Part shown: one piece after another, positions 1 to 64,000 of the stretch
Numbering within the stretch: the stretch's first letter is position 1
Layout of the letters: every line of letters starts with the position of its first letter
Assembly (NCBI RefSeq): GCF_003609605.1
Contig: NZ_MCHY01000009.1
Coordinates: forward strand, 427,058 to 491,057
Direction: 5' to 3'
DNA from: Ammoniphilus oxalaticus
Lineage (GTDB): Bacteria > Bacillota > Bacilli > Aneurinibacillales > RAOX-1
Length of the DNA stretch: 64,000 bases
Notes under the pieces: model-generated
Database searches by the model: none
The model's input: only the letters and a program-made list of their open reading frames with translations
Told to the model about the DNA's origin: nothing
Translations under genes and position numbers: made by a program

Positions 1-2991
1 TAACGTGATTAATGTTGAAAATGTGAGCCCAAATACAATCACAATTCCGAGCGATTGTTGCATTTCAGCGCCTTCTCCAATCCCCAAAGCGAGCGGCAAC
101 ATGCCCAATACGGTCGTAAAGGTGGTCATAAAAATAGGGCGCAATCGACGCGCGCTTCCCGTGACGAGAGCTTCGTCCCGCGGCATACCGCGCTCTCTAA
201 GTTTGTTAATGTAGTCAATCATAATGATCGCGTTGTTAACCGCGATCCCGACAAGCATAATTAAACCGATCAAAGCCGGGGCATTCAGTGATTGACGCGT
301 AATAAACAACCCAGCAACCATTCCGATGATTGTGGCGGGCATACTGAACATAATAATAAACGGATAGAGAAACGAGTTAAATTGAACAGCCATGACCGCA
401 TATACCAAAACAATCGATAAAGCGAGGGCGAATACTAACTCGCCGATGGCCATGCCATGCTCTAAACTTCCCCCTTCTAAGGAAATCGTATACCCTTCTG
501 GGGTGTGGATCAAGTCTAACGTTTGTTCGATTTCTCGTGTTACGGAACGCAAATCTCTGCCGACAATACTCCCTGTAAGTTCAACGCCTCTTTCCATATT
601 TTCACGTGTGATCGTGTTCGCGCCATCGACCATCTTTATTTCCGCAAGAACAGCTAAAGGAACCGTTGCTCCGTTTGGTGTCATCATCGGTAATTGTCGC
701 AAAGACTCGTAATCGGATCGATAGGACTCAGGGATCGTCACAGAAACATCAATCTCTTGATTATTCAATCTCAACGTTGTTGCTGTTTGTCCGCGAATCC
801 CTGCCCGAGCGTTCTGCATAATATCGGCGATCGGCATTTGATAACGAGCGGCTGCCTCCCGATCAATCTGAATTCGCAATTCAGGTCTCGTATCGCCCAT
901 TGAGTTTTCTAAATTCGTAATCCCAGGAATCGTTTCGAGGATTGTTTCCATCTCTTTCGAAATCTCGTGTAACGTATCTGTGTCTGGACCCGCTATTTTC
1001 AAAGCGACATCCGGTGTGCCGGTCGTGCTGTCTTGCGCGATGGTGTTTAACTTTAAATCGGGAAATTGAGTTGCGAACTGATTGACCTGCGCAATGAGTT
1101 CATCTGTCGACACATTCCTTTTGGTAGTCGTACTGAGCTGGACGAATAAGTTTCCTGTGTTCGTTCGGTCGCCATCTCGATCGCTTTTACTTCCAACCGT
1201 TGACGCCACGAGTTCAACGGCGTCCTTTTCTAGTAAAAATTGTTCAAGGGACGATAGAACCTGGTACGTTTCCTCCAGATGGGTTCCTTCAGGCAATGTT
1301 GCGATGATTTGCAGTTCTCCTTGATCCAATCCCGGCAGCAAATCCATCTCTAATAATGGGATCAGAGTCAGACTGATGATCAGGAGACCAGCCGTTAAGG
1401 ATAACGTTGTCTTTTTTCGACGAAGCGACCAGCGCAACAGACGTTGATACGTTTTTTCCGCAACGTTTCCGATTTTCGCTGTAAGTTCAAGTCGTTTACT
1501 TTCTTTTGAACGAGTCTCCTCTATCTTTAACAAGCGCCCCGCCAACATCGGCACAAGTGATATGGAGACGATTAACGAGGCAATCAGGGCAAAGCTGATC
1601 GTGAACGCTAACGGTCTAAAAAGTTGTCCGACAACCCCTTGGGTAAAGGCGATGGGCAGAAAGGCGACGACTGTCGTGAGAGCGGAAGCGAACACAGCTC
1701 CGCCTACTTCTTTTGCTCCGATGATCGAAGCTTCGAGCGGTTCATGACCGAGCTGGCGATATCTAAAAATGTTTTCCAAGATGACGATGGAGCTATCGAC
1801 CATCATCCCCACGCCGAGGGCCAGTCCGCTCATCGTTAATAGATTGACAGTCGACCCAGAGAGATACATCATAATGAAGGCCGAGATGACTGAAATCGGA
1901 ATGGATAAAATAATGACAAAGGTGCTGCGCAAGTTACGTAAAAACACCCACAATATAATCGATGCGAGTAGACTACCGATGATCAAGTTTTTAATCACAT
2001 CGTCGACAGCTGTTCGAATAAATACGGAACTATCAGATATCACGGTTAATTTGGCGTCATCAGGCAACAACAAGTTAAGTTGCTCGACCTGTTGAGTGAC
2101 CGCTTCAGCTGTTTGGACTGTGTTTGCGTCCCCTTGCTTCATAACCGAAATACGCGCCGCTGGAATTCCGTTAACATAGGAAAATGTCTCCTGCTCTGTA
2201 AAAGTGTCTTTCACGGTGGCCAAATCGGACAAGTGAATGGTTCGTCCCGAGCGGAGCGTAATCAGGAGTTGTTCTATCTCTTCCAATCGCTCATATTCGC
2301 CAAGTAAGCGGATATTCATATCTTGCGAGCCGCGCGTCATGCTGCCCGCGGACATACTCTGATTGTTGGCCGATATTGCTCGCGAAACGTCATTGATACT
2401 TAAACCGTATGCGGTGAGCATCCCAGGATCAACTTCGATTTGAATCTCTTTGCTTGTCGTTCCATTAACGTCAATTTGCGCAACCCCGTTAACCCTTTCA
2501 AGTTGCGGTTGAATCACATCTTCTACTAAGTCGGTTAATCGCGCTAATGATACATCACCGGATAAGCTCAACTGGACGATCGGTTGGGCATTCGGATCTA
2601 TGTTTAAAACGTTCGGCGGTTCGAGGTCCGATGGAATGACGTGTCTATTTTTATCTAATGTCTCTCGAACTTCATCCAATGCTTCCTCAATGTCCGTGGA
2701 AGCGTCAAAAACTAGCAATAACACGGACTGATTGCTGCGGGAAGAAGATTGTAATGTATCTAGTTGGTTTACCCCGCTTAATACCCTTTCCAATGGTTTA
2801 GTGACAACATTCTCCACTTCCTCTGGGGCGGCTCCTGGGTAAGAGGCGCTTACAACAACAACGGGGATGTTAAACCTCGGAAACAATTCAACAGCAATGT
2901 TCCTTAGTGACATCAAGCCGACAAAAATAATAAGAACCACACAGATGATGACAGCGACAGGTCTTTTGACTGATAAATCAATCAGTTTCAT
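1..2991 (-). CDS. RND-family efflux permease (AcrB/SwrC-like), C-terminus cut by window edge
   Basis: An open frame of 997 codons runs off the left edge; the family is usually 1000-1060 residues, so little is missing. The start is the ATG at 2991, which lies inside the end of the adaptor gene (14-base overlap), implying coupled translation. The N-terminus has a transmembrane helix at about residues 12-30, then a large extracytoplasmic porter region and a block of membrane helices beginning near residue 335. The TM4 motif GMMVDSS (near residue 398) holds a single aspartate where AcrB has a DD pair. These pumps use the proton gradient to expel drugs, lipids or detergents; the substrate here is unknown. 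Family call is firm, substrate is not. Confidence 0.93.
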   Translation of the reverse strand, partial: MKLIDLSVKRPVAVIICVVLIIFVGLMSLRNIAVELFPRFNIPVVVVSASYPGAAPEEVENVVTKPLERVLSGVNQLDTLQSSSRSNQSVLLLVFDASTDIEEALDEVRETLDKNRHVIPSDLEPPNVLNIDPNAQPIVQLSLSGDVSLARLTDLVEDVIQPQLERVNGVAQIDVNGTTSKEIQIEVDPGMLTAYGLSINDVSRAISANNQSMSAGSMTRGSQDMNIRLLGEYERLEEIEQLLITLRSGRTIHLSDLATVKDTFTEQETFSYVNGIPAARISVMKQGDANTVQTAEAVTQQVEQLNLLLPDDAKLTVISDSSVFIRTAVDDVIKNLIIGSLLASIILWVFLRNLRSTFVIILSIPISVISAFIMMYLSGSTVNLLTMSGLALGVGMMVDSSIVILENIFRYRQLGHEPLEASIIGAKEVGGAVFASALTTVVAFLPIAFTQGVVGQLFRPLAFTISFALIASLIVSISLVPMLAGRLLKIEETRSKESKRLELTAKIGNVAEKTYQRLLRWSLRRKKTTLSLTAGLLIISLTLIPLLEMDLLPGLDQGELQIIATLPEGTHLEETYQVLSSLEQFLLEKDAVELVASTVGSKSDRDGDRTNTGNLFVQLSTTTKRNVSTDELIAQVNQFATQFPDLKLNTIAQDSTTGTPDVALKIAGPDTDTLHEISKEMETILETIPGITNLENSMGDTRPELRIQIDREAAARYQMPIADIMQNARAGIRGQTATTLRLNNQEIDVSVTIPESYRSDYESLRQLPMMTPNGATVPLAVLAEIKMVDGANTITRENMERGVELTGSIVGRDLRSVTREIEQTLDLIHTPEGYTISLEGGSLEHGMAIGELVFALALSIVLVYAVMAVQFNSFLYPFIIMFSMPATIIGMVAGLFITRQSLNAPALIGLIMLVGIAVNNAIIMIDYINKLRERGMPRDEALVTGSARRLRPIFMTTFTTVLGMLPLALGIGEGAEMQQSLGIVIVFGLTFSTLITL

Positions 2992-4306
2992 CGGCAATCA
3001 CCTCCGTGACCTCAACAAGCGCTCCGTCTTTGAGTGTTAGATGCCCTTTGACAACGATATTCTCGCCGCTATTTAATCCATCCTGAATATGAGCCCATTG
3101 TTCATTTTCCTTACCGACGGTAACGGATCGTCGTTCCGCTCGCATATCTTCATTAATGACGAAAACATAATGTTCTTGATTAACGAACAGGAGAGCTTCG
3201 TTTGGAATGAGAATCCCTTCTTCGCCGCTAACTTGTTTCGCCAGAGTTAATTCAGCGACCATCCCTGGTTTTACTTTTGCAGAGGGGGCCTTTAGTTCCA
3301 CTTCAATCGGATAAACGTTGGCTTGCGGATCGGTAACCGCGCTGATAAAGGTTAATTTCCCTTGTACATCTTCTCCGATAGATTTTATCGCCGCGCTTAC
3401 TGCTTGGTTGAGTTCAAGTTCGGCTAATACCTTTTCAGTTACAGACGTTTTGATAAGCAGCGGATTCGTCTGAACGAGTGTCAGCAGCGGGGTTTGCGGG
3501 GAAGCCATTTCCCCGCTTTCTAGGGCAATATTCGTCACTTTACCGGCAAATGGCGCTGTTATCGCCGCTTGCTTCATTTGGTCCTTTACTAATTCAATCG
3601 TTAGTTGCGCTTGCGTAACGGAAGATTCGGCGGCTTTGATCCCTTCTGTCCGATTCGCGTTCGCCACTGCTTTTTCCGCTGCTTGAATCGCTGCTTGAGC
3701 TTTTTGGCGGGTAAGTTGTTGTTGTTGCAATGAAGCTTGGGCTTTTTGTAGGGCGTCCTCCGCCTGTTCTAGTTCAATTTTAGGAATCGCTCCTTGTTCA
3801 TGTAACATGGCAGCCCGTTGATGATTCGTTTCCGCTATTTGTAAAGCGGTCATCGCGTTTGAATCGGCTATGCCTGTCTCTTGGTAGGCAAATTGAGTGT
3901 TTTGTAGATTAAGTTGGGCTTGGTCAATTTCCTTCTGTCGGTTTAGTTTCGCGTTTTCTACATTGACTTGCGCCGTTCGCAATGATACTTCCGCCTGTTT
4001 CAATTGGTTGCGTAGATCGGTTTGATCAAGCGTAGCAAGTAGCTGTCCCGCCTCAACGTGTTGCCCTTTTCGAACATGAATCGCTTCAATTTTTGCGGAA
4101 ACATTCGCTGAAAGTTGAATTTCCTTGCTAACAGCTACTTCTCCCGTTAGTTTTTGCGTATCTTGTAATAAACCGCTTTGGGCTTGTTTAATATAGACGG
4201 GAAAGGTTTGTTCCGTGTCGGTGACGGCGGCCTCTTTGCCGCACGCGGAGAGGAATGCAGCAACGATGATTATCATAAAAAAGTATGTATAAGACTGCTT
4301 GGTCAA
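2978..4306 (-). CDS. RND efflux periplasmic-adaptor-type subunit, lipoprotein (HlyD/MFP family)
   Basis: Predicted membrane fusion partner of the adjoining RND permease, anchored outside the membrane as a lipoprotein. The start chosen is TTG at 4306, because a strong AAGGAGG lies 8 bases upstream; the upstream ATG at 4324 overlaps that ribosome binding site. The signal peptide ends in a lipobox (LSAC, about residues 17-20). A biotinyl-lipoyl-like segment follows, then a long Gln/Ala-rich alpha-helical hairpin (roughly residues 95-230), a second half-lipoyl segment with APFAGKV, and beta-barrel and membrane-proximal domains. It comes first in the operon and overlaps the permease by 14 bases. 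Family assignment is strong. Confidence 0.92.
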   Translation of the reverse strand: MTKQSYTYFFMIIIVAAFLSACGKEAAVTDTEQTFPVYIKQAQSGLLQDTQKLTGEVAVSKEIQLSANVSAKIEAIHVRKGQHVEAGQLLATLDQTDLRNQLKQAEVSLRTAQVNVENAKLNRQKEIDQAQLNLQNTQFAYQETGIADSNAMTALQIAETNHQRAAMLHEQGAIPKIELEQAEDALQKAQASLQQQQLTRQKAQAAIQAAEKAVANANRTEGIKAAESSVTQAQLTIELVKDQMKQAAITAPFAGKVTNIALESGEMASPQTPLLTLVQTNPLLIKTSVTEKVLAELELNQAVSAAIKSIGEDVQGKLTFISAVTDPQANVYPIEVELKAPSAKVKPGMVAELTLAKQVSGEEGILIPNEALLFVNQEHYVFVINEDMRAERRSVTVGKENEQWAHIQDGLNSGENIVVKGHLTLKDGALVEVTEVIADETD

Positions 4307-4455
4307 GGTGGTTTCCTCCTTCATATTTCGATACGATCCCTTTTATTGTTCATCTTCCCATTGTTATATGAACGGGCCGTGAACCAATTGCATGAACCGT
4401 AAAAATTGAGGTAACATAAGAAACGAGAATGGAAGAGATCGGAGTCAATGTATAG

Positions 4456-5634
4456 ATGGAAAAATTACAACAGTTAATTACAGAGCTGATCGAGCAGGCG
4501 GAATTGTTTCAGGCTACGTTAAGCAATCCGCGCAAAAAGGATTCTTATACAAAGGTAGAGGTCAAGCCAGTTGAATTAAAAGATGGCCTCTACTATCAAT
4601 TTAGTTACCATTACGCAAACAAAGTCATCCATGATAATTTGCTTCCGAACGGAACGATTGGACAGGTAATGGAATTAGTTCAAACGAAATTTAGACAAGT
4701 ATACATTCAAGCGGCGAAGTCGGATTATCAAGTGTTGATTAGCAAGAAATTTAAGGTGACGATTTTAAATAAAAAGCCGACAAGGCAACAAGCGGATCTT
4801 ACGCACAATCGGAAGAAGAACTACTTAATCGAAGAAGGAAGACCGGTCCCTTTTTTGCAGGAACTTGGCGTGATGAATGCGCAGGGGAAAGTGTTCGCGA
4901 GGCGGTTTGATAAATTTCGTCAGATCAATCGTTTTGTGGAGATGATTCGAGATATCGTTCCTCATTTAAAAAAGCAACGACAAATAAATATCGTTGATTT
5001 TGGCTGCGGAAAATCGTATCTAACGTTTGCCCTTTATCATTACTTGCATCATTTAGAAGGATTGGATATTCGCGTGATCGGTCTCGACTTAAAGGAAGAT
5101 GTGATTCGCCATTGTGATGCCTTAGCGCAAAAGTTAGGATACGAGCAATTGAAGTTCCAAGTCGGCGATATTAACGAGTTCGAGGGGCTCGATCAAGTCG
5201 ATATGGTTGTTACGTTGCATGCATGCGACACGGCGACAGACGCCGCTTTGGAAAAGGCGGTCCGTTGGGACGCGGATGTGATTCTTTCGGTACCCTGTTG
5301 TCAGCATGAATTAATGAGGCAGGTAGAAAACGAGACGATGGCCCCGATGTTGAAACACGGGATTATAAAAGAACGGTTTTCTGCATTAGCAACGGATAGT
5401 ATTCGCGCGCAGTTACTGGAGATTGTCGGTTATCGAACTCAGTTGTTAGAATTTATTGATCTGGAACACACACCTAAAAATTTATTGATTCGAGCAGTCA
5501 AAGGGAACACGGCTGAAGATCGTTTGCAATCAATGAAGGAATACAAGGCGTTTAAAACGTTTATGCGGGTCGATCCATTTTTGGAACATGCCCTGGAAGA
5601 TGTATTAGAGCCGATGTTTCATGAACGTGTATAA
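4456..5634 (+). CDS. Class I SAM-dependent methyltransferase (Methyltransf_32-like)
   Basis: A 392-residue protein. The glycine-rich SAM-binding motif VDFGCGKSYLTF lies near residues 178-189, followed by an acidic strand end (VIGLDLK). The HACDTATDAAL motif and the later SVPCCQHE segment resemble the Methyltransf_32 group that includes Trm13/METTL25-type proteins. The N-terminal 150 residues are a separate basic domain that could bind RNA (inference). The gene is transcribed alone, diverging from the efflux operon and ending at a good terminator. The substrate is unknown; rRNA or tRNA is plausible from family relatives but not shown by the sequence. Confidence 0.82.
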   Translation: MEKLQQLITELIEQAELFQATLSNPRKKDSYTKVEVKPVELKDGLYYQFSYHYANKVIHDNLLPNGTIGQVMELVQTKFRQVYIQAAKSDYQVLISKKFKVTILNKKPTRQQADLTHNRKKNYLIEEGRPVPFLQELGVMNAQGKVFARRFDKFRQINRFVEMIRDIVPHLKKQRQINIVDFGCGKSYLTFALYHYLHHLEGLDIRVIGLDLKEDVIRHCDALAQKLGYEQLKFQVGDINEFEGLDQVDMVVTLHACDTATDAALEKAVRWDADVILSVPCCQHELMRQVENETMAPMLKHGIIKERFSALATDSIRAQLLEIVGYRTQLLEFIDLEHTPKNLLIRAVKGNTAEDRLQSMKEYKAFKTFMRVDPFLEHALEDVLEPMFHERV

Positions 5635-5697
5635 AAAGGAAAGAGTGGGGTCATAATAGGATTAAATCTCCTTTACCTTTGTTCTCCCCTATCTTAT

Positions 5698-5746
5698 AGT
5701 GATCTTAAAGGAAGGCTTACGCTTTCTTTTAGGATCACTTTTTTTT
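5698..5746 (+). terminator. Rho-independent terminator after the methyltransferase gene
   Basis: An imperfect inverted repeat with arms beginning AGTGATC and ending GATCACT closes on a short loop and is followed by a run of eight T. It lies 63 bases after the methyltransferase stop and before the Lrp-like regulator. Confidence 0.85.
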
Positions 5747-5914
5747 GAACCTTTTATTACATTGACAATCAGAACATTTTAATCTACATTGAGTGAGAGT
5801 CATTTAAAGCGGTCTTTCATGGAACCGATTGCTCCTCCCATAGCAACGGTCCGTGAGCGGAAGGATGATAAAAAATATAGAGTTTTACCACGGGAAATGA
5901 GGGAGGAATGGATT

Positions 5915-6370
5915 ATGAAATTAAAAGATATCGATGCGATTGACGCGCAAATTTTACGGCTCTTGTCAAAAAATGGACGAATGAGCAATGCTGAAATTGG
6001 CAGAGTTGTGGACCTATCGAGGGCAGCTGTAAGAGAGAGAGTAAATTCCCTCGTTGAAAATGAAATCATTGAACGGTTCACGATTGTAGTCGATCCGCGT
6101 AAGGCCGGCACACAGCTGTCTGTCTACTTTGACATTGAAGTTGAGTGGATGAAGTTGGAATCCGTTGTCGAAGCCTTGGTTGCTTACGATGAAATAACGA
6201 ATGTTTATCAGATGAGCGGATCACTGCATCTACATTCTCATGCTATGTTGGACGATACCGAACATGTTGAGGAGTTCATTTTAAAATTGTATGCGATTGA
6301 CGGGATTAAAGATATTACGAGTGAAATGTTGCTACGTCGCTTCAAAGAAGAACGTTCCATCTTAATTTAA
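5915..6370 (+). CDS. Lrp/AsnC-family transcriptional regulator
   Basis: A 151-residue protein with an N-terminal winged helix-turn-helix (DAQILRLLSKNGRMSNAEIG..VDLSRAAVRERV, about residues 8-50) and a C-terminal RAM/AsnC-type ligand and oligomerisation domain. The start is ATG 5915, preceded by GGGAGGA at 8-14 bases; the open frame extends 42 codons further up but without a ribosome binding site or homology. It stands alone between two terminators, so its target cannot be read from context. Such proteins usually sense amino acids or other small metabolites and bind DNA as octamers; the ligand here is unknown. Confidence 0.88.
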   Translation: MKLKDIDAIDAQILRLLSKNGRMSNAEIGRVVDLSRAAVRERVNSLVENEIIERFTIVVDPRKAGTQLSVYFDIEVEWMKLESVVEALVAYDEITNVYQMSGSLHLHSHAMLDDTEHVEEFILKLYAIDGIKDITSEMLLRRFKEERSILI

Positions 6371-6387
6371 TGAGTTAACAGGATTAG

Positions 6388-6430
6388 GCTTCCTCCTAAA
6401 GAGCAATTGACTCCGTGAGGAAGCTTTTTT
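6388..6430 (+). terminator. Rho-independent terminator after the Lrp-like gene
   Basis: Perfect 8-bp stem GCTTCCTC / GAGGAAGC with a loop of about 20 bases, followed by six T. It ends the Lrp-like transcript. Confidence 0.8.
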
Positions 6431-6659
6431 GTTTCTACTTGGAAAAGGTACGGATATCCTCATAACTCGACTGAAAAAGGGAGAAATGCTCTCACCTTTG
6501 TCGAATCTTCGGTGACGAAAGTCAAATTCCAACAAATTACCCCCCTTTGCAGAGCTTGTCCATCCCTGTAAAATAAAGGTAATCAGAAACGAAGCAACGT
6601 GGCTAACCCGGGAACGGCCCACTGTCAGTCATCTAAAACATGATGGGAGTGTTGAATCA

Positions 6660-7286
6660 ATGTTAAATGTTACGGTCGGATTTGTATTCACTCAAGTGAT
6701 GTTTAGTGACAATCAGGGAAAACTGCAATTTCATCGTGTCCTGACAGACGTGGAGAAGCCTTGGAATAGTATTTTTGAGTTGCTTGAATTAATTTGCAAT
6801 GCGTTACGCTCAGATGGCCAACAACAATCGGTTTATTCTTTAATGAATAGACTTCAAATTCAAGTCCAATATAAAACAGTTCACTTTGATCGCTTGCTAG
6901 GCTCGTTACAGGAGGCTTTGTCAGTCGCTTACGAAAATAGTCAGGTTACGATTCATAACAGTCGCGGCGAAGCGTTGACCCCAATCAAACCGATTGATAA
7001 TCATGCCGTCGATTGGATTGAAGCGGAGGAACAACAGGAGCAACCGAAGCGCCCCGTGTTAGTGGCGGAACAAGTAACTTGCGCTGTCACGCAATTACAA
7101 CCATTCCAACAGCAAGCAATCGCGTTATTTGGAAATGTAAGTGGGGATAATACAGGTAGACAGCAATTAGTGAATGGTCTGCTAAGGACGCATCGACACC
7201 CACCGGCATTTATTACGCGGAGTCATCGGGCGGATCAGGTTGTATGGGGAGGATTCGAGCGCGGGGATCCTTCCTTGGCGTGTTAA
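6660..7286 (+). CDS. Uncharacterised 208-residue protein
   Basis: I do not recognise this protein. The start ATG at 6660 has GGGAG about 10 bases upstream, and codon use looks coding. No signal peptide or membrane helix is visible. The first 100 residues are mixed hydrophobic with a possible alpha/beta fold; a Gln/Glu-rich stretch follows near residues 122-130 (EAEEQQEQPKR), and the last 40 residues are rich in His and Arg. It is transcribed alone after the Lrp-type gene. The 230-base leader has no riboswitch I could recognise. Function unknown. Confidence 0.6.
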   Translation: MLNVTVGFVFTQVMFSDNQGKLQFHRVLTDVEKPWNSIFELLELICNALRSDGQQQSVYSLMNRLQIQVQYKTVHFDRLLGSLQEALSVAYENSQVTIHNSRGEALTPIKPIDNHAVDWIEAEEQQEQPKRPVLVAEQVTCAVTQLQPFQQQAIALFGNVSGDNTGRQQLVNGLLRTHRHPPAFITRSHRADQVVWGGFERGDPSLAC

Positions 7287-7432
7287 TTCGTGACGCGCAT
7301 CTTACTATGTCGATCGTCCTGGTTTTTGTATCTGTGTAAAATTTTGTTGAACGAATAAAGACCTATCGGGCTCTTTTACCGCATATGATACATACTATAG
7401 ACCATATAAAAAAATAAAAGGAGCTGAAGTGG

Positions 7433-7549
7433 ATGAAAATGAAATGTGAAAATTGCTGCAGTATCTTCAAGATCAAGGCTCATTGCCCAACATGCGGGAG
7501 TCAACGAGTCAAAAGGATCATCATTGTGAACGAGAAAAATAATAAATAA
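7433..7549 (+). CDS. 38-residue zinc-ribbon mini-protein
   Basis: A very short gene with good translation signals: AAGGAG lies 9 bases before ATG 7433. The peptide has two cysteine pairs, CENC and CPTC, spaced as in a rubredoxin or zinc-ribbon knuckle, and a basic, hydrophobic tail. It could bind one zinc ion. Upstream, CATATGATA and CATACTATA (7382-7399) loosely resemble mother-cell sporulation sigma -10 elements, but this is weak. No domain beyond the knuckle can be named. The zinc-binding prediction is an inference from cysteine spacing. Confidence 0.6.
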   Translation: MKMKCENCCSIFKIKAHCPTCGSQRVKRIIIVNEKNNK

Positions 7550-7605
7550 GCGAACCATCTTTTTTTTATTTCTCCACTGTTCTGATATCCACCCACTCTG
7601 TACGT

Positions 7606-7839
7606 GTCATTCATCGGCGCGCATACGGTCTAACGTTGCGCCAAAGGGGTCATAAATAGACCCCAATAAGCAAGGAAAACGTTCATGAAATGTGATGATC
7701 GCCTGTGACCGATTTCTAAATCGAAGTTAGATCATAAGGCGTGAAAGATATTGAATTTGGGCAGATTAGCTTTAACCCCTACTTTTTCATATTTACTTTT
7801 CAAATGAGTTAGGAGCAGCAGAATGCTCCTCTTTTTTTT
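7606..7839 (+). ncRNA. Candidate structured RNA or structured 3' UTR ending in a terminator
   Basis: The 364-base gap before glgP contains several hairpins in a row: GGCGC/GCGCC (7616-7642), GGGGTC/GACCCC (7646-7664) and CGATTT/AAATCG (7710-7723) nested inside CGCC/GGCG (7700-7741). It ends at a clean terminator (7811-7839). No open frame with a ribosome binding site lies inside. It could be the 3' UTR of the zinc-ribbon mRNA or an independent small RNA. No known RNA family was recognised and no clear promoter was seen. Confidence 0.35.
7811..7839 (+). terminator. Rho-independent terminator upstream of glgP
   Basis: Stem AGGAGCA / TGCTCCT with a six-base loop, followed by C and eight T. The nearest gene upstream ends 260 bases away, so this site implies a transcript through 7550-7810. 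Confidence 0.88.
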
Positions 7840-7913
7840 CCTCTGCTTGGTACATTGTTGGATTGGGTGTATATCTCACTTAGGAAATAAGATAGATATG
7901 ATGAGGTGAAAGT

Positions 7914-10043
7914 ATGGAAGCGAGAGTTGCCTATTTTTCAGCGGAGTTTGGAATTGATTCCTCTCTTCCAATCTATTCGGGAGGATTAGGAGTACTAGCC
8001 GGGGACCATATTAAAGCGTCACATGATTTAAAAATCCCGCTCATTGGTGTAGGGATTTTTTATCGCAAAGGTTATTTTCAGCAGAGAATTTCAGCGAGCG
8101 GTCAGCAAGAGGCGGTCTATGATCCGCTGAGCATTGAGCAAATGCCGATTGATCCTGTTGTTAATGAACATGGACAGCGAATCATTATCAACGTGACTAT
8201 TGCAGATCGGCAGGTTGCTTTGCAAGCGTGGGTTACAACGATTGGCGGGGCGCCGGTTTATTTGTTAGACGCAGATTTTGAGCAAAATGAACCCGCGGAT
8301 CGTCGCTTAACAGATCACTTGTATGGCGGCGGTCAAGAGGGAAGAATTGCGCAAGAAATTATTCTTGGAATTGGCGGGGCTCGATTGCTTCAAGAACTTC
8401 AAATTGAGCCTGATGTTTGGCATATGAATGAAGGACATTCCGCCTTTTTAGCTTTGGAACGGATTCGCGTCTATTCCGCGCAAGGTATTTCATTCGAAAC
8501 CGCGCTTGAAGCGGTTAAGGCGAGCGCGATTTTTACAACACATACTCCTGTTCCTGCCGGGCACGATCAATTTAGTTTTGAATTAATGGACCGCTACTTA
8601 GGGTCTTACTACTGGCAATTGGGAACGACGCGGGAAACGATTTTGCAATTAGGTGAAATGAATGGTTGCTTCAATATGACACGTTTGGCAGTATCAACTT
8701 GTTCACAAGTGAACGGAGTTAGTAAACTTCACGCAGAGGTGACAAAGGAATTATTTCATGACTGGACTCCGCAAATCCCAGCGGATCATATTCCTATGCA
8801 GGCCGTCACGAATGGGATTCATACGGGAACGTGGTTGGCCGCCGAGGTAAAGCAATTATTTGATCGTTATTTAGATTCCGATTGGGAAGTAAACATTAAA
8901 GAACTGGAAACGTGGAAAAACACATGGCGAATCCCCGATGAAGAACTATGGGACGCGCGTCGCAAGGTGAAACGACGGATGATTGACGCGCTTGACTTGC
9001 CGTTTAATGAGAATACATTAGTAATTGGATTTGCTCGTAGATTTGCGACATACAAACGCGCCTTACTGTTTTTCCGCGATTTAGATCGATTAGAACGCAT
9101 CTTGAATCAACAAGATCGACAAGTTGCTATATTGTTAGCGGGGAAGGCTCATCCCGCAGATCAACCCGGTCAGGAATTAATTCGCCAAATTTGGGAAATC
9201 TCACAAACATCGGCGTTTAAAGACCGCGTCATTTTAATGGAAAATTACGATATGGCCATGGCGAAACATTTGGTAGCTGGGGTGGATGTATGGCTGAATA
9301 CACCAACCAAACCGATGGAGGCCAGTGGCACGTCAGGTCAAAAAGCGGCAGTCAATGGCGTCCTCAACTTTAGTGTGTTGGATGGTTGGTGGCCGGAAGG
9401 GTTCAATGGAAAAAATGGGTGGGCGATTGAAGGCGATCAATCCGGTGATCGCGAAATCCAGGATCAGATCGATGGCGAAACATTGTATCATATTTTGGAA
9501 CATGAGATTGTCCCGCTTTATTTTGGCAACCCGTCTGGTTGGGCGCAGATGATGAAGGAATCCATTCAAACGTTAGGGCCAGCGTTTAGCGCCAGTCGGA
9601 TGGTTGCTGATTATTGGGAAAAGCTGTACGTTCCGACAGCAAACCGCGGCCGTCGCTTCACAGCCGATGGACTAGAAATTGCGAGCAGAATGGCTGCTTA
9701 TAAGCAGTTTATCCGCGCCAATTGGAACGCGGTGAAGATTGATCAAATTGAATTAATCCCATCAGAATCGGAACAGCTATCCGTGCGTTGTCAAGTTCAT
9801 CTAGGTGAAATTTGGAGAAAGGATGTTTCTGTGGAAGCGGTCGGTTCATTAGGATGGGATCGAGGAGTGTGGACAGAGGGCCTACAGTTCGCGGAGGAAG
9901 TGGGACCTGGTGTGTATTCATATACAGGGGTGTTTTCAGGCAGTGTGGAAGAATGGTTTGAACAACACGCCAACATTCGCGTGATGCCGATTAGTCCAGA
10001 TTTCGTCAACGATTATGAATTAGAATTAGCGACGTGGGGATAA
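7914..10043 (+). CDS. glgP: Alpha-glucan phosphorylase (GT35, glycogen phosphorylase type)
   Basis: A 709-residue enzyme that would release glucose-1-phosphate from glycogen or maltodextrin with inorganic phosphate and pyridoxal phosphate. The start VAYFSAEFGIDSSLPIYSGGLGVLAGDH and the short length are typical of the bacterial and archaeal short alpha-glucan phosphorylases that lack the N-terminal DUF3417. The PLP-binding segment is EASGTSGQKAAVNG near residues 470-483, whose lysine carries the cofactor. GAGGTG precedes ATG 7914. No glgABCD genes are nearby, so it is a stand-alone degradative gene here. It converges on the thiamine pyrophosphokinase gene across a bidirectional terminator. Confidence 0.93.
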   Translation: MEARVAYFSAEFGIDSSLPIYSGGLGVLAGDHIKASHDLKIPLIGVGIFYRKGYFQQRISASGQQEAVYDPLSIEQMPIDPVVNEHGQRIIINVTIADRQVALQAWVTTIGGAPVYLLDADFEQNEPADRRLTDHLYGGGQEGRIAQEIILGIGGARLLQELQIEPDVWHMNEGHSAFLALERIRVYSAQGISFETALEAVKASAIFTTHTPVPAGHDQFSFELMDRYLGSYYWQLGTTRETILQLGEMNGCFNMTRLAVSTCSQVNGVSKLHAEVTKELFHDWTPQIPADHIPMQAVTNGIHTGTWLAAEVKQLFDRYLDSDWEVNIKELETWKNTWRIPDEELWDARRKVKRRMIDALDLPFNENTLVIGFARRFATYKRALLFFRDLDRLERILNQQDRQVAILLAGKAHPADQPGQELIRQIWEISQTSAFKDRVILMENYDMAMAKHLVAGVDVWLNTPTKPMEASGTSGQKAAVNGVLNFSVLDGWWPEGFNGKNGWAIEGDQSGDREIQDQIDGETLYHILEHEIVPLYFGNPSGWAQMMKESIQTLGPAFSASRMVADYWEKLYVPTANRGRRFTADGLEIASRMAAYKQFIRANWNAVKIDQIELIPSESEQLSVRCQVHLGEIWRKDVSVEAVGSLGWDRGVWTEGLQFAEEVGPGVYSYTGVFSGSVEEWFEQHANIRVMPISPDFVNDYELELATWG

Positions 10044-10053
10044 GGACAATATA

Positions 10054-10087
10054 AAATGGGAGACCCGATAGCGGGTCTCCCATTTTT
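10054..10087. terminator. Bidirectional terminator between glgP and thiN
   Basis: A 14-bp stem beginning AAATGGGAGACCCG on the left arm, flanked by A-rich and T-rich tracts so it can act in both directions between convergent genes. Confidence 0.88.
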
Positions 10088-10727
10088 AATCTCTACTTTG
10101 GATGACTAATAGATAGCCTGATTCCACTTTAACTTCTCCGAAATCAGCTTCCAGCGTATTGCTGATGCCAAGCGTATCACCGATTGAAATTGTAGCATCC
10201 TCTAGTGGGTAACGAAATCCATTTAAGCTAATTCCGCTGACTTCCAGACTTAGCGGCAGCAAAGAAATGTGGGTGAACATTCCTCTTTTAACGGTGAGGT
10301 GTTTATCAACCAATCTGATTTCGTTATGCTCGTCGCGAATACAGCAGGTAATACCTGCTCTCAATCCCTTCATGAGTAAATGCGCATTTGCTAGGGAATG
10401 ATCAAAGCGGGTTCCTACGCCGCCCATTACCCAAATATCGCGGGGCCGTTGTTCGATAGCCCAGTTGAAAGCCATCTCGGTGTCGGTTAGATCTTTCATA
10501 ATCGGATCGCAGGAAATAAATTGTTGGCAATTTTGTTCGATCTCAGCGCTTTCCGCTTCAGTGACCGAATCGAAGTCTCCCAGGCAAATATGAGGATAGA
10601 TCTGCTTCCTAATCAGATGTAACGCCCCTCGATCTACGCCGACCAGGACATCGTCTTCTTGAATTTCTTCGAATGCGGCAGGACCTAAGTTTCCGCCAGT
10701 AAAAATAAGAATACGTTTGTTGTTCAT
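10086..10727 (-). CDS. thiN: Thiamine pyrophosphokinase
   Basis: Transfers pyrophosphate from ATP to thiamine to make thiamine pyrophosphate in the cytoplasm. The family residues are visible: the DRGA motif near residue 33, LGDFDSV near 50, DxTDTE near 80 and GGVGTRFDHSLAN near 105. The start is taken as ATG 10727, which has GGGGGT 7-8 bases upstream; an ATG five codons earlier lacks its own site. Predicted length is 213 residues, normal for the family. Its stop lies at the edge of the bidirectional terminator. It is unlinked here from other thiamine genes and no TPP riboswitch was seen. Confidence 0.92.
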   Translation of the reverse strand: MNNKRILIFTGGNLGPAAFEEIQEDDVLVGVDRGALHLIRKQIYPHICLGDFDSVTEAESAEIEQNCQQFISCDPIMKDLTDTEMAFNWAIEQRPRDIWVMGGVGTRFDHSLANAHLLMKGLRAGITCCIRDEHNEIRLVDKHLTVKRGMFTHISLLPLSLEVSGISLNGFRYPLEDATISIGDTLGISNTLEADFGEVKVESGYLLVIQSRD

Positions 10728-10799
10728 CGAACTGACCCCCATCTACAGATTGTTATTGAATTCGCATGATAACAGTCGGGATCATTAATAATTGAGACG

Positions 10800-12041
10800 T
10801 TAGGCTTCGTATTTTTTAAAAGCAAGTGTGACATTGTGACCGCCAAATCCTAGCGAGTTGCTGAGGACAATGCGAACGTCAGCTTGTCTTGTTTCGTTCG
10901 GCACGTAATCAAGATCACATTCTTCATCCGGCGTTTGGTAATGGATCGTTGGCGGCAACAGTCCTGTCTCGATCGATTTCACGGAAAAGATCGCTTCGAT
11001 CGCTCCCGCGGCGCCTAAGAGGTGGCCTGTCATCGATTTCGTGGAGCTGATCGCCAGTTGATAAGCATGCTCGTTAAAAATCGATTTAATCGCTGCTGTT
11101 TCATATTTATCGTTCAAAGGAGTGCTTGTGCCGTGGGCGTTGATGTAATCGACTTCTTGCGGTTGCAGTCCAGCATCCTTGAGCGCTTCTCGCATCGCTC
11201 GCGCCCCGCCTTCTCCGTCTGGAGCGGGAGCAGTAATATGGTAAGCGTCTCCGGTCGCTCCATAACCGATAATTTCAGCATAAATTTTAGCGCCTCTTGC
11301 TTTCGCTTGTTCCAATTCTTCAAGCACAAGGATGCCGCAACCTTCCCCTAACACAAAGCCGTCACGGTTTTTATCAAACGGGCGACTCGCTGTTTCGGGA
11401 TCATCATTGAACGTGAGCGCTTTCATTGAACTAAAACCGGCTATCGACATATCGGTAATGGGGGCTTCGCTTCCGCCTGTAATCATCACATCGGCATCGC
11501 CGCGGGCAATCACTTTAAATGCGTCTCCGATCGAGTTAGCTCCCGAGGCGCAAGCGGTTACTGTGCATGCATTTGGCCCTTTTGCTCCGAGTGTGATTGA
11601 AACTTGTCCCGCAGCCATATCCGCGATTAACATCGGCACAAAGAAAGGACTCACACGACGATGACCGCGCGCCTCGAATGTGCGAAACTGCTCTTCGTAC
11701 GTTTCCATCCCGCCGTTTCCTGAGCCAATCCAGACACCGACTCGTTCGGCATTCTGTTCATTAATAGTTAGTTTTGCGTCCTCGACGGCCATTAATGAAG
11801 AAGCGACCGCGAATTGTGTGAAACGGTCCATTCTGCGGCCCTCTTTGAAATCAATAAATGTTCCAATATCAAAATTTTTTACTTCGGCGGCAACTTTTGC
11901 CGGAAATTTTTCTGGATCGCGTCTTGTTAAAGGTCCAATCCCAGATTTTCCAGCAATAAGATGGTCCCATGTCGTTTGCGCGTCTAAACCTAGTGGTGTC
12001 ACACAACCGATTCCGGTAATAACCACTCTTCTTTTACTCAT
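10800..12041 (-). CDS. fabF: Beta-ketoacyl-ACP synthase II
   Basis: A 413-residue condensing enzyme of fatty acid elongation, adding malonyl-ACP units. The catalytic cysteine sits in TACASGANS (about residue 164). The two histidines are in [11 protein letters not shown] and [12 protein letters not shown], completing the Cys-His-His triad. GAGGAGAG lies 6-8 bases before ATG 12041. It is monocistronic: neither acpP nor fabH is adjacent, unlike the fabHA-fabF arrangement of B. subtilis. No FapR-type operator was recognised in the 170 bases between fabF and the divergent phosphodiesterase gene. Confidence 0.96.
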
Positions 12042-12212
12042 AATTCACTCTCCTCGGTAAAGTGGTAATCTATGTTTTTGGGGGAAAAATTACTTGATGA
12101 AATGTTTGCAATCCTCATTCTATCATATATTAGCGGGGAAGAAATCTCTATCATTTGATTATCAACTTTTACAAAAATGGGAACCTATTTATTGAAAGGG
12201 AGTGGGTAAAAA

Positions 12213-12941
12213 GTGAATCTATGTATGGCCCACCGCGGTTGGTCGAGTCGAGCCCCAGAAAATACGATGGCCGCTTTCGAATTAGCGTTTAAACAACCCG
12301 AAGTAGAAGCGATTGAGCTAGATGTTCAAGTAACGAAAGACGGCGAGCTTGTCGTCATCCATGACTTCACAGTTGATCGGACGACAAACGGAACAGGGCG
12401 AGTAGCTGACTTTCGTTATACGGAGTTGGCCCAGCTTGATGCTGGACGTTGGTTTGACACCGCTTTTGCGGGTGAACGGATACCTCGATTAAGCGAAGTG
12501 TTGCAGGCGGCGCGCGGTAGATGCAAGATCAATGTGGAGCTGAAAACAGCGGGGGATCGCTATCCGAATATTGAACGGTTGACATTGGAAGAAGTATATT
12601 GGGTGGGCATGGAACACGATGTATGTCTCACTTCATTCGATCACCACGTCATTAAAAAGGTGAGGCGCTACGATCAGCGAATCGTAACGGGCTTAATCTT
12701 TAGCGGCTTACCGCTATTAGTTAAAGAACAATTAAAAGAGGCGGGAGCTTCGGTCGTTTCGATGGATTATCAGTATTTAACCCGCCCGTTTATTGAGGCC
12801 TTGGAACGTCATCAATTTGGAATCATCGCTTGGACCGTTAATGAGGCGGCAAGCATCCAACAACTGATGGGAATGAGTTCAACGATTCAAATTTGCGTGA
12901 ATGATCCACAGCTCGTTATTGAACAATGGAAACAGGGGTAA
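12213..12941 (+). CDS. Glycerophosphodiester phosphodiesterase (GDPD family, UgpQ-like)
   Basis: A 242-residue cytoplasmic enzyme (no signal peptide) that hydrolyses glycerophosphodiesters to glycerol-3-phosphate and an alcohol. The N-terminal MAHRGWSSRAPENTMAAF motif, ELDVQVTKDGELVVIHD and the NVELK strand supply the catalytic His pair and metal-binding acidic residues of the TIM barrel. Translation begins at GTG 12213, with GGGAGTGGG 5-13 bases upstream. It diverges from fabF, which could hint at lipid turnover, but no shared regulation is visible. Confidence 0.92.
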   Translation: MNLCMAHRGWSSRAPENTMAAFELAFKQPEVEAIELDVQVTKDGELVVIHDFTVDRTTNGTGRVADFRYTELAQLDAGRWFDTAFAGERIPRLSEVLQAARGRCKINVELKTAGDRYPNIERLTLEEVYWVGMEHDVCLTSFDHHVIKKVRRYDQRIVTGLIFSGLPLLVKEQLKEAGASVVSMDYQYLTRPFIEALERHQFGIIAWTVNEAASIQQLMGMSSTIQICVNDPQLVIEQWKQG

Positions 12942-12969
12942 AGGGGACGTAAACGGGCAAGCGCGTCGC

Positions 12970-14034
12970 CTAACGTCGCTGTTTATGAAAGCGGTCAACA
13001 AGGAAGCGGGCATACTCGATGGGGGCTCGCAAGGCCTCATGATCGGTGTCAAAGTGACCTAACTTACGCATGAGTGTTTTGCCAGGTTTGATATTGACTT
13101 CAATGATCCAAATCTGTTGTTGTCGATCGATCGCTAAGTCTAAACCGAGCTCAGCAAGCCTTGTGTTGTATGATCTTTCAAGGAATGGCGGGATGTATTC
13201 GCTTAATCTTACGAGTTTGCGATACAATGCGTCGGCAGTCGATTCATCATATTGCTTACGAAGGAAAGGTTGAACGTGATGCGCTTGACCTCCGCCACTC
13301 AGGTTGGAAGTCATTGTCTCTTCTTTTCCTTGTCTCACCCCGATCCCCGTCATTTGCCATTGTCCATGTCTGTTTTTTTGCATGAATGCCCGAATGTCAA
13401 AGACACAATCATGTTTGTCGCGAATGTCGATCCATTTTTGAACAAGATAGCGTTGTTTCCGCAATGTTTTACTAAGTCTCTGTTCTAGCTCGGATCGGCT
13501 CAACGTGATTGGCGTCGTCTGCAAATGATCTGAAAGCTCATAATTATCTTCTTTTTTCGTAATGCGGAAGATTCCTTTTCCGCCACTGCCATTTAACGGT
13601 TTCACCATGACTGAATGGCTCTTTTGAATCATGTTTAAAATGGGCCTCGTGTCATTAGCGAGCTGTGTTGGGATTAAAAAGGGACGCAACAACCTTGCTT
13701 GGGCTAAGTGCCTGTGAATGGTCCATTTGCTTCCGATGCTATAACCAATGAGCGGGAGGCTGCGAAGCCGTTTCATCTGTCTCATTTTTTGCATGAGCGC
13801 GGGCTCATTGTAATAACCGATATCATACGTAATCGAGGGAAACGGCTCGGTTTGCTTGATCCACTCCTTATTTACATAGACGTAGCCGTGAATCGTGGTT
13901 TGTTTTAGATTAACATCAGGCGGCGTATAGACGAGGACCTCATCAAACCCTGATTCAATCGCGATTTTCCGCGTCGGATCATAGCGATGCGGGTCTGTAA
14001 TGCGATGGACCAAAATGCCTAATATTGTTTTCAC
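12970..14034 (-). CDS. YheC/YheD-family endospore coat-associated ATP-grasp protein
   Basis: A 354-residue protein of the YheC/D family, associated with the spore coat in Bacillus. The C-terminal two thirds form an ATP-grasp fold: VKPLNGSGGKGIFRI (nucleotide-binding loop, about residues 145-160), VQKWIDI, FDIRAFMQ and a terminal acidic/Asn metal site IIEVNIKPG. The start is taken as GTG 14034, with AGGTG 6 bases upstream; GTG 14043 lies within that site. It may ligate an amino acid or peptide, but the substrate is unknown. The gene diverges from the RsbT-like gene. Confidence 0.85.
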   Translation of the reverse strand: MKTILGILVHRITDPHRYDPTRKIAIESGFDEVLVYTPPDVNLKQTTIHGYVYVNKEWIKQTEPFPSITYDIGYYNEPALMQKMRQMKRLRSLPLIGYSIGSKWTIHRHLAQARLLRPFLIPTQLANDTRPILNMIQKSHSVMVKPLNGSGGKGIFRITKKEDNYELSDHLQTTPITLSRSELEQRLSKTLRKQRYLVQKWIDIRDKHDCVFDIRAFMQKNRHGQWQMTGIGVRQGKEETMTSNLSGGGQAHHVQPFLRKQYDESTADALYRKLVRLSEYIPPFLERSYNTRLAELGLDLAIDRQQQIWIIEVNIKPGKTLMRKLGHFDTDHEALRAPIEYARFLVDRFHKQRR

Positions 14035-14172
14035 ATCAATCACCTATTCGTTTAGATTACAACGCATTACTATATACAATGTCTGAAGATATAAAAGCGT
14101 TCGAACCACCGCAAAATTGAAAGTTGCGCTACTATTGTTTAATGTATTAACTAGTTTTGGGGGGATGTTGAA

Positions 14173-14628
14173 ATTGAAATTCAATCTGAGAATGATATTT
14201 ATTTAGCCTTGAGCGCAGTTCGAAAGCTGATGGAAAGGCTTTCGTTTTCAGAGTTAGATAAACAAAAGGTGTTAGTCAGCGTCTCCGAGTTAGCCCGGAA
14301 TGTGTTGGTTCACGCCAATGGACAAGGGTTTATTGAAAGCAAAATTTTAAAAGATAGCTTATGTATTACTGTGGTTGATCAGGGCCCCGGGATATTAAAC
14401 ATTGAAGAAATTCTTCGATGCGCGGAAGTTAAATCAGAAACAGGATTAGGCCTTGGCTTAAACGGCGTCAAACGATTGATGGATGAGTTCTACGTTGAAA
14501 CGGGAGAAGGAGGTACGAAGATCATTGCCGTCAAATGGAGAGGATCTTCTCGAGGAGTCGAGAGAAACAGATCAAACGCTAGGTCGACTAGCATCGATCG
14601 GTCAAATTTCGGCGGGTATCGCCCATGA
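14173..14628 (+). CDS. RsbT-like serine/threonine kinase (GHKL anti-sigma type)
   Basis: Homologous to RsbT, the switch kinase of the sigma-B stressosome. The N box SELARNVLVHANGQG, the DQGPGI motif, the GLGLGL loop and VKRLMDEF are all present. The matching N-terminal residues (EIQSENDIYLALSAVRKL) extend upstream of the first ordinary start (TTG 14209) to about 14167. No ATG, GTG or TTG exists there in frame: the frame opens at 14155 and the nearby ATG 14165 is out of frame. An ATT at 14173 lies 8 bases after a GGGGGG site and is the best candidate. The true domain ends near 14550, and the tail overlaps the kinase gene. A one-base sequence error near 14166 is an alternative. Confidence 0.75.
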   Translation: MEIQSENDIYLALSAVRKLMERLSFSELDKQKVLVSVSELARNVLVHANGQGFIESKILKDSLCITVVDQGPGILNIEEILRCAEVKSETGLGLGLNGVKRLMDEFYVETGEGGTKIIAVKWRGSSRGVERNRSNARSTSIDRSNFGGYRP

Positions 14629-16090
14629 AGTAAAAAATCCGTTAACATCTGTCAAAGGATTTCTTCAGTTACTGCAGGAGGAGCAACAACATTCGTTTTT
14701 AGATATGGCCGCATCCGAGTTGGATCGAGCCCTAGACACATTAGAGAACTTGCTTCATGTTTCAAAGCCGGACTTAGATAATGAAGCGTACACCTCCATT
14801 CATGTATGCGCCGAATTGGAATCGATCATTTATTTATTTCAAGATCAACTGTATCGCGTCCAAGTAAAAACCGATTTTGAAAACACCAATGAAATTATTT
14901 TGGGACAAAGAAATCAATTGAAGAAAGCTTTCTTTAATTTATTAAAAAATGCGTTCGAAGCAATCGCCGAGGAAGGCCAGATTATCATTGGGCATCGTCG
15001 AATTGGAAATCGCATCCTCGTTACGATTGAAGATTCCGGGGCGGGTGTCCCAGAGGAAAAAATGGAGATGCTGGGAACGCCCTTTTATACGACGAAAGAA
15101 AATGGAACAGGCATGGGACTAGCTCAAGTCTTTTCTACGATTTATCAACATGGCGCCACAATCGATGTTGAAAGCTATGAAGGGAGAGGAACCAAGTTTA
15201 TGATACAGTTTCCTGTTGTCCTAAATGGGGAAATTGAACCGAGAGAATTGGACCTGCCTTATGAAGAAGGTCAATCCTTTGAGCAGTATTTGGAAGCGAA
15301 TCGCGAGCAGTTTAAATCGTTACTACTTCAAGAGGCGATGACGATTTTTCAGCGTGTAGAGGAGGCAGAAACTCTCGACCAAGAAGATCTGCTAAGTACG
15401 GCGACGAGCTTAAAGAGATATGTGATTCAAGGGTTGCAACACGAAGTGATCGTGATGGCGAAAAGCCATGGGAGAAATTGGGCTAAAAATGGGTTGCCGC
15501 TTATTTTAAAATTAGAGTGGATCCAATCGTTTCGAAAGGTTTTCTCCGATTTCGCCTACACCTTTTACAAGCGAACGAGCCCGGAATTAGATTCGGTATT
15601 AAAGATGGAAAGACAAACGACGTACATTCTTGATCATTTTATTAATCACTACATTGCGAGTTTCACTGAATATAACAAAGACGTGTTGCGCTCCCATCGT
15701 GAACTAATTGATGAGCTTAGCGTGCCGGTCATTCTATTAACGCCATCTTTGGGTGTGTTGCCGATTGTAGGGACAATCGATACTTACCGCGCGAAACAAA
15801 TTCAGGAACGCGTCTTGGCGCAGATCGAATCGCTCAAAATTAGCAGAATGATCGTCGATTTATCCGGCGTCGCGTACATGGATACGGCTGTCGTGAGTCA
15901 TTTGTTTCAAATCATCGAGGGACTAGCATTGTTAGGGTGTGAGGCTGTCGTGACGGGGATACGCTCCGAGATCGCGAATACGATCATTGATCTCGGTGTG
16001 AGGCTGACCGACAAAATCCATATTCAAGGCACATTGCAACAGGCTCTTGACAAGTTTGGATTAAAAGTAACGTATACAAATGACATATAA
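14525..16090 (+). CDS. Hybrid histidine kinase with C-terminal RsbR-like and STAS domains
   Basis: One continuous frame joins two normally separate modules. Residues about 20-240 are a cytoplasmic histidine kinase: H box IAHEVKNPLTSVKG, N box NLLKNAFEAI, G1 DSGAGVP and G2 GTGMGLAQV. Residues about 250-395 resemble the helical N-terminal part of RsbR-type proteins. Residues 400-520 form a STAS domain (VGTIDTYRAKQIQ..DLSGVAYMDTAVVSHLFQ). Start TTG 14525 has GGAGGT 10 bases upstream; ATG 14483 is also possible. It overlaps the RsbT-like gene by about 100 bases. No membrane helix or response regulator is adjacent. It probably links phosphorylation to stressosome-style partner switching (inference). 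Confidence 0.85.
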   Translation: MPSNGEDLLEESRETDQTLGRLASIGQISAGIAHEVKNPLTSVKGFLQLLQEEQQHSFLDMAASELDRALDTLENLLHVSKPDLDNEAYTSIHVCAELESIIYLFQDQLYRVQVKTDFENTNEIILGQRNQLKKAFFNLLKNAFEAIAEEGQIIIGHRRIGNRILVTIEDSGAGVPEEKMEMLGTPFYTTKENGTGMGLAQVFSTIYQHGATIDVESYEGRGTKFMIQFPVVLNGEIEPRELDLPYEEGQSFEQYLEANREQFKSLLLQEAMTIFQRVEEAETLDQEDLLSTATSLKRYVIQGLQHEVIVMAKSHGRNWAKNGLPLILKLEWIQSFRKVFSDFAYTFYKRTSPELDSVLKMERQTTYILDHFINHYIASFTEYNKDVLRSHRELIDELSVPVILLTPSLGVLPIVGTIDTYRAKQIQERVLAQIESLKISRMIVDLSGVAYMDTAVVSHLFQIIEGLALLGCEAVVTGIRSEIANTIIDLGVRLTDKIHIQGTLQQALDKFGLKVTYTNDI

Positions 16091-16100
16091 CTTTTAAAAA

Positions 16101-16135
16101 AGGAAGAGCGCCTATGATTAACAAGCGCGCTTCCT
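16101..16135. terminator. Terminator between the kinase-STAS gene and the thioesterase gene
   Basis: Stem AGGAAGAGCGC / GCGCGCTTCCT with one mismatch. The minus-strand side is followed by a T-rich tract, so it mainly serves the thioesterase gene but probably also ends the plus-strand operon. Confidence 0.75.
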
Positions 16136-16149
16136 CTTAATTTTCGTCG

Positions 16150-16548
16150 TTATTGCTTTCTTTTTAAAATCATAAACGTGGCGGATCCAATCGCGACAAG
16201 ATTTTGCTGATCATCGTAAATTTCAGAATTTCCGACGACAAGCGTGCGACCGCGATGGGCGAGAGACGCCTTTGCGGTTAAGACCGTACCTCTACCCGCC
16301 TTTATGTATTTAATGTTTAAATCGACTGTCGCTGAAGTTTGAGTCGATAAATCGAGCGTGGAACGAACCGCGCTGCCGATTGAGGCATCGACAAGCGTCG
16401 CTAAGGCCCCTCCATGCACAACGCCGGCGGAATTGAGCAGGTTTTGAAAAATCTCGCAACGAATTTCCGATTGACCATCATGGGCTTCAATCTCTTCAAT
16501 TCGAATATGGTCCCAAAATGGTGAACGGACATCATGTTTTTCTGTCAT
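16150..16548 (-). CDS. PaaI-family hotdog thioesterase
   Basis: A 132-residue single hotdog domain. The motif NSAGVVHGGALATLVDASIGSAV (about residues 36-58) holds the conserved HGG and catalytic Asp of PaaI/YdiI-type acyl-CoA thioesterases, which hydrolyse acyl- or aryl-acyl-CoA in the cytoplasm. AAAGGAA precedes ATG 16548. It is monocistronic, flanked by terminators on both sides. The acyl substrate cannot be inferred. Confidence 0.88.
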   Translation of the reverse strand: MTEKHDVRSPFWDHIRIEEIEAHDGQSEIRCEIFQNLLNSAGVVHGGALATLVDASIGSAVRSTLDLSTQTSATVDLNIKYIKAGRGTVLTAKASLAHRGRTLVVGNSEIYDDQQNLVAIGSATFMILKRKQ

Positions 16549-16642
16549 TGTAACAAATTCCTTTCATGCCTTCTAATTTTACCTATCTATACTCTTTCTA
16601 CATTGTTATTTGTTCTCCTGTTTAAATAGGACGATTTGACAT

Positions 16643-16673
16643 AAAAAAAGGCCTCCTTATGTAGGCAGACCTT
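16643..16673 (-). terminator. Terminator for the 66-residue minus-strand gene
   Basis: On the minus strand AAGGTCTGCCT pairs with AGGAGGCCTT (one bulge and one G-T pair), then seven T. It lies 10 bases after the small gene's stop and supports that gene being real. Confidence 0.78.
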
Positions 16674-16682
16674 CTCTAAAAG

Positions 16683-16883
16683 TTAAGATTGATTGTGAGA
16701 AAAAAGTACATGCAGACAACTTCCAGGTTCTCTTACTTGCGCGCCTGTTTCTGGGTCAACAAAAATGATGGGCTTTGTGAGCAGCGGGTACACGTCAAAT
16801 GATTCAACCTGACCAAAGACGCGTTTCTTTATTGAAGGAAAAGAAGGACTATGAAACATTTGGTTGTCGATAAAATTGTTCAA
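16683..16883 (-). CDS. Uncharacterised 66-residue protein
   Basis: Not recognised. Translation from TTG 16883 is supported by GGGGTG about 7 bases upstream and a dedicated terminator downstream. The peptide has no signal sequence or membrane helix; it contains KKRVFGQVESFDVYPLL and IIFVDPETGAQVREPGS, which look like beta strands with a turn, and a single Cys. It is unlinked to neighbours. Function unknown, and a chance open frame cannot be excluded. Confidence 0.5.
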   Translation of the reverse strand: MNNFIDNQMFHSPSFPSIKKRVFGQVESFDVYPLLTKPIIFVDPETGAQVREPGSCLHVLFSHNQS

Positions 16884-17085
16884 TCAATGTCACCCCTTTT
16901 ATTGTCTCATGCTTCAGTATACTAAAATAAACGACCACTATTAGTCTGATATTGCGATGTCTGCCTGAACATTCTGTAAATTATGGAGGCCCAAAAAAAC
17001 CCAAACTAATTTCATTGAATACTCCACTTTTGGGTAAATTAATGTTAAAATAAAGTTCATTACCCTAATAAAAGGAGTGGTAAGC

Positions 17086-17487
17086 GTGAGTCAAATTGTT
17101 GATCAATTAAACGAAATGCTTGAGGCTGAAAAAGCTGGAGTGGAAACGATGGCTTTCTTTTTGGAAAAGGACCCGACGAACGAGCTATATAAAGAGGTTA
17201 AAAATGATGAAGCTTGGGCGTGCGCCGGATTAATTCAAAGCGTCAAACGCGAAGGCGGTAAAATCAGTACGGGCAAGGGTGATTTTGCTTACAAAGTGAA
17301 AGCGTTAACAACGATTGAGGAACAAATTGAATTGTTGGTTCGGGGGCAAACGTGGGTTGTGCGTAGAATCGATAGAGCGCTTGATTCGCCGATGTCAGAC
17401 GAAACACGGGCATTTTTGCTGGAGATGAGAGAAAAGCATTTGGTTAATAATGATAAGGTGGAAGCTTACGGAGCGAATAACGCATAA
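17086..17487 (+). CDS. Small helical, ferritin-like protein (possibly DUF6306)
   Basis: A 133-residue, almost entirely helical acidic protein. Early Glu/His-poor helices (LNEMLEAEKAGVETMAFFLEK), EVKNDEAWACAGLIQSVKREGG and a helix with EEQIELLVRGQTWVVRRID suggest a ferritin-like four-helix bundle. The family guess comes from overall pattern only. The start is GTG 17086, 8 bases after AAGGAG; GTG 17077 overlaps that site. It is monocistronic and ends in a strong terminator. Metal binding is possible but not shown. Confidence 0.7.
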   Translation: MSQIVDQLNEMLEAEKAGVETMAFFLEKDPTNELYKEVKNDEAWACAGLIQSVKREGGKISTGKGDFAYKVKALTTIEEQIELLVRGQTWVVRRIDRALDSPMSDETRAFLLEMREKHLVNNDKVEAYGANNA

Positions 17488-17498
17488 TAAATAATAGA

Positions 17499-17530
17499 AG
17501 CCGGTTGCTGGCAAGGCAATCGGCTTTTTT
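17499..17530 (+). terminator. Terminator after the ferritin-like gene
   Basis: Stem AGCCGGTTGC / GGCAATCGGCT (one mismatch), followed by six T, a G and three more T. Confidence 0.85.
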
Positions 17531-17571
17531 GTTTAATGAACTTCATTATGAAGAAAGGGGAAGAGATACGC

Positions 17572-18357
17572 ATGTGTGTCATTTTTATTGCATACCGACA
17601 ACACCCGAACTACGAATTGATTGTGGCCTCGAATCGGGATGAGTTACATAGTCGCCCGACAGAATCGGCCGCTTTTTGGGAAGATCAGCCCCAACTGTTA
17701 GCCGGACGTGACGCGGTTGAGTGGGGGACATGGCTTGGTGTAACAAAAAATGGCCGTTTTGCGGGGCTGACCAATTACCGTCAGGCGGAACGGGATGACC
17801 CCACAAAAAATTCCCGCGGTCAACTTGTCAAAGACTTTTTAGTGTCTTCCGAGCCTGCGTCTGATTACGTTTCCAAAATCCAAGCTGAAAAGGACAACTA
17901 CAACGGATTTAACTTGCTTGTCTATGATCAGCAAGCGATGTATTACTATTCAGCGCGCCAAAATCAGGTTACCCAACTGGAACCGGGTGTGTACGGATTG
18001 AGCAATGCGGAGTTAAACACAGCGTGGCCAAAAGTTGAAAAAGGAGTTCAGCGTTTGAAAGCGTTGCTTGAGACGTATCCAGACACGCTGCCAGAGAAGG
18101 ATTTATTCGAGCTGTTGGCGGATCGCGAAATCGCCGCGGACGATCGATTGCCTGACACAGGGATTGGGCTTGAACAGGAACGACTCGTTTCTCCGATCTT
18201 TATTCACAGTCCCGAATATGGCACCTGTTCATCCACGGTACTCACGATGACGCGCAATGGACAAGTTTCCTTTACGGAGCGTACATTTAAGCAGGGACAA
18301 CCCTTCAACGATGATGCTCATTTTTCTTTTCAATTGGAAGAGAAAGGCGGAATGTGA
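17572..18357 (+). CDS. NRDE-family (TANGO2-like) protein
   Basis: A 261-residue protein with the family signature ASNRDELHSRPT near residues 21-32 and an N-terminal MC, which suggests an Ntn-hydrolase-like nucleophile at Cys2. WGTWLGVTKNGRFAGLTNY is also characteristic. ATG 17572 is chosen over an upstream frame extension because AAGGGGAAGAG lies 7 bases before it and the family begins with MC. TANGO2 relatives in eukaryotes affect membrane trafficking and heme or lipid homeostasis; the bacterial role is not settled. A 35-residue membrane peptide begins 2 bases after the stop. Confidence 0.88.
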   Translation: MCVIFIAYRQHPNYELIVASNRDELHSRPTESAAFWEDQPQLLAGRDAVEWGTWLGVTKNGRFAGLTNYRQAERDDPTKNSRGQLVKDFLVSSEPASDYVSKIQAEKDNYNGFNLLVYDQQAMYYYSARQNQVTQLEPGVYGLSNAELNTAWPKVEKGVQRLKALLETYPDTLPEKDLFELLADREIAADDRLPDTGIGLEQERLVSPIFIHSPEYGTCSSTVLTMTRNGQVSFTERTFKQGQPFNDDAHFSFQLEEKGGM

Positions 18358-18358
18358 G

Positions 18359-18466
18359 ATGAGGACACGATGGTTATTGATTGGGGTCATCATTCTATTC
18401 ATTTTATTGGTCGCTGATTTGTTCAATGATGGCTTGATTAGCAGGTGGATAAGATGGAAGCGATAG
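18359..18466 (+). CDS. 35-residue single-pass membrane peptide
   Basis: A short frame begins at ATG 18359, two bases after the NRDE stop, so translational coupling is likely. AAGGCGG lies about 10 bases upstream. The peptide has a basic start (MRTRW), a 16-residue hydrophobic helix (LLIGVIILFILLVADL) and a basic tail (RWIRWKR). It is predicted to sit in the cytoplasmic membrane. No family recognised. Confidence 0.5.
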   Translation: MRTRWLLIGVIILFILLVADLFNDGLISRWIRWKR

Positions 18467-18525
18467 GGTGAAGTGAATCGGACGTTTTTTACTATAATAA
18501 AGATAAAAAAGGATGAGGAAATTTG

Positions 18526-19254
18526 GTGAAGATTCGGCATGCATCAACGGTGATTTTGGCTCGAAAAAATAGCCTAACAGACCCTTCTTTTCAGATCTAT
18601 CTCATGAAACGGCCAAAGACTATGCAAACTTTTCAAAGCTATACGGTGTTTCCTGGCGGGATGCTAGAAGCGCAAGACGAGCGACCGGAGTGGAAGCATT
18701 ATTTTCACAATTGTATTAATACGCATCTGTTGTTGCCTGAAAGATCCGATTCTCCTGTACGCGCCTTCTCCGAATCCAATCAGGGTCAAATCCCAGAGTT
18801 GCCATATGTTGTCGCCGCGATTCGCGAAGTATTTGAGGAGACTGGCATTTTACTGTGCCAATGGAATCGGGAATCGCAAGCTGTCAAGTTTCAATCTGGT
18901 CATGATCCCGCTTTAAGAAATTACCGCAAGGCGCTGTTAACGAAAGAACTAACCTTCCTAGAAATGGTCAAACAATTGGATCTTCAATTTGATGCCGCCC
19001 AATTGACCTACATTGGCCGACGGGTCACACCGCCGCCAAAATCTTTCTGTTTTGACGCAAATGTTTACTTAACGATCGTTCCCGCTGGCGCAGTAAGCGC
19101 TCCATCAAGAGAAGCGGTAAGCGATGAGTGGCTTGAGCCAGCCGTCGCGTTACAATTGGCGCGTCAGCGTGAAATTGTGTGCGCCCCCGCGACGATCGAA
19201 TGCTTCGTTGCTCTGCAATCATTAGAAAAGCCGATAGAAACGTTGTGGGATTAG
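18526..19254 (+). CDS. Nudix hydrolase, NUDT19/RP2p-like
   Basis: A 242-residue protein. The Nudix box is split by an insertion: GGMLEAQDE (near 45-53) is separated by about 45 residues from AAIREVFEETGILL (near 95-108), as in the NUDT19 group that hydrolyses CoA or acyl-CoA in mammals. GTG 18526 is preferred over TTG 18523 because GAGG sits 7 bases upstream. PPPKSFCFDANVYL further on fits the same group. The CoA substrate is an inference from family, not shown here. Confidence 0.87.
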   Translation: MKIRHASTVILARKNSLTDPSFQIYLMKRPKTMQTFQSYTVFPGGMLEAQDERPEWKHYFHNCINTHLLLPERSDSPVRAFSESNQGQIPELPYVVAAIREVFEETGILLCQWNRESQAVKFQSGHDPALRNYRKALLTKELTFLEMVKQLDLQFDAAQLTYIGRRVTPPPKSFCFDANVYLTIVPAGAVSAPSREAVSDEWLEPAVALQLARQREIVCAPATIECFVALQSLEKPIETLWD

Positions 19255-19265
19255 TCCTGAAAATT

Positions 19266-19290
19266 GAAAAAATCCTGTTCATTAACAGGA
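19266..19290 (-). terminator. Minus-strand terminator downstream of the Nudix gene
   Basis: Stem TCCTGT / ACAGGA with a six-base loop; on the minus strand it is followed by six T. The plus-strand side has no T tract, so it implies transcription from right to left across 19291-19500. Confidence 0.6.
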
Positions 19291-19310
19291 CATGCTCCAA
19301 CAAAAATTCA

Positions 19311-19433
19311 TTATTTTTTGGCGTTTAAGTTTTGTGTCATTGAGGCAAGATAGTGGTGAGGAAAGCACATAGCCCCCAGGGGTCCATTGGATGGATGGTA
19401 TGGACCGCCAGGGAGACTCTGCCGCTCAATCAT
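19311..19433 (-). CDS. Possible 40-residue Pro-rich peptide or transposase-like remnant
   Basis: A minus-strand frame from ATG 19433 to TAA 19311 followed closely by a terminator in the same direction. The peptide begins MIERQSLPGGPYHPSNG and continues GAMCFPHHYLASMTQ. No ribosome binding site is visible, so it may be a remnant of a longer gene or a chance frame. The same bases fold into hairpins, so an RNA explanation competes with it. Confidence 0.25.
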   Translation of the reverse strand: MIERQSLPGGPYHPSNGPLGAMCFPHHYLASMTQNLNAKK

Positions 19434-19562
19434 TCGGACCGAGCAAAAGTTTCGAGAAAAAAATTTTAAGTTGAAAGTATATGAAAACGTGGCTCAAATT
19501 TAGCTGAAAAGGCTCTTCTCGCGCTGTTAAAAGAGGTAGCCTCTGTTCAGCTATTTTTCTTT
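19339..19562 (+). ncRNA. Candidate structured RNA ending in a strong terminator
   Basis: ATTGAG (19339-19344) pairs with CTCAAT (19425-19430), with extra GC and AGA/TCT pairs, enclosing a 7-bp hairpin GGTCCAT/ATGGACC (19381-19406) and a CCC/GGG step. About 70 bases later a long terminator follows (19501-19562). The fold matches no RNA class I can name; RNase P, 6S, tmRNA, T-box and common riboswitches were considered. The next plus-strand gene, rocD, starts 192 bases after the terminator. Confidence 0.4.
19501..19562 (+). terminator. Long Rho-independent terminator upstream of rocD
   Basis: TAGCTGAA / TTCAGCTA outer stem, AGGCT / AGCCT and CTCTT / AAGAG inner stems, then a T-rich tail. It ends a plus-strand transcript that contains no recognised gene. 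Confidence 0.85.
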
Positions 19563-19754
19563 CAAAGGTTCTTTTCTATTCTTAGTATAACCCCTGTTTG
19601 CACCTTATAAACGTATTCTAGCAAATTCTTTTTGAAAAGTCACGAACAATTATCGATGTTCTTAAAGGTATTTATTTACATATATACACTAGTGAAACTA
19701 TTTTTATTCCAATCAAATTTTTAACTTAAAAATCACCAATTTGGAGGGGAAAGG

Positions 19755-20951
19755 ATGACTCGTAAACGATCTCGCGCTGTTATTAAAAAGACGGAACAAT
19801 ATGGGGCGCCGAACTATCATCCGCTGCCGATCGTGATTTCTAAGGCGGAAGGCTCTTGGGTGGAAGACCCGGAAGGGAATCGTTATTTAGATATGTTGAG
19901 CGCTTACTCAGCTTTAAATCAAGGACACCGTCATCCTAAAATTATTCAGGCTTTGAAGGAACAAGCGGATCGGGTTACACTCACTTCACGCGCTTTTCAC
20001 AACGATCAACTCTGCGAGTTTTATGAGTTGCTATCCCGATTAACGGGCAAGGAAATGGTCTTACCAATGAATACAGGGGCGGAAGCGGTGGAGACAGCGA
20101 TTAAGGCCGTCCGTCGCTGGGCTTATGAGGTGAAGAAAGTGCCTGAAAATCAGGCGGAGATTATCGTCTGCTCGGGTAATTTCCATGGTCGAACGATTAC
20201 CGTTACTTCTTTTTCATCGGAGAAAGAGTATCAAGAGGGTTTTGGACCATTCACTCCCGGGTTCAAAATCATTCCGTATGGGGATATTGCGGCGTTGAGA
20301 CAAGCGATTACGCCGAATACCGCCGCGTTTTTATTTGAACCGATACAAGGGGAGGCAGGGATTGTCATCCCTCCAGACGGATTTTTAAAAGAGGCGGCGG
20401 AGTTATGTAAGCAACATCACGTGTTGACGATTGCCGATGAAATTCAGACGGGTTTTGGTCGGACGGGCAAACCATTCGCCTGTGATTGGGAGCAAGTTAT
20501 CCCCGATTTATATGTGATGGGTAAAGCGCTTGGCGGGGGGGTATTTCCGATTTCAGCCGTTGCCGCCGATAAAGAAGTATTGGGCCTGTTTAACCCTGGT
20601 TCGCATGGATCAACGTTTGGCGGCAATCCGCTAGGATGCGCCGTGGCGATTGCGGCGTTGGAAGTGTTTGAAGAAGAGCAGTTGGCGCGGCGTTCGTTGG
20701 AATTGGGTCGTTATTTTATGGAGCAATTGCGGCAAATGAAACATCCATCGATTCGTGAGATTCGGGGTCGCGGGCTATTTATCGGGATTGAGTGTGTCGA
20801 TGAAGCGCGTCCGTATTGCGAAGCCTTAAAGGAACAAGGTTTACTCTGTAAGGAAACCCACGTCACAACGATTCGACTCGCCCCACCTTTAAATATCTCA
20901 AAACAAGATCTCGACTGGGCCTTCACGCGCATTCAGGCCGTCTTTAATTAA
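19755..20951 (+). CDS. rocD: Ornithine aminotransferase
   Basis: A 398-residue PLP enzyme that converts ornithine and 2-oxoglutarate to glutamate semialdehyde and glutamate in arginine breakdown. Features include [12 protein letters not shown], the cofactor-stacking segment GNFHGRT, the [12 protein letters not shown] aspartate motif and the PLP lysine in VMGKALGGG (near residue 257). TTGGAGGGG lies 4-12 bases before ATG 19755. Length and motifs match RocD rather than ArgD or GabT, though acetylornithine specificity cannot be excluded by sight. It is followed by DUF1028 and a GGT-like gene on the same strand. Confidence 0.93.
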
Positions 20952-20953
20952 TA

Positions 20954-21006
20954 AAGGCTATGCTGGGTCGCTGAGTGAGGTTTCGCGGCGGACCGGCAGA
21001 GCCTTA
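20954..21006 (+). terminator. Weak terminator-like hairpin after rocD
   Basis: AAGGCT / AGCCTT stem with further pairs inside, followed by a mixed T-rich tail (TTATTCTGC). It may only attenuate transcription into the DUF1028 gene. Confidence 0.45.
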
Positions 21007-21069
21007 TTCTGCTTTCTGTTCCCCCTTTTGGTAAAATAGATAGAAAGAAGGTAAAGGAGAGAAGGCTGG

Positions 21070-21762
21070 ATGTATTGTAATACATTTTCGATCGTGGCTC
21101 GTTGTCCAGATTCGGGGCGTTTTGGCGTGGCCATTTCTACCGCGGTCCCTGCAGTCGGATCTCTATGCTCGTTCGCGAAAGCGGGAGTTGGGGCGATTGC
21201 GACGCAAGCGTGGGTGAATCCTTCGTTAGGCGTAAAAGGCCTGGCTTTGCTCGAGGAAGGACTGAGCGCGGAACAGACACTGAAACGATTATTGGCAGAA
21301 GATGACGGTCGTAATTCGCGGCAGTTGGGTATTGTTGACGCTAGCGGTCAATCCATTGCGTATACAGGATCGCGGACGGTGCGTCATCAGGGGCATACGA
21401 GTGGTCCGAACTATGCGATTCAAGGAAATATGTTAAAAGGACCTGAGACGTTGCAAGCGATGGAAGATTCTTTTTGCTCATCGGAAGGTGAATTGGCGGA
21501 ACGATTGATGCGGGCTCTGGAAGCGGGACAAGCTGCAGGCGGGGACAAACGGGGGAAGGTGTCGGCTGCATTGACCGTGGTCGATACGGAAGGCTTCCCT
21601 TATTGTGAGCTGCGCGTCGATGAGCACGCAGATCCTGTCGCTGAACTACGCCGCATTTTTAATATCCATCGGATTGGTCTGATGTCTTGTTACAATAAAT
21701 GGGTAAGCAGTATTAAAGAAGGAAAAAAGGTGTCGATGCGAGAATTATTTAAGAGAGACTAA
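21070..21762 (+). CDS. DUF1028 family protein (Ntn-hydrolase-like)
   Basis: A 230-residue protein with the DUF1028 start FSIVARCPDSGRFGVAIST and the motif GAIATQAWVNPSLGVKGL. The family has an Ntn-type fold and its genes often lie near gamma-glutamyltransferase-like or amide-related genes, as here (GGT-like gene 35 bases downstream). GGAGAGAAGG lies 5-14 bases before ATG 21070. No enzymatic activity is established, so the role in peptide or amide catabolism is inference. Confidence 0.9.
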   Translation: MYCNTFSIVARCPDSGRFGVAISTAVPAVGSLCSFAKAGVGAIATQAWVNPSLGVKGLALLEEGLSAEQTLKRLLAEDDGRNSRQLGIVDASGQSIAYTGSRTVRHQGHTSGPNYAIQGNMLKGPETLQAMEDSFCSSEGELAERLMRALEAGQAAGGDKRGKVSAALTVVDTEGFPYCELRVDEHADPVAELRRIFNIHRIGLMSCYNKWVSSIKEGKKVSMRELFKRD

Positions 21763-21797
21763 AAAAAAAGACTAACTATAAATGGGGAGGAACAAAA

Positions 21798-23429
21798 GTG
21801 AAGTTTGATTCATTATACAATCCGTATCCATCAAAAAGGAATACCGTTTACGCAAAAAATGGAATGGTTGCGACATCGCAACCTTTAGCCGCGCAAGCCG
21901 GTATGGATATATTGAAGAAGGGCGGAAACGCGATTGACGCGGCCATTGCAACAGCTGCTTGTTTGACTGTCGTTGAACCAAGTTCAAACGGGATCGGTGG
22001 GGACGCCTATGCAATCGTGTGGGTTAATGGGGAAATGCATGGTTTAAACGCGAGCGGACCATCTCCGCAAGGCATCTCAATTGAAGCGATGCGCAAAAAA
22101 GGGTACAGTGAAATGCCGAAGTACGGCTTAACGCCTGTTACAGTGCCTGGGGCGCCAGCTTCATGGGCGATGTTATCGGAACGATTCGGTAAGTTGCCGT
22201 TAAAGGACGTTTTACAACCCGCAATTGACTATGCGGAAAATGGCTTTCCGGTTCCGCCAACGCTCAGTTTTGCTTGGAATAATGCGTTTCAGCGGTACAA
22301 TCTTGAATTGCCGAGCAACGCCTTTTCTTTAGATGATTATGAGGTGTACCAGGAATGGTACAACGTGTTTGCTCCGAACGGAAGAGCGCCACGCGCGGGG
22401 GAGATGTGGAAGTCTCCTGACCATGCAAAAACATTGCGATCGATCGCTGAAACAAACGCAGAGTCGTTTTATCATGGGGAAATCGCCGACAAAATTGATG
22501 CTTTATCGAAAAAGTATGGCGGTTTCATTCGCAAAGAAGATTTGCAAGCTTACAAGCCGCAATGGGTTAAGCCGATCTCAGTCAACTATCGCGGCTACGA
22601 TGTTTGGGAAATTCCTCCGAACGGACAAGGCTTGATTGCTCTACATTCATTAAACATGTTAAAGGGTTTTGATTTCCATGCCAAGGAAATGGTGGAAACG
22701 TATCATAAGCAAATTGAGGCGATGAAACTTGCGTTTGCCGATGGACTCGCCTATATTACGCAAGAAGACAAGATGGAAGTGGCCGTTAAAGATATTTTAT
22801 CTGAAGAATATGCTCAAGAACGTCGTGAGCATATCGGAGAAGAGGCGCAACGTCCATTTGCGGGGACGCCGCCGAAGGGTGGAACCGTTTATCTTGCGAC
22901 AGCGGATGGGGAAGGAAACATGGTTTCCTTTATCCAAAGTAACTACATGAGTTTCGGATCGTGTGTGGTCGTGCCGGACACAGGAATCGCATTGCAAAAC
23001 CGTGGAGCGAACTTCTCTTTGGACCCAGAACACGCGAACCGTTTAGAGCCGAATAAGCTATCCTTTAACACTATCATCCCTGGCTTTTTAACAAAAGACG
23101 GCAAGGCATTGGGACCATTCGGTGTGATGGGTGGCTTTATGCAGCCGCAAGGTCACGTTCAAGTTGTAATGAACATGGTTGACTTTGGGATGAACCCGCA
23201 AGCGGCTTTAGATGCTCCGCGTTTCCAATGGACAGGAAATATGCGAATCGAGCTGGAAACAGCCGTGCCTGAACATATCGCGCTTGCTTTAGCGGCAAAA
23301 GGACATGACATTCATTGGTCACTGGGATCGAACACATTTGGTCGCGGCCAAATCATCTTGCGCGATGAAGATGGAGTGTTGTCCGGTGGCACCGAGGCGC
23401 GTACGGATGGATCCATCGCTGCTTGGTAA
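21798..23429 (+). CDS. Gamma-glutamyltransferase family protein
   Basis: A 543-residue GGT-fold protein. The predicted autocatalytic cleavage site and nucleophile is Thr363 in PKGGTVYLATAD, followed by GNMVSFIQSNYMSFGS and DTGIALQNRG. Unlike secreted GGT of B. subtilis there is no signal peptide: it begins MKFDSLYNPYPSKRNT, so it is likely cytoplasmic. GTG 21798 has GGGGAGG 7 bases upstream. Such non-secreted GGT-like proteins act on gamma-glutamyl or related amide substrates; the exact one is not known. It may form a catabolic unit with DUF1028 and rocD. Confidence 0.9.
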   Translation: MKFDSLYNPYPSKRNTVYAKNGMVATSQPLAAQAGMDILKKGGNAIDAAIATAACLTVVEPSSNGIGGDAYAIVWVNGEMHGLNASGPSPQGISIEAMRKKGYSEMPKYGLTPVTVPGAPASWAMLSERFGKLPLKDVLQPAIDYAENGFPVPPTLSFAWNNAFQRYNLELPSNAFSLDDYEVYQEWYNVFAPNGRAPRAGEMWKSPDHAKTLRSIAETNAESFYHGEIADKIDALSKKYGGFIRKEDLQAYKPQWVKPISVNYRGYDVWEIPPNGQGLIALHSLNMLKGFDFHAKEMVETYHKQIEAMKLAFADGLAYITQEDKMEVAVKDILSEEYAQERREHIGEEAQRPFAGTPPKGGTVYLATADGEGNMVSFIQSNYMSFGSCVVVPDTGIALQNRGANFSLDPEHANRLEPNKLSFNTIIPGFLTKDGKALGPFGVMGGFMQPQGHVQVVMNMVDFGMNPQAALDAPRFQWTGNMRIELETAVPEHIALALAAKGHDIHWSLGSNTFGRGQIILRDEDGVLSGGTEARTDGSIAAW

Positions 23430-23542
23430 TAATGTTACTAAACTTCGGTTAAGGTTTGGCCGATGTCACGGATTTTCAATAGGCCTCCTTTTCGAACAAC
23501 CTCGAATCGGGATGCGAATTTGAGCGGAGTGGATTGAATGAC

Positions 23543-23600
23543 AAAGGGTGATTTTCTAGGTGGCGACAGTGGAATTTAGGCTGCCTAGGGGGTCACCTTT
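23543..23600 (+). terminator. Terminator after the GGT-like gene
   Basis: AAAGGGTGA pairs with TCACCTTT, with an inner CTAGG / CCTAG stem, followed by a T-rich tail. It separates the GGT-like gene from the Toprim gene. Confidence 0.6.
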
Positions 23601-23624
23601 TACTTCTTAGAGGAGGGTGAGCAG

Positions 23625-24020
23625 ATGATCAACGCGAATCACGAACTGTTTAACGGAGGACCACCTAAAGTTATTATCGTGGAAGGAAAGACAGACCGGG
23701 AAAAATTGCTGCGGATATTGAATGAAACGGTGGAAATTATCTGTACGTACGGAACGTTAAGCGATGAAAAAATCGAAGAGATCATCTGGCCATTGCAAGA
23801 TGAAGATGTCTATGTGCTTGTCGATGCCGACGCAGCCGGCAACAAACTGCGCAAACAGCTCAAACGAGAACTCCCTCACGCGAGGCAGTTGTACACCCGC
23901 CGAATGTACGGCGAAGTCGCTACAAGCCCGATTGAACATCTAGCAAAAGTGCTGCACGACGCCCATTTTACCGTGCATGAGCATTATCTGGAACCCCCAG
24001 GCGGAAGAGCAGATCGATAA
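23625..24020 (+). CDS. Toprim-domain protein (YusF-like)
   Basis: A 131-residue single Toprim domain. The catalytic glutamate is in IIVEGKTDREKL (about residues 17-28) and the DxD metal pair is in VLVDADAAGNKLRK (near 65-78). Similar stand-alone Toprim proteins (YusF in B. subtilis, RNase M5-like in fold) are thought to act on nucleic acids. GAGGAGGGTGAG precedes ATG 23625. It is a single-gene transcript. The substrate is unknown. Confidence 0.82.
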   Translation: MINANHELFNGGPPKVIIVEGKTDREKLLRILNETVEIICTYGTLSDEKIEEIIWPLQDEDVYVLVDADAAGNKLRKQLKRELPHARQLYTRRMYGEVATSPIEHLAKVLHDAHFTVHEHYLEPPGGRADR

Positions 24021-24114
24021 GACATTGTAGTGGGCGGGGCGACCCTCGGGCGTGGTGAAAGTCGGGGGTGCGCGCGGGGGGATAGGCGGATGAGTCTGGG
24101 ACCTGGAAGATAAA

Positions 24115-24242
24115 TGGACTTTAGACAACTAACCTCAATTTTTCAAGCAAAAAAAGTGGATGTAGAGGGGTTTAAGTGGACTTGCGACAACTATTTTGAT
24201 CCAGCTGATCTCTCATTTCGAAATAGATGGACTTTTGTCCAC
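24115..24242. repeat. Three copies of a TGGACTT-based short repeat
   Basis: TGGACTTTAGACAACT (24115), TGGACTTGCGACAACT (24177) and TGGACTTTTGTCCAC (24228) share a common core at spacings of about 50-60 bases. The third copy forms its own small hairpin. Confidence 0.55.
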
Positions 24243-24313
24243 TATGAGAGGGTGGGGTGTCGGGCTGGCAGGGCCCCGATTCCAAATTTGAGATGGGGGT
24301 CCACTTCTGTGCT

Positions 24314-24498
24314 TGTAAAGGACAAAACTCCCGTTAGACCGCGGACTCAAGAGAAAACGGTCTCTGTAATGGTCGCAACTCCCGTTGCGTGTGGTGCGGC
24401 CCGCTTTTCCCCATGAAAAGGTCCTGTAACGGTCAAAACTCCCTTTACAGGACCCTTTGTTGTACTCGCTTTTGTTGTAACGGGAGTTAAGACCCTTA
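24314..24498. repeat. Four copies of an intergenic palindromic repeat
   Basis: Copies at 24314, 24364 and 24423 share the form TGTAAnGGnCnnAACTCCCnTT; a fourth copy at 24475-24498 is inverted. Each is an imperfect inverted repeat. The same kind of unit recurs near 36440-36629 and 42944-42972. Confidence 0.65.
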
Positions 24499-24513
24499 GA
24501 GTCCACCGTTCTC

Positions 24514-24624
24514 CTACTTCCTCATTTTACTTGCCACGTAATAGACTCCATAGATCATCAGACCTACAGTGATAATATGGCGAGCGAATAAATAGCGGTT
24601 CCGATTTGAAAACTCGAGCTCAAT
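24514..24624 (-). CDS. 36-residue membrane peptide, last gene of the ABC operon (ATT start?)
   Basis: The open frame just downstream of the last large operon gene encodes a basic N-terminus (SNRNRYLFARH), one hydrophobic helix (IITVGLMIYGVYYVA) and a SKMRK tail ending at TAG 24514. No ATG, GTG or TTG in this frame lies after the preceding gene's stop. ATT at 24624 stands 8 bases after a run of nine G, an ideal spacing. A TTG one base away is in another frame and gives only 19 residues. The coding look is moderate. Confidence 0.45.
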   Translation of the reverse strand: MELEFSNRNRYLFARHIITVGLMIYGVYYVASKMRK

Positions 24625-24640
24625 TTCGTCGCCCCCCCCC

Positions 24641-25345
24641 TTATTTTTGTACATATTCGATAAATGGAAAGTCGTCCTCATCCGCGATCACTTCCAGATC
24701 ATGCGGGACGCGCAGATAGATGATCTGATTATCGGCCCGATGCCAATGCTCTGATCCGACCCATTTTTCCTCCTCAGTAAATTGCCGAATCGTAAACTCG
24801 GGGAGGGTCAGCGCCAACTTAATGGTTTGGTTCAGGGCTGCAAAACGCAGGGCTTTTCCATCTGTATGATCATGTAGGGCGTAATGTCTCGGTTCAAGCT
24901 TGAAAGAAAAGTCATAGCCGTTCATAATAAACTTCCCTTGAAAAAGAAAGACTTCCAATTTATTATCGTTTTCCTCTTTCCTTTCCAAGAGCACGTTAAA
25001 AGAGCGGTCCTCACCTTCTGAAATGAGTTGCAATAAATCTTTTTGCCCTAAATCGAGCTCGCTTTGCTTCACTAAAAATGGTTGAGCGAGCGGTGAATCA
25101 AGTTGACCCACGCGTAAATCATCAAAAAGAGAACCCCAAGCATCACTGTCCAATTCTACCTTTTCCAACGTTTGATCGCTCACCGTAATAAACGGGATGG
25201 ACGCTGCTGCCAAAATAAGAATCCCGATATAACTAAACAGCAACCAATGCGTTACTTTTCTCGTTACCTTTCCAAATTTTAAAACGAATCCAAGCGGAAT
25301 CAATAACAAGAGCAAAAATGGGATAAGCATCGTTGTCAAAATCAT
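24641..25345 (-). CDS. Membrane-anchored protein B2 of the duplicated ABC cassette
   Basis: A 234-residue protein with two N-terminal hydrophobic helices (MILTTMLIPFLLLLLIPLGFVL and LLFSYIGILILAAASIPF) and an extracytoplasmic domain of about 170 residues. It is clearly paralogous in layout to the protein at 26086-26775 (both end in IYLRVP-type strands). ATG 25345 overlaps the stop of the preceding gene (ATGA) and has GGAGG 8 bases upstream. Its role is unknown; sensing or gating for the ABC system is a guess. Confidence 0.75.
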   Translation of the reverse strand: MILTTMLIPFLLLLLIPLGFVLKFGKVTRKVTHWLLFSYIGILILAAASIPFITVSDQTLEKVELDSDAWGSLFDDLRVGQLDSPLAQPFLVKQSELDLGQKDLLQLISEGEDRSFNVLLERKEENDNKLEVFLFQGKFIMNGYDFSFKLEPRHYALHDHTDGKALRFAALNQTIKLALTLPEFTIRQFTEEEKWVGSEHWHRADNQIIYLRVPHDLEVIADEDDFPFIEYVQK

Positions 25346-26073
25346 GATCTGACCTCCAATCGTTTCCAAATCCGAGTAGACACCGCAAAGAGAATCGTAA
25401 CCGTTGCGCTCGCTTTTATGGTAAATACAATTAAACTCGATTCGAATCCGTAAAATTGGACGATGTCCGCTGGCAGTGTAAAAGCGGGTGGAATCAATGA
25501 TCCGATAAATAAGATCGGGAAGATCCCAGCGAATAGTTTGTTAACTTGGACTAACGTTCCTACAAAATAGCCCAATGCGCCAAACAGGAGGACATATAAA
25601 AAAGTAGCGATCACACCAATTAATATCTCGACAAGCGCTACGTGAATCCCATAGAGTGGATCCTCCAACTGAATATACATAATGAATTTCAGTAAGTTTC
25701 CAGCCAAAAGGGAAAGGGCAGCCCCTAATAATGAAACGGTGACTAAAAATAAAACATTCGAAAGACTACTGCTTAGTCGGTTGGTTATAAACGTAAAATC
25801 ATGATAACGATACGCTTTTGTCGTAATCGTAATTGCCGTCGTGAATGCCCAAACCATCGTAAACACGATGATTAAATCCGCGGTATAATAATTCGCGTTA
25901 TAACTGAATCCGCTAGAAGAGCCTCCGCCGCTGGATACCACGCCACCCAATGAAAACAAAATAGCGAGCGCTTGAACAAACACGAGCGAACTCAATGCGT
26001 CAATGTTGGCCTTTAATTTATAGCGATATTGCTTTTTAACGGTTTCAGCTAGGCTTATCTTTGTTAAAGCCAT
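25342..26073 (-). CDS. ABC-2-like membrane protein A2 of the duplicated cassette
   Basis: A 243-residue protein with six predicted membrane helices. Its N-terminus (QYRYKLKANIDALSSL) is nearly identical to that of the protein at 26772-27497, showing tandem duplication. The second copy has a glycine- and serine-rich loop (SSGGGSSSG) after the first helix. It probably forms the transport channel with the ATPase encoded at 27460-28380. GGAGGGATC lies upstream of ATG 26073. Confidence 0.78.
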   Translation of the reverse strand: MALTKISLAETVKKQYRYKLKANIDALSSLVFVQALAILFSLGGVVSSGGGSSSGFSYNANYYTADLIIVFTMVWAFTTAITITTKAYRYHDFTFITNRLSSSLSNVLFLVTVSLLGAALSLLAGNLLKFIMYIQLEDPLYGIHVALVEILIGVIATFLYVLLFGALGYFVGTLVQVNKLFAGIFPILFIGSLIPPAFTLPADIVQFYGFESSLIVFTIKASATVTILFAVSTRIWKRLEVRS

Positions 26074-26085
26074 CGTTGATCCCTC

Positions 26086-26775
26086 CTATTTCTCAATCAT
26101 GTGGAGACGAATGTGTTCCCCTGCGCCGATCGATAGATCTGGCGGAATACGCAAATAAATGACTTGGCTACCACTCGTCACATGTGACATCTTCTTCGAG
26201 TCGCCTTTGATTTGTTTCAGTGGAAAGACATCGGAAATCAACCCAACCTTAAGATGTTGCTCATAAGGCATGGCGATGTACAAGTCGTTGTTCGTTTGCA
26301 AGTTGACTCGAAGCGGTTCAAGTTCATGAGAAAAATCGTAACCATCGATCCAAAGTCCCTCCGCATACATAAACACATCCAGTTTGCCGTCACTTTCCTT
26401 TTTTCTTTCAACATACACTAATGCGTCACCATAGCGACCAGACCAAACTATATCCATCGACTCCGTTTGCATCAGATCAATGCTTTTCTCCTCCAATAAA
26501 AAACTAGAATCGATCTGATCGAGCTGCCCGTTACTTAGTTTTGTATTTAACTGACTCCAAGCCTGATTCATCTCTAGCCGATCGACGCGTTCCAATTCCA
26601 AAGCGTTATTTTTAATAAACGGAGCGAGCGCGGTCGAGAGCAGAAGTACCCCTAAATAAATAGACAGCATCCAGTGTGTAAATTTGAGCGTTGTTTTTCC
26701 GATGCATGCGCGAACAATCATGAATAAGATGATGATTGGCAATAACAACGACAAGAAATTTGAGATTATCGTCAT
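26086..26775 (-). CDS. Membrane-anchored protein B1 of the duplicated ABC cassette
   Basis: A 229-residue protein with two N-terminal hydrophobic helices and an outer domain, paralogous to B2 (24641-25345). Shared landmarks are the second helix followed by an acidic stretch, the DVFMYAEG/EVFLFQGK strand, DGYDFS/NGYDFS and VIYLRIP/IIYLRVP. ATG 26775 overlaps the preceding stop (ATGA) with GGAGG upstream. It is co-transcribed and translationally coupled to A1. Confidence 0.75.
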   Translation of the reverse strand: MTIISNFLSLLLPIIILFMIVRACIGKTTLKFTHWMLSIYLGVLLLSTALAPFIKNNALELERVDRLEMNQAWSQLNTKLSNGQLDQIDSSFLLEEKSIDLMQTESMDIVWSGRYGDALVYVERKKESDGKLDVFMYAEGLWIDGYDFSHELEPLRVNLQTNNDLYIAMPYEQHLKVGLISDVFPLKQIKGDSKKMSHVTSGSQVIYLRIPPDLSIGAGEHIRLHMIEK

Positions 26776-27497
26776 GATTTAACCTCCAATCGATTCCAGA
26801 TCACCGTGGCAGCGGTGAAGAAAAGTGCGATCGTACAGAACACTTTTGCAGTAAGCAATGAAAATGTTGTTTCTTCGGTATAGAATTGAACCAGTTCAGA
26901 CGCGAAGGTTGCGTCCGTTAGAAACATCCCCACAATGAGAACAGGCAGAAGAATTCTCATTGCTTTATGCAGTTGAAACAGGCTCCCCACTAAATAACCG
27001 GTTGAACTGAATAGAAATACATATAAAAAGGTAACACAGTAAGCGATTAGGGTTTCAGTCCATACGGACGGCATGCTATACAGCTGAAAACCGAAAACAA
27101 CGCCTTGCGTGGCAACGAGAAAATTACCAGCCAGTAGGGCGGTGATGCTTCCAAGCAAGGTGGTTGTTGCTAGAAATAATAAATTCGATAGACTACTGCT
27201 CAGCCGATTGCTAATAAACGTGAAATCGTGATGTCGAAAGGGCTTGGTTGTGATCGTAATCGCGGACATGACTGCCCAAATAAATGTAAATAAAATGACG
27301 ATATCGGATGAAACGTATTTTAGTTTGACGCGTGTATGGAAAGAGTCCGATAAAATGTCGTTATAGCCAACGTATGAAAGAGCGACAGCGAGTAATTGAA
27401 TAAAAATGAGCGAACTCAACGCGTCAATATTCGCCTTCAGTTTATAGCGATACTGCTTTTTAATCGTCTGCGCCAGGCTCATTTCTATCAAAGACAT
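26772..27497 (-). CDS. ABC-2-like membrane protein A1 of the duplicated cassette
   Basis: A 241-residue protein with about six membrane helices, paralogous to A2. ATG 27497 is chosen because GGAGG lies 9 bases upstream; an earlier in-frame start at 27521 is in that ribosome binding region. The gene overlaps the 3' end of the ATPase gene by 38 bases. It likely pairs with A2 as a heterodimer, or each works with its B partner (inference). Confidence 0.78.
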   Translation of the reverse strand: MSLIEMSLAQTIKKQYRYKLKANIDALSSLIFIQLLAVALSYVGYNDILSDSFHTRVKLKYVSSDIVILFTFIWAVMSAITITTKPFRHHDFTFISNRLSSSLSNLLFLATTTLLGSITALLAGNFLVATQGVVFGFQLYSMPSVWTETLIAYCVTFLYVFLFSSTGYLVGSLFQLHKAMRILLPVLIVGMFLTDATFASELVQFYTEETTFSLLTAKVFCTIALFFTAATVIWNRLEVKS

Positions 27498-28380
27498 CGT
27501 CAATGCCTCCTTTCGTTTCACTCGTTAGGTAGACGCACAAATCACTCGCTTGCACAGCGGATAGTTCAAGTCCGTCTGTCCGAGCTCGATCAAGCGTTGA
27601 TTCGGAAAAAACATTTTTAACAACGGCGTAAAGGGTATTCGATCCAATCATCTTTTGGTGAATGATCTCGCGTCCATCGATAAATTCCAGCGCCGTTACT
27701 TTCGGTCCTTGGATGCCAATCGCCCATTCTTTTAAGTCGGAAATAGGCAGATGCAAATGTTTTTGTCCGTGATGGATGAGCAATACATCTTCCAATAGAT
27801 CTTCAATCTCATCGAGATGATGACTGGAGATGATGATCGTTCGCGGATGGGCGATGTAATCTTTAAGTAGCGCTCGATAAAAATCGGTCCGAACGGATGC
27901 GTCCATGCCAGTCGTCGGTTCATCAAAGATCGTTAACGGAGTTCGAGCGGCAAGCCCGATGATTGCGTTGAACGTGCTCGTTTTTCCTTTTGAAAGGCGG
28001 TTATGATAGTTTTTTGGATCAAAAGAGAAATAGTCGAACAAACGTTGGGCTAGCTGTTGATCCCAATTTGGATAAAAGCTTTCAGCGACTTGCAGCAATT
28101 CCCCAAGCGGCACGGCGGGCGGAAAGCTCATCTGGTCATCCACAAAAATAGAGTTGGCAGAGACGGTCAAGCTATCAAAAGGGCGTTCGTCAAACACCTT
28201 GACCTCACCGGATGTTTGTTTAATGAAACCTGCGATCATTTTTAGCAGCGTTGTTTTGCCCGCGCCATTGCGACCGATCAGCCCGGTAATTTTATCAGCT
28301 TCAATTTGAAAAGAGAGTTGATCTAGCGCTTTTTTTCTAAAGTATGTTTTTGTTAATTTTGAGCACTCGATTACGTTCAT
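27460..28380 (-). CDS. ABC transporter ATPase (YtrB-like)
   Basis: A 306-residue ATPase. Walker A GRNGAGKTT near residue 36, Walker B LTIFDEPTTG near 155 and the switch histidine in IISSHHLDEIEDL are intact. The signature motif is degenerate, LSKGKTST instead of LSGGQ. A 70-residue C-terminal extension follows. The arrangement GntR-ATPase-membrane proteins resembles the B. subtilis ytr operon, which responds to cell-wall antibiotics. ATG 28380 overlaps the GntR stop (ATGA). The substrate is unknown. Confidence 0.9.
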   Translation of the reverse strand: MNVIECSKLTKTYFRKKALDQLSFQIEADKITGLIGRNGAGKTTLLKMIAGFIKQTSGEVKVFDERPFDSLTVSANSIFVDDQMSFPPAVPLGELLQVAESFYPNWDQQLAQRLFDYFSFDPKNYHNRLSKGKTSTFNAIIGLAARTPLTIFDEPTTGMDASVRTDFYRALLKDYIAHPRTIIISSHHLDEIEDLLEDVLLIHHGQKHLHLPISDLKEWAIGIQGPKVTALEFIDGREIIHQKMIGSNTLYAVVKNVFSESTLDRARTDGLELSAVQASDLCVYLTSETKGGIDDVFDRNEPGADD

Positions 28381-28754
28381 CGCTCACATTCCTCCTTATA
28401 GATGTCCCGAATCATCGTTAGTAATTGTTCCTCGCTTACTTTTAGCCTTCTCGCCTCCAACACAACTTCGCGCGCTAAGCGACCCAATGTTCCCGTTTTT
28501 CGTTTCTTTCGGATCGCTTCTTTCGCCCCTTCAGAGACAAACATGCCGAGCCCTCTTTTTTTATACAAAATGTCCTCATCCGCAAGTAGATTGAGGCCCT
28601 TTGCCGCTGTTGCGGGGTTGATCGTGTACATCTCAGCTAACTGGTATTGGGAATAAACCCGTTCATCCGGCTTAAAATGACCGCTTAATATTTCAGATTC
28701 AATCCAATCCGCAACTTGCATGTAAATTGGCTTGGTGCTCTTTTTGTCCAGCAT
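28377..28754 (-). CDS. GntR-family regulator (YtrA subfamily)
   Basis: A 125-residue repressor-type protein with a winged helix (KPIYMQVADWIESEILSGHFKPDERVYSQYQLAEMYTIN..) and a short C-terminal dimerisation tail, as in YtrA rather than the larger FadR/HutC groups. GAGGAGGCGG precedes ATG 28754. It is first in an operon of at least six genes linked by ATGA overlaps. An inverted repeat near its promoter is a likely own operator. Confidence 0.92.
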   Translation of the reverse strand: MLDKKSTKPIYMQVADWIESEILSGHFKPDERVYSQYQLAEMYTINPATAAKGLNLLADEDILYKKRGLGMFVSEGAKEAIRKKRKTGTLGRLAREVVLEARRLKVSEEQLLTMIRDIYKEECER

Positions 28755-28781
28755 GATTTCCGCCTCCTCTCATGCCTAGTG

Positions 28782-28827
28782 CATTACTGTTGTAATGTAG
28801 TATATAGCGGACGGGGAAAGTTGGCAA
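28782..28827 (-). promoter_or_regulatory. Promoter and operator of the GntR-ABC operon
   Basis: On the minus strand TTGCCA (28822-28827), a 17-base spacer and TATACT (28799-28804) form a good sigma-A promoter. Just downstream CATTAC-4-GTAATG (28782-28797) is a perfect inverted repeat at the expected transcription start, well placed for repression by the GntR protein. Confidence 0.75.
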
Positions 28828-28893
28828 GCTTCGATTTGAATCGCGCTGTGCCTGTCGGTCGCTATGTACGGTAAAATAGGAGGTAAGATAAAC

Positions 28894-28995
28894 GTGGGAG
28901 GGACAATAGACAACTTGGCTGTTAGGGGTGTGACGGGAATCTTTGATGGGGTTAGCCGCGCTTGGAGAAAATGGATTGGTTTTTTTCGGGACTAG
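28894..28995 (+). CDS. 33-residue peptide with strong ribosome binding site
   Basis: GTG 28894 is 9 bases after AGGAGG. The peptide has an amphipathic look (GIFDGVSRAWRKWIGFF) with aromatic and basic residues and no cysteine. It is divergent from the GntR operon and lies 43 bases before the next small membrane protein gene. It could be a leader peptide or a small membrane-active protein. Function unknown. Confidence 0.4.
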   Translation: MGGTIDNLAVRGVTGIFDGVSRAWRKWIGFFRD

Positions 28996-29038
28996 TATTG
29001 CAACCGAAAAAGGATCGTTTGGGGGAGGGGTAAACGCG

Positions 29039-29230
29039 GTGAAAAGACATACTGTGATTGGCAGAATTCTATTTTGGATTGGACTTCTATGCTTTTTTCT
29101 TGGCTTAGGAATTTTTGATTACCTCTACATGCCTGAGAAACCACTAATCATTGTTGGGGTTGGAATCGCAATCATCATCACGGCAGACTTCTTTTTTCAG
29201 AAACCAAAAAAGGAAAGTGGAGGGGAGTAG
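29039..29230 (+). CDS. 63-residue two-helix membrane protein
   Basis: GTG 29039 has GGGGGAGGGG 8 bases upstream. Two hydrophobic helices (IGRILFWIGLLCFFLGLG and LIIVGVGIAIIITADFFF) are joined by a short loop (YLYMPEK) and followed by a basic and acidic tail. Similar tiny membrane proteins are common in Bacillales, but no family name is certain. It is followed directly by another small membrane protein frame. Confidence 0.6.
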   Translation: MKRHTVIGRILFWIGLLCFFLGLGIFDYLYMPEKPLIIVGVGIAIIITADFFFQKPKKESGGE

Positions 29231-29518
29231 ATCGGACTGTTATTATGGCCGTTTACGATCAGTTCGCTTATTTTTGCGGTCGTCGCTTTGTATTTTAAAA
29301 AGTCAAAGTACTTTGTCTTTGCCGCTTTACTGATTAGTCCAATGTCGTTATATTTGGCTGCAACACCGCTGTTTCGATGGTGGGGATTGACGCTTCCGAT
29401 CTTTTACCTAGTGACGGCGCTAACCCTTAGAAAAAATAAGAGGTGGTTAGCGGGTTTGTTGATGTTTCCAAACTTCGTGATCGTTGGTTGGCTTGGCTAT
29501 GTAGCGATCCTGGCTTGA
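29231..29518 (+). CDS. 95-residue membrane protein, apparent ATC start
   Basis: This protein (about four helices) shows continuous coding character from the codon right after the previous stop. It begins IGLLLWPFTISSLIF, which looks like a complete first helix. The first ordinary start in frame is TTG 29288, which would cut that helix away. ATC 29231 directly follows the TAG of the upstream gene and has GGAGGGG about 5 bases upstream. Either an ATC start or a mutated ATG is implied. Confidence 0.55.
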   Translation: MGLLLWPFTISSLIFAVVALYFKKSKYFVFAALLISPMSLYLAATPLFRWWGLTLPIFYLVTALTLRKNKRWLAGLLMFPNFVIVGWLGYVAILA

Positions 29519-29648
29519 ATTATTTGGATATCTCGGTCCATTCATGCGTTATATGTTATTGTCTCAATGAACGCCCGCACCGCTTGAAAAATGGGTTTCA
29601 TGGTCGCTCATTAATCATTAACGTCTTGCTATTATTCAAACTCCAATT

Positions 29649-29685
29649 AAAAAAGCTGAGATAAGTCACTTATCTCAGCTTTTTT
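29649..29685. terminator. Bidirectional terminator between the small membrane genes and pyrP
   Basis: AAGCTGAGATAA / TTATCTCAGCTT stem with a five-base loop, A-run on the left and T-run on the right; it serves the convergent pyrP operon as well. Confidence 0.9.
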
Positions 29686-29739
29686 CGGCATGGATAGATG
29701 CCATCCACAATATTCGATAATGAAGGGGGAGAATACCGT

Positions 29740-31146
29740 TTACGAACCAGTCTCCTCTAATTGTAAATCCGAATCCACGCCCTCCGCAGCTTCCGCAGGA
29801 GCTTCCCCGAAAGCAACTTCTTTGCCAGGTAACAAAGCGTGCAGCAAGATTCCTAAAAATGTAGCCATCGCAATGTTATCGATCGTAAGGTTGGCGATAA
29901 AATGGCGGATGGTGAAATCGTGAAATTCCAGTTTGAATCCGCCGATTCCTGTCACGAGAATGATTGCGGCGATGACCATGTTACGCTTTTCAGCGAAGTC
30001 AATTTTGTGTTCGACGTACATTCGCATCCCTTGCGCGGCAATCGTTCCGAATAGCACGATCGTCACACCGCCTAACACGGGTTCAGGAATCGTCATTAAG
30101 GCAGCCCCAATTTTCCCGATAAAAGCGAACGAGATTGCAAACACGGCAGCGAGGCCGATTACGTTGCGACTATACACTTTGGAAATCGCTAGCACCCCAA
30201 TATTTTCCCCATACGTCGTGTTTGGCGGTCCCCCGATAAAAGCGGCTAACGAGGTGGCAAGTCCATCGCCTAGCAACGTGCGGTGTAGCCCTGGATCTTT
30301 CATCAAATTCCGATTCATCACATTTCCTGTGACGAGCAAGTGACCGATGTGTTCCGCCAATGTGACGAACGCAACGGGCACAATAATCGCCGCGGCAATC
30401 CATGCGGACGGTGAAGTGAAAGCTTCGAACAGCTGCGTCGTAAGCATATGGTTATCAAACATATCTTTCGGAGGGACCAACCAAGCGGCATTCGTAATCT
30501 TTGCGAAGTCCAGCCATTCAGGGTGACGGATCGCCGTATACGCATACCCTGTCACCATCCCCGCTAAAATCGGAATGACCGATAAAAATCCTTTAAAGAA
30601 AACCATAAAAACGACCGTAGCAATCAATGTAATAAAAGCGACTTCGACCGCGGCAAGCGAATAAAGCGGATTATTCGGATCAGGAGAAAGCGGATCGTGC
30701 AACGCCCAGTTAACGGCAACGCCCGCGACGCTCAAACCAATCACGATAATGATCGAGCCAATCACGACGGGCGGCAGTAACCGATTGAGCCAATCGACAC
30801 CCGCTTTTGAAACGATCGCGGCGACGATCACGTACACCATCCCCGCTAATAAACAACCGAGCATGGCCGCCCCGTATCCCGCATCGCTTGCGGACACAGA
30901 AATAATTGGACCGATAAAAGCGAAGGAAGAGCCAAGGTAGTTGGGCACTTTCCCTTTTGTTAAAAAGATAAATAAGAGTGTTCCAAGTCCACTGGATAAA
31001 AGCGCGGCTTGGACATCGAGTCCAGTTAATAACGGTACGAGCACCGTGGCCCCGAACATCGCGAATAAATGTTGTAAACTTAACGGAACCCATTTTTGTA
31101 GTGGCGGGGTCTCATGTGTATCAATAAAATCTTTCGTTTTAGCCAT
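29740..31146 (-). CDS. pyrP: Uracil permease
   Basis: A 468-residue NCS2-family transporter with about 12-14 membrane helices. It begins with cytoplasmic PPLQKWVPLSLQHLFAMFGATVLVP, typical of UraA/PyrP. PNTTYGENIGVLAISKVYSR is the nucleobase-binding signature (about residues 305-325). ATG 31146 is preferred, with AAGGA 7 bases upstream; another ATG two codons earlier touches that site. It is the second gene of a two-gene operon with pyrR. The rest of the pyr operon is not in this window. Confidence 0.95.
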   Translation of the reverse strand: MAKTKDFIDTHETPPLQKWVPLSLQHLFAMFGATVLVPLLTGLDVQAALLSSGLGTLLFIFLTKGKVPNYLGSSFAFIGPIISVSASDAGYGAAMLGCLLAGMVYVIVAAIVSKAGVDWLNRLLPPVVIGSIIIVIGLSVAGVAVNWALHDPLSPDPNNPLYSLAAVEVAFITLIATVVFMVFFKGFLSVIPILAGMVTGYAYTAIRHPEWLDFAKITNAAWLVPPKDMFDNHMLTTQLFEAFTSPSAWIAAAIIVPVAFVTLAEHIGHLLVTGNVMNRNLMKDPGLHRTLLGDGLATSLAAFIGGPPNTTYGENIGVLAISKVYSRNVIGLAAVFAISFAFIGKIGAALMTIPEPVLGGVTIVLFGTIAAQGMRMYVEHKIDFAEKRNMVIAAIILVTGIGGFKLEFHDFTIRHFIANLTIDNIAMATFLGILLHALLPGKEVAFGEAPAEAAEGVDSDLQLEETGS

Positions 31147-31161
31147 GTTCATTCCTTCTTT

Positions 31162-31758
<597 letters not shown>

Positions 31759-31769
31759 CTAGGGTCGGC

Positions 31770-31808
31770 AAAAACAAAGAGCTCCCTGTCATCGTTGACA
31801 AGGAGCTC
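31770..31808 (-). terminator. Attenuator terminator in the pyrR leader
   Basis: Read on the minus strand, GAGCTCC...GGGAGCTC with an inner TTGTCA / TGACA stem is followed by TTTGTTTTT. Its location between the PyrR-binding segment and the pyrR start fits the attenuator of pyr leaders. Confidence 0.9.
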
Positions 31809-31871
31809 TACATTCGCTCATGCTACATAAACGGCTATCCCACAGCTGAATAAGCTTGGAATGCCTTGTAT

Positions 31872-31905
31872 CCGACGACCTTGCCAGCCTCACGGGACTG
31901 AGTTA
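31872..31905 (-). promoter_or_regulatory. PyrR-binding loop (anti-antiterminator)
   Basis: On the minus strand AGTCCCGTGAGGCT then GGCAAGG matches the conserved PyrR recognition pattern of Bacillales pyr leaders. It lies about 65 bases before the attenuator terminator, as needed for UMP-dependent attenuation. Confidence 0.85.
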
Positions 31906-31929
31906 AAGGTACTCTGTTCAATTGCACAC

Positions 31930-31959
31930 ATTATGTCATGCGCTCGCTTATTTTGTCAA
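31930..31959 (-). promoter_or_regulatory. Sigma-A promoter of pyrR-pyrP
   Basis: Minus-strand TTGACA (31954-31959) and CATAAT (31930-31935) are separated by 18 bases, giving a leader of about 200 bases to pyrR. Confidence 0.8.
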
Positions 31960-32060
31960 CTGGGTATCGATTTCCAGCCGACTGAGGGTCCTCCTTTTTT
32001 GCAAAAATATGATATGATACGACGTAAGAGAAATAATTTTTAACGATCGAAGGTGGGTAA

Positions 32061-33242
32061 ATGAAGAGGCTAAACCCAATGTTGCAACGCTTAGAACAAT
32101 TTTATGAAGAGATGGTTCAGTTGCGCCGCGAACTTCATATGTATCCCGAACTTTCTTTTCAGGAAGTCGAGACCCCGCGAAAAATTGCCGCCATTCATCG
32201 AGAGCTTGGTTTAGATGTACGGACAGAAGTTGGCGGACGAGGGGTTGTCGCTACTTTGCGCGGCGGAAAACCAGGACCGACAGTCGCATTGCGCGCAGAT
32301 TTTGATGCGTTGCCGATTCAAGACGAGAAAGAAGTGGATTATAAATCGCGGGTGCCAGGTGTGATGCACGCTTGCGGTCATGATCTACATACCGCAACAC
32401 TGATCGGGGTTGCTCGAGTGTTAGTCGAGCGCAAGGAAGAACTTGCTGGAAACGTCGTGTTTATTCACCAATTCGCTGAGGAGGTTTCGCCAGGCGGAGC
32501 CAAACCGATGATCGAAGATGGTTGTTTAGACGATGTCGATGTCATTTACGGTTACCATGTGTGGGCGGGCATTCCGTACGGGGAAGTGAGAGTGACGGAA
32601 GGATACATGATGGCTGCGGTCGACGATTTTATCATTCATATTGAAGGAAAAGGCGGACACGGAGCGACGCCTCATGTTACAGTCGACCCGATCGTAGTCG
32701 GTAGTCAGCTCGTGCTGAATTTGCAGCAAATCGTCAGTCGGCGTGTCGATCCATTGAAACCAGCTGTGTTAACCGTGGGTTCATTTGTGAGCGGAAATGC
32801 GTTTAACGTCATTCCGGGAACCGCTCAACTTAGAGGGACGATCCGTTCCTTTGATGACGATGTGCGAGCGTTGATGGAGCAAGCTTTAAAAGAAGTGACC
32901 GAGGCAACATGCCGAGCGGCGGGGGCTAAGGCGCGGATTGAGTTTTTGCGCGGATACCCAGCGGTTAACAATCATGCGGAACCGACCAAGTGGATTGAAG
33001 AAGCGGCGAAACCGATCGTCGGAGCGGATCAAGTCAAACCATTAACGCCCATTATGGGCGGCGAAGATTTTGCTTACTATTTGCAAAAAGTTCCTGGAAC
33101 GTTTTTCTTTGTCGGTGGAGAAAATTCGGAGCTGAACGCGGTTTACCCGCATCACCATCCGAAGTTTGACGTTGACGAACGAGCGATGATTATCGGTGGA
33201 AAAGTATTCCTAGCCGCTGTTGCTCGACATTTACTTAAATAA
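32061..33242 (+). CDS. M20-family amidohydrolase/aminoacylase
   Basis: A 393-residue metallopeptidase of the AmhX/HipO type, cleaving N-acyl amino acids. The metal site contains VMHACGHDLHTA (about residues 98-109) and the acidic HQFAEEVSPGG. The dimerisation domain includes GKGGHGATPHVTVDPI. The last metal ligand lies in HHHPKFDVDE. GAAGGTGG lies 4-11 bases before ATG 32061. The gene diverges from pyrR and is not in an operon; the substrate is not determined. Confidence 0.92.
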   Translation: MKRLNPMLQRLEQFYEEMVQLRRELHMYPELSFQEVETPRKIAAIHRELGLDVRTEVGGRGVVATLRGGKPGPTVALRADFDALPIQDEKEVDYKSRVPGVMHACGHDLHTATLIGVARVLVERKEELAGNVVFIHQFAEEVSPGGAKPMIEDGCLDDVDVIYGYHVWAGIPYGEVRVTEGYMMAAVDDFIIHIEGKGGHGATPHVTVDPIVVGSQLVLNLQQIVSRRVDPLKPAVLTVGSFVSGNAFNVIPGTAQLRGTIRSFDDDVRALMEQALKEVTEATCRAAGAKARIEFLRGYPAVNNHAEPTKWIEEAAKPIVGADQVKPLTPIMGGEDFAYYLQKVPGTFFFVGGENSELNAVYPHHHPKFDVDERAMIIGGKVFLAAVARHLLK

Positions 33243-33316
33243 AACCACTTTTTAGTTTTGTTTTTTGCGCTTTTTTCCCTATACTAAGGGTATCGACTTA
33301 AAGAGAGGTTTTATGG

Positions 33317-33574
33317 ATGGCAAATGAATTTAAAATTTGTGATGAGTGCCGGACGACAAATGTGAAAACGTTGCTCCCTCTGTTAAAACAGGTAGACCCC
33401 GAAGCGGAAATCGTCATGGGGTGCCAATCTTACTGCGGGATCGGACATAAAAAATTGTTTGCAATCATCAATGGCAGACATGTTACGGCTGTGACGGAAG
33501 AAGAGTTAGTGGACAAAGTGGATAAAGCGGTGAAACGAGCAGCAAGAAGGAAGAAGGTTTCCCCGACAACGTAA
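33317..33574 (+). CDS. DUF1450 family protein
   Basis: An 85-residue protein with CDECR near the N-terminus and MGCQSYCGIGHKKLFAIINGR in the middle, the pattern of the DUF1450 family (YuzB-like). Four cysteines could bind iron-sulfur or zinc, in a thioredoxin-like fold. The C-terminus is strongly basic. It has its own promoter-like pair TTGTTT-16-TATACT just upstream and a terminator after it. The biochemical role is unknown. Confidence 0.87.
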   Translation: MANEFKICDECRTTNVKTLLPLLKQVDPEAEIVMGCQSYCGIGHKKLFAIINGRHVTAVTEEELVDKVDKAVKRAARRKKVSPTT

Positions 33575-33603
33575 TAAAAGGCGCGTAATCGGAAGCGCAG
33601 TGA

Positions 33604-33652
33604 AGGGGCTATGCTAGGAAACGGAAGTGTTTTCTGGCGCAGCCTCTTTTTT
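33604..33652 (+). terminator. Terminator after the DUF1450 gene
   Basis: AGGGGCT / AGCCTCT outer stem with inner GC and GGAAA / TTTCT pairs, then six T. Confidence 0.8.
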
Positions 33653-33707
33653 GATTGCCTTTGAAGAGCTCTTGGAGTGTGTAGAAAAGGCAGAGGGCGC
33701 GTAACGC

Positions 33708-33743
33708 AAAAAAGCGGGGGAAGATGGGCTCTCCACCGCTTTT
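33708..33743 (-). terminator. Terminator for the DUF1002 gene
   Basis: On the minus strand AAAAGCGG pairs with CCGCTTTT and is followed by further T; it lies 17 bases after the stop of the DUF1002 gene. Confidence 0.82.
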
Positions 33744-33759
33744 CACGCGCTCGTTTCGT

Positions 33760-34629
33760 TTAGTTGAACCAGCCGTTTATAATCGAAATTAACTTTTTAA
33801 AGAAAGCGCCAAATGCAGAAAGGAAGTTTTTCGTTTCTTCTTGCTGCATAATCTCATCAAACTTCCCCTTGGCGATTTCTAAGTTTTTACCGACTTGTTG
33901 CCAGTCGATATTCAGGTTTCGCATTTTATCGAATAAACTGACCAGCCCGTTTAACTCATCGCCTGTTAATTGAATCCCCAATTGCTCCGCCACTCTCTGG
34001 ATTAAGGCGCGGATGTCTTCCGTTGTTTTCGGCGGATTCTTCGCAATTTCTTGTTTGACTTCGTTCATAAACTGGACCGCTTTATCATCGCCGATCGATT
34101 CTGAAAGCTTCGCTGTTTTGACCATTTCCTCATTAGCCACTTGTTTTTGTTCTTCAGGAATCTTAATGTTCATCGTCGTTTCATACGCTTTGAGAATTCC
34201 TGTTAAAGCGGCTGTCCCTGACACGGCAAATGGAGCAGTGACATACACTTCGGCATCTTTTACGCCCGCTGTCGACATTGCGTTCATGTACATATCGTCT
34301 GATACCCATGTAATATTGTGGGTCGTTACACTCAGCTCGGAGTCTTTTTCCCCAATAATAATTCTGGAGGATGAGATTGCTCGGGTGCCGATTTGCGCTT
34401 TCGATATATATTCTCCTAAATATTTATGCTCTTCTTGATTGGTTACGTACACGATCAGCGGTTCTTCAGGATTGCCCATTTCAGATAAGAGGGCCGTCTT
34501 TTGCTGTTCGTTTAAGTTTTCTCCCAAAGTGATAATCACATCGCCTGGGGCGCTATCCGCAAACGCGGTAAGAGGAACGGATAGCAAACAAACACTAAGT
34601 AATAAAGCGAGTAACCTATTCTTCATCAT
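33760..34629 (-). CDS. Secreted DUF1002 protein (YpuA-like)
   Basis: A 289-residue protein with an N-terminal signal peptide ending at TAFADSAPG (about residue 25). The mature part starts VIITLGENLNEQQKTALL and later has LGEYISKAQIGTRAISSS, matching DUF1002 proteins of spore formers. The C-terminal third is helical. GGGGAGA precedes two tandem ATG codons (34629, 34626). It diverges from the sigma factor gene. YpuA is sometimes linked to cell-envelope stress, and its position beside a SigV-like gene fits, but that is inference. Confidence 0.87.
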   Translation of the reverse strand: MMKNRLLALLLSVCLLSVPLTAFADSAPGDVIITLGENLNEQQKTALLSEMGNPEEPLIVYVTNQEEHKYLGEYISKAQIGTRAISSSRIIIGEKDSELSVTTHNITWVSDDMYMNAMSTAGVKDAEVYVTAPFAVSGTAALTGILKAYETTMNIKIPEEQKQVANEEMVKTAKLSESIGDDKAVQFMNEVKQEIAKNPPKTTEDIRALIQRVAEQLGIQLTGDELNGLVSLFDKMRNLNIDWQQVGKNLEIAKGKFDEIMQQEETKNFLSAFGAFFKKLISIINGWFN

Positions 34630-34707
34630 TTTCTCCCCTTCTTGACATCAATCGCCTGTCTCTATTTTACAGCAAATTGAAATGATTCTCTATTGATCTA
34701 TGCAAAA

Positions 34708-34734
34708 ACAAACTTTTTATGATGCTGGTCCGTC
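34708..34734 (+). promoter_or_regulatory. Possible ECF-type autoregulated promoter
   Basis: ACAAAC (34708-34713), 17 bases, CGTC (34731-34734). This is close to the TGAAAC-16-CGTC pattern of SigV-type promoters, with two mismatches at -35. It stands about 40 bases upstream of the sigma factor gene. Confidence 0.4.
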
Positions 34735-34775
34735 TTTTGTAGTAGAGAGGGCCGCAAGCGGAGAGGAGGGCGACG

Positions 34776-35276
34776 ATGGCGGTGTCAAACGAATCGCTAG
34801 TCAATTTTATTAGGGAACATAAAGATAACGTTTATCGACTGGCTTTCAGTTATGTAAAAAATAAGGAGGATGCTCTAGATATTACGCAAGATTCTATTCA
34901 AAAAGCGTTGATTAATATCCATACATTGAAAACGATAAATGCGCTGAAAAGTTGGTTCTATCGAATTGTGATCAATACTTCGTTGGATTTTTTGCGTAAA
35001 CAGCAGCGGGTCCAAGTGATGGATGATCAGCTGTTGGAATTTCATAGTCCGCAAACCGAGGATCAGTATACGAATCTTGACCTTGAGCGGGCGCTCGATG
35101 ATTTGCCGCATGCATATCGGACGATAATTATTCTTCGTTACTTTGAGGATTTAAAGATTGACGAAATTGCGGAAACGCTTGATGAAAATATCAATACAAT
35201 TAAAACGAGATTGTATCGGGGATTGCAGGAATTGCGCGTAACAATGAGCGATGAGGACTTGATGGAGGTTGAATAG
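34776..35276 (+). CDS. sigV: ECF RNA polymerase sigma factor (SigV-like)
   Basis: A 166-residue ECF sigma factor. Region 2 includes NKEDALDITQDSIQKAL (about residues 29-45) and region 4 includes IIILRYFEDLKIDEIAETLDENINTIKTRLYRG. The next gene starts two bases after the stop and is a RsiV-like anti-sigma factor, which defines the pair. GAGGAGGGCGACG lies before ATG 34776. In B. subtilis SigV responds to lysozyme and drives cell-wall modification genes. The symbol rests on the partner's identity and is probable rather than proven. Confidence 0.87.
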   Translation: MAVSNESLVNFIREHKDNVYRLAFSYVKNKEDALDITQDSIQKALINIHTLKTINALKSWFYRIVINTSLDFLRKQQRVQVMDDQLLEFHSPQTEDQYTNLDLERALDDLPHAYRTIIILRYFEDLKIDEIAETLDENINTIKTRLYRGLQELRVTMSDEDLMEVE

Positions 35277-35277
35277 G

Positions 35278-36159
35278 ATGAGTAAAAAGATGGAGCGCCT
35301 GAAGGAACAATATGAGCGGATTGAAATTCCCGTTGAACTTGATGAAGTGGTCGAGCAGGCATTGAAACCTAAAAAGAGGAGCCATCTGTTGCGAAACAGT
35401 GTCATGGGAGGCGTGGCAGCAGCTGTTTTGTTTATGGCAGGATTAAACGCCAGTCCCGTTTTTGCCCAATCGTTGGCCGAAGTGCCGTTGCTTGGTTCAA
35501 TTGCAAAAGTGCTGACGTTTAAAGAATATCGTGTCGCCGATGGAACGATGGAGGCAAATATCAAGGTGCCCGCGATTGAAAATACAGGAAATGAAGCACT
35601 GGAAGAAACGTTGAACCAGAAGTATCTGGAGGAAGGTAAAAAGTTGTACGATGAGTTTATCGCGGAAATGGAGCTATTAGAGCAAAATGGCGGTGGGCAT
35701 ATGGGATTAGATAGCGGTTATGTCATAAAAACAGACAACGATCAGATTTTATCAATTGGTCGCTATGTGGTTAATACGGCTGCATCTTCCTCAACCACCT
35801 TTAAATATGACACGATTGATAAGCAGCAGCAATTGCTGATTACCTTGCCAAGCCTGTTTAAAAATGATGGTTACATTGGCGTGATCAGCGACAACATTCA
35901 AAAGCAAATGAAAGAACAGATGGCGTCTGATCCGGATCTTGTTTATTGGGTCAAAGGCGCGGGGGAAGATGATGTCATGGTTGGACGTTTTGAGACGATT
36001 GCTGAAGACCAAAATTTTTATATTAATGAGCAGGGGAAACTTGTCATCGCCTTTGATAAATACGAAGTCGCGCCAGGGTACATGGGTACGGTGGAATTTG
36101 TGGTGCCGACCGACGTGATCGATGGGCTGTTGGTGGACGGACAGGACGTTATAAAATAG
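35278..36159 (+). CDS. rsiV: RsiV-like anti-sigma factor (DUF3298/DUF4163)
   Basis: A 293-residue protein with an N-terminal cytoplasmic sigma-binding segment (KKMERLKEQYERIEIPVELDEVVEQAL), one membrane helix (VMGGVAAAVLFMAGLNAS, near residues 42-60) and a large outer domain that in RsiV binds lysozyme and then is cleaved. The inner segment closely follows RsiV. Start ATG 35278 has GGAGG 9 bases upstream. Response to lysozyme is a family inference. Two tandem terminators follow. Confidence 0.87.
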   Translation: MSKKMERLKEQYERIEIPVELDEVVEQALKPKKRSHLLRNSVMGGVAAAVLFMAGLNASPVFAQSLAEVPLLGSIAKVLTFKEYRVADGTMEANIKVPAIENTGNEALEETLNQKYLEEGKKLYDEFIAEMELLEQNGGGHMGLDSGYVIKTDNDQILSIGRYVVNTAASSSTTFKYDTIDKQQQLLITLPSLFKNDGYIGVISDNIQKQMKEQMASDPDLVYWVKGAGEDDVMVGRFETIAEDQNFYINEQGKLVIAFDKYEVAPGYMGTVEFVVPTDVIDGLLVDGQDVIK

Positions 36160-36300
36160 GACGCAGGGCAAGATGCGTAGAAATAGAGTTGTATGCTGGC
36201 TAGAAGAGTAGCGGTTACTGCGATTATGGAGGAAAAGTGGCTGGGGGATGGCGGGGTGTTGCGGGGTGAGTGGAGAAAAAGCGGGTGAGACGAGCTGTAG

Positions 36301-36322
36301 AGCGGGTCTTTTCCCGCTTTTT
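36301..36322 (+). terminator. Terminator 1 after rsiV
   Basis: AGCGGG / CCCGCT stem with a TCTTTT loop, then T-run. Confidence 0.7.
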
Positions 36323-36350
36323 ATAATGGCGGGCCCCTGGTCGAGTTGCG

Positions 36351-36375
36351 GAGTGGGTTTCACCCGCTCTTTTTT
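36351..36375 (+). terminator. Terminator 2 after rsiV
   Basis: GAGTGGGT / ACCCGCTC stem with a three-base loop, then seven T. It backs up the previous terminator. Confidence 0.75.
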
Positions 36376-36439
36376 GCGATGGAAAGGAGGGAAGGCGCTG
36401 AATCCCCTTGCATGATCTAGGTTGATGTTAGTTGCCGTT

Positions 36440-36629
36440 TCTAGCGGTCAAAAGCGCCCTTACAACGTCTTCACCCCCGCTGCCCGCTCATGCAACGGCC
36501 TAAAATGCCCTTAGAGAAGCAAAAAATGACCAAAGGCAGATAATTCGGGCTGTAAGGGTCAAAAGCGCCCTTACAACGTCTCCAATCGGCTGTCCGACAC
36601 ATACAACGGCCTAGAATGCCTTTACAGCC
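36440..36629. repeat. Two-copy tandem block built from inverted GGTCAAAA units
   Basis: Units at 36440, 36490, 36549 and 36601 alternate: two resemble GGTCAAAAGCGCCCTTACAA, and two resemble CAACGGCCTAAAATGCC. The block of about 85 bases recurs at a period of about 110 bases. The pattern resembles the repeats near 24314-24498. Confidence 0.65.
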
Positions 36630-36669
36630 GTTTCCCAACCGTATCAGCGTTGCGAAATGCAACGTTGAT

Positions 36670-37329
36670 TCACAAATTTCTACTTTTTTCCCCCGATTTG
36701 ATGATAATATTTACCCCTGTCCCGCCACCGCTGTGAATATGGTTTTCCATGCTCGACACATCAATAGATTTCTCAAAATGGACGCGTTTACTTTCCTTTG
36801 CTCCAAGTATTACCTCGAAAGGGACTGTATGATTCAAAAGTGATACAGTGGGCGGATTGCTCCTAAAATGAGGGTCCTCATAAAATTCAACGGTGAAGCG
36901 AACCTCTTTGTTACTATTGTTTCTAAATGAAAGCGAGCACTCGCCATGCAGTATCCCCTCATTGGCCATCTCAAAACTGTAATTACTTTGCTCACTTGAA
37001 TAGGAAACAGCATAAATCCCTTTCGCTAAAGTCTTTTGGTATGAATCGATTATAAAGATGGGGACAAAAGATACGATGAGAATGGCAATGAAAACAAATC
37101 GGCCCCGATTTTTCCTCAAAGACTTCGAAAGAAAATAGAGACCGGTAATAAGTAAAAGCAAAGTTATTAGGCCAACCGTGTGAAATCCATTTGCAAAACT
37201 GAGCGGTATATTTAATGCGATAGAAATCGCTTCCCCAATAGGATATTTATGTGGAAAAGGGAAATTTAAAATCATCGATACGGACAAAAGAGTGAGCGAA
37301 AACCAAAACATCTGTTTACTTTTTATCAA
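36670..37329 (-). CDS. Uncharacterised membrane protein, 219 residues
   Basis: Not recognised. TTG 37329 has GGGAGG 9 bases upstream. Three hydrophobic helices are near residues 8-24, 50-66 and 78-95, followed by an outer domain of about 120 residues rich in Asn and Ser (CSLSFRNNSNKEVRFTVEFYEDPHF). It resembles a beta-sandwich of the immunoglobulin or FxLD kind (inference). It is a single gene between repeats and a divergent small gene. Confidence 0.6.
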   Translation of the reverse strand: MIKSKQMFWFSLTLLSVSMILNFPFPHKYPIGEAISIALNIPLSFANGFHTVGLITLLLLITGLYFLSKSLRKNRGRFVFIAILIVSFVPIFIIDSYQKTLAKGIYAVSYSSEQSNYSFEMANEGILHGECSLSFRNNSNKEVRFTVEFYEDPHFRSNPPTVSLLNHTVPFEVILGAKESKRVHFEKSIDVSSMENHIHSGGGTGVNIIIKSGEKSRNL

Positions 37330-37439
37330 TAGAGCTTTCCTCCCTAAATCATTAAAATATGCAAACTTACAATATTACTCAAAAAGGCTAGAGGCCTCTA
37401 TCCACATTTGCCGTTAGGAGGAGATGGAGGTCATCCTAA

Positions 37440-37454
37440 TTCACACTATGTGAA
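37440..37454. promoter_or_regulatory. Palindrome TTCACACTATGTGAA
   Basis: A perfect inverted repeat apart from the centre, between two divergent genes. A near-identical palindrome occurs at 43081-43095. It may be an operator of an unknown regulator. Confidence 0.4.
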
Positions 37455-37481
37455 CAAAGGTGATCGACACGCTGGGCATCC

Positions 37482-37509
37482 TTGATATCAAATGATATCA
37501 TATTATGAT
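37482..37509 (+). promoter_or_regulatory. Promoter with embedded TGATATCA palindromes
   Basis: TTGATA (37482), 16 bases, TATGAT (37504-37509). The -35 and spacer contain two TGATATCA palindromes spaced by two bases, with a partial third copy (TGATAT) over the -10. A repressor site is likely. Confidence 0.55.
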
Positions 37510-37532
37510 ATTTGTATAAGGGGGGAGGGTCT

Positions 37533-38081
37533 ATGTTTAAAAAAGTATTGGTTAGTTTATTCGTAATCGGGTTTATTTTTGTTTCAATCGTCATGTACAA
37601 TCACAACCAAGAACCAAGCAGAGAAGATGTCTTTAAATCTACCAAGAAGTGGTCGCGGCCAGCGACGAAGGTCCTTTTTCTTGAAAGGATAGATGACTCG
37701 TGGCTAACGATTATCAGAATGGGTCACGGTGTGGCGATTGCCCGATTGGAAGAAAACAGCCTGGGGTTATGGAGAGTTAAGCAGTTGCTATCATCCGTTC
37801 ACTATCCACCTGCTGCCGACGATGAAGAAATCACGTGGGGAGCAAGCGGAGATGGACAAGGGAATACTTATTATTTCGGTCAAATTATCAATCCAAAAAT
37901 CAAAAGGCTGACCGTAGAAAACAAGAGGAAGATTTATGACGATGTACATCTATTCAATGTCAACGGGGATCACTTTTTCTTTAAAGAGGTGAACGAGGAG
38001 ATGGAACTCCCGATCAATATAGAAGCGTATTCCGAATCGGGTGAAGTCATCTATTCGTCAGTATCGCCCGTCAAAAAATAG
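37533..38081 (+). CDS. Uncharacterised protein with N-terminal membrane anchor
   Basis: A 182-residue protein with a hydrophobic N-terminal helix (VLVSLFVIGFIFVSIVMY), so it is anchored or exported. The remaining part is a mixed domain with no recognised motif. ATG 37533 has GGGGGGAGGG 3-12 bases upstream; an earlier TTG overlaps that site. The promoter contains palindromes, suggesting regulation. Function unknown. Confidence 0.65.
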   Translation: MFKKVLVSLFVIGFIFVSIVMYNHNQEPSREDVFKSTKKWSRPATKVLFLERIDDSWLTIIRMGHGVAIARLEENSLGLWRVKQLLSSVHYPPAADDEEITWGASGDGQGNTYYFGQIINPKIKRLTVENKRKIYDDVHLFNVNGDHFFFKEVNEEMELPINIEAYSESGEVIYSSVSPVKK

Positions 38082-38253
38082 ATGACTTTGCTGAATCGAA
38101 TAGGCAGTACCCTCATTCTGTAATTTCGTTTACCAAAACACGTGAAAAACTCCTTATAATTGATGAGGATAGGCAAATAATACGGTATTACATCACGATT
38201 TTAGCAACTTTCTACTTAGAATTTCGTCAGTATATTCATAGGATGTATTCATT

Positions 38254-38282
38254 TTGTTTAGTTTCAGTATGCTGATTATACA
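38254..38282 (+). promoter_or_regulatory. Putative sigma-A promoter of the MBOAT gene
   Basis: TTGTTT (38254-38259), 17 bases, TATACA (38277-38282), about 15 bases before the MBOAT start codon. Confidence 0.5.
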
Positions 38283-38297
38283 AGTAGGGGACCAATC

Positions 38298-39758
38298 ATG
38301 CTTTTTAACTCTTTTGAATTTATTTTTATCTTTTTACCGATCGTTTTCATTATCTATTTCATCTTGAATAAAAGGAAGTTAACCGAGCTGTCAAAAATTT
38401 GGTTAATTTTAAGCTCGTTGGTTTTTTACAGTTGGTGGAATGTGGCGTATTTGCCATTAATTATAATCCCCATTGTCGTAAATTTTAGCATTGGTTATGC
38501 GATGAATGCTAAGGCGCAATCGGGTAAAAGAGTTCTGTTAATCATCGGGCTCCTCTTTAATATCGGGTTGCTCGGCTATTTTAAGTACTATGATTTTTTT
38601 GCTGATAGTCTCAATCTTGTTTTCTCAACGAACCTTGCTTTGAAACGTTTAGCTCTTCCGTTAGCGATCAGTTTTTTTACGTTTCAGCAGATTGCCTACT
38701 TGGTTGATTTATACCGAAAAGAAACAGGAAGTTCCCGTTTTTTGGATTATTGTTTATTTATTAGTTTCTTTCCGCAGTTGATCGCAGGGCCGATCGTCCA
38801 TCATAAGGAAATTATGACGCAATACCAAAGCGTTAGAAATAAAGTTTTGAATTATAGAAACGTTTCGCTTGGTATCTTTATCTTTTTTATCGGGTTATTT
38901 AAAAAAGTGGTCGTCGCGGATACATTCGCGGTTTGGGCTACGGAAGGTTTTGATCATCAGACTGCGCTAACTTTTGTGGAATCATGGATTGCCGTTTTGT
39001 CGTACTCGTTTCAGCTTTATTTTGATTTTAGTGGATATAGCGATATGGCGATCGGGGCGGCGTTGCTCTTTAATATTAAGTTGCCAATCAACTTTGATTC
39101 GCCGTATAAATCGCTCAATATCCAAGAGTTTTGGAGAAGATGGCACATTACGCTCGGCCGTTTTTTAACGAATTACATCTATTTCCCGCTTGGCGGAAGC
39201 AGAAAAGGAAAGGTTCGGACGTATCTCAACGTGATGATAATTTTCTTAATCAGTGGGATTTGGCATGGCGCCGGCTGGACATTTGTTTTTTGGGGATTTT
39301 TACATGGGCTGGCTTCGGTCATCTATCGCTACTGGAATTCATTTAATCTACACATGAATAAGGCGCTTGCGTGGTTCATCACGTTTAACTTTGTTAATTT
39401 GTCATGGGTGTTTTTTCGGGCAAACACCTGGTCAGACGCCGTTAAAATGCTAGAAGGGATGGTCGGTTTAAATGGGTTTAGGCCGATTATTCAGGCAAAA
39501 GGAGAGCGCGAGTGGAGTCTTTTATTTAATCAGGGCGTAAATTTCGATCAGCTGTTTGTTGCTGAGTTTTTAACGATTGTCATTTACCTTCTTATTGCCC
39601 TGGTATTAGTGCTTGCTGTCAATAACTCCATGCAATGGACTGAACGATTTCAACCGGATTGGAAGCGTTCAGCGCTCGTTGTTGGCATCGCATTCGTTTT
39701 AATCTACGCTGCTTTTTCAACGCAAAATGTGAGCGAATTTCTCTATTTCAATTTTTAA
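38298..39758 (+). CDS. MBOAT-family O-acyltransferase (AlgI/PatA/DltB-like)
   Basis: A 486-residue membrane protein with about ten helices. The conserved active-site histidine lies in ISGIWHGAGWTFVFWGFLHG (about residues 315-335), and YWRRWHITLGRFL-type FWRRWHI precedes it. MBOAT proteins carry acyl or acetyl groups across the membrane to surface polymers. The next gene, 11 bases later, is an SGNH-type partner, as in alginate and peptidoglycan acetylation systems. GGGGACC precedes ATG 38298. The polymer modified is not known. Confidence 0.92.
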   Translation: MLFNSFEFIFIFLPIVFIIYFILNKRKLTELSKIWLILSSLVFYSWWNVAYLPLIIIPIVVNFSIGYAMNAKAQSGKRVLLIIGLLFNIGLLGYFKYYDFFADSLNLVFSTNLALKRLALPLAISFFTFQQIAYLVDLYRKETGSSRFLDYCLFISFFPQLIAGPIVHHKEIMTQYQSVRNKVLNYRNVSLGIFIFFIGLFKKVVVADTFAVWATEGFDHQTALTFVESWIAVLSYSFQLYFDFSGYSDMAIGAALLFNIKLPINFDSPYKSLNIQEFWRRWHITLGRFLTNYIYFPLGGSRKGKVRTYLNVMIIFLISGIWHGAGWTFVFWGFLHGLASVIYRYWNSFNLHMNKALAWFITFNFVNLSWVFFRANTWSDAVKMLEGMVGLNGFRPIIQAKGEREWSLLFNQGVNFDQLFVAEFLTIVIYLLIALVLVLAVNNSMQWTERFQPDWKRSALVVGIAFVLIYAAFSTQNVSEFLYFNF

Positions 39759-39769
39759 GGGTGACAGGG

Positions 39770-40822
39770 ATGCAGTATAAAAAATGGTTGCGGAACACGT
39801 TGATGATCACTTTGCTGGTGGCGCTCCCTTTTATCGGGATTGTGATTTACAACTATTATATCGATCCGCTTTGGAACTTTGAACACGCTCATCCATCTAA
39901 TGCGGTGAATCTTGGCTTTGATGAACGACAGCAGAAAATGAATAAGGTGACGCACTCTTCGTTTGATTATGATACGTTGATCGTCGGCACTAGTCGAACC
40001 ACTTTTATTGATCAACATGAGTTCAAAGGGCATCGCGCTTTTAACTATGCGGTGAGTGAAATGGGGATTGACGAGTACCATGATTATATTGAATATGCGA
40101 AAAGGATTAATGGAAAAGAGTTTGATTATATCGTAATGGAGCTGTATTTTGATGGATTTCGCAAAGGAGTGATTGGGAGACAACGACCGCTAGAAACGTA
40201 TCACAAAACGACGGATGCTCCTTTTTACCGCGTTAGATCTCTTTTTTCCTTCGATATGTTTGAGAGGGCGAAAAGGAATCAACTGTACTCTAGGTCGGAG
40301 CAATATTTGGGACCACGGTATTATACACGGGATAATGTGGCGAAAACAAATTTTATCAATGATGAGATCGAACAAACGATGGAGGCGTATAAACGGCGAT
40401 TTAAACAGGAATCATCGAGCGAATATCCGGTTGACCCTGAATACTTCGAAATCCTAAAAGAGATAAAAAGAAACAATCCAAATACGGAGTTTTTGTTGTT
40501 TATTGAGCCAATGGCTGCGGAGCGGATTCAACTTATTTTAGGCCAAGAGGTTAATTGGGATGCGTATCAAAAATGGGTAAAGGAAGTGGTCGAAATTTAT
40601 GACGGCGTTTATAATTTCATGTACGTTAATTCGGTTACAGACGATCTATCTCATTATTTTGACGAGGTTCACTTTTATCCTGAGATTGGAACGATGATTG
40701 CCCATCGATTGACTGATTATGAAAAAGAGGAGCTGCCCTCCGATTTTGGGATTTATGTAACAGCGGAAAATGTCGAGCAGCATTTAAACTTTATGAAACA
40801 GCAGATTGAGGTGGGAAGATAA
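39770..40822 (+). CDS. SGNH-like partner of the MBOAT acyltransferase (AlgJ/DltD-like)
   Basis: A 350-residue protein with an N-terminal membrane helix (TLMITLLVALPFIGIVIYNYYIDP) and an outer domain. The GTSRTTF motif (near residue 70) corresponds to the block I nucleophile of SGNH hydrolases; DEVHFYPEIG near the C-terminus could supply His and Asp. ATG 39770 has AGGG 5-8 bases upstream; the open frame extends above but overlaps the MBOAT gene. It probably completes the transfer of the acyl group to the polymer outside the cell (inference). Confidence 0.8.
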   Translation: MQYKKWLRNTLMITLLVALPFIGIVIYNYYIDPLWNFEHAHPSNAVNLGFDERQQKMNKVTHSSFDYDTLIVGTSRTTFIDQHEFKGHRAFNYAVSEMGIDEYHDYIEYAKRINGKEFDYIVMELYFDGFRKGVIGRQRPLETYHKTTDAPFYRVRSLFSFDMFERAKRNQLYSRSEQYLGPRYYTRDNVAKTNFINDEIEQTMEAYKRRFKQESSSEYPVDPEYFEILKEIKRNNPNTEFLLFIEPMAAERIQLILGQEVNWDAYQKWVKEVVEIYDGVYNFMYVNSVTDDLSHYFDEVHFYPEIGTMIAHRLTDYEKEELPSDFGIYVTAENVEQHLNFMKQQIEVGR

Positions 40823-40874
40823 TCTATTCTATAAAACGATCTAGATTGTTGAATCCATTTAGAGGAGTATATAG

Positions 40875-40994
40875 ATGATCGTGAAATGTGGGAAAGAGGA
40901 ATTTGTTTTAAATGATTCCGATGAGATCGTGTTCAATGGTATTTGTTATCAGATTACAACAAGGACAGTTGGAAAAGGTATGGAGCGTAATTGA
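40875..40994 (+). CDS. 39-residue peptide
   Basis: ATG 40875 has AGGAG 8 bases upstream. The peptide is MIVKCGKEEFVLNDSDEIVFNG followed by a short polar tail; it looks like the start of a beta-rich domain and may be a decayed fragment of a longer gene. No hydrophobic helix. Low confidence because of its size. Confidence 0.4.
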   Translation: MIVKCGKEEFVLNDSDEIVFNGICYQITTRTVGKGMERN

Positions 40995-41062
40995 AAGCGC
41001 TTGTTTATTAATAGTGGGTTGCGCAAACACCATATTTTCCTACATAAAGGATGTTAAAATAT

Positions 41063-41106
41063 AGAGGGATCAAAAAGACAAGATAAATTGACTATTTGAT
41101 CCCTCT
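41063..41106. terminator. Inverted repeat between convergent genes
   Basis: A perfect 12-bp stem AGAGGGATCAAA / TTTGATCCCTCT with a 20-base loop. T-runs are short on both sides (minus: TATATTTT), so terminator function is probable but not ideal. Confidence 0.55.
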
Positions 41107-41134
41107 TAAACTGAGTCGTTCAATCCCATGGTAT

Positions 41135-41470
41135 TTATAATGGTTTCATTGGTTCTTTAGGGTATTCAATTTGATTCAATATCCAAGGTTTGTTGCCTTT
41201 TCGAGAGTACGTTGTAAAGTACTCCCGATCAACTTCAATCAAGCTCCAGTTCAATTCTTGCTCCACCATCAATTTAAACGTTTCAGCGCTGGATTGATTA
41301 TTAGGATCGTATGCCTTTATCCACTGTTGATTACCGCATTGGCCTTTCTCGGTGATAATTAACATCGAAGTAGTTGATGAATGCGTTTCGCCGCACGCCG
41401 AAAGTAGTAATAAACTTGATATACTGAGTAAATATAGGGTTGTTAATCTACATCGATTTCGCAATTCCAA
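41135..41470 (-). CDS. Small lipoprotein in an ECF sigma operon
   Basis: A 111-residue protein with a signal peptide and lipobox LLLLSACGE (cleavage near residue 25). The outer part is 85 residues with ITEKGQCGNQQWIKAYDP and no recognised domain. TTG 41470 has AGGAG 4 bases upstream and a second TTG at 41464 is spaced 10 bases. The gene overlaps the anti-sigma gene by 23 bases, so it is the third gene of the sigma operon. Confidence 0.65.
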   Translation of the reverse strand: MELRNRCRLTTLYLLSISSLLLLSACGETHSSTTSMLIITEKGQCGNQQWIKAYDPNNQSSAETFKLMVEQELNWSLIEVDREYFTTYSRKGNKPWILNQIEYPKEPMKPL

Positions 41471-42206
41471 TGATCTCCTCTTTACTCAGTTTTCCTTCAA
41501 TCGAATAATAAAACTCCGGTGTTGTCCAGAATAACTGATTTACTCCATTTTTATAGAGGAGTAAACTTGCCTGGCGGCCATTGATGGTCAATTCTTCGAT
41601 CTTTGTATCCTCGCGATCAACGGAAATTCCCATACCAAATTGTTCCTCAATTCGCTTTTCATTAATTGTAAAAGTAGTCTGTTCCCCTTCATAAATTAAA
41701 TAGATTTCATTGCTTTTTTCTTCGCTGCTTTTGATAACGAGCACTTCCTGCAAAACAGCAGAAACTGGAATGACATCAGGCAATATAATTTCGAAAGCTG
41801 TCTCTTGCCGCGCTTCATCTAGGCTCATGTTCTCGGAAGTCACTTCGTAACCCTCAACAATTGAGATTTCACCTGACCCAGGAGCGTCTTTGCCCTCGAT
41901 TCGATCCCCTACTTTTACAAACAATTGGGCGGCTGTACCTTGGATGGTATGAAACATTTCTGTCAACCGTTGAAAGGCGGATCCGCTCTGAGGAGAAAAA
42001 AAGATCAATGAACTTATAATGAACAATACAGAGGCGGCGAAAATCCTAGCTTTTGGGTGAAAACGAGGTGATTTGCTCCGTTCTTGACGGTTCTGAAATT
42101 GTTCCCACGAATCTTGGGTTGAAAGGGGAGGCGAAGGAAATTGATTGATTTTTTCCTGCAGGATTTCACTGATTACGCGTTCCAAACCTTTATTTTTATC
42201 TTGCAT
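41448..42206 (-). CDS. Anti-sigma-type membrane protein (DUF4367-like)
   Basis: About 252 residues with a cytoplasmic N-terminus of 50 residues, one membrane helix (RIFAASVLFIISSLIFF) and an outer C-terminal domain (ISIVEGYEVTSENMSLDEA..) resembling DUF4367/anti-sigma outer domains. It directly follows the sigma factor gene and overlaps it by 11 bases. The start could be ATG 42206 (AAGGAG 10 bases upstream) or TTG 42212. The regulation of the sigma factor is inferred from order. Confidence 0.75.
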   Translation of the reverse strand: MQDKNKGLERVISEILQEKINQFPSPPLSTQDSWEQFQNRQERSKSPRFHPKARIFAASVLFIISSLIFFSPQSGSAFQRLTEMFHTIQGTAAQLFVKVGDRIEGKDAPGSGEISIVEGYEVTSENMSLDEARQETAFEIILPDVIPVSAVLQEVLVIKSSEEKSNEIYLIYEGEQTTFTINEKRIEEQFGMGISVDREDTKIEELTINGRQASLLLYKNGVNQLFWTTPEFYYSIEGKLSKEEIIGIAKSM

Positions 42207-42783
42207 TGGCAATCAACTCCTTTACATCAGGCCTTTGTTCTAAAACCTCTCTAAACTTTAACCTCGCTCGGTAAAGGCGTGTTTTGACTGTGCCAACGTT
42301 AACACCCAAGGCCTCGGCTATTTCAGCGTTTGTCATGTCATGAATGTATCTAAGAAGTAAAACTTGTTTGTGATCTGGCCTCAGTTCGTCCAATTGCTGC
42401 AATAAAAGCTTTTTTAGCGCTTCATTTTCAATTATGCTTTCAACCTCTGAAACATAAAAATCCCTTTTCGAAAGCTCATGGTCGATAATAATGTCCTCCG
42501 TAGCCGAATCGTTCCATCTTTTTAACTTTCTAAGCTGATCGATCGCCGTTCGGGAGGCAATCGCGGCTAACCAAGCGCCGAGTTTATCGGCTTCTTTAAC
42601 GGTATGTAATTGTCTAAACGCTTTTAGAAAAGTTTCCTGGGCTACGTCTTGAGCAAGCTCGCGATCTTGAATGATAAAATAAGCGGCATAATAGACACGT
42701 TCAAAAAACATCTCATAAATGAGTCGCTCAGATTGTTGATCTTGGCGTTTATTTTTAAATTTATAAAGCAGATTCTTAAGCAA
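42196..42783 (-). CDS. ECF RNA polymerase sigma factor
   Basis: A 195-residue sigma factor. Region 2 has RELAQDVAQETFLKAFRQLHTV and region 4 has LRYIHDMTNAEIAEALGVNVGTVKTRLYRARLKFREVL. TTG 42783 has GAGGAGG 8 bases upstream. It is the first gene of an operon with an anti-sigma-like protein and a lipoprotein. Its target promoters are unknown. Distinct from the SigV-like factor by sequence and operon. Confidence 0.88.
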   Translation of the reverse strand: MLKNLLYKFKNKRQDQQSERLIYEMFFERVYYAAYFIIQDRELAQDVAQETFLKAFRQLHTVKEADKLGAWLAAIASRTAIDQLRKLKRWNDSATEDIIIDHELSKRDFYVSEVESIIENEALKKLLLQQLDELRPDHKQVLLLRYIHDMTNAEIAEALGVNVGTVKTRLYRARLKFREVLEQRPDVKELIANAR

Positions 42784-42943
42784 CCGTAGCCTCCTCTCTA
42801 TACCAATCTATCTTTTGGGGATGTTCTTATATAAGATGATTCTATCATGTAATTTCGGAATTGTATGGGGGAATTGCGAACTCAATACTTTGAGATGGAA
42901 TCGTGATCCCAGTTTAACGTCAATTCGAAGGGGAGTTTGGGGC

Positions 42944-42972
42944 GGTGTAAAGGTCAGAAATGCCTTTATACC
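42944..42972. repeat. Single GGTCA-type palindromic repeat
   Basis: GGTGTAAAGGTCAGAAATGCC then TTTATACC form an imperfect inverted repeat related to the repeats at 24314-24498 and 36440-36629. Confidence 0.5.
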
Positions 42973-43080
42973 GAGGGTGGAACGAGGCATAGGCGGGGAA
43001 ATATCAACTATTTTAGGAAATTCCCAATTTACCAACTTCTTTTTTAAAAGAGTCATCCCTTGGCAAAAGGGTGGAACCAG

Positions 43081-43095
43081 TTCACACTCTGTGAA
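43081..43095. promoter_or_regulatory. Palindrome TTCACACTCTGTGAA
   Basis: Matches the palindrome at 37440-37454 at 14 of 15 positions. No known regulator consensus fits exactly. Confidence 0.4.
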
Positions 43096-43359
43096 GTTGG
43101 GCGCTTAAGGCGATCTTTATACAAGAGATTTCTATTGTTCCGTGTTAAGTGTTTATTCTCCGACTAACTCCTCAAAAGAATAGGCGTGACGTTTAAATAG
43201 GTGGAGTTTCAACTACTAAATCAGGCCCCCTACTACACCCCAATCCCCCAAGATCCTCCGATATGCAGTTTTTTCACCACATTTAGCCTGACCAAATCCA
43301 GCCAGCTAGCCCTTGCTCACATCGCCCACCTCGAATGTTCTCATTATGTAAAATCTGTG

Positions 43360-43388
43360 TTTACATTATTTTTAACGCGTGCTACTAT
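43360..43388 (+). promoter_or_regulatory. Sigma-A promoter of the ABC transporter operon
   Basis: TTTACA (43360-43365), 17 bases, TACTAT (43383-43388). A partly symmetric CATAATCGTAACACG follows, but it does not match a Zur, Fur or NikR site well. Confidence 0.6.
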
Positions 43389-43426
43389 ATACCATAATCG
43401 TAACACGTATTTGAGGAAGGTTGAGG

Positions 43427-45031
43427 ATGGGTATGATACGTTTGTTTATTTTAGTAAGCATGTTTTTGTTATTTTTAGTGGGCTGCGGGCAACAGGCGCC
43501 TCAGGATTCGCAACAGGAAAGAGTAACGACTAATTCGAATGAATTGACGTTGGCCCTCGGTTCAGAACCAGATGAAGGGTTTGATCCGACGACAGGGTGG
43601 GGGCGCTATGGCTCGCCGCTTTTTCAGAGTACCTTGTTTACATATGATCAGGAATTAAAGGTTGTCAATGATCTGGCTACGGAATATGAAGTTAGTGACG
43701 ATGGACTTGTTTGGACGGTCACGTTGCGTGATGACGTCACTTTTTCTGATGGCGAACCACTGACAAGCGCGGACGTGAAGTATACGTTTGAAACGGCAGC
43801 GGCGAGCGGTTCAGTTGTCGATTTGCAAATCATTGAAAAAGTGGAGGCGACGGCCGAGCATATGGTGACATTTACTTTGAAAGAGCCGCATTCAACTTTT
43901 ATTCATGCCCTTGTCGCCACGGGGATTGTGCCGAAACACGCCCATAATGACAATTATGCAAGTCAGCCGATGGGGTCGGGACCGTATCAATTTGCCCAAT
44001 GGGATAAAGGGCAACAGTTGATCGTGACGGCGAATCCGTTGTATTACGGCAAAAAGCCTTCTATAGAAAAGGTGACGATTTTATTTTTAAACGAAGACGC
44101 CGCTTTTGCCGCAGCGCAGGCGGGAACGGTTGATGTCGCTGCAATTCCCGTGATGTTTGGCAAGCAAGGCGCGCCTGGAATGCGTCTAGAAATATTGCAA
44201 AGCGTCGATAATCGCGGTATCGTGTTTCCTATTATGAACTCGGGTGAACAGAGCGCGCAAGGATTGCCGATCGGCAATGATGTCACAGCTGATCCAGCGA
44301 TTCGCCAGGCAATCAACATCGCGATTGATCGAGAAGCTCTAGTTGAGGGTGTGCTCGAAGGATTCGGAACGCCTGCGTATACACCAGTTGATGGATTGCC
44401 TTGGTGGAATCCAGAAACGGTTATCGAGGACGGTGATTTGGAGCGAGCAAAGCAGTTGTTAGAAGAAGCGGGCTGGCGGGATGAAGATGGGGATGGCATC
44501 CGTGAGAAAGGCGCGCGAAGAGCGGAGTTTACGCTCGTATATCCGTCAAGCGATGTGACGCGTCAATCGTTGGCGATTGCGACGGCAGACATGTTGAAGC
44601 CGCTGGGGATCAAGATTACAGTAGATGGAAAGGGTTGGGAGGAAATCGGAAAATTAAAGCATGAGCATGCTATTCTGATGGGCTGGGGCAGTCATGATCC
44701 GTCTGAGATGTACAACCTCTACCATAGCAAATATGCGGGAATTGAATCGTTTAATCCTGGATTTTATAAAAATGAGAAGGTCGATCACTATTTGGATCAA
44801 GCTTTAACCGCAACAGACCAAGCGACGGCCAACGAATTTTGGAAGAAAGCGCAATGGGATGGTTCGAACGGTTTTAGCGCGAAAGGGGACGCGGCTTGGG
44901 CTTGGCTTGTCAATTTGGACCATTTGTATTTAGTTAACGAAAAGTTGGATATCGGTCAACACAAAATTCAACCGCATGGGCACGGCTGGCCGATCACAGA
45001 TCATTTAACGGAGTGGAAATGGAATGAGTGA
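43427..45031 (+). CDS. ABC transporter solute-binding lipoprotein (SBP_bac_5, nickel/oligopeptide type)
   Basis: A 534-residue lipoprotein; lipobox LVGCGQ near residue 20. It begins the mature part with TLALGSEPDEGFDPTTGWG and ends with IQPHGHGWPITDHL. This histidine-bearing end and the fold resemble nickel-type binding proteins (NikA-like), so nickel or a nickel chelate is a plausible substrate; a peptide is also possible. ATG 43427 has GAGGAAGG 7-14 bases upstream. It overlaps the first permease gene by 8 bases. Confidence 0.85.
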   Translation: MGMIRLFILVSMFLLFLVGCGQQAPQDSQQERVTTNSNELTLALGSEPDEGFDPTTGWGRYGSPLFQSTLFTYDQELKVVNDLATEYEVSDDGLVWTVTLRDDVTFSDGEPLTSADVKYTFETAAASGSVVDLQIIEKVEATAEHMVTFTLKEPHSTFIHALVATGIVPKHAHNDNYASQPMGSGPYQFAQWDKGQQLIVTANPLYYGKKPSIEKVTILFLNEDAAFAAAQAGTVDVAAIPVMFGKQGAPGMRLEILQSVDNRGIVFPIMNSGEQSAQGLPIGNDVTADPAIRQAINIAIDREALVEGVLEGFGTPAYTPVDGLPWWNPETVIEDGDLERAKQLLEEAGWRDEDGDGIREKGARRAEFTLVYPSSDVTRQSLAIATADMLKPLGIKITVDGKGWEEIGKLKHEHAILMGWGSHDPSEMYNLYHSKYAGIESFNPGFYKNEKVDHYLDQALTATDQATANEFWKKAQWDGSNGFSAKGDAAWAWLVNLDHLYLVNEKLDIGQHKIQPHGHGWPITDHLTEWKWNE

Positions 45032-46043
45032 GTCAGGGTCCAAAGGGACCCCTCTCCTTTCTTTTATCGGATGGGTCCTCGCTAAAGGAATTAGACTTGT
45101 CAGCTTGTTGTTTGCTGTCTGTTTGATTTCATTTTTATTGATGAAAAACTCGCCGATTGATCCGATTCAAGCGTATGTGGGGGCGGATATGTTACGGATC
45201 AGTCCTGAACAGCGGGCCCAGATCGCCCACTATTGGGGATTGGACAAATCGCTCGCTGTTCAATTTTGGCGGTGGTTGAGCGCGTTAGCGGCGGGCGATT
45301 TTGGAGTTTCCATGATCTATCGCCAACCTGTTTTAACTGTGATTGGCGAACGCTTTTGGAATTCGCTTGCCTTAATGACAGCGGCTTGGGCGTTGTCAGG
45401 AGCGCTTGGGTTTATACTTGGCGTCATCGCCGCGATGAAACGAAATAGCTGGGTAGATCGCGTGATTAAATGGTATTGTTACACGTTAGCCTCTACGCCC
45501 ACCTTTTGGATGGGGATTTTGCTATTGATGGTTTTCTCCGTTTGGCTTGGGATGTTTCCGGTGGGAATGGGGACGCCCGCAGGACGGCTCGCGGAACAGG
45601 TTACGCTGGCGGATCGGATCTATCATCTAATTTTGCCGGTGATCACCCTCAGCATCATTGGGGTGGCAAATGTCGCATTACATACGAGGCAAAAGTTGAT
45701 CGAGGTTTTACAGAGTGATTATGTCCTGTTTGCGAAAGCGAGAGGGGAGTCTGGCTGGACGCTAGTCCGCAGGCATGGGTTGCGTAATATTGCGTTGCCC
45801 GCGATTACGTTGCAGTTTGCCTCGCTTAGCGAATTGTTTGGCGGGGCAGTGTTGGCGGAACAAGTCTTTTCCTATCCAGGCTTAGGACAAGCAATGGTTA
45901 ATGCGGGGTTACGCGGGGATGTTCCATTGTTGTTGGGGTTGGTGTTGTTTAGCGCCTTATTTGTGTTTGCGGGTAACACGGCGGCAGATCTCATTTACCG
46001 TTGGATTGATCCGCGTATTCGGGAAGGAGCGGCGATCCGATGA
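45024..46043 (+). CDS. ABC transporter permease 1 (DppB/NikB-type)
   Basis: A 339-residue permease with about six membrane helices. The N-terminus MKNSPIDPIQAYVG and RKQ-type RHGLRNIALPAITL EAA-loop (GLRN) are typical of DppB/NikB. The gene overlaps both neighbours by 4-8 bases. It would form the membrane channel with the next permease. Confidence 0.92.
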   Translation: MSESGSKGTPLLSFIGWVLAKGIRLVSLLFAVCLISFLLMKNSPIDPIQAYVGADMLRISPEQRAQIAHYWGLDKSLAVQFWRWLSALAAGDFGVSMIYRQPVLTVIGERFWNSLALMTAAWALSGALGFILGVIAAMKRNSWVDRVIKWYCYTLASTPTFWMGILLLMVFSVWLGMFPVGMGTPAGRLAEQVTLADRIYHLILPVITLSIIGVANVALHTRQKLIEVLQSDYVLFAKARGESGWTLVRRHGLRNIALPAITLQFASLSELFGGAVLAEQVFSYPGLGQAMVNAGLRGDVPLLLGLVLFSALFVFAGNTAADLIYRWIDPRIREGAAIR

Positions 46044-46864
46044 TATGGATAAATCGAAGGACGCAACTAGTCCTGATGACGACGGTGATCCTGCTTATTT
46101 TGGCGGTTGTTCTCATCGGCGGTATGCTCGTCGATAGCGATCAATTTAGCGTCAATTTACATCAACGGAATGCGCCGCCTTCGTGGGACCATTTATTTGG
46201 CACTGATTGGCTCGGCCGCGATATGTTTTCGCGTGTGATCAAAGGATTGTCATGGAGTATTGGGATTGGGTTGTTAGCGACGGTGGGCAGTCTGGCGATT
46301 GCGTTGGCGCTCGGTCTCGCCGCGGCGACGTTAGGGCAAATGGTGGACCGTGTGATTACGTGGTTGGTCGATTTGTTTCTTAGTCTGCCGCATCTTGTTT
46401 CGTTACTGCTAATTTCGTTTGCTTTGGGCGGCGGGTTAAAAGGGGTTGTTGTGGGGATTGCATTGACGCATTGGCCGAGTTTGACGCGGATCATTCGGGC
46501 GGAAGTGATGCAGCTGCGTTCGGCTCCCTATGTTCAAATTGCCCGCCAACTGGGAAAAACGCGTTGGTGGATTGCGCGTCGGCATCTGTTGCCGCATCTT
46601 CGTTCCCAACTGGTGGTCGGGGGATTGTTGCTGTTTCCGCATGCGATCTTGCATGAGGCGGCAATTTCGTTTCTCGGACTTGGTTTGTCGCCGCATCAAC
46701 CCGCGATTGGCATCATTCTTTCTGAATCGATGCGTTACCTTTCAACGGGAATGTGGTGGCTCGCTTTTTTCCCAGGGCTCTGTTTATTGCTCGTTGCTCG
46801 CGCGTTTGATCTGTTAGGTGAAAATGCAAGAATGGTGTATGATCCGCGCGAAGCGCATCGTTAA
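46040..46864 (+). CDS. ABC transporter permease 2 (DppC/NikC-type)
   Basis: A 274-residue permease. It contains HLFGTDWLGRDMFSRVI near residue 50, the marker of DppC/NikC, then five to six helices with the coupling loop ARQLGKTRWWIARRHLLPHL. It overlaps the first permease by an ATGA. Confidence 0.92.
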   Translation: MIWINRRTQLVLMTTVILLILAVVLIGGMLVDSDQFSVNLHQRNAPPSWDHLFGTDWLGRDMFSRVIKGLSWSIGIGLLATVGSLAIALALGLAAATLGQMVDRVITWLVDLFLSLPHLVSLLLISFALGGGLKGVVVGIALTHWPSLTRIIRAEVMQLRSAPYVQIARQLGKTRWWIARRHLLPHLRSQLVVGGLLLFPHAILHEAAISFLGLGLSPHQPAIGIILSESMRYLSTGMWWLAFFPGLCLLLVARAFDLLGENARMVYDPREAHR

Positions 46865-46887
46865 ATCATGGAGAGGGAGGTGTTCGC

Positions 46888-47817
46888 GTGTCTGACCCGC
46901 TTTTAGAAGTAAACGAGTTGTCGATCTCTTTTACACACTATACGAAAGGATTGCGTCAAACGAGGCAGCAGGTCATCTCAAATTTAAGTCTGGCGATCCA
47001 TTCGGGTGAAATCGTTGCTGTTGTCGGGGCAAGCGGTTCGGGAAAAAGTTTGTTAGCCCATGCGATCCTTGGGATATTGCCTGAAAACGCGACAATGAGC
47101 GGGACGATTACGTATGATGGAACCCTCTTAACCGCTAGGCGACAACTGGATTTACGCGGGCGGGATATAGCCCTTGTGCCGCAGTCGGTTAATTTTCTCG
47201 ATCCGTTAATGCGGGTGGGAGCCCAAGTGCGTTCGGCTGTAAAAACGGGGGAGCCTGCTCGTGAACAGCAAAAGGTGTTTGCGAGGTATCGGCTTGGGGA
47301 TAAAGTGGCGAAGTTGTTTCCCTTTCAGTTATCGGGGGGGATGGCTCGTCGAACGCTTGTTTCAACTGCGGTTGTGAGCGGGGCCCGCTTAATAATTGCG
47401 GATGAACCGACGCCGGGTCTCGATCCCGAGGCGCTGCGCCAGGCGTTGGGCTATTTTAAGGAATTGGCGGCGAGCGGGGCGGCAGTCATGCTGATTACGC
47501 ATGATATCGGCTCAGCGTTGACGATTGCGGATCGGATCGCTGTGTTTTATGCGGGAACGACCGTTGAGATCACCCCTGCCGCTGATTTCGCGGAAGACGG
47601 TCGGCGCTTACGTCACCCATATACACAAGCATTGTGGCGGGCCTTACCGCAAAATGAATTTATTCCGACTGGGGGCAGCCAACCAGCGCCAGGCGTGAGC
47701 GGAGCAGGCTGTCCATTTGCGCCGCGTTGTGAATTAGCGATCGCGGCATGCCGCGAAGAGCAACCGATGTTGCGTTCGCTGCGGGATGGATGGGTGAGGT
47801 GTGATCATGTCTCTTAA
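46888..47817 (+). CDS. ABC transporter ATPase 1 (DppD/NikD-type)
   Basis: A 309-residue ATPase. Walker A GASGSGKSLL, signature LSGGMARRTLV and Walker B LIIADEPTPGLD are present, and the C-terminal CPFAPRCELA cysteine motif is typical of oligopeptide and nickel ATPases. The MARR signature resembles nickel/metallophore-type systems. GTG 46888 follows GGGAGGTG. Confidence 0.92.
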   Translation: MSDPLLEVNELSISFTHYTKGLRQTRQQVISNLSLAIHSGEIVAVVGASGSGKSLLAHAILGILPENATMSGTITYDGTLLTARRQLDLRGRDIALVPQSVNFLDPLMRVGAQVRSAVKTGEPAREQQKVFARYRLGDKVAKLFPFQLSGGMARRTLVSTAVVSGARLIIADEPTPGLDPEALRQALGYFKELAASGAAVMLITHDIGSALTIADRIAVFYAGTTVEITPAADFAEDGRRLRHPYTQALWRALPQNEFIPTGGSQPAPGVSGAGCPFAPRCELAIAACREEQPMLRSLRDGWVRCDHVS

Positions 47818-48439
47818 AGCGTCTAATCTTAGTTTTCGCTATGGGCGTGGTCCGTGGCTTTTTCGTGACGTCAATATGACGATCGAACCAGGGGAAGTCG
47901 TCGGGCTGGTTGGGCCGAGCGGGGTCGGTAAGACGACGTTCGCTCGTATTTTAGCTGGCTATGAGCAGCCGCGGCAAGGTTCAGTCGAACTAGATGGTCA
48001 ACCGTTACCGACGGACGGATTTCATCCTGTTCAACTCGTTTGGCAGCATCCTGAGCAGGCGGTAAACCCGCGGTGGCGCATGCGTGAAATTGTGAGTGAA
48101 GGGGGTCAGCCTGATCCAAAGCTACTTGAAATGCTCGGCATTCAACGGGAATGGATGAACCGTTGGCCGAATGAATTGTCGGGTGGGGAACTGCAACGGT
48201 TTTGCGTGGCGCGAGCATTGGGACCCAATACGAAGTTTTTGATTGCCGATGAAATGACCACAATGCTTGATGCAATCACACAAGCGCAAATTTGGCAGGC
48301 GGCGCTTGAATATGCGCAACCGCGTAATATCGGGTTACTCGTGATTAGTCATGAACAGCTGCTGATCGATCGATTATGTAGCCGCGTGATTCACTTTACA
48401 GAGGGACAAATTGAACAGATAAAGCTATTTGGAGGATGA
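47807..48439 (+). CDS. ABC transporter ATPase 2 (DppF/NikE-type, short)
   Basis: A 210-residue ATPase with Walker A GPSGVGKTTFARIL, LSGGELQRFCVARAL and Walker B FLIADEMTTMLD. Walker B has EMT in place of the usual EPT. It is shorter than typical OppF/NikE proteins and lacks the C-terminal cysteine motif. ATG 47807 has GAGGTG 6 bases upstream and overlaps the preceding gene by 11 bases. It completes the five-gene operon. Confidence 0.9.
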   Translation: MSLKASNLSFRYGRGPWLFRDVNMTIEPGEVVGLVGPSGVGKTTFARILAGYEQPRQGSVELDGQPLPTDGFHPVQLVWQHPEQAVNPRWRMREIVSEGGQPDPKLLEMLGIQREWMNRWPNELSGGELQRFCVARALGPNTKFLIADEMTTMLDAITQAQIWQAALEYAQPRNIGLLVISHEQLLIDRLCSRVIHFTEGQIEQIKLFGG

Positions 48440-48465
48440 AGTATTCACCCTTTCGGATAGCTTTT
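48421..48465 (+). terminator. Terminator of the ABC transporter operon
   Basis: AAAGCTAT / ATAGCTTT stem that starts within the last codons of the ATPase gene, with a 28-base loop, then T-rich tail. Confidence 0.6.
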
Positions 48466-48540
48466 TATTTTCTTTTTTGTAAGACAGGGGGGAAAGGCTC
48501 ATAATAGGAAGAAAGAGGGTCAGTATACGGGAGGTCAAAG

Positions 48541-49458
48541 ATGAGTCAAAAGTTAAGTATTAGAGGGAAGTGGCTGGAATTAGAGATCGACGAATCCATC
48601 GCGGGAAAGACGGTTGAACAAATTTTAAAAGAGGATCTATCGATTTCAGGCAGGATGATTCAGCGTTTAACGAGACAGAAAGGCCTCTTTTTAAATCGAA
48701 AAACTCCCTTTTTGAAACAGAAAGGGAAGGTCGGCGATCAGTTGCGCGTGCTAGTCGGTGATCGGGAAGAAGGCGAGTTGACGCCGCAAGAAATGCCGCT
48801 CGACATTATTTATGAGGATGAGCATACGTTGGTCGTGAACAAACAAGCGGGTTTAATTGTTCATCCAATCAAAGCGGGTCAAGCGGGGACGTTGGCCAAT
48901 GGGATTGCTCATTATTGGTTGAGTAAAGGAGTAACGGGCAGGGTTCGTCCCGTCCATCGGTTAGATAAGGATACGTCGGGATTAATTTTGATTGCTAAAA
49001 GTAGTTACATCCATCAGTTGCTTGATCGTCAGCTGCGGGAACAGCGGATTGAGCGGGGTTACGTAGCGATTGTCGAGGGACGACTTGAACAACAGACGGG
49101 GACGTTCCGCGATCCAATTGGACAAGATCCGCATCATCCCGTTAAACGAGCCGTTCGGGAAAACGGGGATGAGGCCGTGACCCATTTTGAAGTGTTGGAA
49201 CGTTTTTCGCAGGCGAGTGTCATCCAGGCTCAATTGGAGACGGGAAGGACACATCAAATTCGTGTCCATTTTGAACATGCGGGCCACCCCGTGGTTGGCG
49301 ATCCGCTTTATGGGCGGCGTCACGCTGGGATCAATCGTCAAGCGTTGCACGCCCATCAACTTTCTTTTGATCATCCGCTCAACAGTGAAAGGTTGTCCTT
49401 TTCGGCTGAGATGCCCGAAGATATGAAACAATTAGCGGGCCAATTAAGAAAGGAGTGA
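48541..49458 (+). CDS. RluA-family pseudouridine synthase
   Basis: A 305-residue enzyme that isomerises uridine in rRNA or tRNA. An S4-like N-terminal segment (GKTVEQILKEDLSISGRMIQRLT) precedes the catalytic domain. The catalytic Asp is in VHRLDKDTSGLIL (near residue 143). The later ETGRTHQIRVH motif completes the family pattern. GGGAGG lies 8 bases before ATG 48541. The target uridine cannot be told by sight (RluD-, YjbO- or YhcT-type are possible). Confidence 0.93.
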   Translation: MSQKLSIRGKWLELEIDESIAGKTVEQILKEDLSISGRMIQRLTRQKGLFLNRKTPFLKQKGKVGDQLRVLVGDREEGELTPQEMPLDIIYEDEHTLVVNKQAGLIVHPIKAGQAGTLANGIAHYWLSKGVTGRVRPVHRLDKDTSGLILIAKSSYIHQLLDRQLREQRIERGYVAIVEGRLEQQTGTFRDPIGQDPHHPVKRAVRENGDEAVTHFEVLERFSQASVIQAQLETGRTHQIRVHFEHAGHPVVGDPLYGRRHAGINRQALHAHQLSFDHPLNSERLSFSAEMPEDMKQLAGQLRKE

Positions 49459-49464
49459 GAGCAT

Positions 49465-50079
49465 ATGAACGTATGGAAAAAGGTTTTAAGTAAAGTGGTT
49501 TATGTTTCGTTTGCGGCTTTCCTTTTGGCAATCGTATCGAGTTTGAATGCCTCAGCCACGTCATGGGTGGAATTAGAGGCTCAGGAAGTTTATGACCAGG
49601 CGGATGTGATTGTAAAAGGCGTATATGATTTTTCCAGATCGCCGACATCTGTTGGGGGTTCTCCGATGTTTGAAGCCTATCCTTTCCGTGTTGAACATGT
49701 CTATAAAGGGGAAGCGCGGCCAACATTGACCGCGGGTGTTGAAACGTATGATGTCGCTCTAGCCAAGCAGTTCCAAGAGGATGGCGGTGAATTCCTGCTG
49801 TTTTTAGAACGTAACGGACAAGTGCATTTTATGACGCCGGTCGGGGGACCGAATGGGATGGTCCAGCTCGTCAATGGCGAGATTTACGATCAAAATGAAC
49901 AAAATGATTCTTTCTATCAACAAATTTTAAGTCAACAGCCGAAAGCCCCAAAAACAAAGACGACGATGGTTTGGATTCAATTTGGCTTAGGCTTGGTTTT
50001 ACTGCTCATTCTGCTTGCTCGGATTGAAAGAAAGGATAGAAGTTCAATTAATCGTGGAAGCGGTTCCAGATTGGATTAG
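49465..50079 (+). CDS. Uncharacterised exported protein with C-terminal membrane anchor
   Basis: A 204-residue protein with a signal peptide (residues 1-31, ending NASATSW) and a C-terminal helix (WIQFGLGLVLLLILLARI, near residues 171-188) with a basic tail. The outer domain has ADVIVKGVYDF and FRVEHVYKGE, reminiscent of small beta-barrel proteins. AAAGGAG lies before ATG 49465, 6 bases after the pseudouridine synthase stop. Function unknown. Confidence 0.7.
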   Translation: MNVWKKVLSKVVYVSFAAFLLAIVSSLNASATSWVELEAQEVYDQADVIVKGVYDFSRSPTSVGGSPMFEAYPFRVEHVYKGEARPTLTAGVETYDVALAKQFQEDGGEFLLFLERNGQVHFMTPVGGPNGMVQLVNGEIYDQNEQNDSFYQQILSQQPKAPKTKTTMVWIQFGLGLVLLLILLARIERKDRSSINRGSGSRLD

Positions 50080-50100
50080 ACTTGTGACTTGGCGATTAGG

Positions 50101-50137
50101 AATCAGAGTAGGCCGTAGAGGTTACTCTGATTTTTTT
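50101..50137 (+). terminator. Terminator after the exported protein gene
   Basis: AATCAGAGTA / TACTCTGATT stem, then seven T. Confidence 0.88.
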
Positions 50138-50248
50138 CTTTGTCTGTTTAATCGTTTTGGAACTTTTGTGTACAGTTGAAAATGTTCGACGGTAAAAAAT
50201 TGTGATAAACTTACGGAACTTACATTACATAATAAGAAGGAGTTTGTT

Positions 50249-51421
50249 ATGAATTTCAAGGTGTTTATATTGGCCTTGTCAACCGTGGCCGTTGGGTTGG
50301 TTGAATTAATTATCGGGGGAATTCTTCCGACCATCGCGGATGATTTAGGTGTTTCGCAAGCTTCGGCAGGTCAGCTCATTACAGCGTTTGCTTTGACTTA
50401 CGCGGTTGCGGGGCCTGTGTTACTGGTGATGACGAGTAAAATAGAACGGAAGAAATTATATTTGGTGTCGTTATTTATCTTTATTTTAGGAAATATCTTC
50501 ATGTTTTTTAGTCCGAACTATATGATCGCGATGATCTCTCGTATTTTAACCGCGATTAGCACGGGGTTGATCGTGACCCTTAGTTTGACGCTCGCGGCGC
50601 GGGTGGTGGATCCCGCTCATCAAGCAAGAGCGCTAGGTATGATTTATATGGGAATCAGCTCCGCGCTCGTGTTAGGAGTGCCAGTAGGGATTTTAGTATC
50701 TGACGCGTTTGGCTGGCGGATGATTTTTCTGGGCATTGCCGCGCTTGGGATCGGCTCCATGGTTCTGATCGCGTTATTCTTGGAACCGATGCAGGGGGAG
50801 AAGACCGTGCCTCTTTCGGTCCAACTACGCGCGCTTGCTAGCTCGAAGATTGGCAGCGCCCATCTGGCGACGGTGTTTACATTGGCGGCGCACTACACGA
50901 TTTATGCTTACTTTACGCCGTTTTTGCAAACGAAATTAAATTTGGGTTCAAATTGGATTAGCGCTTGTTACCTCATCTTTGGGGTTGCGGCTGTCGGGGG
51001 CGGGGCGTTTGGCGGGGCGTTGTCTGACCGAATTGGCGCTCAAAAGAGCATTGTTTTTGTAATCAGCGCGTTCGCTCTCATTTTGTTTGTCCTCCCATTC
51101 TTCGCTTTCTCGTTGGTTATTTTTATTCCGATTATGATCATTTGGGCGGCATTAAGCTGGAGTTTAGCTCCGCCACAGCAAAGTTATTTGATTCAAACGG
51201 ATCCAGCCACATCAGATATACAGCAAAGTTTTAATAATTCATCGATTCAAGTGGGCATTGCGGTTGGTTCCGCGATTGGCGGCGCGGCTTTAAACTATAC
51301 GGGCGCTGTTTCCGCGAACGCTTGGTTCGGTTCAGCGATCGCCGTCGTTGCTCTGTTATTTGCTTTATTTTCTTTATCCAGACCCGCAATAAAACGAGAA
51401 GATCATACGACAACGGCTTAA
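50249..51421 (+). CDS. MFS transporter (DHA1 family)
   Basis: A 390-residue protein with 12 predicted helices. The first helix carries VAVGLVELIIGGILPTIADDLG, a common start for DHA1 drug or sugar exporters of the AraJ/YdhL type. Motif A is degenerate in the first half, and a second-half loop has GALSDRIGAQKS. GAAGGAG lies 8 bases before ATG 50249. It stands alone; the substrate is unknown. Confidence 0.9.
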   Translation: MNFKVFILALSTVAVGLVELIIGGILPTIADDLGVSQASAGQLITAFALTYAVAGPVLLVMTSKIERKKLYLVSLFIFILGNIFMFFSPNYMIAMISRILTAISTGLIVTLSLTLAARVVDPAHQARALGMIYMGISSALVLGVPVGILVSDAFGWRMIFLGIAALGIGSMVLIALFLEPMQGEKTVPLSVQLRALASSKIGSAHLATVFTLAAHYTIYAYFTPFLQTKLNLGSNWISACYLIFGVAAVGGGAFGGALSDRIGAQKSIVFVISAFALILFVLPFFAFSLVIFIPIMIIWAALSWSLAPPQQSYLIQTDPATSDIQQSFNNSSIQVGIAVGSAIGGAALNYTGAVSANAWFGSAIAVVALLFALFSLSRPAIKREDHTTTA

Positions 51422-51483
51422 TGGACTATTGCTTTAAAATGGGATAATCTAGTAATAAGTAAGAAGGAAAGGGGATTAATGAG

Positions 51484-51723
51484 ATGAAAAGGTTTTTGGT
51501 GTTTATCACAAGTTTCACCTTGCTTTATTTCGCGTTTCAAATCGTAAGCGGGATGGCCCTCACCGCGCTTTATGTTCCTGAAGTTACGTTCACAGAAGGC
51601 GCCGCTTTTCAGAATGAGGTTGCGTTTGGCGCAGTATCACCGTTGACAACGATTCCTGCGGTCATGTTGATAGCAACTGGGGCCTACTTTATTTCCCGAA
51701 AAATGATGACTCTTGTAAGCTAG
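51484..51723 (+). CDS. 79-residue membrane protein
   Basis: Two hydrophobic helices (LVFITSFTLLYFAFQIVSGMAL and TIPAVMLIATGAYFISRK) separated by an acidic outer loop. ATG 51484 follows GGAAAGGGG. It has its own terminator. No family recognised. Confidence 0.55.
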   Translation: MKRFLVFITSFTLLYFAFQIVSGMALTALYVPEVTFTEGAAFQNEVAFGAVSPLTTIPAVMLIATGAYFISRKMMTLVS

Positions 51724-51740
51724 ATCGGTACTAAATTAAC

Positions 51741-51778
51741 AAACCAGCCAGCTCCTCGACGAGTTTAGCTGGTTTTTT
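51741..51778 (+). terminator. Terminator after the 79-residue membrane protein gene
   Basis: AAACCAGC / GCTGGTTT stem with inner pairs GCTC / GAG, then six T. Confidence 0.85.
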
Positions 51779-51899
51779 ATATTTTATTGTGTCAATTCAA
51801 TGGATGTCCTCTTTTTACGCCCAAAATCAACTTTGCTGGAAATCTGAAAATCTAGTAATGTGTTACAATACAAATTTTACAGGGGAGGAACCTTTCAGC

Positions 51900-52745
51900 A
51901 TGAATGAAATCTTGGATTTTATTGATCGCCATGAACTGCTGCTTAGTAAGATCGGGGGCGGCGCGGCAAAGATCATTCTCTTATTTATTATCATTAAGAT
52001 TGGGACAGGCCTATCGATTAAAATGACACATCGGGTACTGCGAATGCAGACGAAGCTAGATGAACGACGCAGAGATACGTTAGAAATGATTCTTTCAAAT
52101 CTGATTCGGTATACTTTTTATTTTATCTTTTTATTAACGGTCTTGCCCGTCTTTGGAATTCATGTTGGCGCATTGTTGGCGGGAGCGGGGGTTGTTGGAC
52201 TTGCGATCGCTTTTGCCGCGCAAAGTTTACTTAAAGACTTTCTTAATGGACTGTTCATATTAGTTGAAGATCAATTCGGCGTTGGTGACCATGTGGTCAT
52301 TAATGGAGTTTGGGGCTCGGTCAAATCAGTTGGGTTACGCATCACGAGTATTCAGGTATGGACAGGTCAAGTCGAATACATCCCAAATGGGGAGATTACA
52401 CAGGTGACAAACTATTCCAAAGAAAATTCGATCGCGGTCGTGGATGTTAATGTAGGCTATCAAACGGATGTGGAGCAGGCCCTTCAAATTACGGAGCGTG
52501 TAATGCTTGAGTTAAAAGAAAGTGAGGAAAATATTGTTGGTGATGTATCGGTGCTTGGCGTTCAAGAACTAAATGATTCAACTTATACGATAAGGGCGAT
52601 TGCCGAGTGCAACCCATACACACATTGGGGTGTGCAACGAAATGCGAAGCAGCGTCTACGCAGTATTTTTGCGGAACAAAATATAGATCTGCCCATGTCT
52701 AAAGTTGTGTATATGAATCAAGATTTTCCTATGGGGAACGGGTAA
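51900..52745 (+). CDS. MscS-family mechanosensitive channel
   Basis: A 281-residue channel with three N-terminal helices. The pore helix GALLAGAGVVGLAIAFAAQSLLKD (near residues 90-113) and the beta domain GVWGSVKSVGLRITSIQVWTG are characteristic. It opens under membrane tension to release solutes in hypo-osmotic shock. ATG 51900 has GGGGAGG 9-10 bases upstream; the open frame extends upstream but lacks a site. No operon partner is evident. Confidence 0.94.
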   Translation: MNEILDFIDRHELLLSKIGGGAAKIILLFIIIKIGTGLSIKMTHRVLRMQTKLDERRRDTLEMILSNLIRYTFYFIFLLTVLPVFGIHVGALLAGAGVVGLAIAFAAQSLLKDFLNGLFILVEDQFGVGDHVVINGVWGSVKSVGLRITSIQVWTGQVEYIPNGEITQVTNYSKENSIAVVDVNVGYQTDVEQALQITERVMLELKESEENIVGDVSVLGVQELNDSTYTIRAIAECNPYTHWGVQRNAKQRLRSIFAEQNIDLPMSKVVYMNQDFPMGNG

Positions 52746-52826
52746 AATCGTTTTGTTTTATTATGAATGGAAGTATCTTGGAATAATAATAAGGTACATC
52801 GTTTAAAAAGGGGATGCTTTCCTTCA

Positions 52827-53387
52827 ATGAGAACAGAAAAACAAAGGATGATCGCTGGTGAGATGTATGACCCGCTTGATCCTCAACTAGTTAAGGATCG
52901 GTTGGAAGCAAGGCGGATTGTCAGGATGTACAATCAAACGGTGGAATCTGATTTAGTGGGGCGCGTGGCGTTATTGAAGCAATTACTCGGTTCAACAGGC
53001 AAAAATGTATTTATGGAGCCGAATATCCGATTTGATTACGGCTATAACACGCATGTTGGAGAAAACTTTTACGCAAATTTTGATTGTACCATTTTAGATG
53101 TCTGTGAAGTGCAATTTGGGGATCACTGTCTACTTGGGCCTGGTGTCCATATTTACACAGCGACCCATCCACTAAATCCAACAGAACGTAATTCGGGGAA
53201 AGAATACGGTAAACCGATCAGGATAGGCAATAACGTTTGGATCGGCGGCAGCGCGGTGATTAATCCAGGGGTATCCATTGGCGATAATGTTGTCATCGCT
53301 TCGGGTTCCGTTGTTACAACGGATGCGCCAGATGCCGTTGTGATTGGAGGGAATCCAGCGAGGATTATCAAAAAAATTGATACCTAA
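52827..53387 (+). CDS. Maltose O-acetyltransferase-type hexapeptide acetyltransferase
   Basis: A 186-residue protein of the Maa/NodL group. The start [21 protein letters not shown] and the left-handed beta-helix hexapeptide repeats ([31 protein letters not shown]) are typical; the catalytic His lies near [11 protein letters not shown] 52827 is chosen on family grounds. A site AAGGGG lies 13 bases upstream, which is farther than usual. The acceptor sugar cannot be specified. Confidence 0.88.
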
Positions 53388-53391
53388 AAAC

Positions 53392-53426
53392 AAAACAACC
53401 TTTAGAAAGTCTAAAGGTTGTTTTTT
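53392..53426. terminator. Bidirectional terminator between acetyltransferase and MOSC genes
   Basis: AAACAACCTTTAG / CTAAAGGTTGTTT stem with a five-base loop, A-rich and T-rich flanks. The MOSC stop codon lies inside the right arm. Confidence 0.9.
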
Positions 53427-54100
53427 CCTGTCAATCTCTCGCTAGAGTCTCCTGGATCCCCTTTTAAACGATTAGAAAAAGTTCGTCTCCAGCTGCTCGA
53501 CAGCTCTTCCACTTCGAGTACCTGCTTAATTCCCTCGAAATCATTTTTGTCGTGATGCATAAGTCGGTTCGCAAAGGCTACGGTGATCGCTTTTGGATGG
53601 CCTTTTAGTTTTACTAGGCTGTCAGAGCTCGATACGACCCCCTCTTCTAGCACGCGAAGATAATAGCCGGTGTACCCTAATTGTTGGATGTGTAAGGGCA
53701 TTTCAGGGAGTCCGTATCGAATAGATAATTTGTAACAAGGCTGCCTTGGCTGACTGATTTGGACGGTCGCCGCGCCGAGTTTAAAAATATCACCGATGCA
53801 TACATCGGTTTCTAACAGTCCTCTTGTTGTGAGGTTTTCGCCAAACGCGCCATAGGCGAGTTCTGTTTGCAGCGCTTGTTCCCAATGTGGATAGTGTTCA
53901 AGTGGATAAACACACACGGCTTTATCGACGCCGCCGTGATGAACGAGATCTGCCTGACCGTCTCCGTCAAAGTTCACTTTCGATAAAAACAAAGGATCCG
54001 TAACGGGTTGTTTATAGATCGCGGTGGAAACTTGCTTGCCCTTATGCTCAACTTGTTCGGGCTTTCCTACATTGATCGAAATGATTTGACCACTTTGCAT
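53411..54100 (-). CDS. MOSC-domain protein (YiiM-like)
   Basis: A 229-residue MOSC protein. The HHGGVDKAVCVYPLEHY segment and the conserved cysteine in QPRQPCYKLSIRYG bind sulfur carriers or molybdenum cofactor in this family, and ENLTT lies between them. YiiM-type proteins reduce N-hydroxylated compounds with the molybdenum cofactor. ATG 54100 has AGGTG 8 bases upstream. A perfect palindrome lies in its 5' region. Function is inferred from family only. Confidence 0.88.
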   Translation of the reverse strand: MQSGQIISINVGKPEQVEHKGKQVSTAIYKQPVTDPLFLSKVNFDGDGQADLVHHGGVDKAVCVYPLEHYPHWEQALQTELAYGAFGENLTTRGLLETDVCIGDIFKLGAATVQISQPRQPCYKLSIRYGLPEMPLHIQQLGYTGYYLRVLEEGVVSSSDSLVKLKGHPKAITVAFANRLMHHDKNDFEGIKQVLEVEELSSSWRRTFSNRLKGDPGDSSERLTGKNNL

Positions 54101-54129
54101 AGCTAGACACCTGCCTTTTTGGTTAAAAT

Positions 54130-54145
54130 TACCACCTTGGTGGTA
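54130..54145. promoter_or_regulatory. Perfect palindrome TACCACCTTGGTGGTA
   Basis: A 16-base perfect palindrome about 30 bases upstream of the MOSC gene start. It may be an operator or an mRNA hairpin. No known consensus matched. Confidence 0.4.
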
Positions 54146-54609
54146 AGGATCTTCAATCAATCTCCATTGTATAATAAAATTTAAGTATGCATAAACGCTT
54201 GCGGCTAAATGTTTACGCTAAACCTCAATATTTTATGTTAATATTCCCGTTTTTTGTGTGTAAACCGCGCTTCTATAGAACGTCACCCTATTCCCCTCTC
54301 TATCGACCATCTCACAATGTTGCTCTAATTGCATACTTTGTAAAGTGATGGAAGGGCGTTGTTCATTATGAATCTACTTATTTGCCTCAAAAACAGAATC
54401 TTTCAAAATGTTAGTTGACAACTGATCAACGGCGCTTTACATTGGATATAACAGAGATAATTCGACACAAACATCCAAAGAAAAATATTACATGCATAAG
54501 GGGGAGGACGAGTCACCAGATTTCTTTTAAAATTCAACCCTTATAAACCCACGTAGTAATGAAGGCGCTTACAGACAAAAAGAATGAACAACCAATTGGA
54601 GGGTTAATT
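54146..54609. other. Intergenic gap before the acetamidase gene
   Basis: About 460 bases with one promoter candidate and no gene. A 12-codon frame at about 54492 is too short to support. Confidence 0.5.
54414..54443 (+). promoter_or_regulatory. Promoter of the acetamidase operon with inverted half-sites
   Basis: TTGACA (54415-54420), 17 bases, TACATT (54438-54443). GTTGA and TCAAC (spacer of seven) lie across the -35, suggesting a repressor or activator site. Confidence 0.5.
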
Positions 54610-55689
54610 ATGCTAACAGTAGATAAGAAAAATTTAAAGGCAGTAATCGGAGAAGACACGAAATTACACCATTTACCGGCTAATCCGGCGACTGTTCACT
54701 GGGGATACTTCTCGAAAGAATTACCGCCTGTTCTTGAAATCAACTCGGGTGATCTCGTTTATGCCGAAACAATTACACACCACGCGGGCTACGCCCCTGA
54801 CTTATTGTTAGATGATGTGAGCAGGGAAATTTATGAATCAATTCCTTACGAGGATCGAAATCCCGGTTCTCACCTTTTAACAGGGCCGATTTTTGTGAAA
54901 GACGCAAAACCAGGCGATACATTGCAAGTTGAGATTTTGAAATTAAAGCCGAGAATGCCATATGGTTCTAATGTATTGGCGCCTTGGGGTTACTTGTTTA
55001 AGGAATTTGAAGAGCAAACACGTGTTGTAATTTATGAATTAGATAAAGAGGAACAATGGTTAACAGCGAAATTTGCTTACGATTATCCTGGAGCCTACAC
55101 GGTGCGAGGAAAAATTATTGAACCAGACACTGTCAATCGTGTAGCTGCGTTAGAAAATATGCAAATTCCAGCTCGCCCGCATATCGGTACGCTTGGTGTA
55201 TGTCCTGCGGAAGACGGGAAAATTAGCACGATTCCTCCTGGATTGCACGGCGGTAATGTCGATAACTGGCGAATTGCTGAAGGAACTACCATGTACTATC
55301 CCGTGTTTAATGAAGGGGCGCTCCTATCGATTGGGGACTGTCACTTGGCGCAAGGGGATAGTGAATTAGGAGGAACGGCAGTAGAAGCTTCGATGGATTG
55401 CTTAATTCGCGTCACGTTGCGCAAAGATTTCAGCGCGAAATCGCCAATCTTGGAAACGCCTACAACGTGGGTCGCTCATGGTTTCGATGTCGATTTGAAT
55501 ATGGCAATGCGTAACGCTTCCAATGAAATGCTGAATTTTGTTGAAAATTACTATGGTCTCTCCCGTTTTGACGCGTATTCGTTCATGAGTGTTGCCGCTG
55601 ACTTCGGAGTGACACAAGTGGTTGACCATAAGCTCGGTGTCCATGTTACGATCCCGAAGCAAGCTCTAAAACCGACTAGAAGATCATAA
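54610..55689 (+). CDS. Acetamidase/formamidase (FmdA_AmdA family)
   Basis: A 359-residue enzyme that hydrolyses formamide or acetamide to ammonia and acid. Family markers include TVHWGYFSKELPPVLEINSGD, HLLTGPIFVKDAKPGDTLQVEI and the catalytic-site region GGTAVEASMDCLIRVTLRK. ATG 54610 has TTGGAGGG 6 bases upstream; the frame extends above but lacks a site. It is the first gene of a group with an LctP-type permease. Substrate preference is not evident. Confidence 0.93.
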   Translation: MLTVDKKNLKAVIGEDTKLHHLPANPATVHWGYFSKELPPVLEINSGDLVYAETITHHAGYAPDLLLDDVSREIYESIPYEDRNPGSHLLTGPIFVKDAKPGDTLQVEILKLKPRMPYGSNVLAPWGYLFKEFEEQTRVVIYELDKEEQWLTAKFAYDYPGAYTVRGKIIEPDTVNRVAALENMQIPARPHIGTLGVCPAEDGKISTIPPGLHGGNVDNWRIAEGTTMYYPVFNEGALLSIGDCHLAQGDSELGGTAVEASMDCLIRVTLRKDFSAKSPILETPTTWVAHGFDVDLNMAMRNASNEMLNFVENYYGLSRFDAYSFMSVAADFGVTQVVDHKLGVHVTIPKQALKPTRRS

Positions 55690-55963
55690 TTACATTTCAG
55701 TTGACTAACTACCTGTTATAAAAAATTCCCTCCTGAATGGGGTTGCCAGACAGGGGGGATCTCATCAATCCCCAAGAACGATCACCTCAAAACAAATATA
55801 TAATCACCTACGAATACGCTACCAATGATATACACATGTATTTGCCATGCTAGTGAGGATAGCGGGAAAGTGGGCAACCTGAATTTATAAAACTGTTTCA
55901 AATTTCCGAATACTTGAAGTAGCGGAACGATTCTACTTTTTAATAGGGCAGAAGGAGGCGCAT
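55690..55963. other. Gap between acetamidase and permease genes
   Basis: A hairpin at 55725-55760 (CCCTCCTG / CAGGGGGG, with G-T pairs) has no T-run, so it may stabilise mRNA rather than terminate. Nothing else is evident. Confidence 0.4.
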
Positions 55964-57577
55964 ATGGGTATTGATATGGCGCAAGTCGGTCTACCAGAAT
56001 TGTCGGTGTTTACGTGGATTTTGGCCGCGTTGCCGATCGTGTTGGTTTTAACGTTAATGATGGGTTTCAAAATGAGCGGGGCTCGAGCAGGTGGAATTGC
56101 CTGGGTGGTCACGTTGGTTATCTCCTACTTTGCATTTGGAAGTGGCATTGACGTGCTGGCAGCAGGTTCAGTGAAGGGACTTTGGACGACGGTTTTTGTA
56201 TTGTTTATTATTTGGGCTTCGATGTATATGTACAACATCGTCGATATGACGGGCAGTTTTAAAGTGATTGCGGCAACGTTCACGAAACTGACAAACGGTA
56301 ATAAAATGTTGCAATTATTAATCCTTGGTTGGGCCTTTCCTACTTTTATTCAAGGGGTCTGCGGATTTGGGGTGCCCGTTGCGGTCGCCACTCCGCTGTT
56401 GATCGGTTTAGGGTTTAGTCCCCTTACCGCGGTTGTTACGACATTGCTCGGACACTCATGGGGAATTACATTCGGTTCGCTTGGGTCATCTTATTCTATC
56501 AATCTCCAATTGAGCGGAGTTGAGGCGGCTCCGATGGCTTTCTGGGGATCGATTTTCATCGCGTTTGGCGGAGTTATTACTGGATTTTTTGTTGCTCATA
56601 ACTATGGTGGATTTAAAGCGATCAAAGAAGGATTCTTGGCGATTGTGTTCATGTCGGTTGTTATGGGAGGCGCCTTGATTGCCACCTGTTTCGTCTCGCC
56701 GAACCTCGGTTGTTTCATAGCGGGCGGTGTCGGTTTGATAGCGGGAAGTTTTGTTTTGCCGAAGTTTCGATCGTATCGTCCCGCTGCTGACGCTCCGCCG
56801 ATTGAGGAAGATCCTGAAGTTGCGGGTAAGTCTTTTGTAGACGCTTTCTCAGCGTACATCATTTTGATTTTAGTTGTATTTGCAATTTATCTGATTGGAC
56901 CCGTCAAGACTTTCTTAGAGAAAGATATGTTTCAGATTGGACTTCCTTTCGCGGAAACGATTACTCAATTCGGTTATGCGCAAGAAGCGGCTGCGAAATA
57001 CTCCGCTCTGAAAATCTTGACAACACCTGGCACCTTGATTGTGCTTTCTTTAATCCTAGCGGCCGCCTATTACAAATCGAAAGGGCTGTTACCTCAAAAC
57101 GTATTTAAAACTGCTTGGGAAAAGACGGTGACACAGTCTTTAAGTTCGACGGCTACGATTATGACGATGACAATGATGGCGGTCTTGATGACAGTCAGTG
57201 GGTTAACGACGTATATTGCTTATGGCATTGCGGTTACAACCGGGACGCTGTTTCCGCTTCTGTCGCCATTCATTGGAATTCTTGGTGGTTTTGTGACAAG
57301 TTCAGGTACTTCGTCCAACATTCTATTTACAGGATTACAGTATGAGGTTGCGACCGTGCTAGGCATTTCAGCCACAATCATTCTATCCGCTCAGACGACG
57401 GGAGCTTCTTTATCCAACTCGTTTTCTCCAGGTATTGCCGCTCTTGGAGCCGGTGTGTCTGGCTTGGCGGGGCGGGAAGGTGAGATTTTAAAATCCACCC
57501 TTGTGTATAACATTTTGCAAGGCGCCGCAGTTGGGATTCTAGCCTTTGTTCTGATTGCGCTTGGCATGGGCATGTAG
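55964..57577 (+). CDS. LctP-family permease (lactate/glycolate-type)
   Basis: A 537-residue membrane protein with about 13 helices. The segments QGVCGFGVPVAVATPLLIGLGF and TGASLSNSFSPG are characteristic of the lactate permease family. It usually imports lactate, glycolate or related small carboxylates. GAAGGAGGCGC precedes ATG 55964. Its place after an acetamidase may mean uptake of a related amide or acid (inference). Confidence 0.9.
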   Translation: MGIDMAQVGLPELSVFTWILAALPIVLVLTLMMGFKMSGARAGGIAWVVTLVISYFAFGSGIDVLAAGSVKGLWTTVFVLFIIWASMYMYNIVDMTGSFKVIAATFTKLTNGNKMLQLLILGWAFPTFIQGVCGFGVPVAVATPLLIGLGFSPLTAVVTTLLGHSWGITFGSLGSSYSINLQLSGVEAAPMAFWGSIFIAFGGVITGFFVAHNYGGFKAIKEGFLAIVFMSVVMGGALIATCFVSPNLGCFIAGGVGLIAGSFVLPKFRSYRPAADAPPIEEDPEVAGKSFVDAFSAYIILILVVFAIYLIGPVKTFLEKDMFQIGLPFAETITQFGYAQEAAAKYSALKILTTPGTLIVLSLILAAAYYKSKGLLPQNVFKTAWEKTVTQSLSSTATIMTMTMMAVLMTVSGLTTYIAYGIAVTTGTLFPLLSPFIGILGGFVTSSGTSSNILFTGLQYEVATVLGISATIILSAQTTGASLSNSFSPGIAALGAGVSGLAGREGEILKSTLVYNILQGAAVGILAFVLIALGMGM

Positions 57578-57609
57578 CGGAATATGATATTTCAGGGAGG
57601 AGAATGAAA

Positions 57610-57834
57610 ATGAGCACAGCGAGAGTACTTGAGGAAAGAATTGAAGAAACCCCTGTTCCTGTTAAGGAAGTAAAAAAAGACAACGTTGTTCAAAAGAAAC
57701 TATTGAGTATCATTTTTGTCTGGGTCGCTTTTGCGGTCCTATACCTCGCAGTCGCGAGCGGCAATGATACCTTTATGTGGGCAGGGCTAGGTCTTTTGGC
57801 CGCAACGATTGGCAACCTGTACGTGAGACATTAA
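57610..57834 (+). CDS. 74-residue membrane protein after the permease
   Basis: An acidic and basic cytoplasmic N-terminus (EERIEETPVPVKEVKKDN) followed by two helices (LLSIIFVWVAFAVLYLAVASG and FMWAGLGLLAATIGNLYV). ATG 57610 has GGAGG 9 bases upstream; ATG 57604 is too close. It lies 32 bases after the LctP-like gene and before a terminator, so it may be a small subunit of the permease. Confidence 0.65.
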   Translation: MSTARVLEERIEETPVPVKEVKKDNVVQKKLLSIIFVWVAFAVLYLAVASGNDTFMWAGLGLLAATIGNLYVRH

Positions 57835-57869
57835 AATCGTATACAATCGGCCTCGCGCCGTTTCCTACA

Positions 57870-57909
57870 CAAGCCGATTCCTGACCGAGGGAATCGGCTT
57901 GTCCTTTTT
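57870..57909 (+). terminator. Terminator of the acetamidase-permease group
   Basis: Perfect 12-bp stem CAAGCCGATTCC / GGAATCGGCTTG, then TCC and five T. Confidence 0.85.
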
Positions 57910-58051
57910 CCCAAGAGAACGCTCATGAGTCCGATTGGTGAAATATAATCCAAAAAGGTTTATAGTAAAGTGAGCCAGCGTTGAATGACGCAAAATCTAC
58001 GGCAACGTCTGATTTGATAAGACTATTAAAATGATGGGGGAGGGGGAGACG

Positions 58052-58261
58052 ATGAACGTGGCATATAGAATTGGAGCGGTTGTTTTATCGGCGTGGTTTA
58101 TTTATCTCATTTCGTCTCTGCTTGTGTTTAATCAAGTAACCGATCCCGCCAAATTTGCTCGTTTAGTTTTGATTGCCTTTTTCGGCAGCATTTTTTTCTT
58201 CCTTTATTTCATCATTATCTACATTATCGATGTGATCAAGCATCGAAAAAAGAGGGTGTAA
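58052..58261 (+). CDS. 69-residue membrane protein
   Basis: Two helices (VVLSAWFIYLISSLLVF and LVLIAFFGSIFFFLYFIIIYII) with a basic C-terminus (KHRKKR). ATG 58052 has GGGGAG about 7 bases upstream; earlier ATGs are within purine-rich leader. Single-gene transcript with a strong terminator. No family recognised. Confidence 0.55.
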   Translation: MNVAYRIGAVVLSAWFIYLISSLLVFNQVTDPAKFARLVLIAFFGSIFFFLYFIIIYIIDVIKHRKKRV

Positions 58262-58290
58262 AGGTCGGGCTTGGGCTCATTTTCACCCAT

Positions 58291-58327
58291 AAAAAACGGT
58301 AGCTACATTAAGTGGCTACCGTTTTTT
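58291..58327. terminator. Bidirectional terminator
   Basis: AAAAAACGGTAGC / GGCTACCGTTTTTT stem between convergent genes. Confidence 0.9.
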
Positions 58328-58333
58328 ATGCTG

Positions 58334-59305
58334 CTAGATGCACGTTTTGATCGTTTCAATTAAACAAGCGCGAACGTCATCATCGCTATATTTCAAAATC
58401 GGCATCGTGTCCATCGGATCGATATAGGCATCGCGATCTTGCATGTCCGCCTGGCGCTCAATATGGATCCCGTACTCTTTTCCTTCCGCTGCCGCTTGCT
58501 CATCCACTTGCCGATATGCCGCCTTCATTTGGTCCAATGGAACAACTTGGACGACAGTGTCTTTTTGTTCGAGCAGATCGGCGATGATTTCATAAAACTC
58601 TTTATACTTCATATTGATTCCTGAAATAGCATAGGTGGATCCATGCCTTCCGTATTCAATCGCGCCAATCGCCGCTTCAGCGACCTGCTGGGCAGTGACC
58701 ATCGCTGTCCCGCCGTTTAAAACAGGGACAACGTCTTGGCCTTTGACGCGGTTAACAAACATTTTCCATAATGGGGTTCGAAAGGGCATTGTTCCAAAAA
58801 TAAACGGCAACCGCAGGCTAATCACATCCATCGCCCCTTCTCCTTCTAGGAAAGCAACCTGTTCTTGTAAAAGGCGTGTCCGCGCGTACGGTTGAGCCGT
58901 CGCCAAATCTAAATCGGTCCATTTTTCCGCAAAGTGACAATGATAGGAGCCGAAAATGACGAACTTTTTGACCCCTGCGGCGCGCGCCAATCGGACTAAC
59001 CGCTGTGTTGGTAATACGTTGTGAGTATAGTAAAAGTGGGCCGCAGGCGCTTGTGGAAGTGTTCTTTCATCTAAGCCCGCTGCGTACACAAACGCGTCTT
59101 TTCCTTGTAGCATCTCCAAAACTTGCTCATCTGTTAGCTGATTGATGTCACCTGTATGTTTTTCCTTCACTTCCTGCGGCAATAATTCAGCGATCTGCTG
59201 GGGATCGCGAGAAATAGCTGAAACAGTATAACCGCGCTTGACCAATTCATTCACTGTATAAAAGCCTAACAGTCCAGTTCCGCCTAATACAAAAACATTT
59301 TTCAC
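58334..59305 (-). CDS. NAD(P)-dependent epimerase/dehydrogenase-like protein
   Basis: A 323-residue extended SDR-type protein. The Rossmann motif LGGTGLLGFYTVNELVKRGY is at the N-terminus and DAFVYAAG lies later. The catalytic Tyr-Lys motif is not obvious: a YARTRLLQEQ stretch replaces the usual YxxxK, with Arg in place of Lys. It may be an atypical SDR or a regulator-like NmrA relative. AGGTG precedes the ATG at 59305. Confidence 0.82.
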   Translation of the reverse strand: MKNVFVLGGTGLLGFYTVNELVKRGYTVSAISRDPQQIAELLPQEVKEKHTGDINQLTDEQVLEMLQGKDAFVYAAGLDERTLPQAPAAHFYYTHNVLPTQRLVRLARAAGVKKFVIFGSYHCHFAEKWTDLDLATAQPYARTRLLQEQVAFLEGEGAMDVISLRLPFIFGTMPFRTPLWKMFVNRVKGQDVVPVLNGGTAMVTAQQVAEAAIGAIEYGRHGSTYAISGINMKYKEFYEIIADLLEQKDTVVQVVPLDQMKAAYRQVDEQAAAEGKEYGIHIERQADMQDRDAYIDPMDTMPILKYSDDDVRACLIETIKTCI

Positions 59306-59465
59306 CTGTTGGTTCCTCCAATTACAGACACATTTAATTGCCTGTTTAGTATCGTGTTCTTTTTTATAGTATCAGAAACTTGCTTCTGATTTAACCCTAT
59401 AATTCAGGACTTAAGTATGCTAAAACAGGGCCTTTAATTTGGTAGTATTTAGAGGGAGGGATATT

Positions 59466-59942
59466 ATGAAGATGTATTGGTTCAAGCAATTATCACTCAT
59501 TTTACTTTTAATCGCGCTCGCTTTTGTGATTGATCTGTACATGACGAACGCTATTTTATCTGTGGAAGATGTCACTTTGCGACAGACAAACTTGGCGCTC
59601 ATTACAGCGGTTATCATCATTGCCTGTAATCAATTGCTCTATAATTACGCAACCGTTAACGAAACTTTTATGCAACATCCGAGGTGGCAAAGGATGTACA
59701 TTTATATCATGATCGGGCTTTTCTTCTCTTTCATTATATTTATGTTTCTATTTTCAGTATTTGGCGGATTAAAAATGCAGACATGGGTCATGTTTGCTGG
59801 CATTTATTATTTCATTTTCATGCTGAATCTACTTGCGCTGTCGATCATTCACAAGGTGGTTGAAGCAAATGCGAAGAAGAAGATCATATTGAGCGGGACT
59901 TCTTTTATTTTGCTCGTTGCTTTGACTCTTTTTGTTTTCTAG
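59466..59942 (+). CDS. Uncharacterised multi-pass membrane protein
   Basis: A 158-residue protein with about four to five helices (for example LSLILLLIALAFVIDLY and LALITAVIIIACNQLLYNY). ATG 59466 has GAGGGAGGG 5-13 bases upstream. A TATAAT element lies near 59398. It has no recognised motif. Confidence 0.6.
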   Translation: MKMYWFKQLSLILLLIALAFVIDLYMTNAILSVEDVTLRQTNLALITAVIIIACNQLLYNYATVNETFMQHPRWQRMYIYIMIGLFFSFIIFMFLFSVFGGLKMQTWVMFAGIYYFIFMLNLLALSIIHKVVEANAKKKIILSGTSFILLVALTLFVF

Positions 59943-60114
59943 GTTAAGGCTGTATACGAGTGAAAGATAGGGTGTTTTCCATATGTAAAAAAGTGGGGGA
60001 CCTGACGAGGCGTTGCTGGGGCAAGGCTGAGTTCACCTTTATCTTTTTTTAAAGAATTTTACTTTCATTACTAGGGGGCATGATCTGGCGGGGGTGAAAT
60101 CTCGTGAAATAACA

Positions 60115-60159
60115 AAAATGGTTCCAATCAGCGACGATATCGTTGATCGGAACCATTTT
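60115..60159 (-). terminator. Terminator for the carboxymuconolactone-decarboxylase-like gene
   Basis: AAAATGGTTCC pairs with GGAACCATTTT, with an inner TCA / TGA stem; on the minus strand it is followed by T-rich sequence. Confidence 0.85.
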
Positions 60160-60181
60160 AATCGGTTTGGATGTCTCGATC

Positions 60182-60595
60182 CTATGATTCTTCAGTCGGT
60201 GTGACAGATACACCTTGTTCCGCAAACACCTTTTTAGCGGCGGTTAAGGCGTTAAGCACACTTGGGAACCCCGTGTATGGGATCAGATGCATGATACATC
60301 CGACAATTTCGTTTGGTGTCAAACCAACAGACAAGCCTGTTTTGATATGCATTTCAATTTGCGGCTTTCCTTGCGCCACAAGAGCGGTAATGGTTGTAAG
60401 CACTTTTTGCTTGTTATCCAATCCTGGACGCGCGTATATATCGCCAAAAGCAAATTCAACCACATACTTCGTTAAATCAGGCGCGATATCCGCGAAACGT
60501 TCGCCAATATCCATAAACCCAGTTGGATTTTCATCGTCTGCTGATGTGAGCTCCTTTATTTTTTCTAACCCTTTTTGATAACGATCTTCTGCCAA
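60182..60595 (-). CDS. Carboxymuconolactone decarboxylase family protein
   Basis: A 137-residue protein matching the CMD/AhpD fold, with YVVEFAFGDIYARPGLDNKQK and MHLIPYTGFPSVLNALTAAK. The redox CxxC pair of AhpD is absent; only one Cys lies in the VGCIMHL stretch, so a peroxidase role is unlikely and a lactone-decarboxylase-like role is possible. TTG 60595 has AGGGAGG 7-8 bases upstream. Single-gene transcript. Confidence 0.88.
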   Translation of the reverse strand: MAEDRYQKGLEKIKELTSADDENPTGFMDIGERFADIAPDLTKYVVEFAFGDIYARPGLDNKQKVLTTITALVAQGKPQIEMHIKTGLSVGLTPNEIVGCIMHLIPYTGFPSVLNALTAAKKVFAEQGVSVTPTEES

Positions 60596-60679
60596 TTTAA
60601 AATCCTCCCTTGGTTGTATGACACGCCTTTCATGTTACATGATTTAACCTTCTTTTTCTAGGCGGAGAGGATCCTACGG

Positions 60680-61720
60680 TCAGCTCCTATCAAATGCTTT
60701 TGGGGGTGACTCTAGCCATCCTTTGTCAATTAAAATGTTCGCGGCGTCATCTATGAATAAACCGATATCAGCCAACGTCCTTGTATACAATGCGCTGAGA
60801 TCTCTTCGTCCGTTTAAAGCCATTGAGTTCCCTATTGATCTAATTTTCATGGAGAACATGTCAAACTTTTGCTGTAACATAATTTTGTCGGAAAAAGGGG
60901 GATAGTTCGATGTAGTAACTAAATGATCTAAGTAAGACGGCGTTTGCAAGTTTTCTAGATGAAGCTTTTCAGTCAACCGCCTCACCGCTTTATCCGTTAT
61001 TTCGATCCCTCTTTTAAACAACGCCTTTATTTTTTCGTCCTCGGCTGTTTGGTAAAACGCCAATAACAAGGCTTTACTTGTTGCATTATCTTCAATGTTA
61101 TCATAAAGGTGAACAATCTCCATGGCATGTAAAGGTCGAACGTCTCCAAACCAACCATTTAAAAAGTTTTGTTTATTAATAAAATCCGCCTTTTCAGGTG
61201 TTGGAATAATGGGAGGTTCCGAAATAAAATGTTTGTGAAATAAGACATTGTTAATTTGACCCAGCAGGATCGTTGTGCATTGATTACAGTAAACGAAAAA
61301 TTCTCTGATATCTTCCCTCATGACCAATGGAATGGCGATTGCATAGAGGCTAAGCCCCGCTTTTGCCGCGTGCTTCAAATAATGCGCATATAGTTCATCT
61401 TCCATTAGGCGCGGGGCGCCGAGGTTTACGTCAGTTTCTGAAAATCCAAAAGGGATTGGAAAGTTATTCTCGTTAAAAAAGACTTTGGTTCTTTGCGTGA
61501 AATCTTCGCTTAAAGCCAGTCCATTTTCTAATAAAGTCCTAATATGTTTATCCTCGCAATGTTCTAGAAAATAGGACAGAATTTTAATCGACATATTGTT
61601 CCCCATATAAGTAACCCAGAGTTTACCCATTTCAACACTTGTTAAAGGTTGGGATTCATCTAGCTCTTTTGCGCTTAGGTGAATCGGCTTTATTACGTCC
61701 ATCGGGTTTATAATATCCAT
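60680..61720 (-). CDS. DUF3231 family protein
   Basis: A 346-residue protein made of two similar halves (for example LSAKELDESQPLTSVEMGKLW in the first half and HAMEIVHLYDNIEDNATSKALL in the second), typical of DUF3231 proteins of spore formers, which are largely helical and ferritin-like in fold. AAGGGG precedes ATG 61720. Some homologues are linked to spore coats (general knowledge); its role here is unknown. Confidence 0.87.
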   Translation of the reverse strand: MDIINPMDVIKPIHLSAKELDESQPLTSVEMGKLWVTYMGNNMSIKILSYFLEHCEDKHIRTLLENGLALSEDFTQRTKVFFNENNFPIPFGFSETDVNLGAPRLMEDELYAHYLKHAAKAGLSLYAIAIPLVMREDIREFFVYCNQCTTILLGQINNVLFHKHFISEPPIIPTPEKADFINKQNFLNGWFGDVRPLHAMEIVHLYDNIEDNATSKALLLAFYQTAEDEKIKALFKRGIEITDKAVRRLTEKLHLENLQTPSYLDHLVTTSNYPPFSDKIMLQQKFDMFSMKIRSIGNSMALNGRRDLSALYTRTLADIGLFIDDAANILIDKGWLESPPKAFDRS

Positions 61721-61845
61721 CAGTTAATCCCCTTATATCACGATATTTCTATTTAGGATTACCGTTAGCAATTTATTCTATGCGAAAATGAGTCCTTGGG
61801 ATGGTATAGGTATGTTGGGGGATAATGAACTAAAAAAAGGATGGT

Positions 61846-62358
61846 ATGACCGTGATTTATATTTATGATGATTATGCTGGAACACATAGTACGGCTCTCG
61901 CGGCGGCTTATCATTTGAATAAACTTCCGAAAGATCGACAGCCAACGAAAGAAGAAATATTAAATGTCGACTATTTTAATAAATTAACCGCCGCCGATAT
62001 GGGAAAATTATTTTTTCATGGGGTAGATGAGGATGGAAACTCAGTCTACTCAATAGGGCGAAAGAGATCGAAGCTAGTGGCGCCTGCCTTAAAAAATCTA
62101 AGTTTACTGTTCCAAGATAAATATCAGATCCGTGAGAAAGTCATCATCTCGAACACATCGCCAACGGTTCCTTTTGCCATGACAATCGGGGGGCTATTGT
62201 CCAGGGGATTAAAAATTGATTCTATCGGCGTTCCGCTACTCGTTATAGGCGCTAAGCAAGCCGCCAAAGATATTATTCGATTGGTTGAGCATACAAAACA
62301 AACAGGCAAATCAACCAATGCAAATGTAGTTGTATTAGATAATAAAACATTTACATAG
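61846..62358 (+). CDS. DUF3189 family protein
   Basis: A 170-residue protein beginning VIYIYDDYAGTHSTALAAAYHLNKLP, the signature of DUF3189, a family seen in spore-forming Firmicutes. It resembles a P-loop-free alpha/beta domain. AAAGGATGG lies 1-9 bases before ATG 61846; GTG 61852 is an alternative. Function unknown. Confidence 0.82.
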   Translation: MTVIYIYDDYAGTHSTALAAAYHLNKLPKDRQPTKEEILNVDYFNKLTAADMGKLFFHGVDEDGNSVYSIGRKRSKLVAPALKNLSLLFQDKYQIREKVIISNTSPTVPFAMTIGGLLSRGLKIDSIGVPLLVIGAKQAAKDIIRLVEHTKQTGKSTNANVVVLDNKTFT

Positions 62359-62468
62359 CTGTAAATAATCCTCTCCTAAGATCACCGCGCGCGCTTCCGA
62401 CAGTCCCAAATTTCCTGTATACTAATATGAATAATGAAACAAATGAGATGAGAAGGAGGGACCGTTTT

Positions 62469-63746
62469 TTGCAAACGGACACATTCATAACTCCTCTTTT
62501 ATTAGATGAAGAAAAAGTGTTTAAAGATCCCGTGCATCGGTATGTCCATGTGCGTTATAAGGTAATTTGGGATTTGATCAATTCGATGGAGTTTCAGCGG
62601 TTGCGACGGATTAGGCAGTTGGGCACGACGCATTATACGTTTCATGGCGCGGAACATAGTCGGCTGAATCACTCGCTTGGCGTGTATGAAGTGATGCGGA
62701 GGATGGTGTCCAAGCTGGATCTATCGGAGGAAGAGATTCTGCTTTGTCTTTGCTCGGCGTTGCTTCATGATATCGGTCATGGTCCATTTTCGCATTCGTT
62801 TGAAAAGGTTTTTAAGACGGATCACGAGCAGTGGACACAGCGAATGATTGAAGGCGATACGGAAGTGAATGAAATTTTGCGTGGGATTTCGGACGATTTT
62901 CCAAAAAAGGTGTCTGAAGTGATCGGCAAGACACACCCCAATCAGATGATTGTCAGTCTAATCACGAGTCAATTTGACGCCGATCGGATGGATTATTTGC
63001 TTCGCGACGCGTATTACACGGGGGTCAATTACGGCACCTTTGATATGGAGCGGATTTTGCGTCTGCTACGGATTGTCGATGACCAAGTTGTGATCAAACA
63101 TAGCGGAATGCACGCGATTGAAGATTACCTCGTTTCACGCTATCAAATGTATTGGCAAGTGTACTTTCATCCGGTCACGCGGAGCGCGGAGGTCATTTTG
63201 CGTAAGATTTTTCAGCGAGCCAAACATCTTTATCAACAGCAATATGCTTTTTTAACCGATCCAGTCCCGATGATCCCCTTTTTTGAAGAGCGGGAAGTGA
63301 GTATTGACCAGTACTTGGCGTTTGATGAATCGACATTATTGTATTATATTCAACAATGGTGCCAAGAAGAGGATCCGATTTTTGCTGATTTGTGTCAACG
63401 CTTTTTGCACCGTCGGTTATTTAAATACGTTGAATTTGATCCGCAGCAGGATTATCGGACGTGGACCGAATTACAAAATTTGTTTCGCGAACATGGTCTT
63501 GATCCCGATTATTATTTAGAAGTAGACTCGCCTTCAGATTTGCCCTATGATTTTTATCGCATTGGACAAGAAGAGGGGGAGATGATGCCGATCTTGCTGG
63601 AAATGCCAGACGGGTCGTTACAGGAATTGTCAACACAATCGATCATTGTCAAATCGATCACGGGGAAGCGGCGGTTTGACCATAAGTTGTATTATCCAGA
63701 TGATCTCATTTCGGATGAGATCCGCAGTCGTTTAGGGGGGAAATAA
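62469..63746 (+). CDS. HD-domain phosphohydrolase (YwfO-like)
   Basis: A 425-residue HD hydrolase, related to dGTPase/YwfO-type proteins. The metal site includes HSRLNHSLGVYEVMRRM (near residue 60), the HD pair LLHDIGHGPFSHS (near residues 100-112) and SQFDADRMDYLLRD. TTG 62469 has AAGGAGGG 8-9 bases upstream and matches the usual family start; an ATG 14 codons earlier lies close to a TATACT -10 element. The next gene is a YwgA homologue, as in B. subtilis. Confidence 0.92.
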   Translation: MQTDTFITPLLLDEEKVFKDPVHRYVHVRYKVIWDLINSMEFQRLRRIRQLGTTHYTFHGAEHSRLNHSLGVYEVMRRMVSKLDLSEEEILLCLCSALLHDIGHGPFSHSFEKVFKTDHEQWTQRMIEGDTEVNEILRGISDDFPKKVSEVIGKTHPNQMIVSLITSQFDADRMDYLLRDAYYTGVNYGTFDMERILRLLRIVDDQVVIKHSGMHAIEDYLVSRYQMYWQVYFHPVTRSAEVILRKIFQRAKHLYQQQYAFLTDPVPMIPFFEEREVSIDQYLAFDESTLLYYIQQWCQEEDPIFADLCQRFLHRRLFKYVEFDPQQDYRTWTELQNLFREHGLDPDYYLEVDSPSDLPYDFYRIGQEEGEMMPILLEMPDGSLQELSTQSIIVKSITGKRRFDHKLYYPDDLISDEIRSRLGGK

Positions 63747-63749
63747 AAG

Positions 63750-64000
63750 TTGTTGCAGGAACATGCCAAAGTGTTGCAACTGATTAAGCAAGCGGGGGAA
63801 ATTGTCGGTCGAAAAAAATTGCAAAAGATCGTTTACATAACGCAAAAACTCCAGTTCGAACTAAATCAACGGTTTCAATTTCACTTTTTCGGACCGTACT
63901 CAGAGGAGTTAAGCCTTGAAATAGAGGAGTTAGGCGAACTGGGCTTTCTCCAGGAGAAGTTGGAGGATAAAGGGAACTATCGCGTGTATCGGTACCGGAT
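63750..64000 (+). CDS. YwgA-like protein, N-terminal part (cut by window edge)
   Basis: The frame from TTG 63750 stays open to the right edge (83 codons). The start has AGGGGGG about 9 bases upstream and lies 3 bases after the HD gene stop. The sequence GRKKLQKIVYITQKL and HFFGPYSEELSLEIEEL fits YwgA, which has an alpha/beta fold like antitoxin Panacea/phage-protein Gp-type helical domains; its position after the HD gene repeats the ywfO-ywgA order. Function unknown. Confidence 0.78.
   Translation, partial: MLQEHAKVLQLIKQAGEIVGRKKLQKIVYITQKLQFELNQRFQFHFFGPYSEELSLEIEELGELGFLQEKLEDKGNYRVYRYR

Follow-up and report, generated by a model that had tools for sequence, protein, structure and literature searches.

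The window analysed here, a stretch of 64,000 nucleotides from Ammoniphilus oxalaticus, carries on its forward strand an rsbT-like gene that overlaps a second gene, which encodes a histidine kinase and an RsbR-type protein in one chain (the HK-RsbR fusion). Comparison at the level of sequence establishes this architecture, the conserved linkage of the two genes, the co-occurrence of RsbT with the phosphorylatable threonines, the retention of the kinase core and the independence of the pair from RsbU. The explanation towards which we lean is that the two genes form a module that places a histidine kinase under the control of a stressosome-type Ser/Thr switch kinase, the histidine kinase probably feeding the Spo0A phosphorelay.

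The overlapping rsbT and fusion genes

The rsbT-like switch kinase gene spans positions 14173–14628 of the forward strand, with an uncertain start at either ATT 14173 or TTG 14209. Its frame is open up to the stop at 14628, and the product carries the motifs SELARN, DQGPGI, GLGLGL and VKRLMDEF, matches HATPase_c_2 in Pfam (2e-11) and has the intact N, G1 and G2 boxes that make up the ATP site of a stressosome RsbT kinase. By BLAST, it is 39% identical to a canonical RsbT from a sigB operon (1e-26) and more distant from RsbW and SpoIIAB (28–33%, about 1e-8), while it shares 42–56% identity with the full-length RsbT proteins that adjoin other fusions. Between 14152 and 14209, no in-frame ATG, GTG or TTG lies upstream of the TTG at 14209, which corresponds to residue 13 of the conserved fold, so that the gene may either start at a rare ATT or be N-terminally short. 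The best ATT candidate, 14173, is located 8 nt downstream of GGGGGG and fits the conserved N-terminus, but the assignment is uncertain.

The fusion gene occupies 14525–16090 on the same strand and encodes 521 aa. Its likely start is TTG 14525 with AAGGAGG 11 nt upstream; the frame also contains an upstream ATG at 14483. From TTG 14525 to the rsbT stop at 14628 the two genes overlap by 104 nt, in agreement with a preliminary description of an RsbT-like GHKL frame that runs about 100 bases into a second frame. In related pairs the overlap is mostly 23–38 nt; it is longer in the window because the local rsbT frame runs on to a stop further downstream, the last 29 residues of RsbT, after IAVKW, being read-on into the frame of the fusion gene. 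In most relatives, the fusion likewise starts at a TTG or GTG that lies inside the 3' end of rsbT and is preceded by a Shine-Dalgarno sequence, and the rsbT stop follows 23–38 nt later; a programmed frameshift into one protein is therefore not supported as an explanation of the overlap. The fusion of genome G001, which has no adjoining rsbT, begins with LTTNG after a Shine-Dalgarno sequence, an arrangement that looks like a leftover of the rsbT-overlap layout.

The N-terminal half of the fusion is a histidine kinase by its H, N, G1 and G2 boxes, all of which are present. A HisKA domain (14600–14773, forward strand; Pfam 6e-14) contains the phospho-acceptor His48 of the protein (P0002) within HEVKNPLT and is followed by a HATPase_c catalytic domain (14906–15217, forward strand; 8e-21) with N, G1, F and G2 boxes. 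At the C-terminal end lies an RsbR-type STAS domain (15740–16045, forward strand; 1.9e-16), which together with the preceding helix matches RsbR and YtvA as its best relatives. Two threonines of P0002 correspond by motif to the residues T171 and T205 at which B. subtilis RsbRA is phosphorylated (PMC3944199), namely Thr434 (15782–15784, forward strand; motif GxxDT-R-AK) and Thr468 (15884–15886, forward strand; motif DT). The region between kinase and STAS (15239–15715, forward strand) is predicted to form an RsbR-like all-helical N-domain with a long signalling helix. It gave no Pfam match above the cut-off in the window fusion, and RsbRD_N matches in the relatives were weak and below the cut-off.

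In a fold search with the whole protein, the best matches were all to histidine kinases, and the C-terminal half was therefore modelled separately by AlphaFold (pLDDT 82, pTM 0.54). In the model, a helical domain is followed by a long helix and then by STAS; the best solved match was the whole-length Listeria RsbR 7b0u (273 columns, E 6e-10). The global TM is low (0.39) although the alignment spans both domains, as would be expected if the two domains sit at another mutual orientation. The C-terminal half thus has both features of an RsbR co-antagonist, a STAS domain with a T171-type threonine and a helical N-domain, the latter as a moderate-confidence model with a low TM. The previously noted combination of histidine-kinase core, RsbR-like region and STAS in one protein is borne out by these matches. 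With a highest hydropathy of 1.98 over a 19-residue window, the fusion protein is read as soluble.

Distribution of the fusion and its association with rsbT

A scan of the genome collection gave no matches with a single-protein query and did give matches with an alignment query. In all, 44 HK-RsbR fusions were collected from separate assemblies of about 25 families of Bacilli; hosts named in the scan include Brevibacillus, Cohnella, Paenibacillus, Neobacillus, Heyndrickxia and Alicyclobacillus. A sequencing or assembly error that joined two genes, which separate kinase and STAS proteins in related strains would have indicated, is thereby refuted, and we regard it as practically excluded. The few split relatives are broken copies: in G217 (L097:1370-4606) a transposase gene separates the kinase half from the RsbR half, and the copy of G204 is interrupted by frame breaks.

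An rsbT gene lies directly upstream of 21 fusions, and when the flanking genes were clustered, no neighbour other than rsbT recurred at the fusion loci, whether response regulator, RsbS, RsbU or phosphatase. Among the neighbours that the preliminary description had suggested might be conserved, rsbT is thus confirmed, and rsbS and rsbU are not. The fusion thus has no recurrent cognate response regulator gene beside it of the kind expected for a two-component kinase; spo0A lies upstream of the rsbT-fusion pair in a single genus (g28; loci L029:5900-9436 and L207:3865-11634). The gene order there is spoIVB-spo0A-rsbT-fusion in G054 and also in G294, which has an IS21-like element between spo0A and rsbT. 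The loci vary in further respects. In G026 (L034:8690-9540) the pair is preceded by an additional RsbR gene with a broken frame, and Neobacillus sp. PS3-12 (L133:1596-5548) has two divergent fusions, of which one is accompanied by rsbT and the other is not. The fusions of L115 and L116 have about 100 additional N-terminal residues, which are weakly PAS-like in L115.

The presence of rsbT was compared with the state of the two phosphosites in 42 fusions placed on a tree, 21 with and 21 without an adjacent rsbT. Where rsbT was adjacent, the equivalent of Thr434 (site 1) was Thr in 21 of 21 fusions and that of Thr468 (site 2) in 20; Thr (or Ser) occupied both sites in 20/21 of these fusions and in 3/21 of those that lack an adjacent rsbT. 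Site 1 was also kept in eight further loci with rsbT (L127 being counted as a repeat of L087). The remaining 18 fusions without rsbT have lost one or both threonines, and the divergence of the rsbT-less fusions is concentrated at positions 434–442 and 467–475, around both phosphosites; the kinase core as a whole and the structural columns of STAS are maintained in them. Every fusion whose sequence extends to the phospho-acceptor histidine has this residue, L139 being a broken copy. The three fusions that have both threonines without an adjacent rsbT belong to G001, G047 and G010, and each of these genomes carries a stand-alone RsbT gene elsewhere, far from any sigB operon (L237:5404-5853, L238:4849-5358 and L239:5128-5526; 51%, 53% and 42% identity in G001, G047 and G010).

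Two cases are imperfect: L034 has an adjacent rsbT and a Lys at site 2, and L098 retains both threonines beside a broken rsbT. G176, with RsbT and no threonines, was rejected as a counterexample, its only RsbT being located in a sigB operon. On the tree there are several losses and few label changes, and the association between rsbT and the threonines is clustered. An independent-pairs test had 1–2 informative pairs, which almost without exception agreed with the expectation, and was not significant; with so few informative pairs, we take the pattern as strong concordance and not as a claim of significance.

These data also bear on whether the STAS half might be a passive dimerisation or scaffold part of an ordinary orphan histidine kinase, with the adjoining RsbT a historical remnant. 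At least 18 fusions lacking rsbT and having altered threonines would fit this. However, the overlapping order of rsbT and fusion has been maintained over many families, the threonines and their surrounding surface are kept together with rsbT, and all three exceptions carry rsbT elsewhere in the genome, which makes a passive STAS half highly improbable.

Direction of control and possible outputs

In B. subtilis, RsbT acts through binding to the RsbU_N domain (PMC9237108). Among the 22 genomes with an rsbT-fusion pair, RsbU_N was absent in 16 and present in six, the A. oxalaticus genome included. In most pair-carrying genomes RsbT therefore needs another output, and its genetic partner is a histidine kinase. 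As the kinase core is always kept, the threonines disappear without rsbT and RsbU_N is mostly missing, RsbT and RsbR are likelier to control the kinase than the reverse. The preliminary description of a hybrid signal module holds insofar as RsbT accompanies a true HK-RsbR fusion with no response regulator beside it in the window, but the direction it proposed, from the kinase to a partner-switching protein, is doubtful on the same three grounds.

In the mechanism that we propose, RsbT would bind to the RsbR part at the C-terminus of the fusion, where it would phosphorylate Thr434 (and Thr468). Occupancy or phosphorylation of RsbR would alter the helices that link it to the DHp-catalytic core of the same protein, so that autophosphorylation of His48 would rise or fall. 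A response regulator whose gene lies elsewhere would then receive the phosphate; the likeliest recipient is the Spo0F/Spo0A sporulation phosphorelay. Binding and phosphorylation by RsbT, the sign of the effect, the stimulus to which the RsbR N-domain responds and the choice of regulator are all inferred. The only direct hint of a link to Spo0A is the adjacency of spo0A, known in one genus only, together with the orphan status of the kinase and the kinase type. KinB and KinD are among the kinases that the core resembles, but AtoS and ZraS match it better, so that the Spo0A phosphorelay is a putative output. The presence of Spo0A in fusion hosts was discarded as an enrichment argument, as most sampled Bacilli have Spo0A with or without the fusion.

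The main alternative is that RsbT is the output. The fusion would then be a sensor that sequesters RsbT, a one-protein stressosome without RsbS, and stress would free RsbT to act through RsbU on SigB. The A. oxalaticus genome offers the components for this: about 340 kb from the window it carries rsbV-rsbW-sigB-rsbU (G000:C9:81.8-84.5 kb), and its RsbU contains RsbU_N. The window itself lacks a PP2C phosphatase, RsbV and RsbW, as noted before; all three exist elsewhere in the genome. A STAS search of this genome detected SpoIIAA, RsbV, the fusion and a protein of SulP size and no RsbS, whereas the same search did find RsbS-like genes in G052 and G010; in G033 the searches gave no RsbV, RsbW, RsbU_N or RsbS-like match, just the sporulation set and unrelated proteins. 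No RsbX, the phosphatase for the threonines, was identified, which weighs against the proposed mechanism. The RsbT-like gene that follows rsbU (L044:8679-9083; G000:C9, about 84.7–85.1 kb) is degenerate and has no N, G1 or G2 motifs, its product being possibly a kinase-dead RsbU-binding protein, so that no intact RsbT other than that of the window was found in this genome. Moreover, G001, from the same family, lacks both the rsbT-fusion linkage and RsbU_N, as predicted if RsbT serves RsbU, and this pattern counts against control of the kinase by RsbT. The absence of RsbU_N from 16 of the 22 genomes and the persistence of the kinase core in fusions that have lost rsbT and the threonines nevertheless render RsbT as the output unlikely; the window RsbT could also activate RsbU, and the RsbU branch may be a second one.

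Elsewhere, G002 has a similar degenerate RsbT-like gene (L047:8539-8928), and A. oxalaticus encodes a stand-alone RsbR-like paralogue of 318 aa (L007:1447-2400), whose gene precedes an msrA/msrB-like gene and whose STAS domain is weakened and lacks the phosphothreonine motif.

Control might also run both ways, with the kinase signal changing the grip of RsbR on RsbT and RsbT in turn modifying the kinase. Such a junction would couple a SigB-type output and the phosphorelay where RsbU exists and serve the phosphorelay alone where it does not; both output sets are present in six of the 22 genomes, including that of A. oxalaticus. It needs more assumptions than necessary, and we consider it distinctly unlikely.

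Under our preferred reading, control of the kinase by RsbT, the pair may, more tentatively, represent a module that is widespread among spore-forming Bacilli and appears not to have been described. In it, RsbT would directly gate a histidine kinase via an RsbR of the same chain, and partner switching would thus reach the Spo0A phosphorelay with no need of RsbS, RsbU or SigB. If true, Ser-Thr switching by STAS and RsbT and His-Asp phosphotransfer, which are usually apart, would be linked within one polypeptide; RsbT would gain an RsbU-independent output in lineages without RsbU; and stress would have a direct input to sporulation. The relatives that lost rsbT along with the phosphothreonines would then be natural controls, and the two-gene form would be self-contained.

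Relation to known signalling systems

Among the open-access papers searched, none described a kinase-RsbR fusion with RsbT alone. A close counterpart for its parts is the B. subtilis RsbRST stressosome, with which it shares the RsbT motifs and the RsbR-type N-domain and STAS with both phosphorylatable threonines (PMC3944199). Here, however, RsbR is fused behind a histidine kinase, the genome has no RsbS, rsbU and sigB are located at another locus, and RsbU_N is missing from most genomes with the pair.

The previous statement that stressosomes use no histidine kinase was too strong. In Vibrio and other Proteobacteria, rsbRSTX clusters adjoin HisKA/REC proteins encoded by separate genes, and action of RsbT on a downstream sensor kinase has been proposed there, with no RsbU (PMC9237108). 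These clusters resemble the present pair in tying stressosome proteins to two-component signalling in the absence of RsbU; they differ in having kinase and RsbR as separate proteins together with RsbS and RsbX, whereas here there is one chain, with RsbT only.

With the orphan sporulation kinases of the KinA-KinE type, the fusion shares a soluble HisKA-HATPase core with HE[VI][KR]NPLT, no linked response regulator and hosts with Spo0A, which it adjoins in one genus. Those kinases have an N-terminal PAS input, in contrast to the C-terminal RsbR half that would serve as input in the fusion. YtvA (LOV-STAS) likewise joins an RsbR-family STAS to another signalling domain, but the attached domain is a sensor and not a kinase, and engineered LOV-histidine kinases are artificial chimeras without STAS. 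The hybrid kinase RsbK of B. cereus, which acts via the regulator/phosphatase RsbY, similarly ties a histidine kinase to general stress control; neither RsbT nor STAS is known to be involved. Phosphotransfer from RsbK to RsbY has been reported (PMC9912610). As it lacks the single-STAS scaffold RsbS, which builds a 1.8 MDa complex with RsbR in the stressosome, the rsbT-fusion pair does not belong to the stressosome family proper; by analogy, it would bring the input of a stressosome to bear on a histidine kinase.
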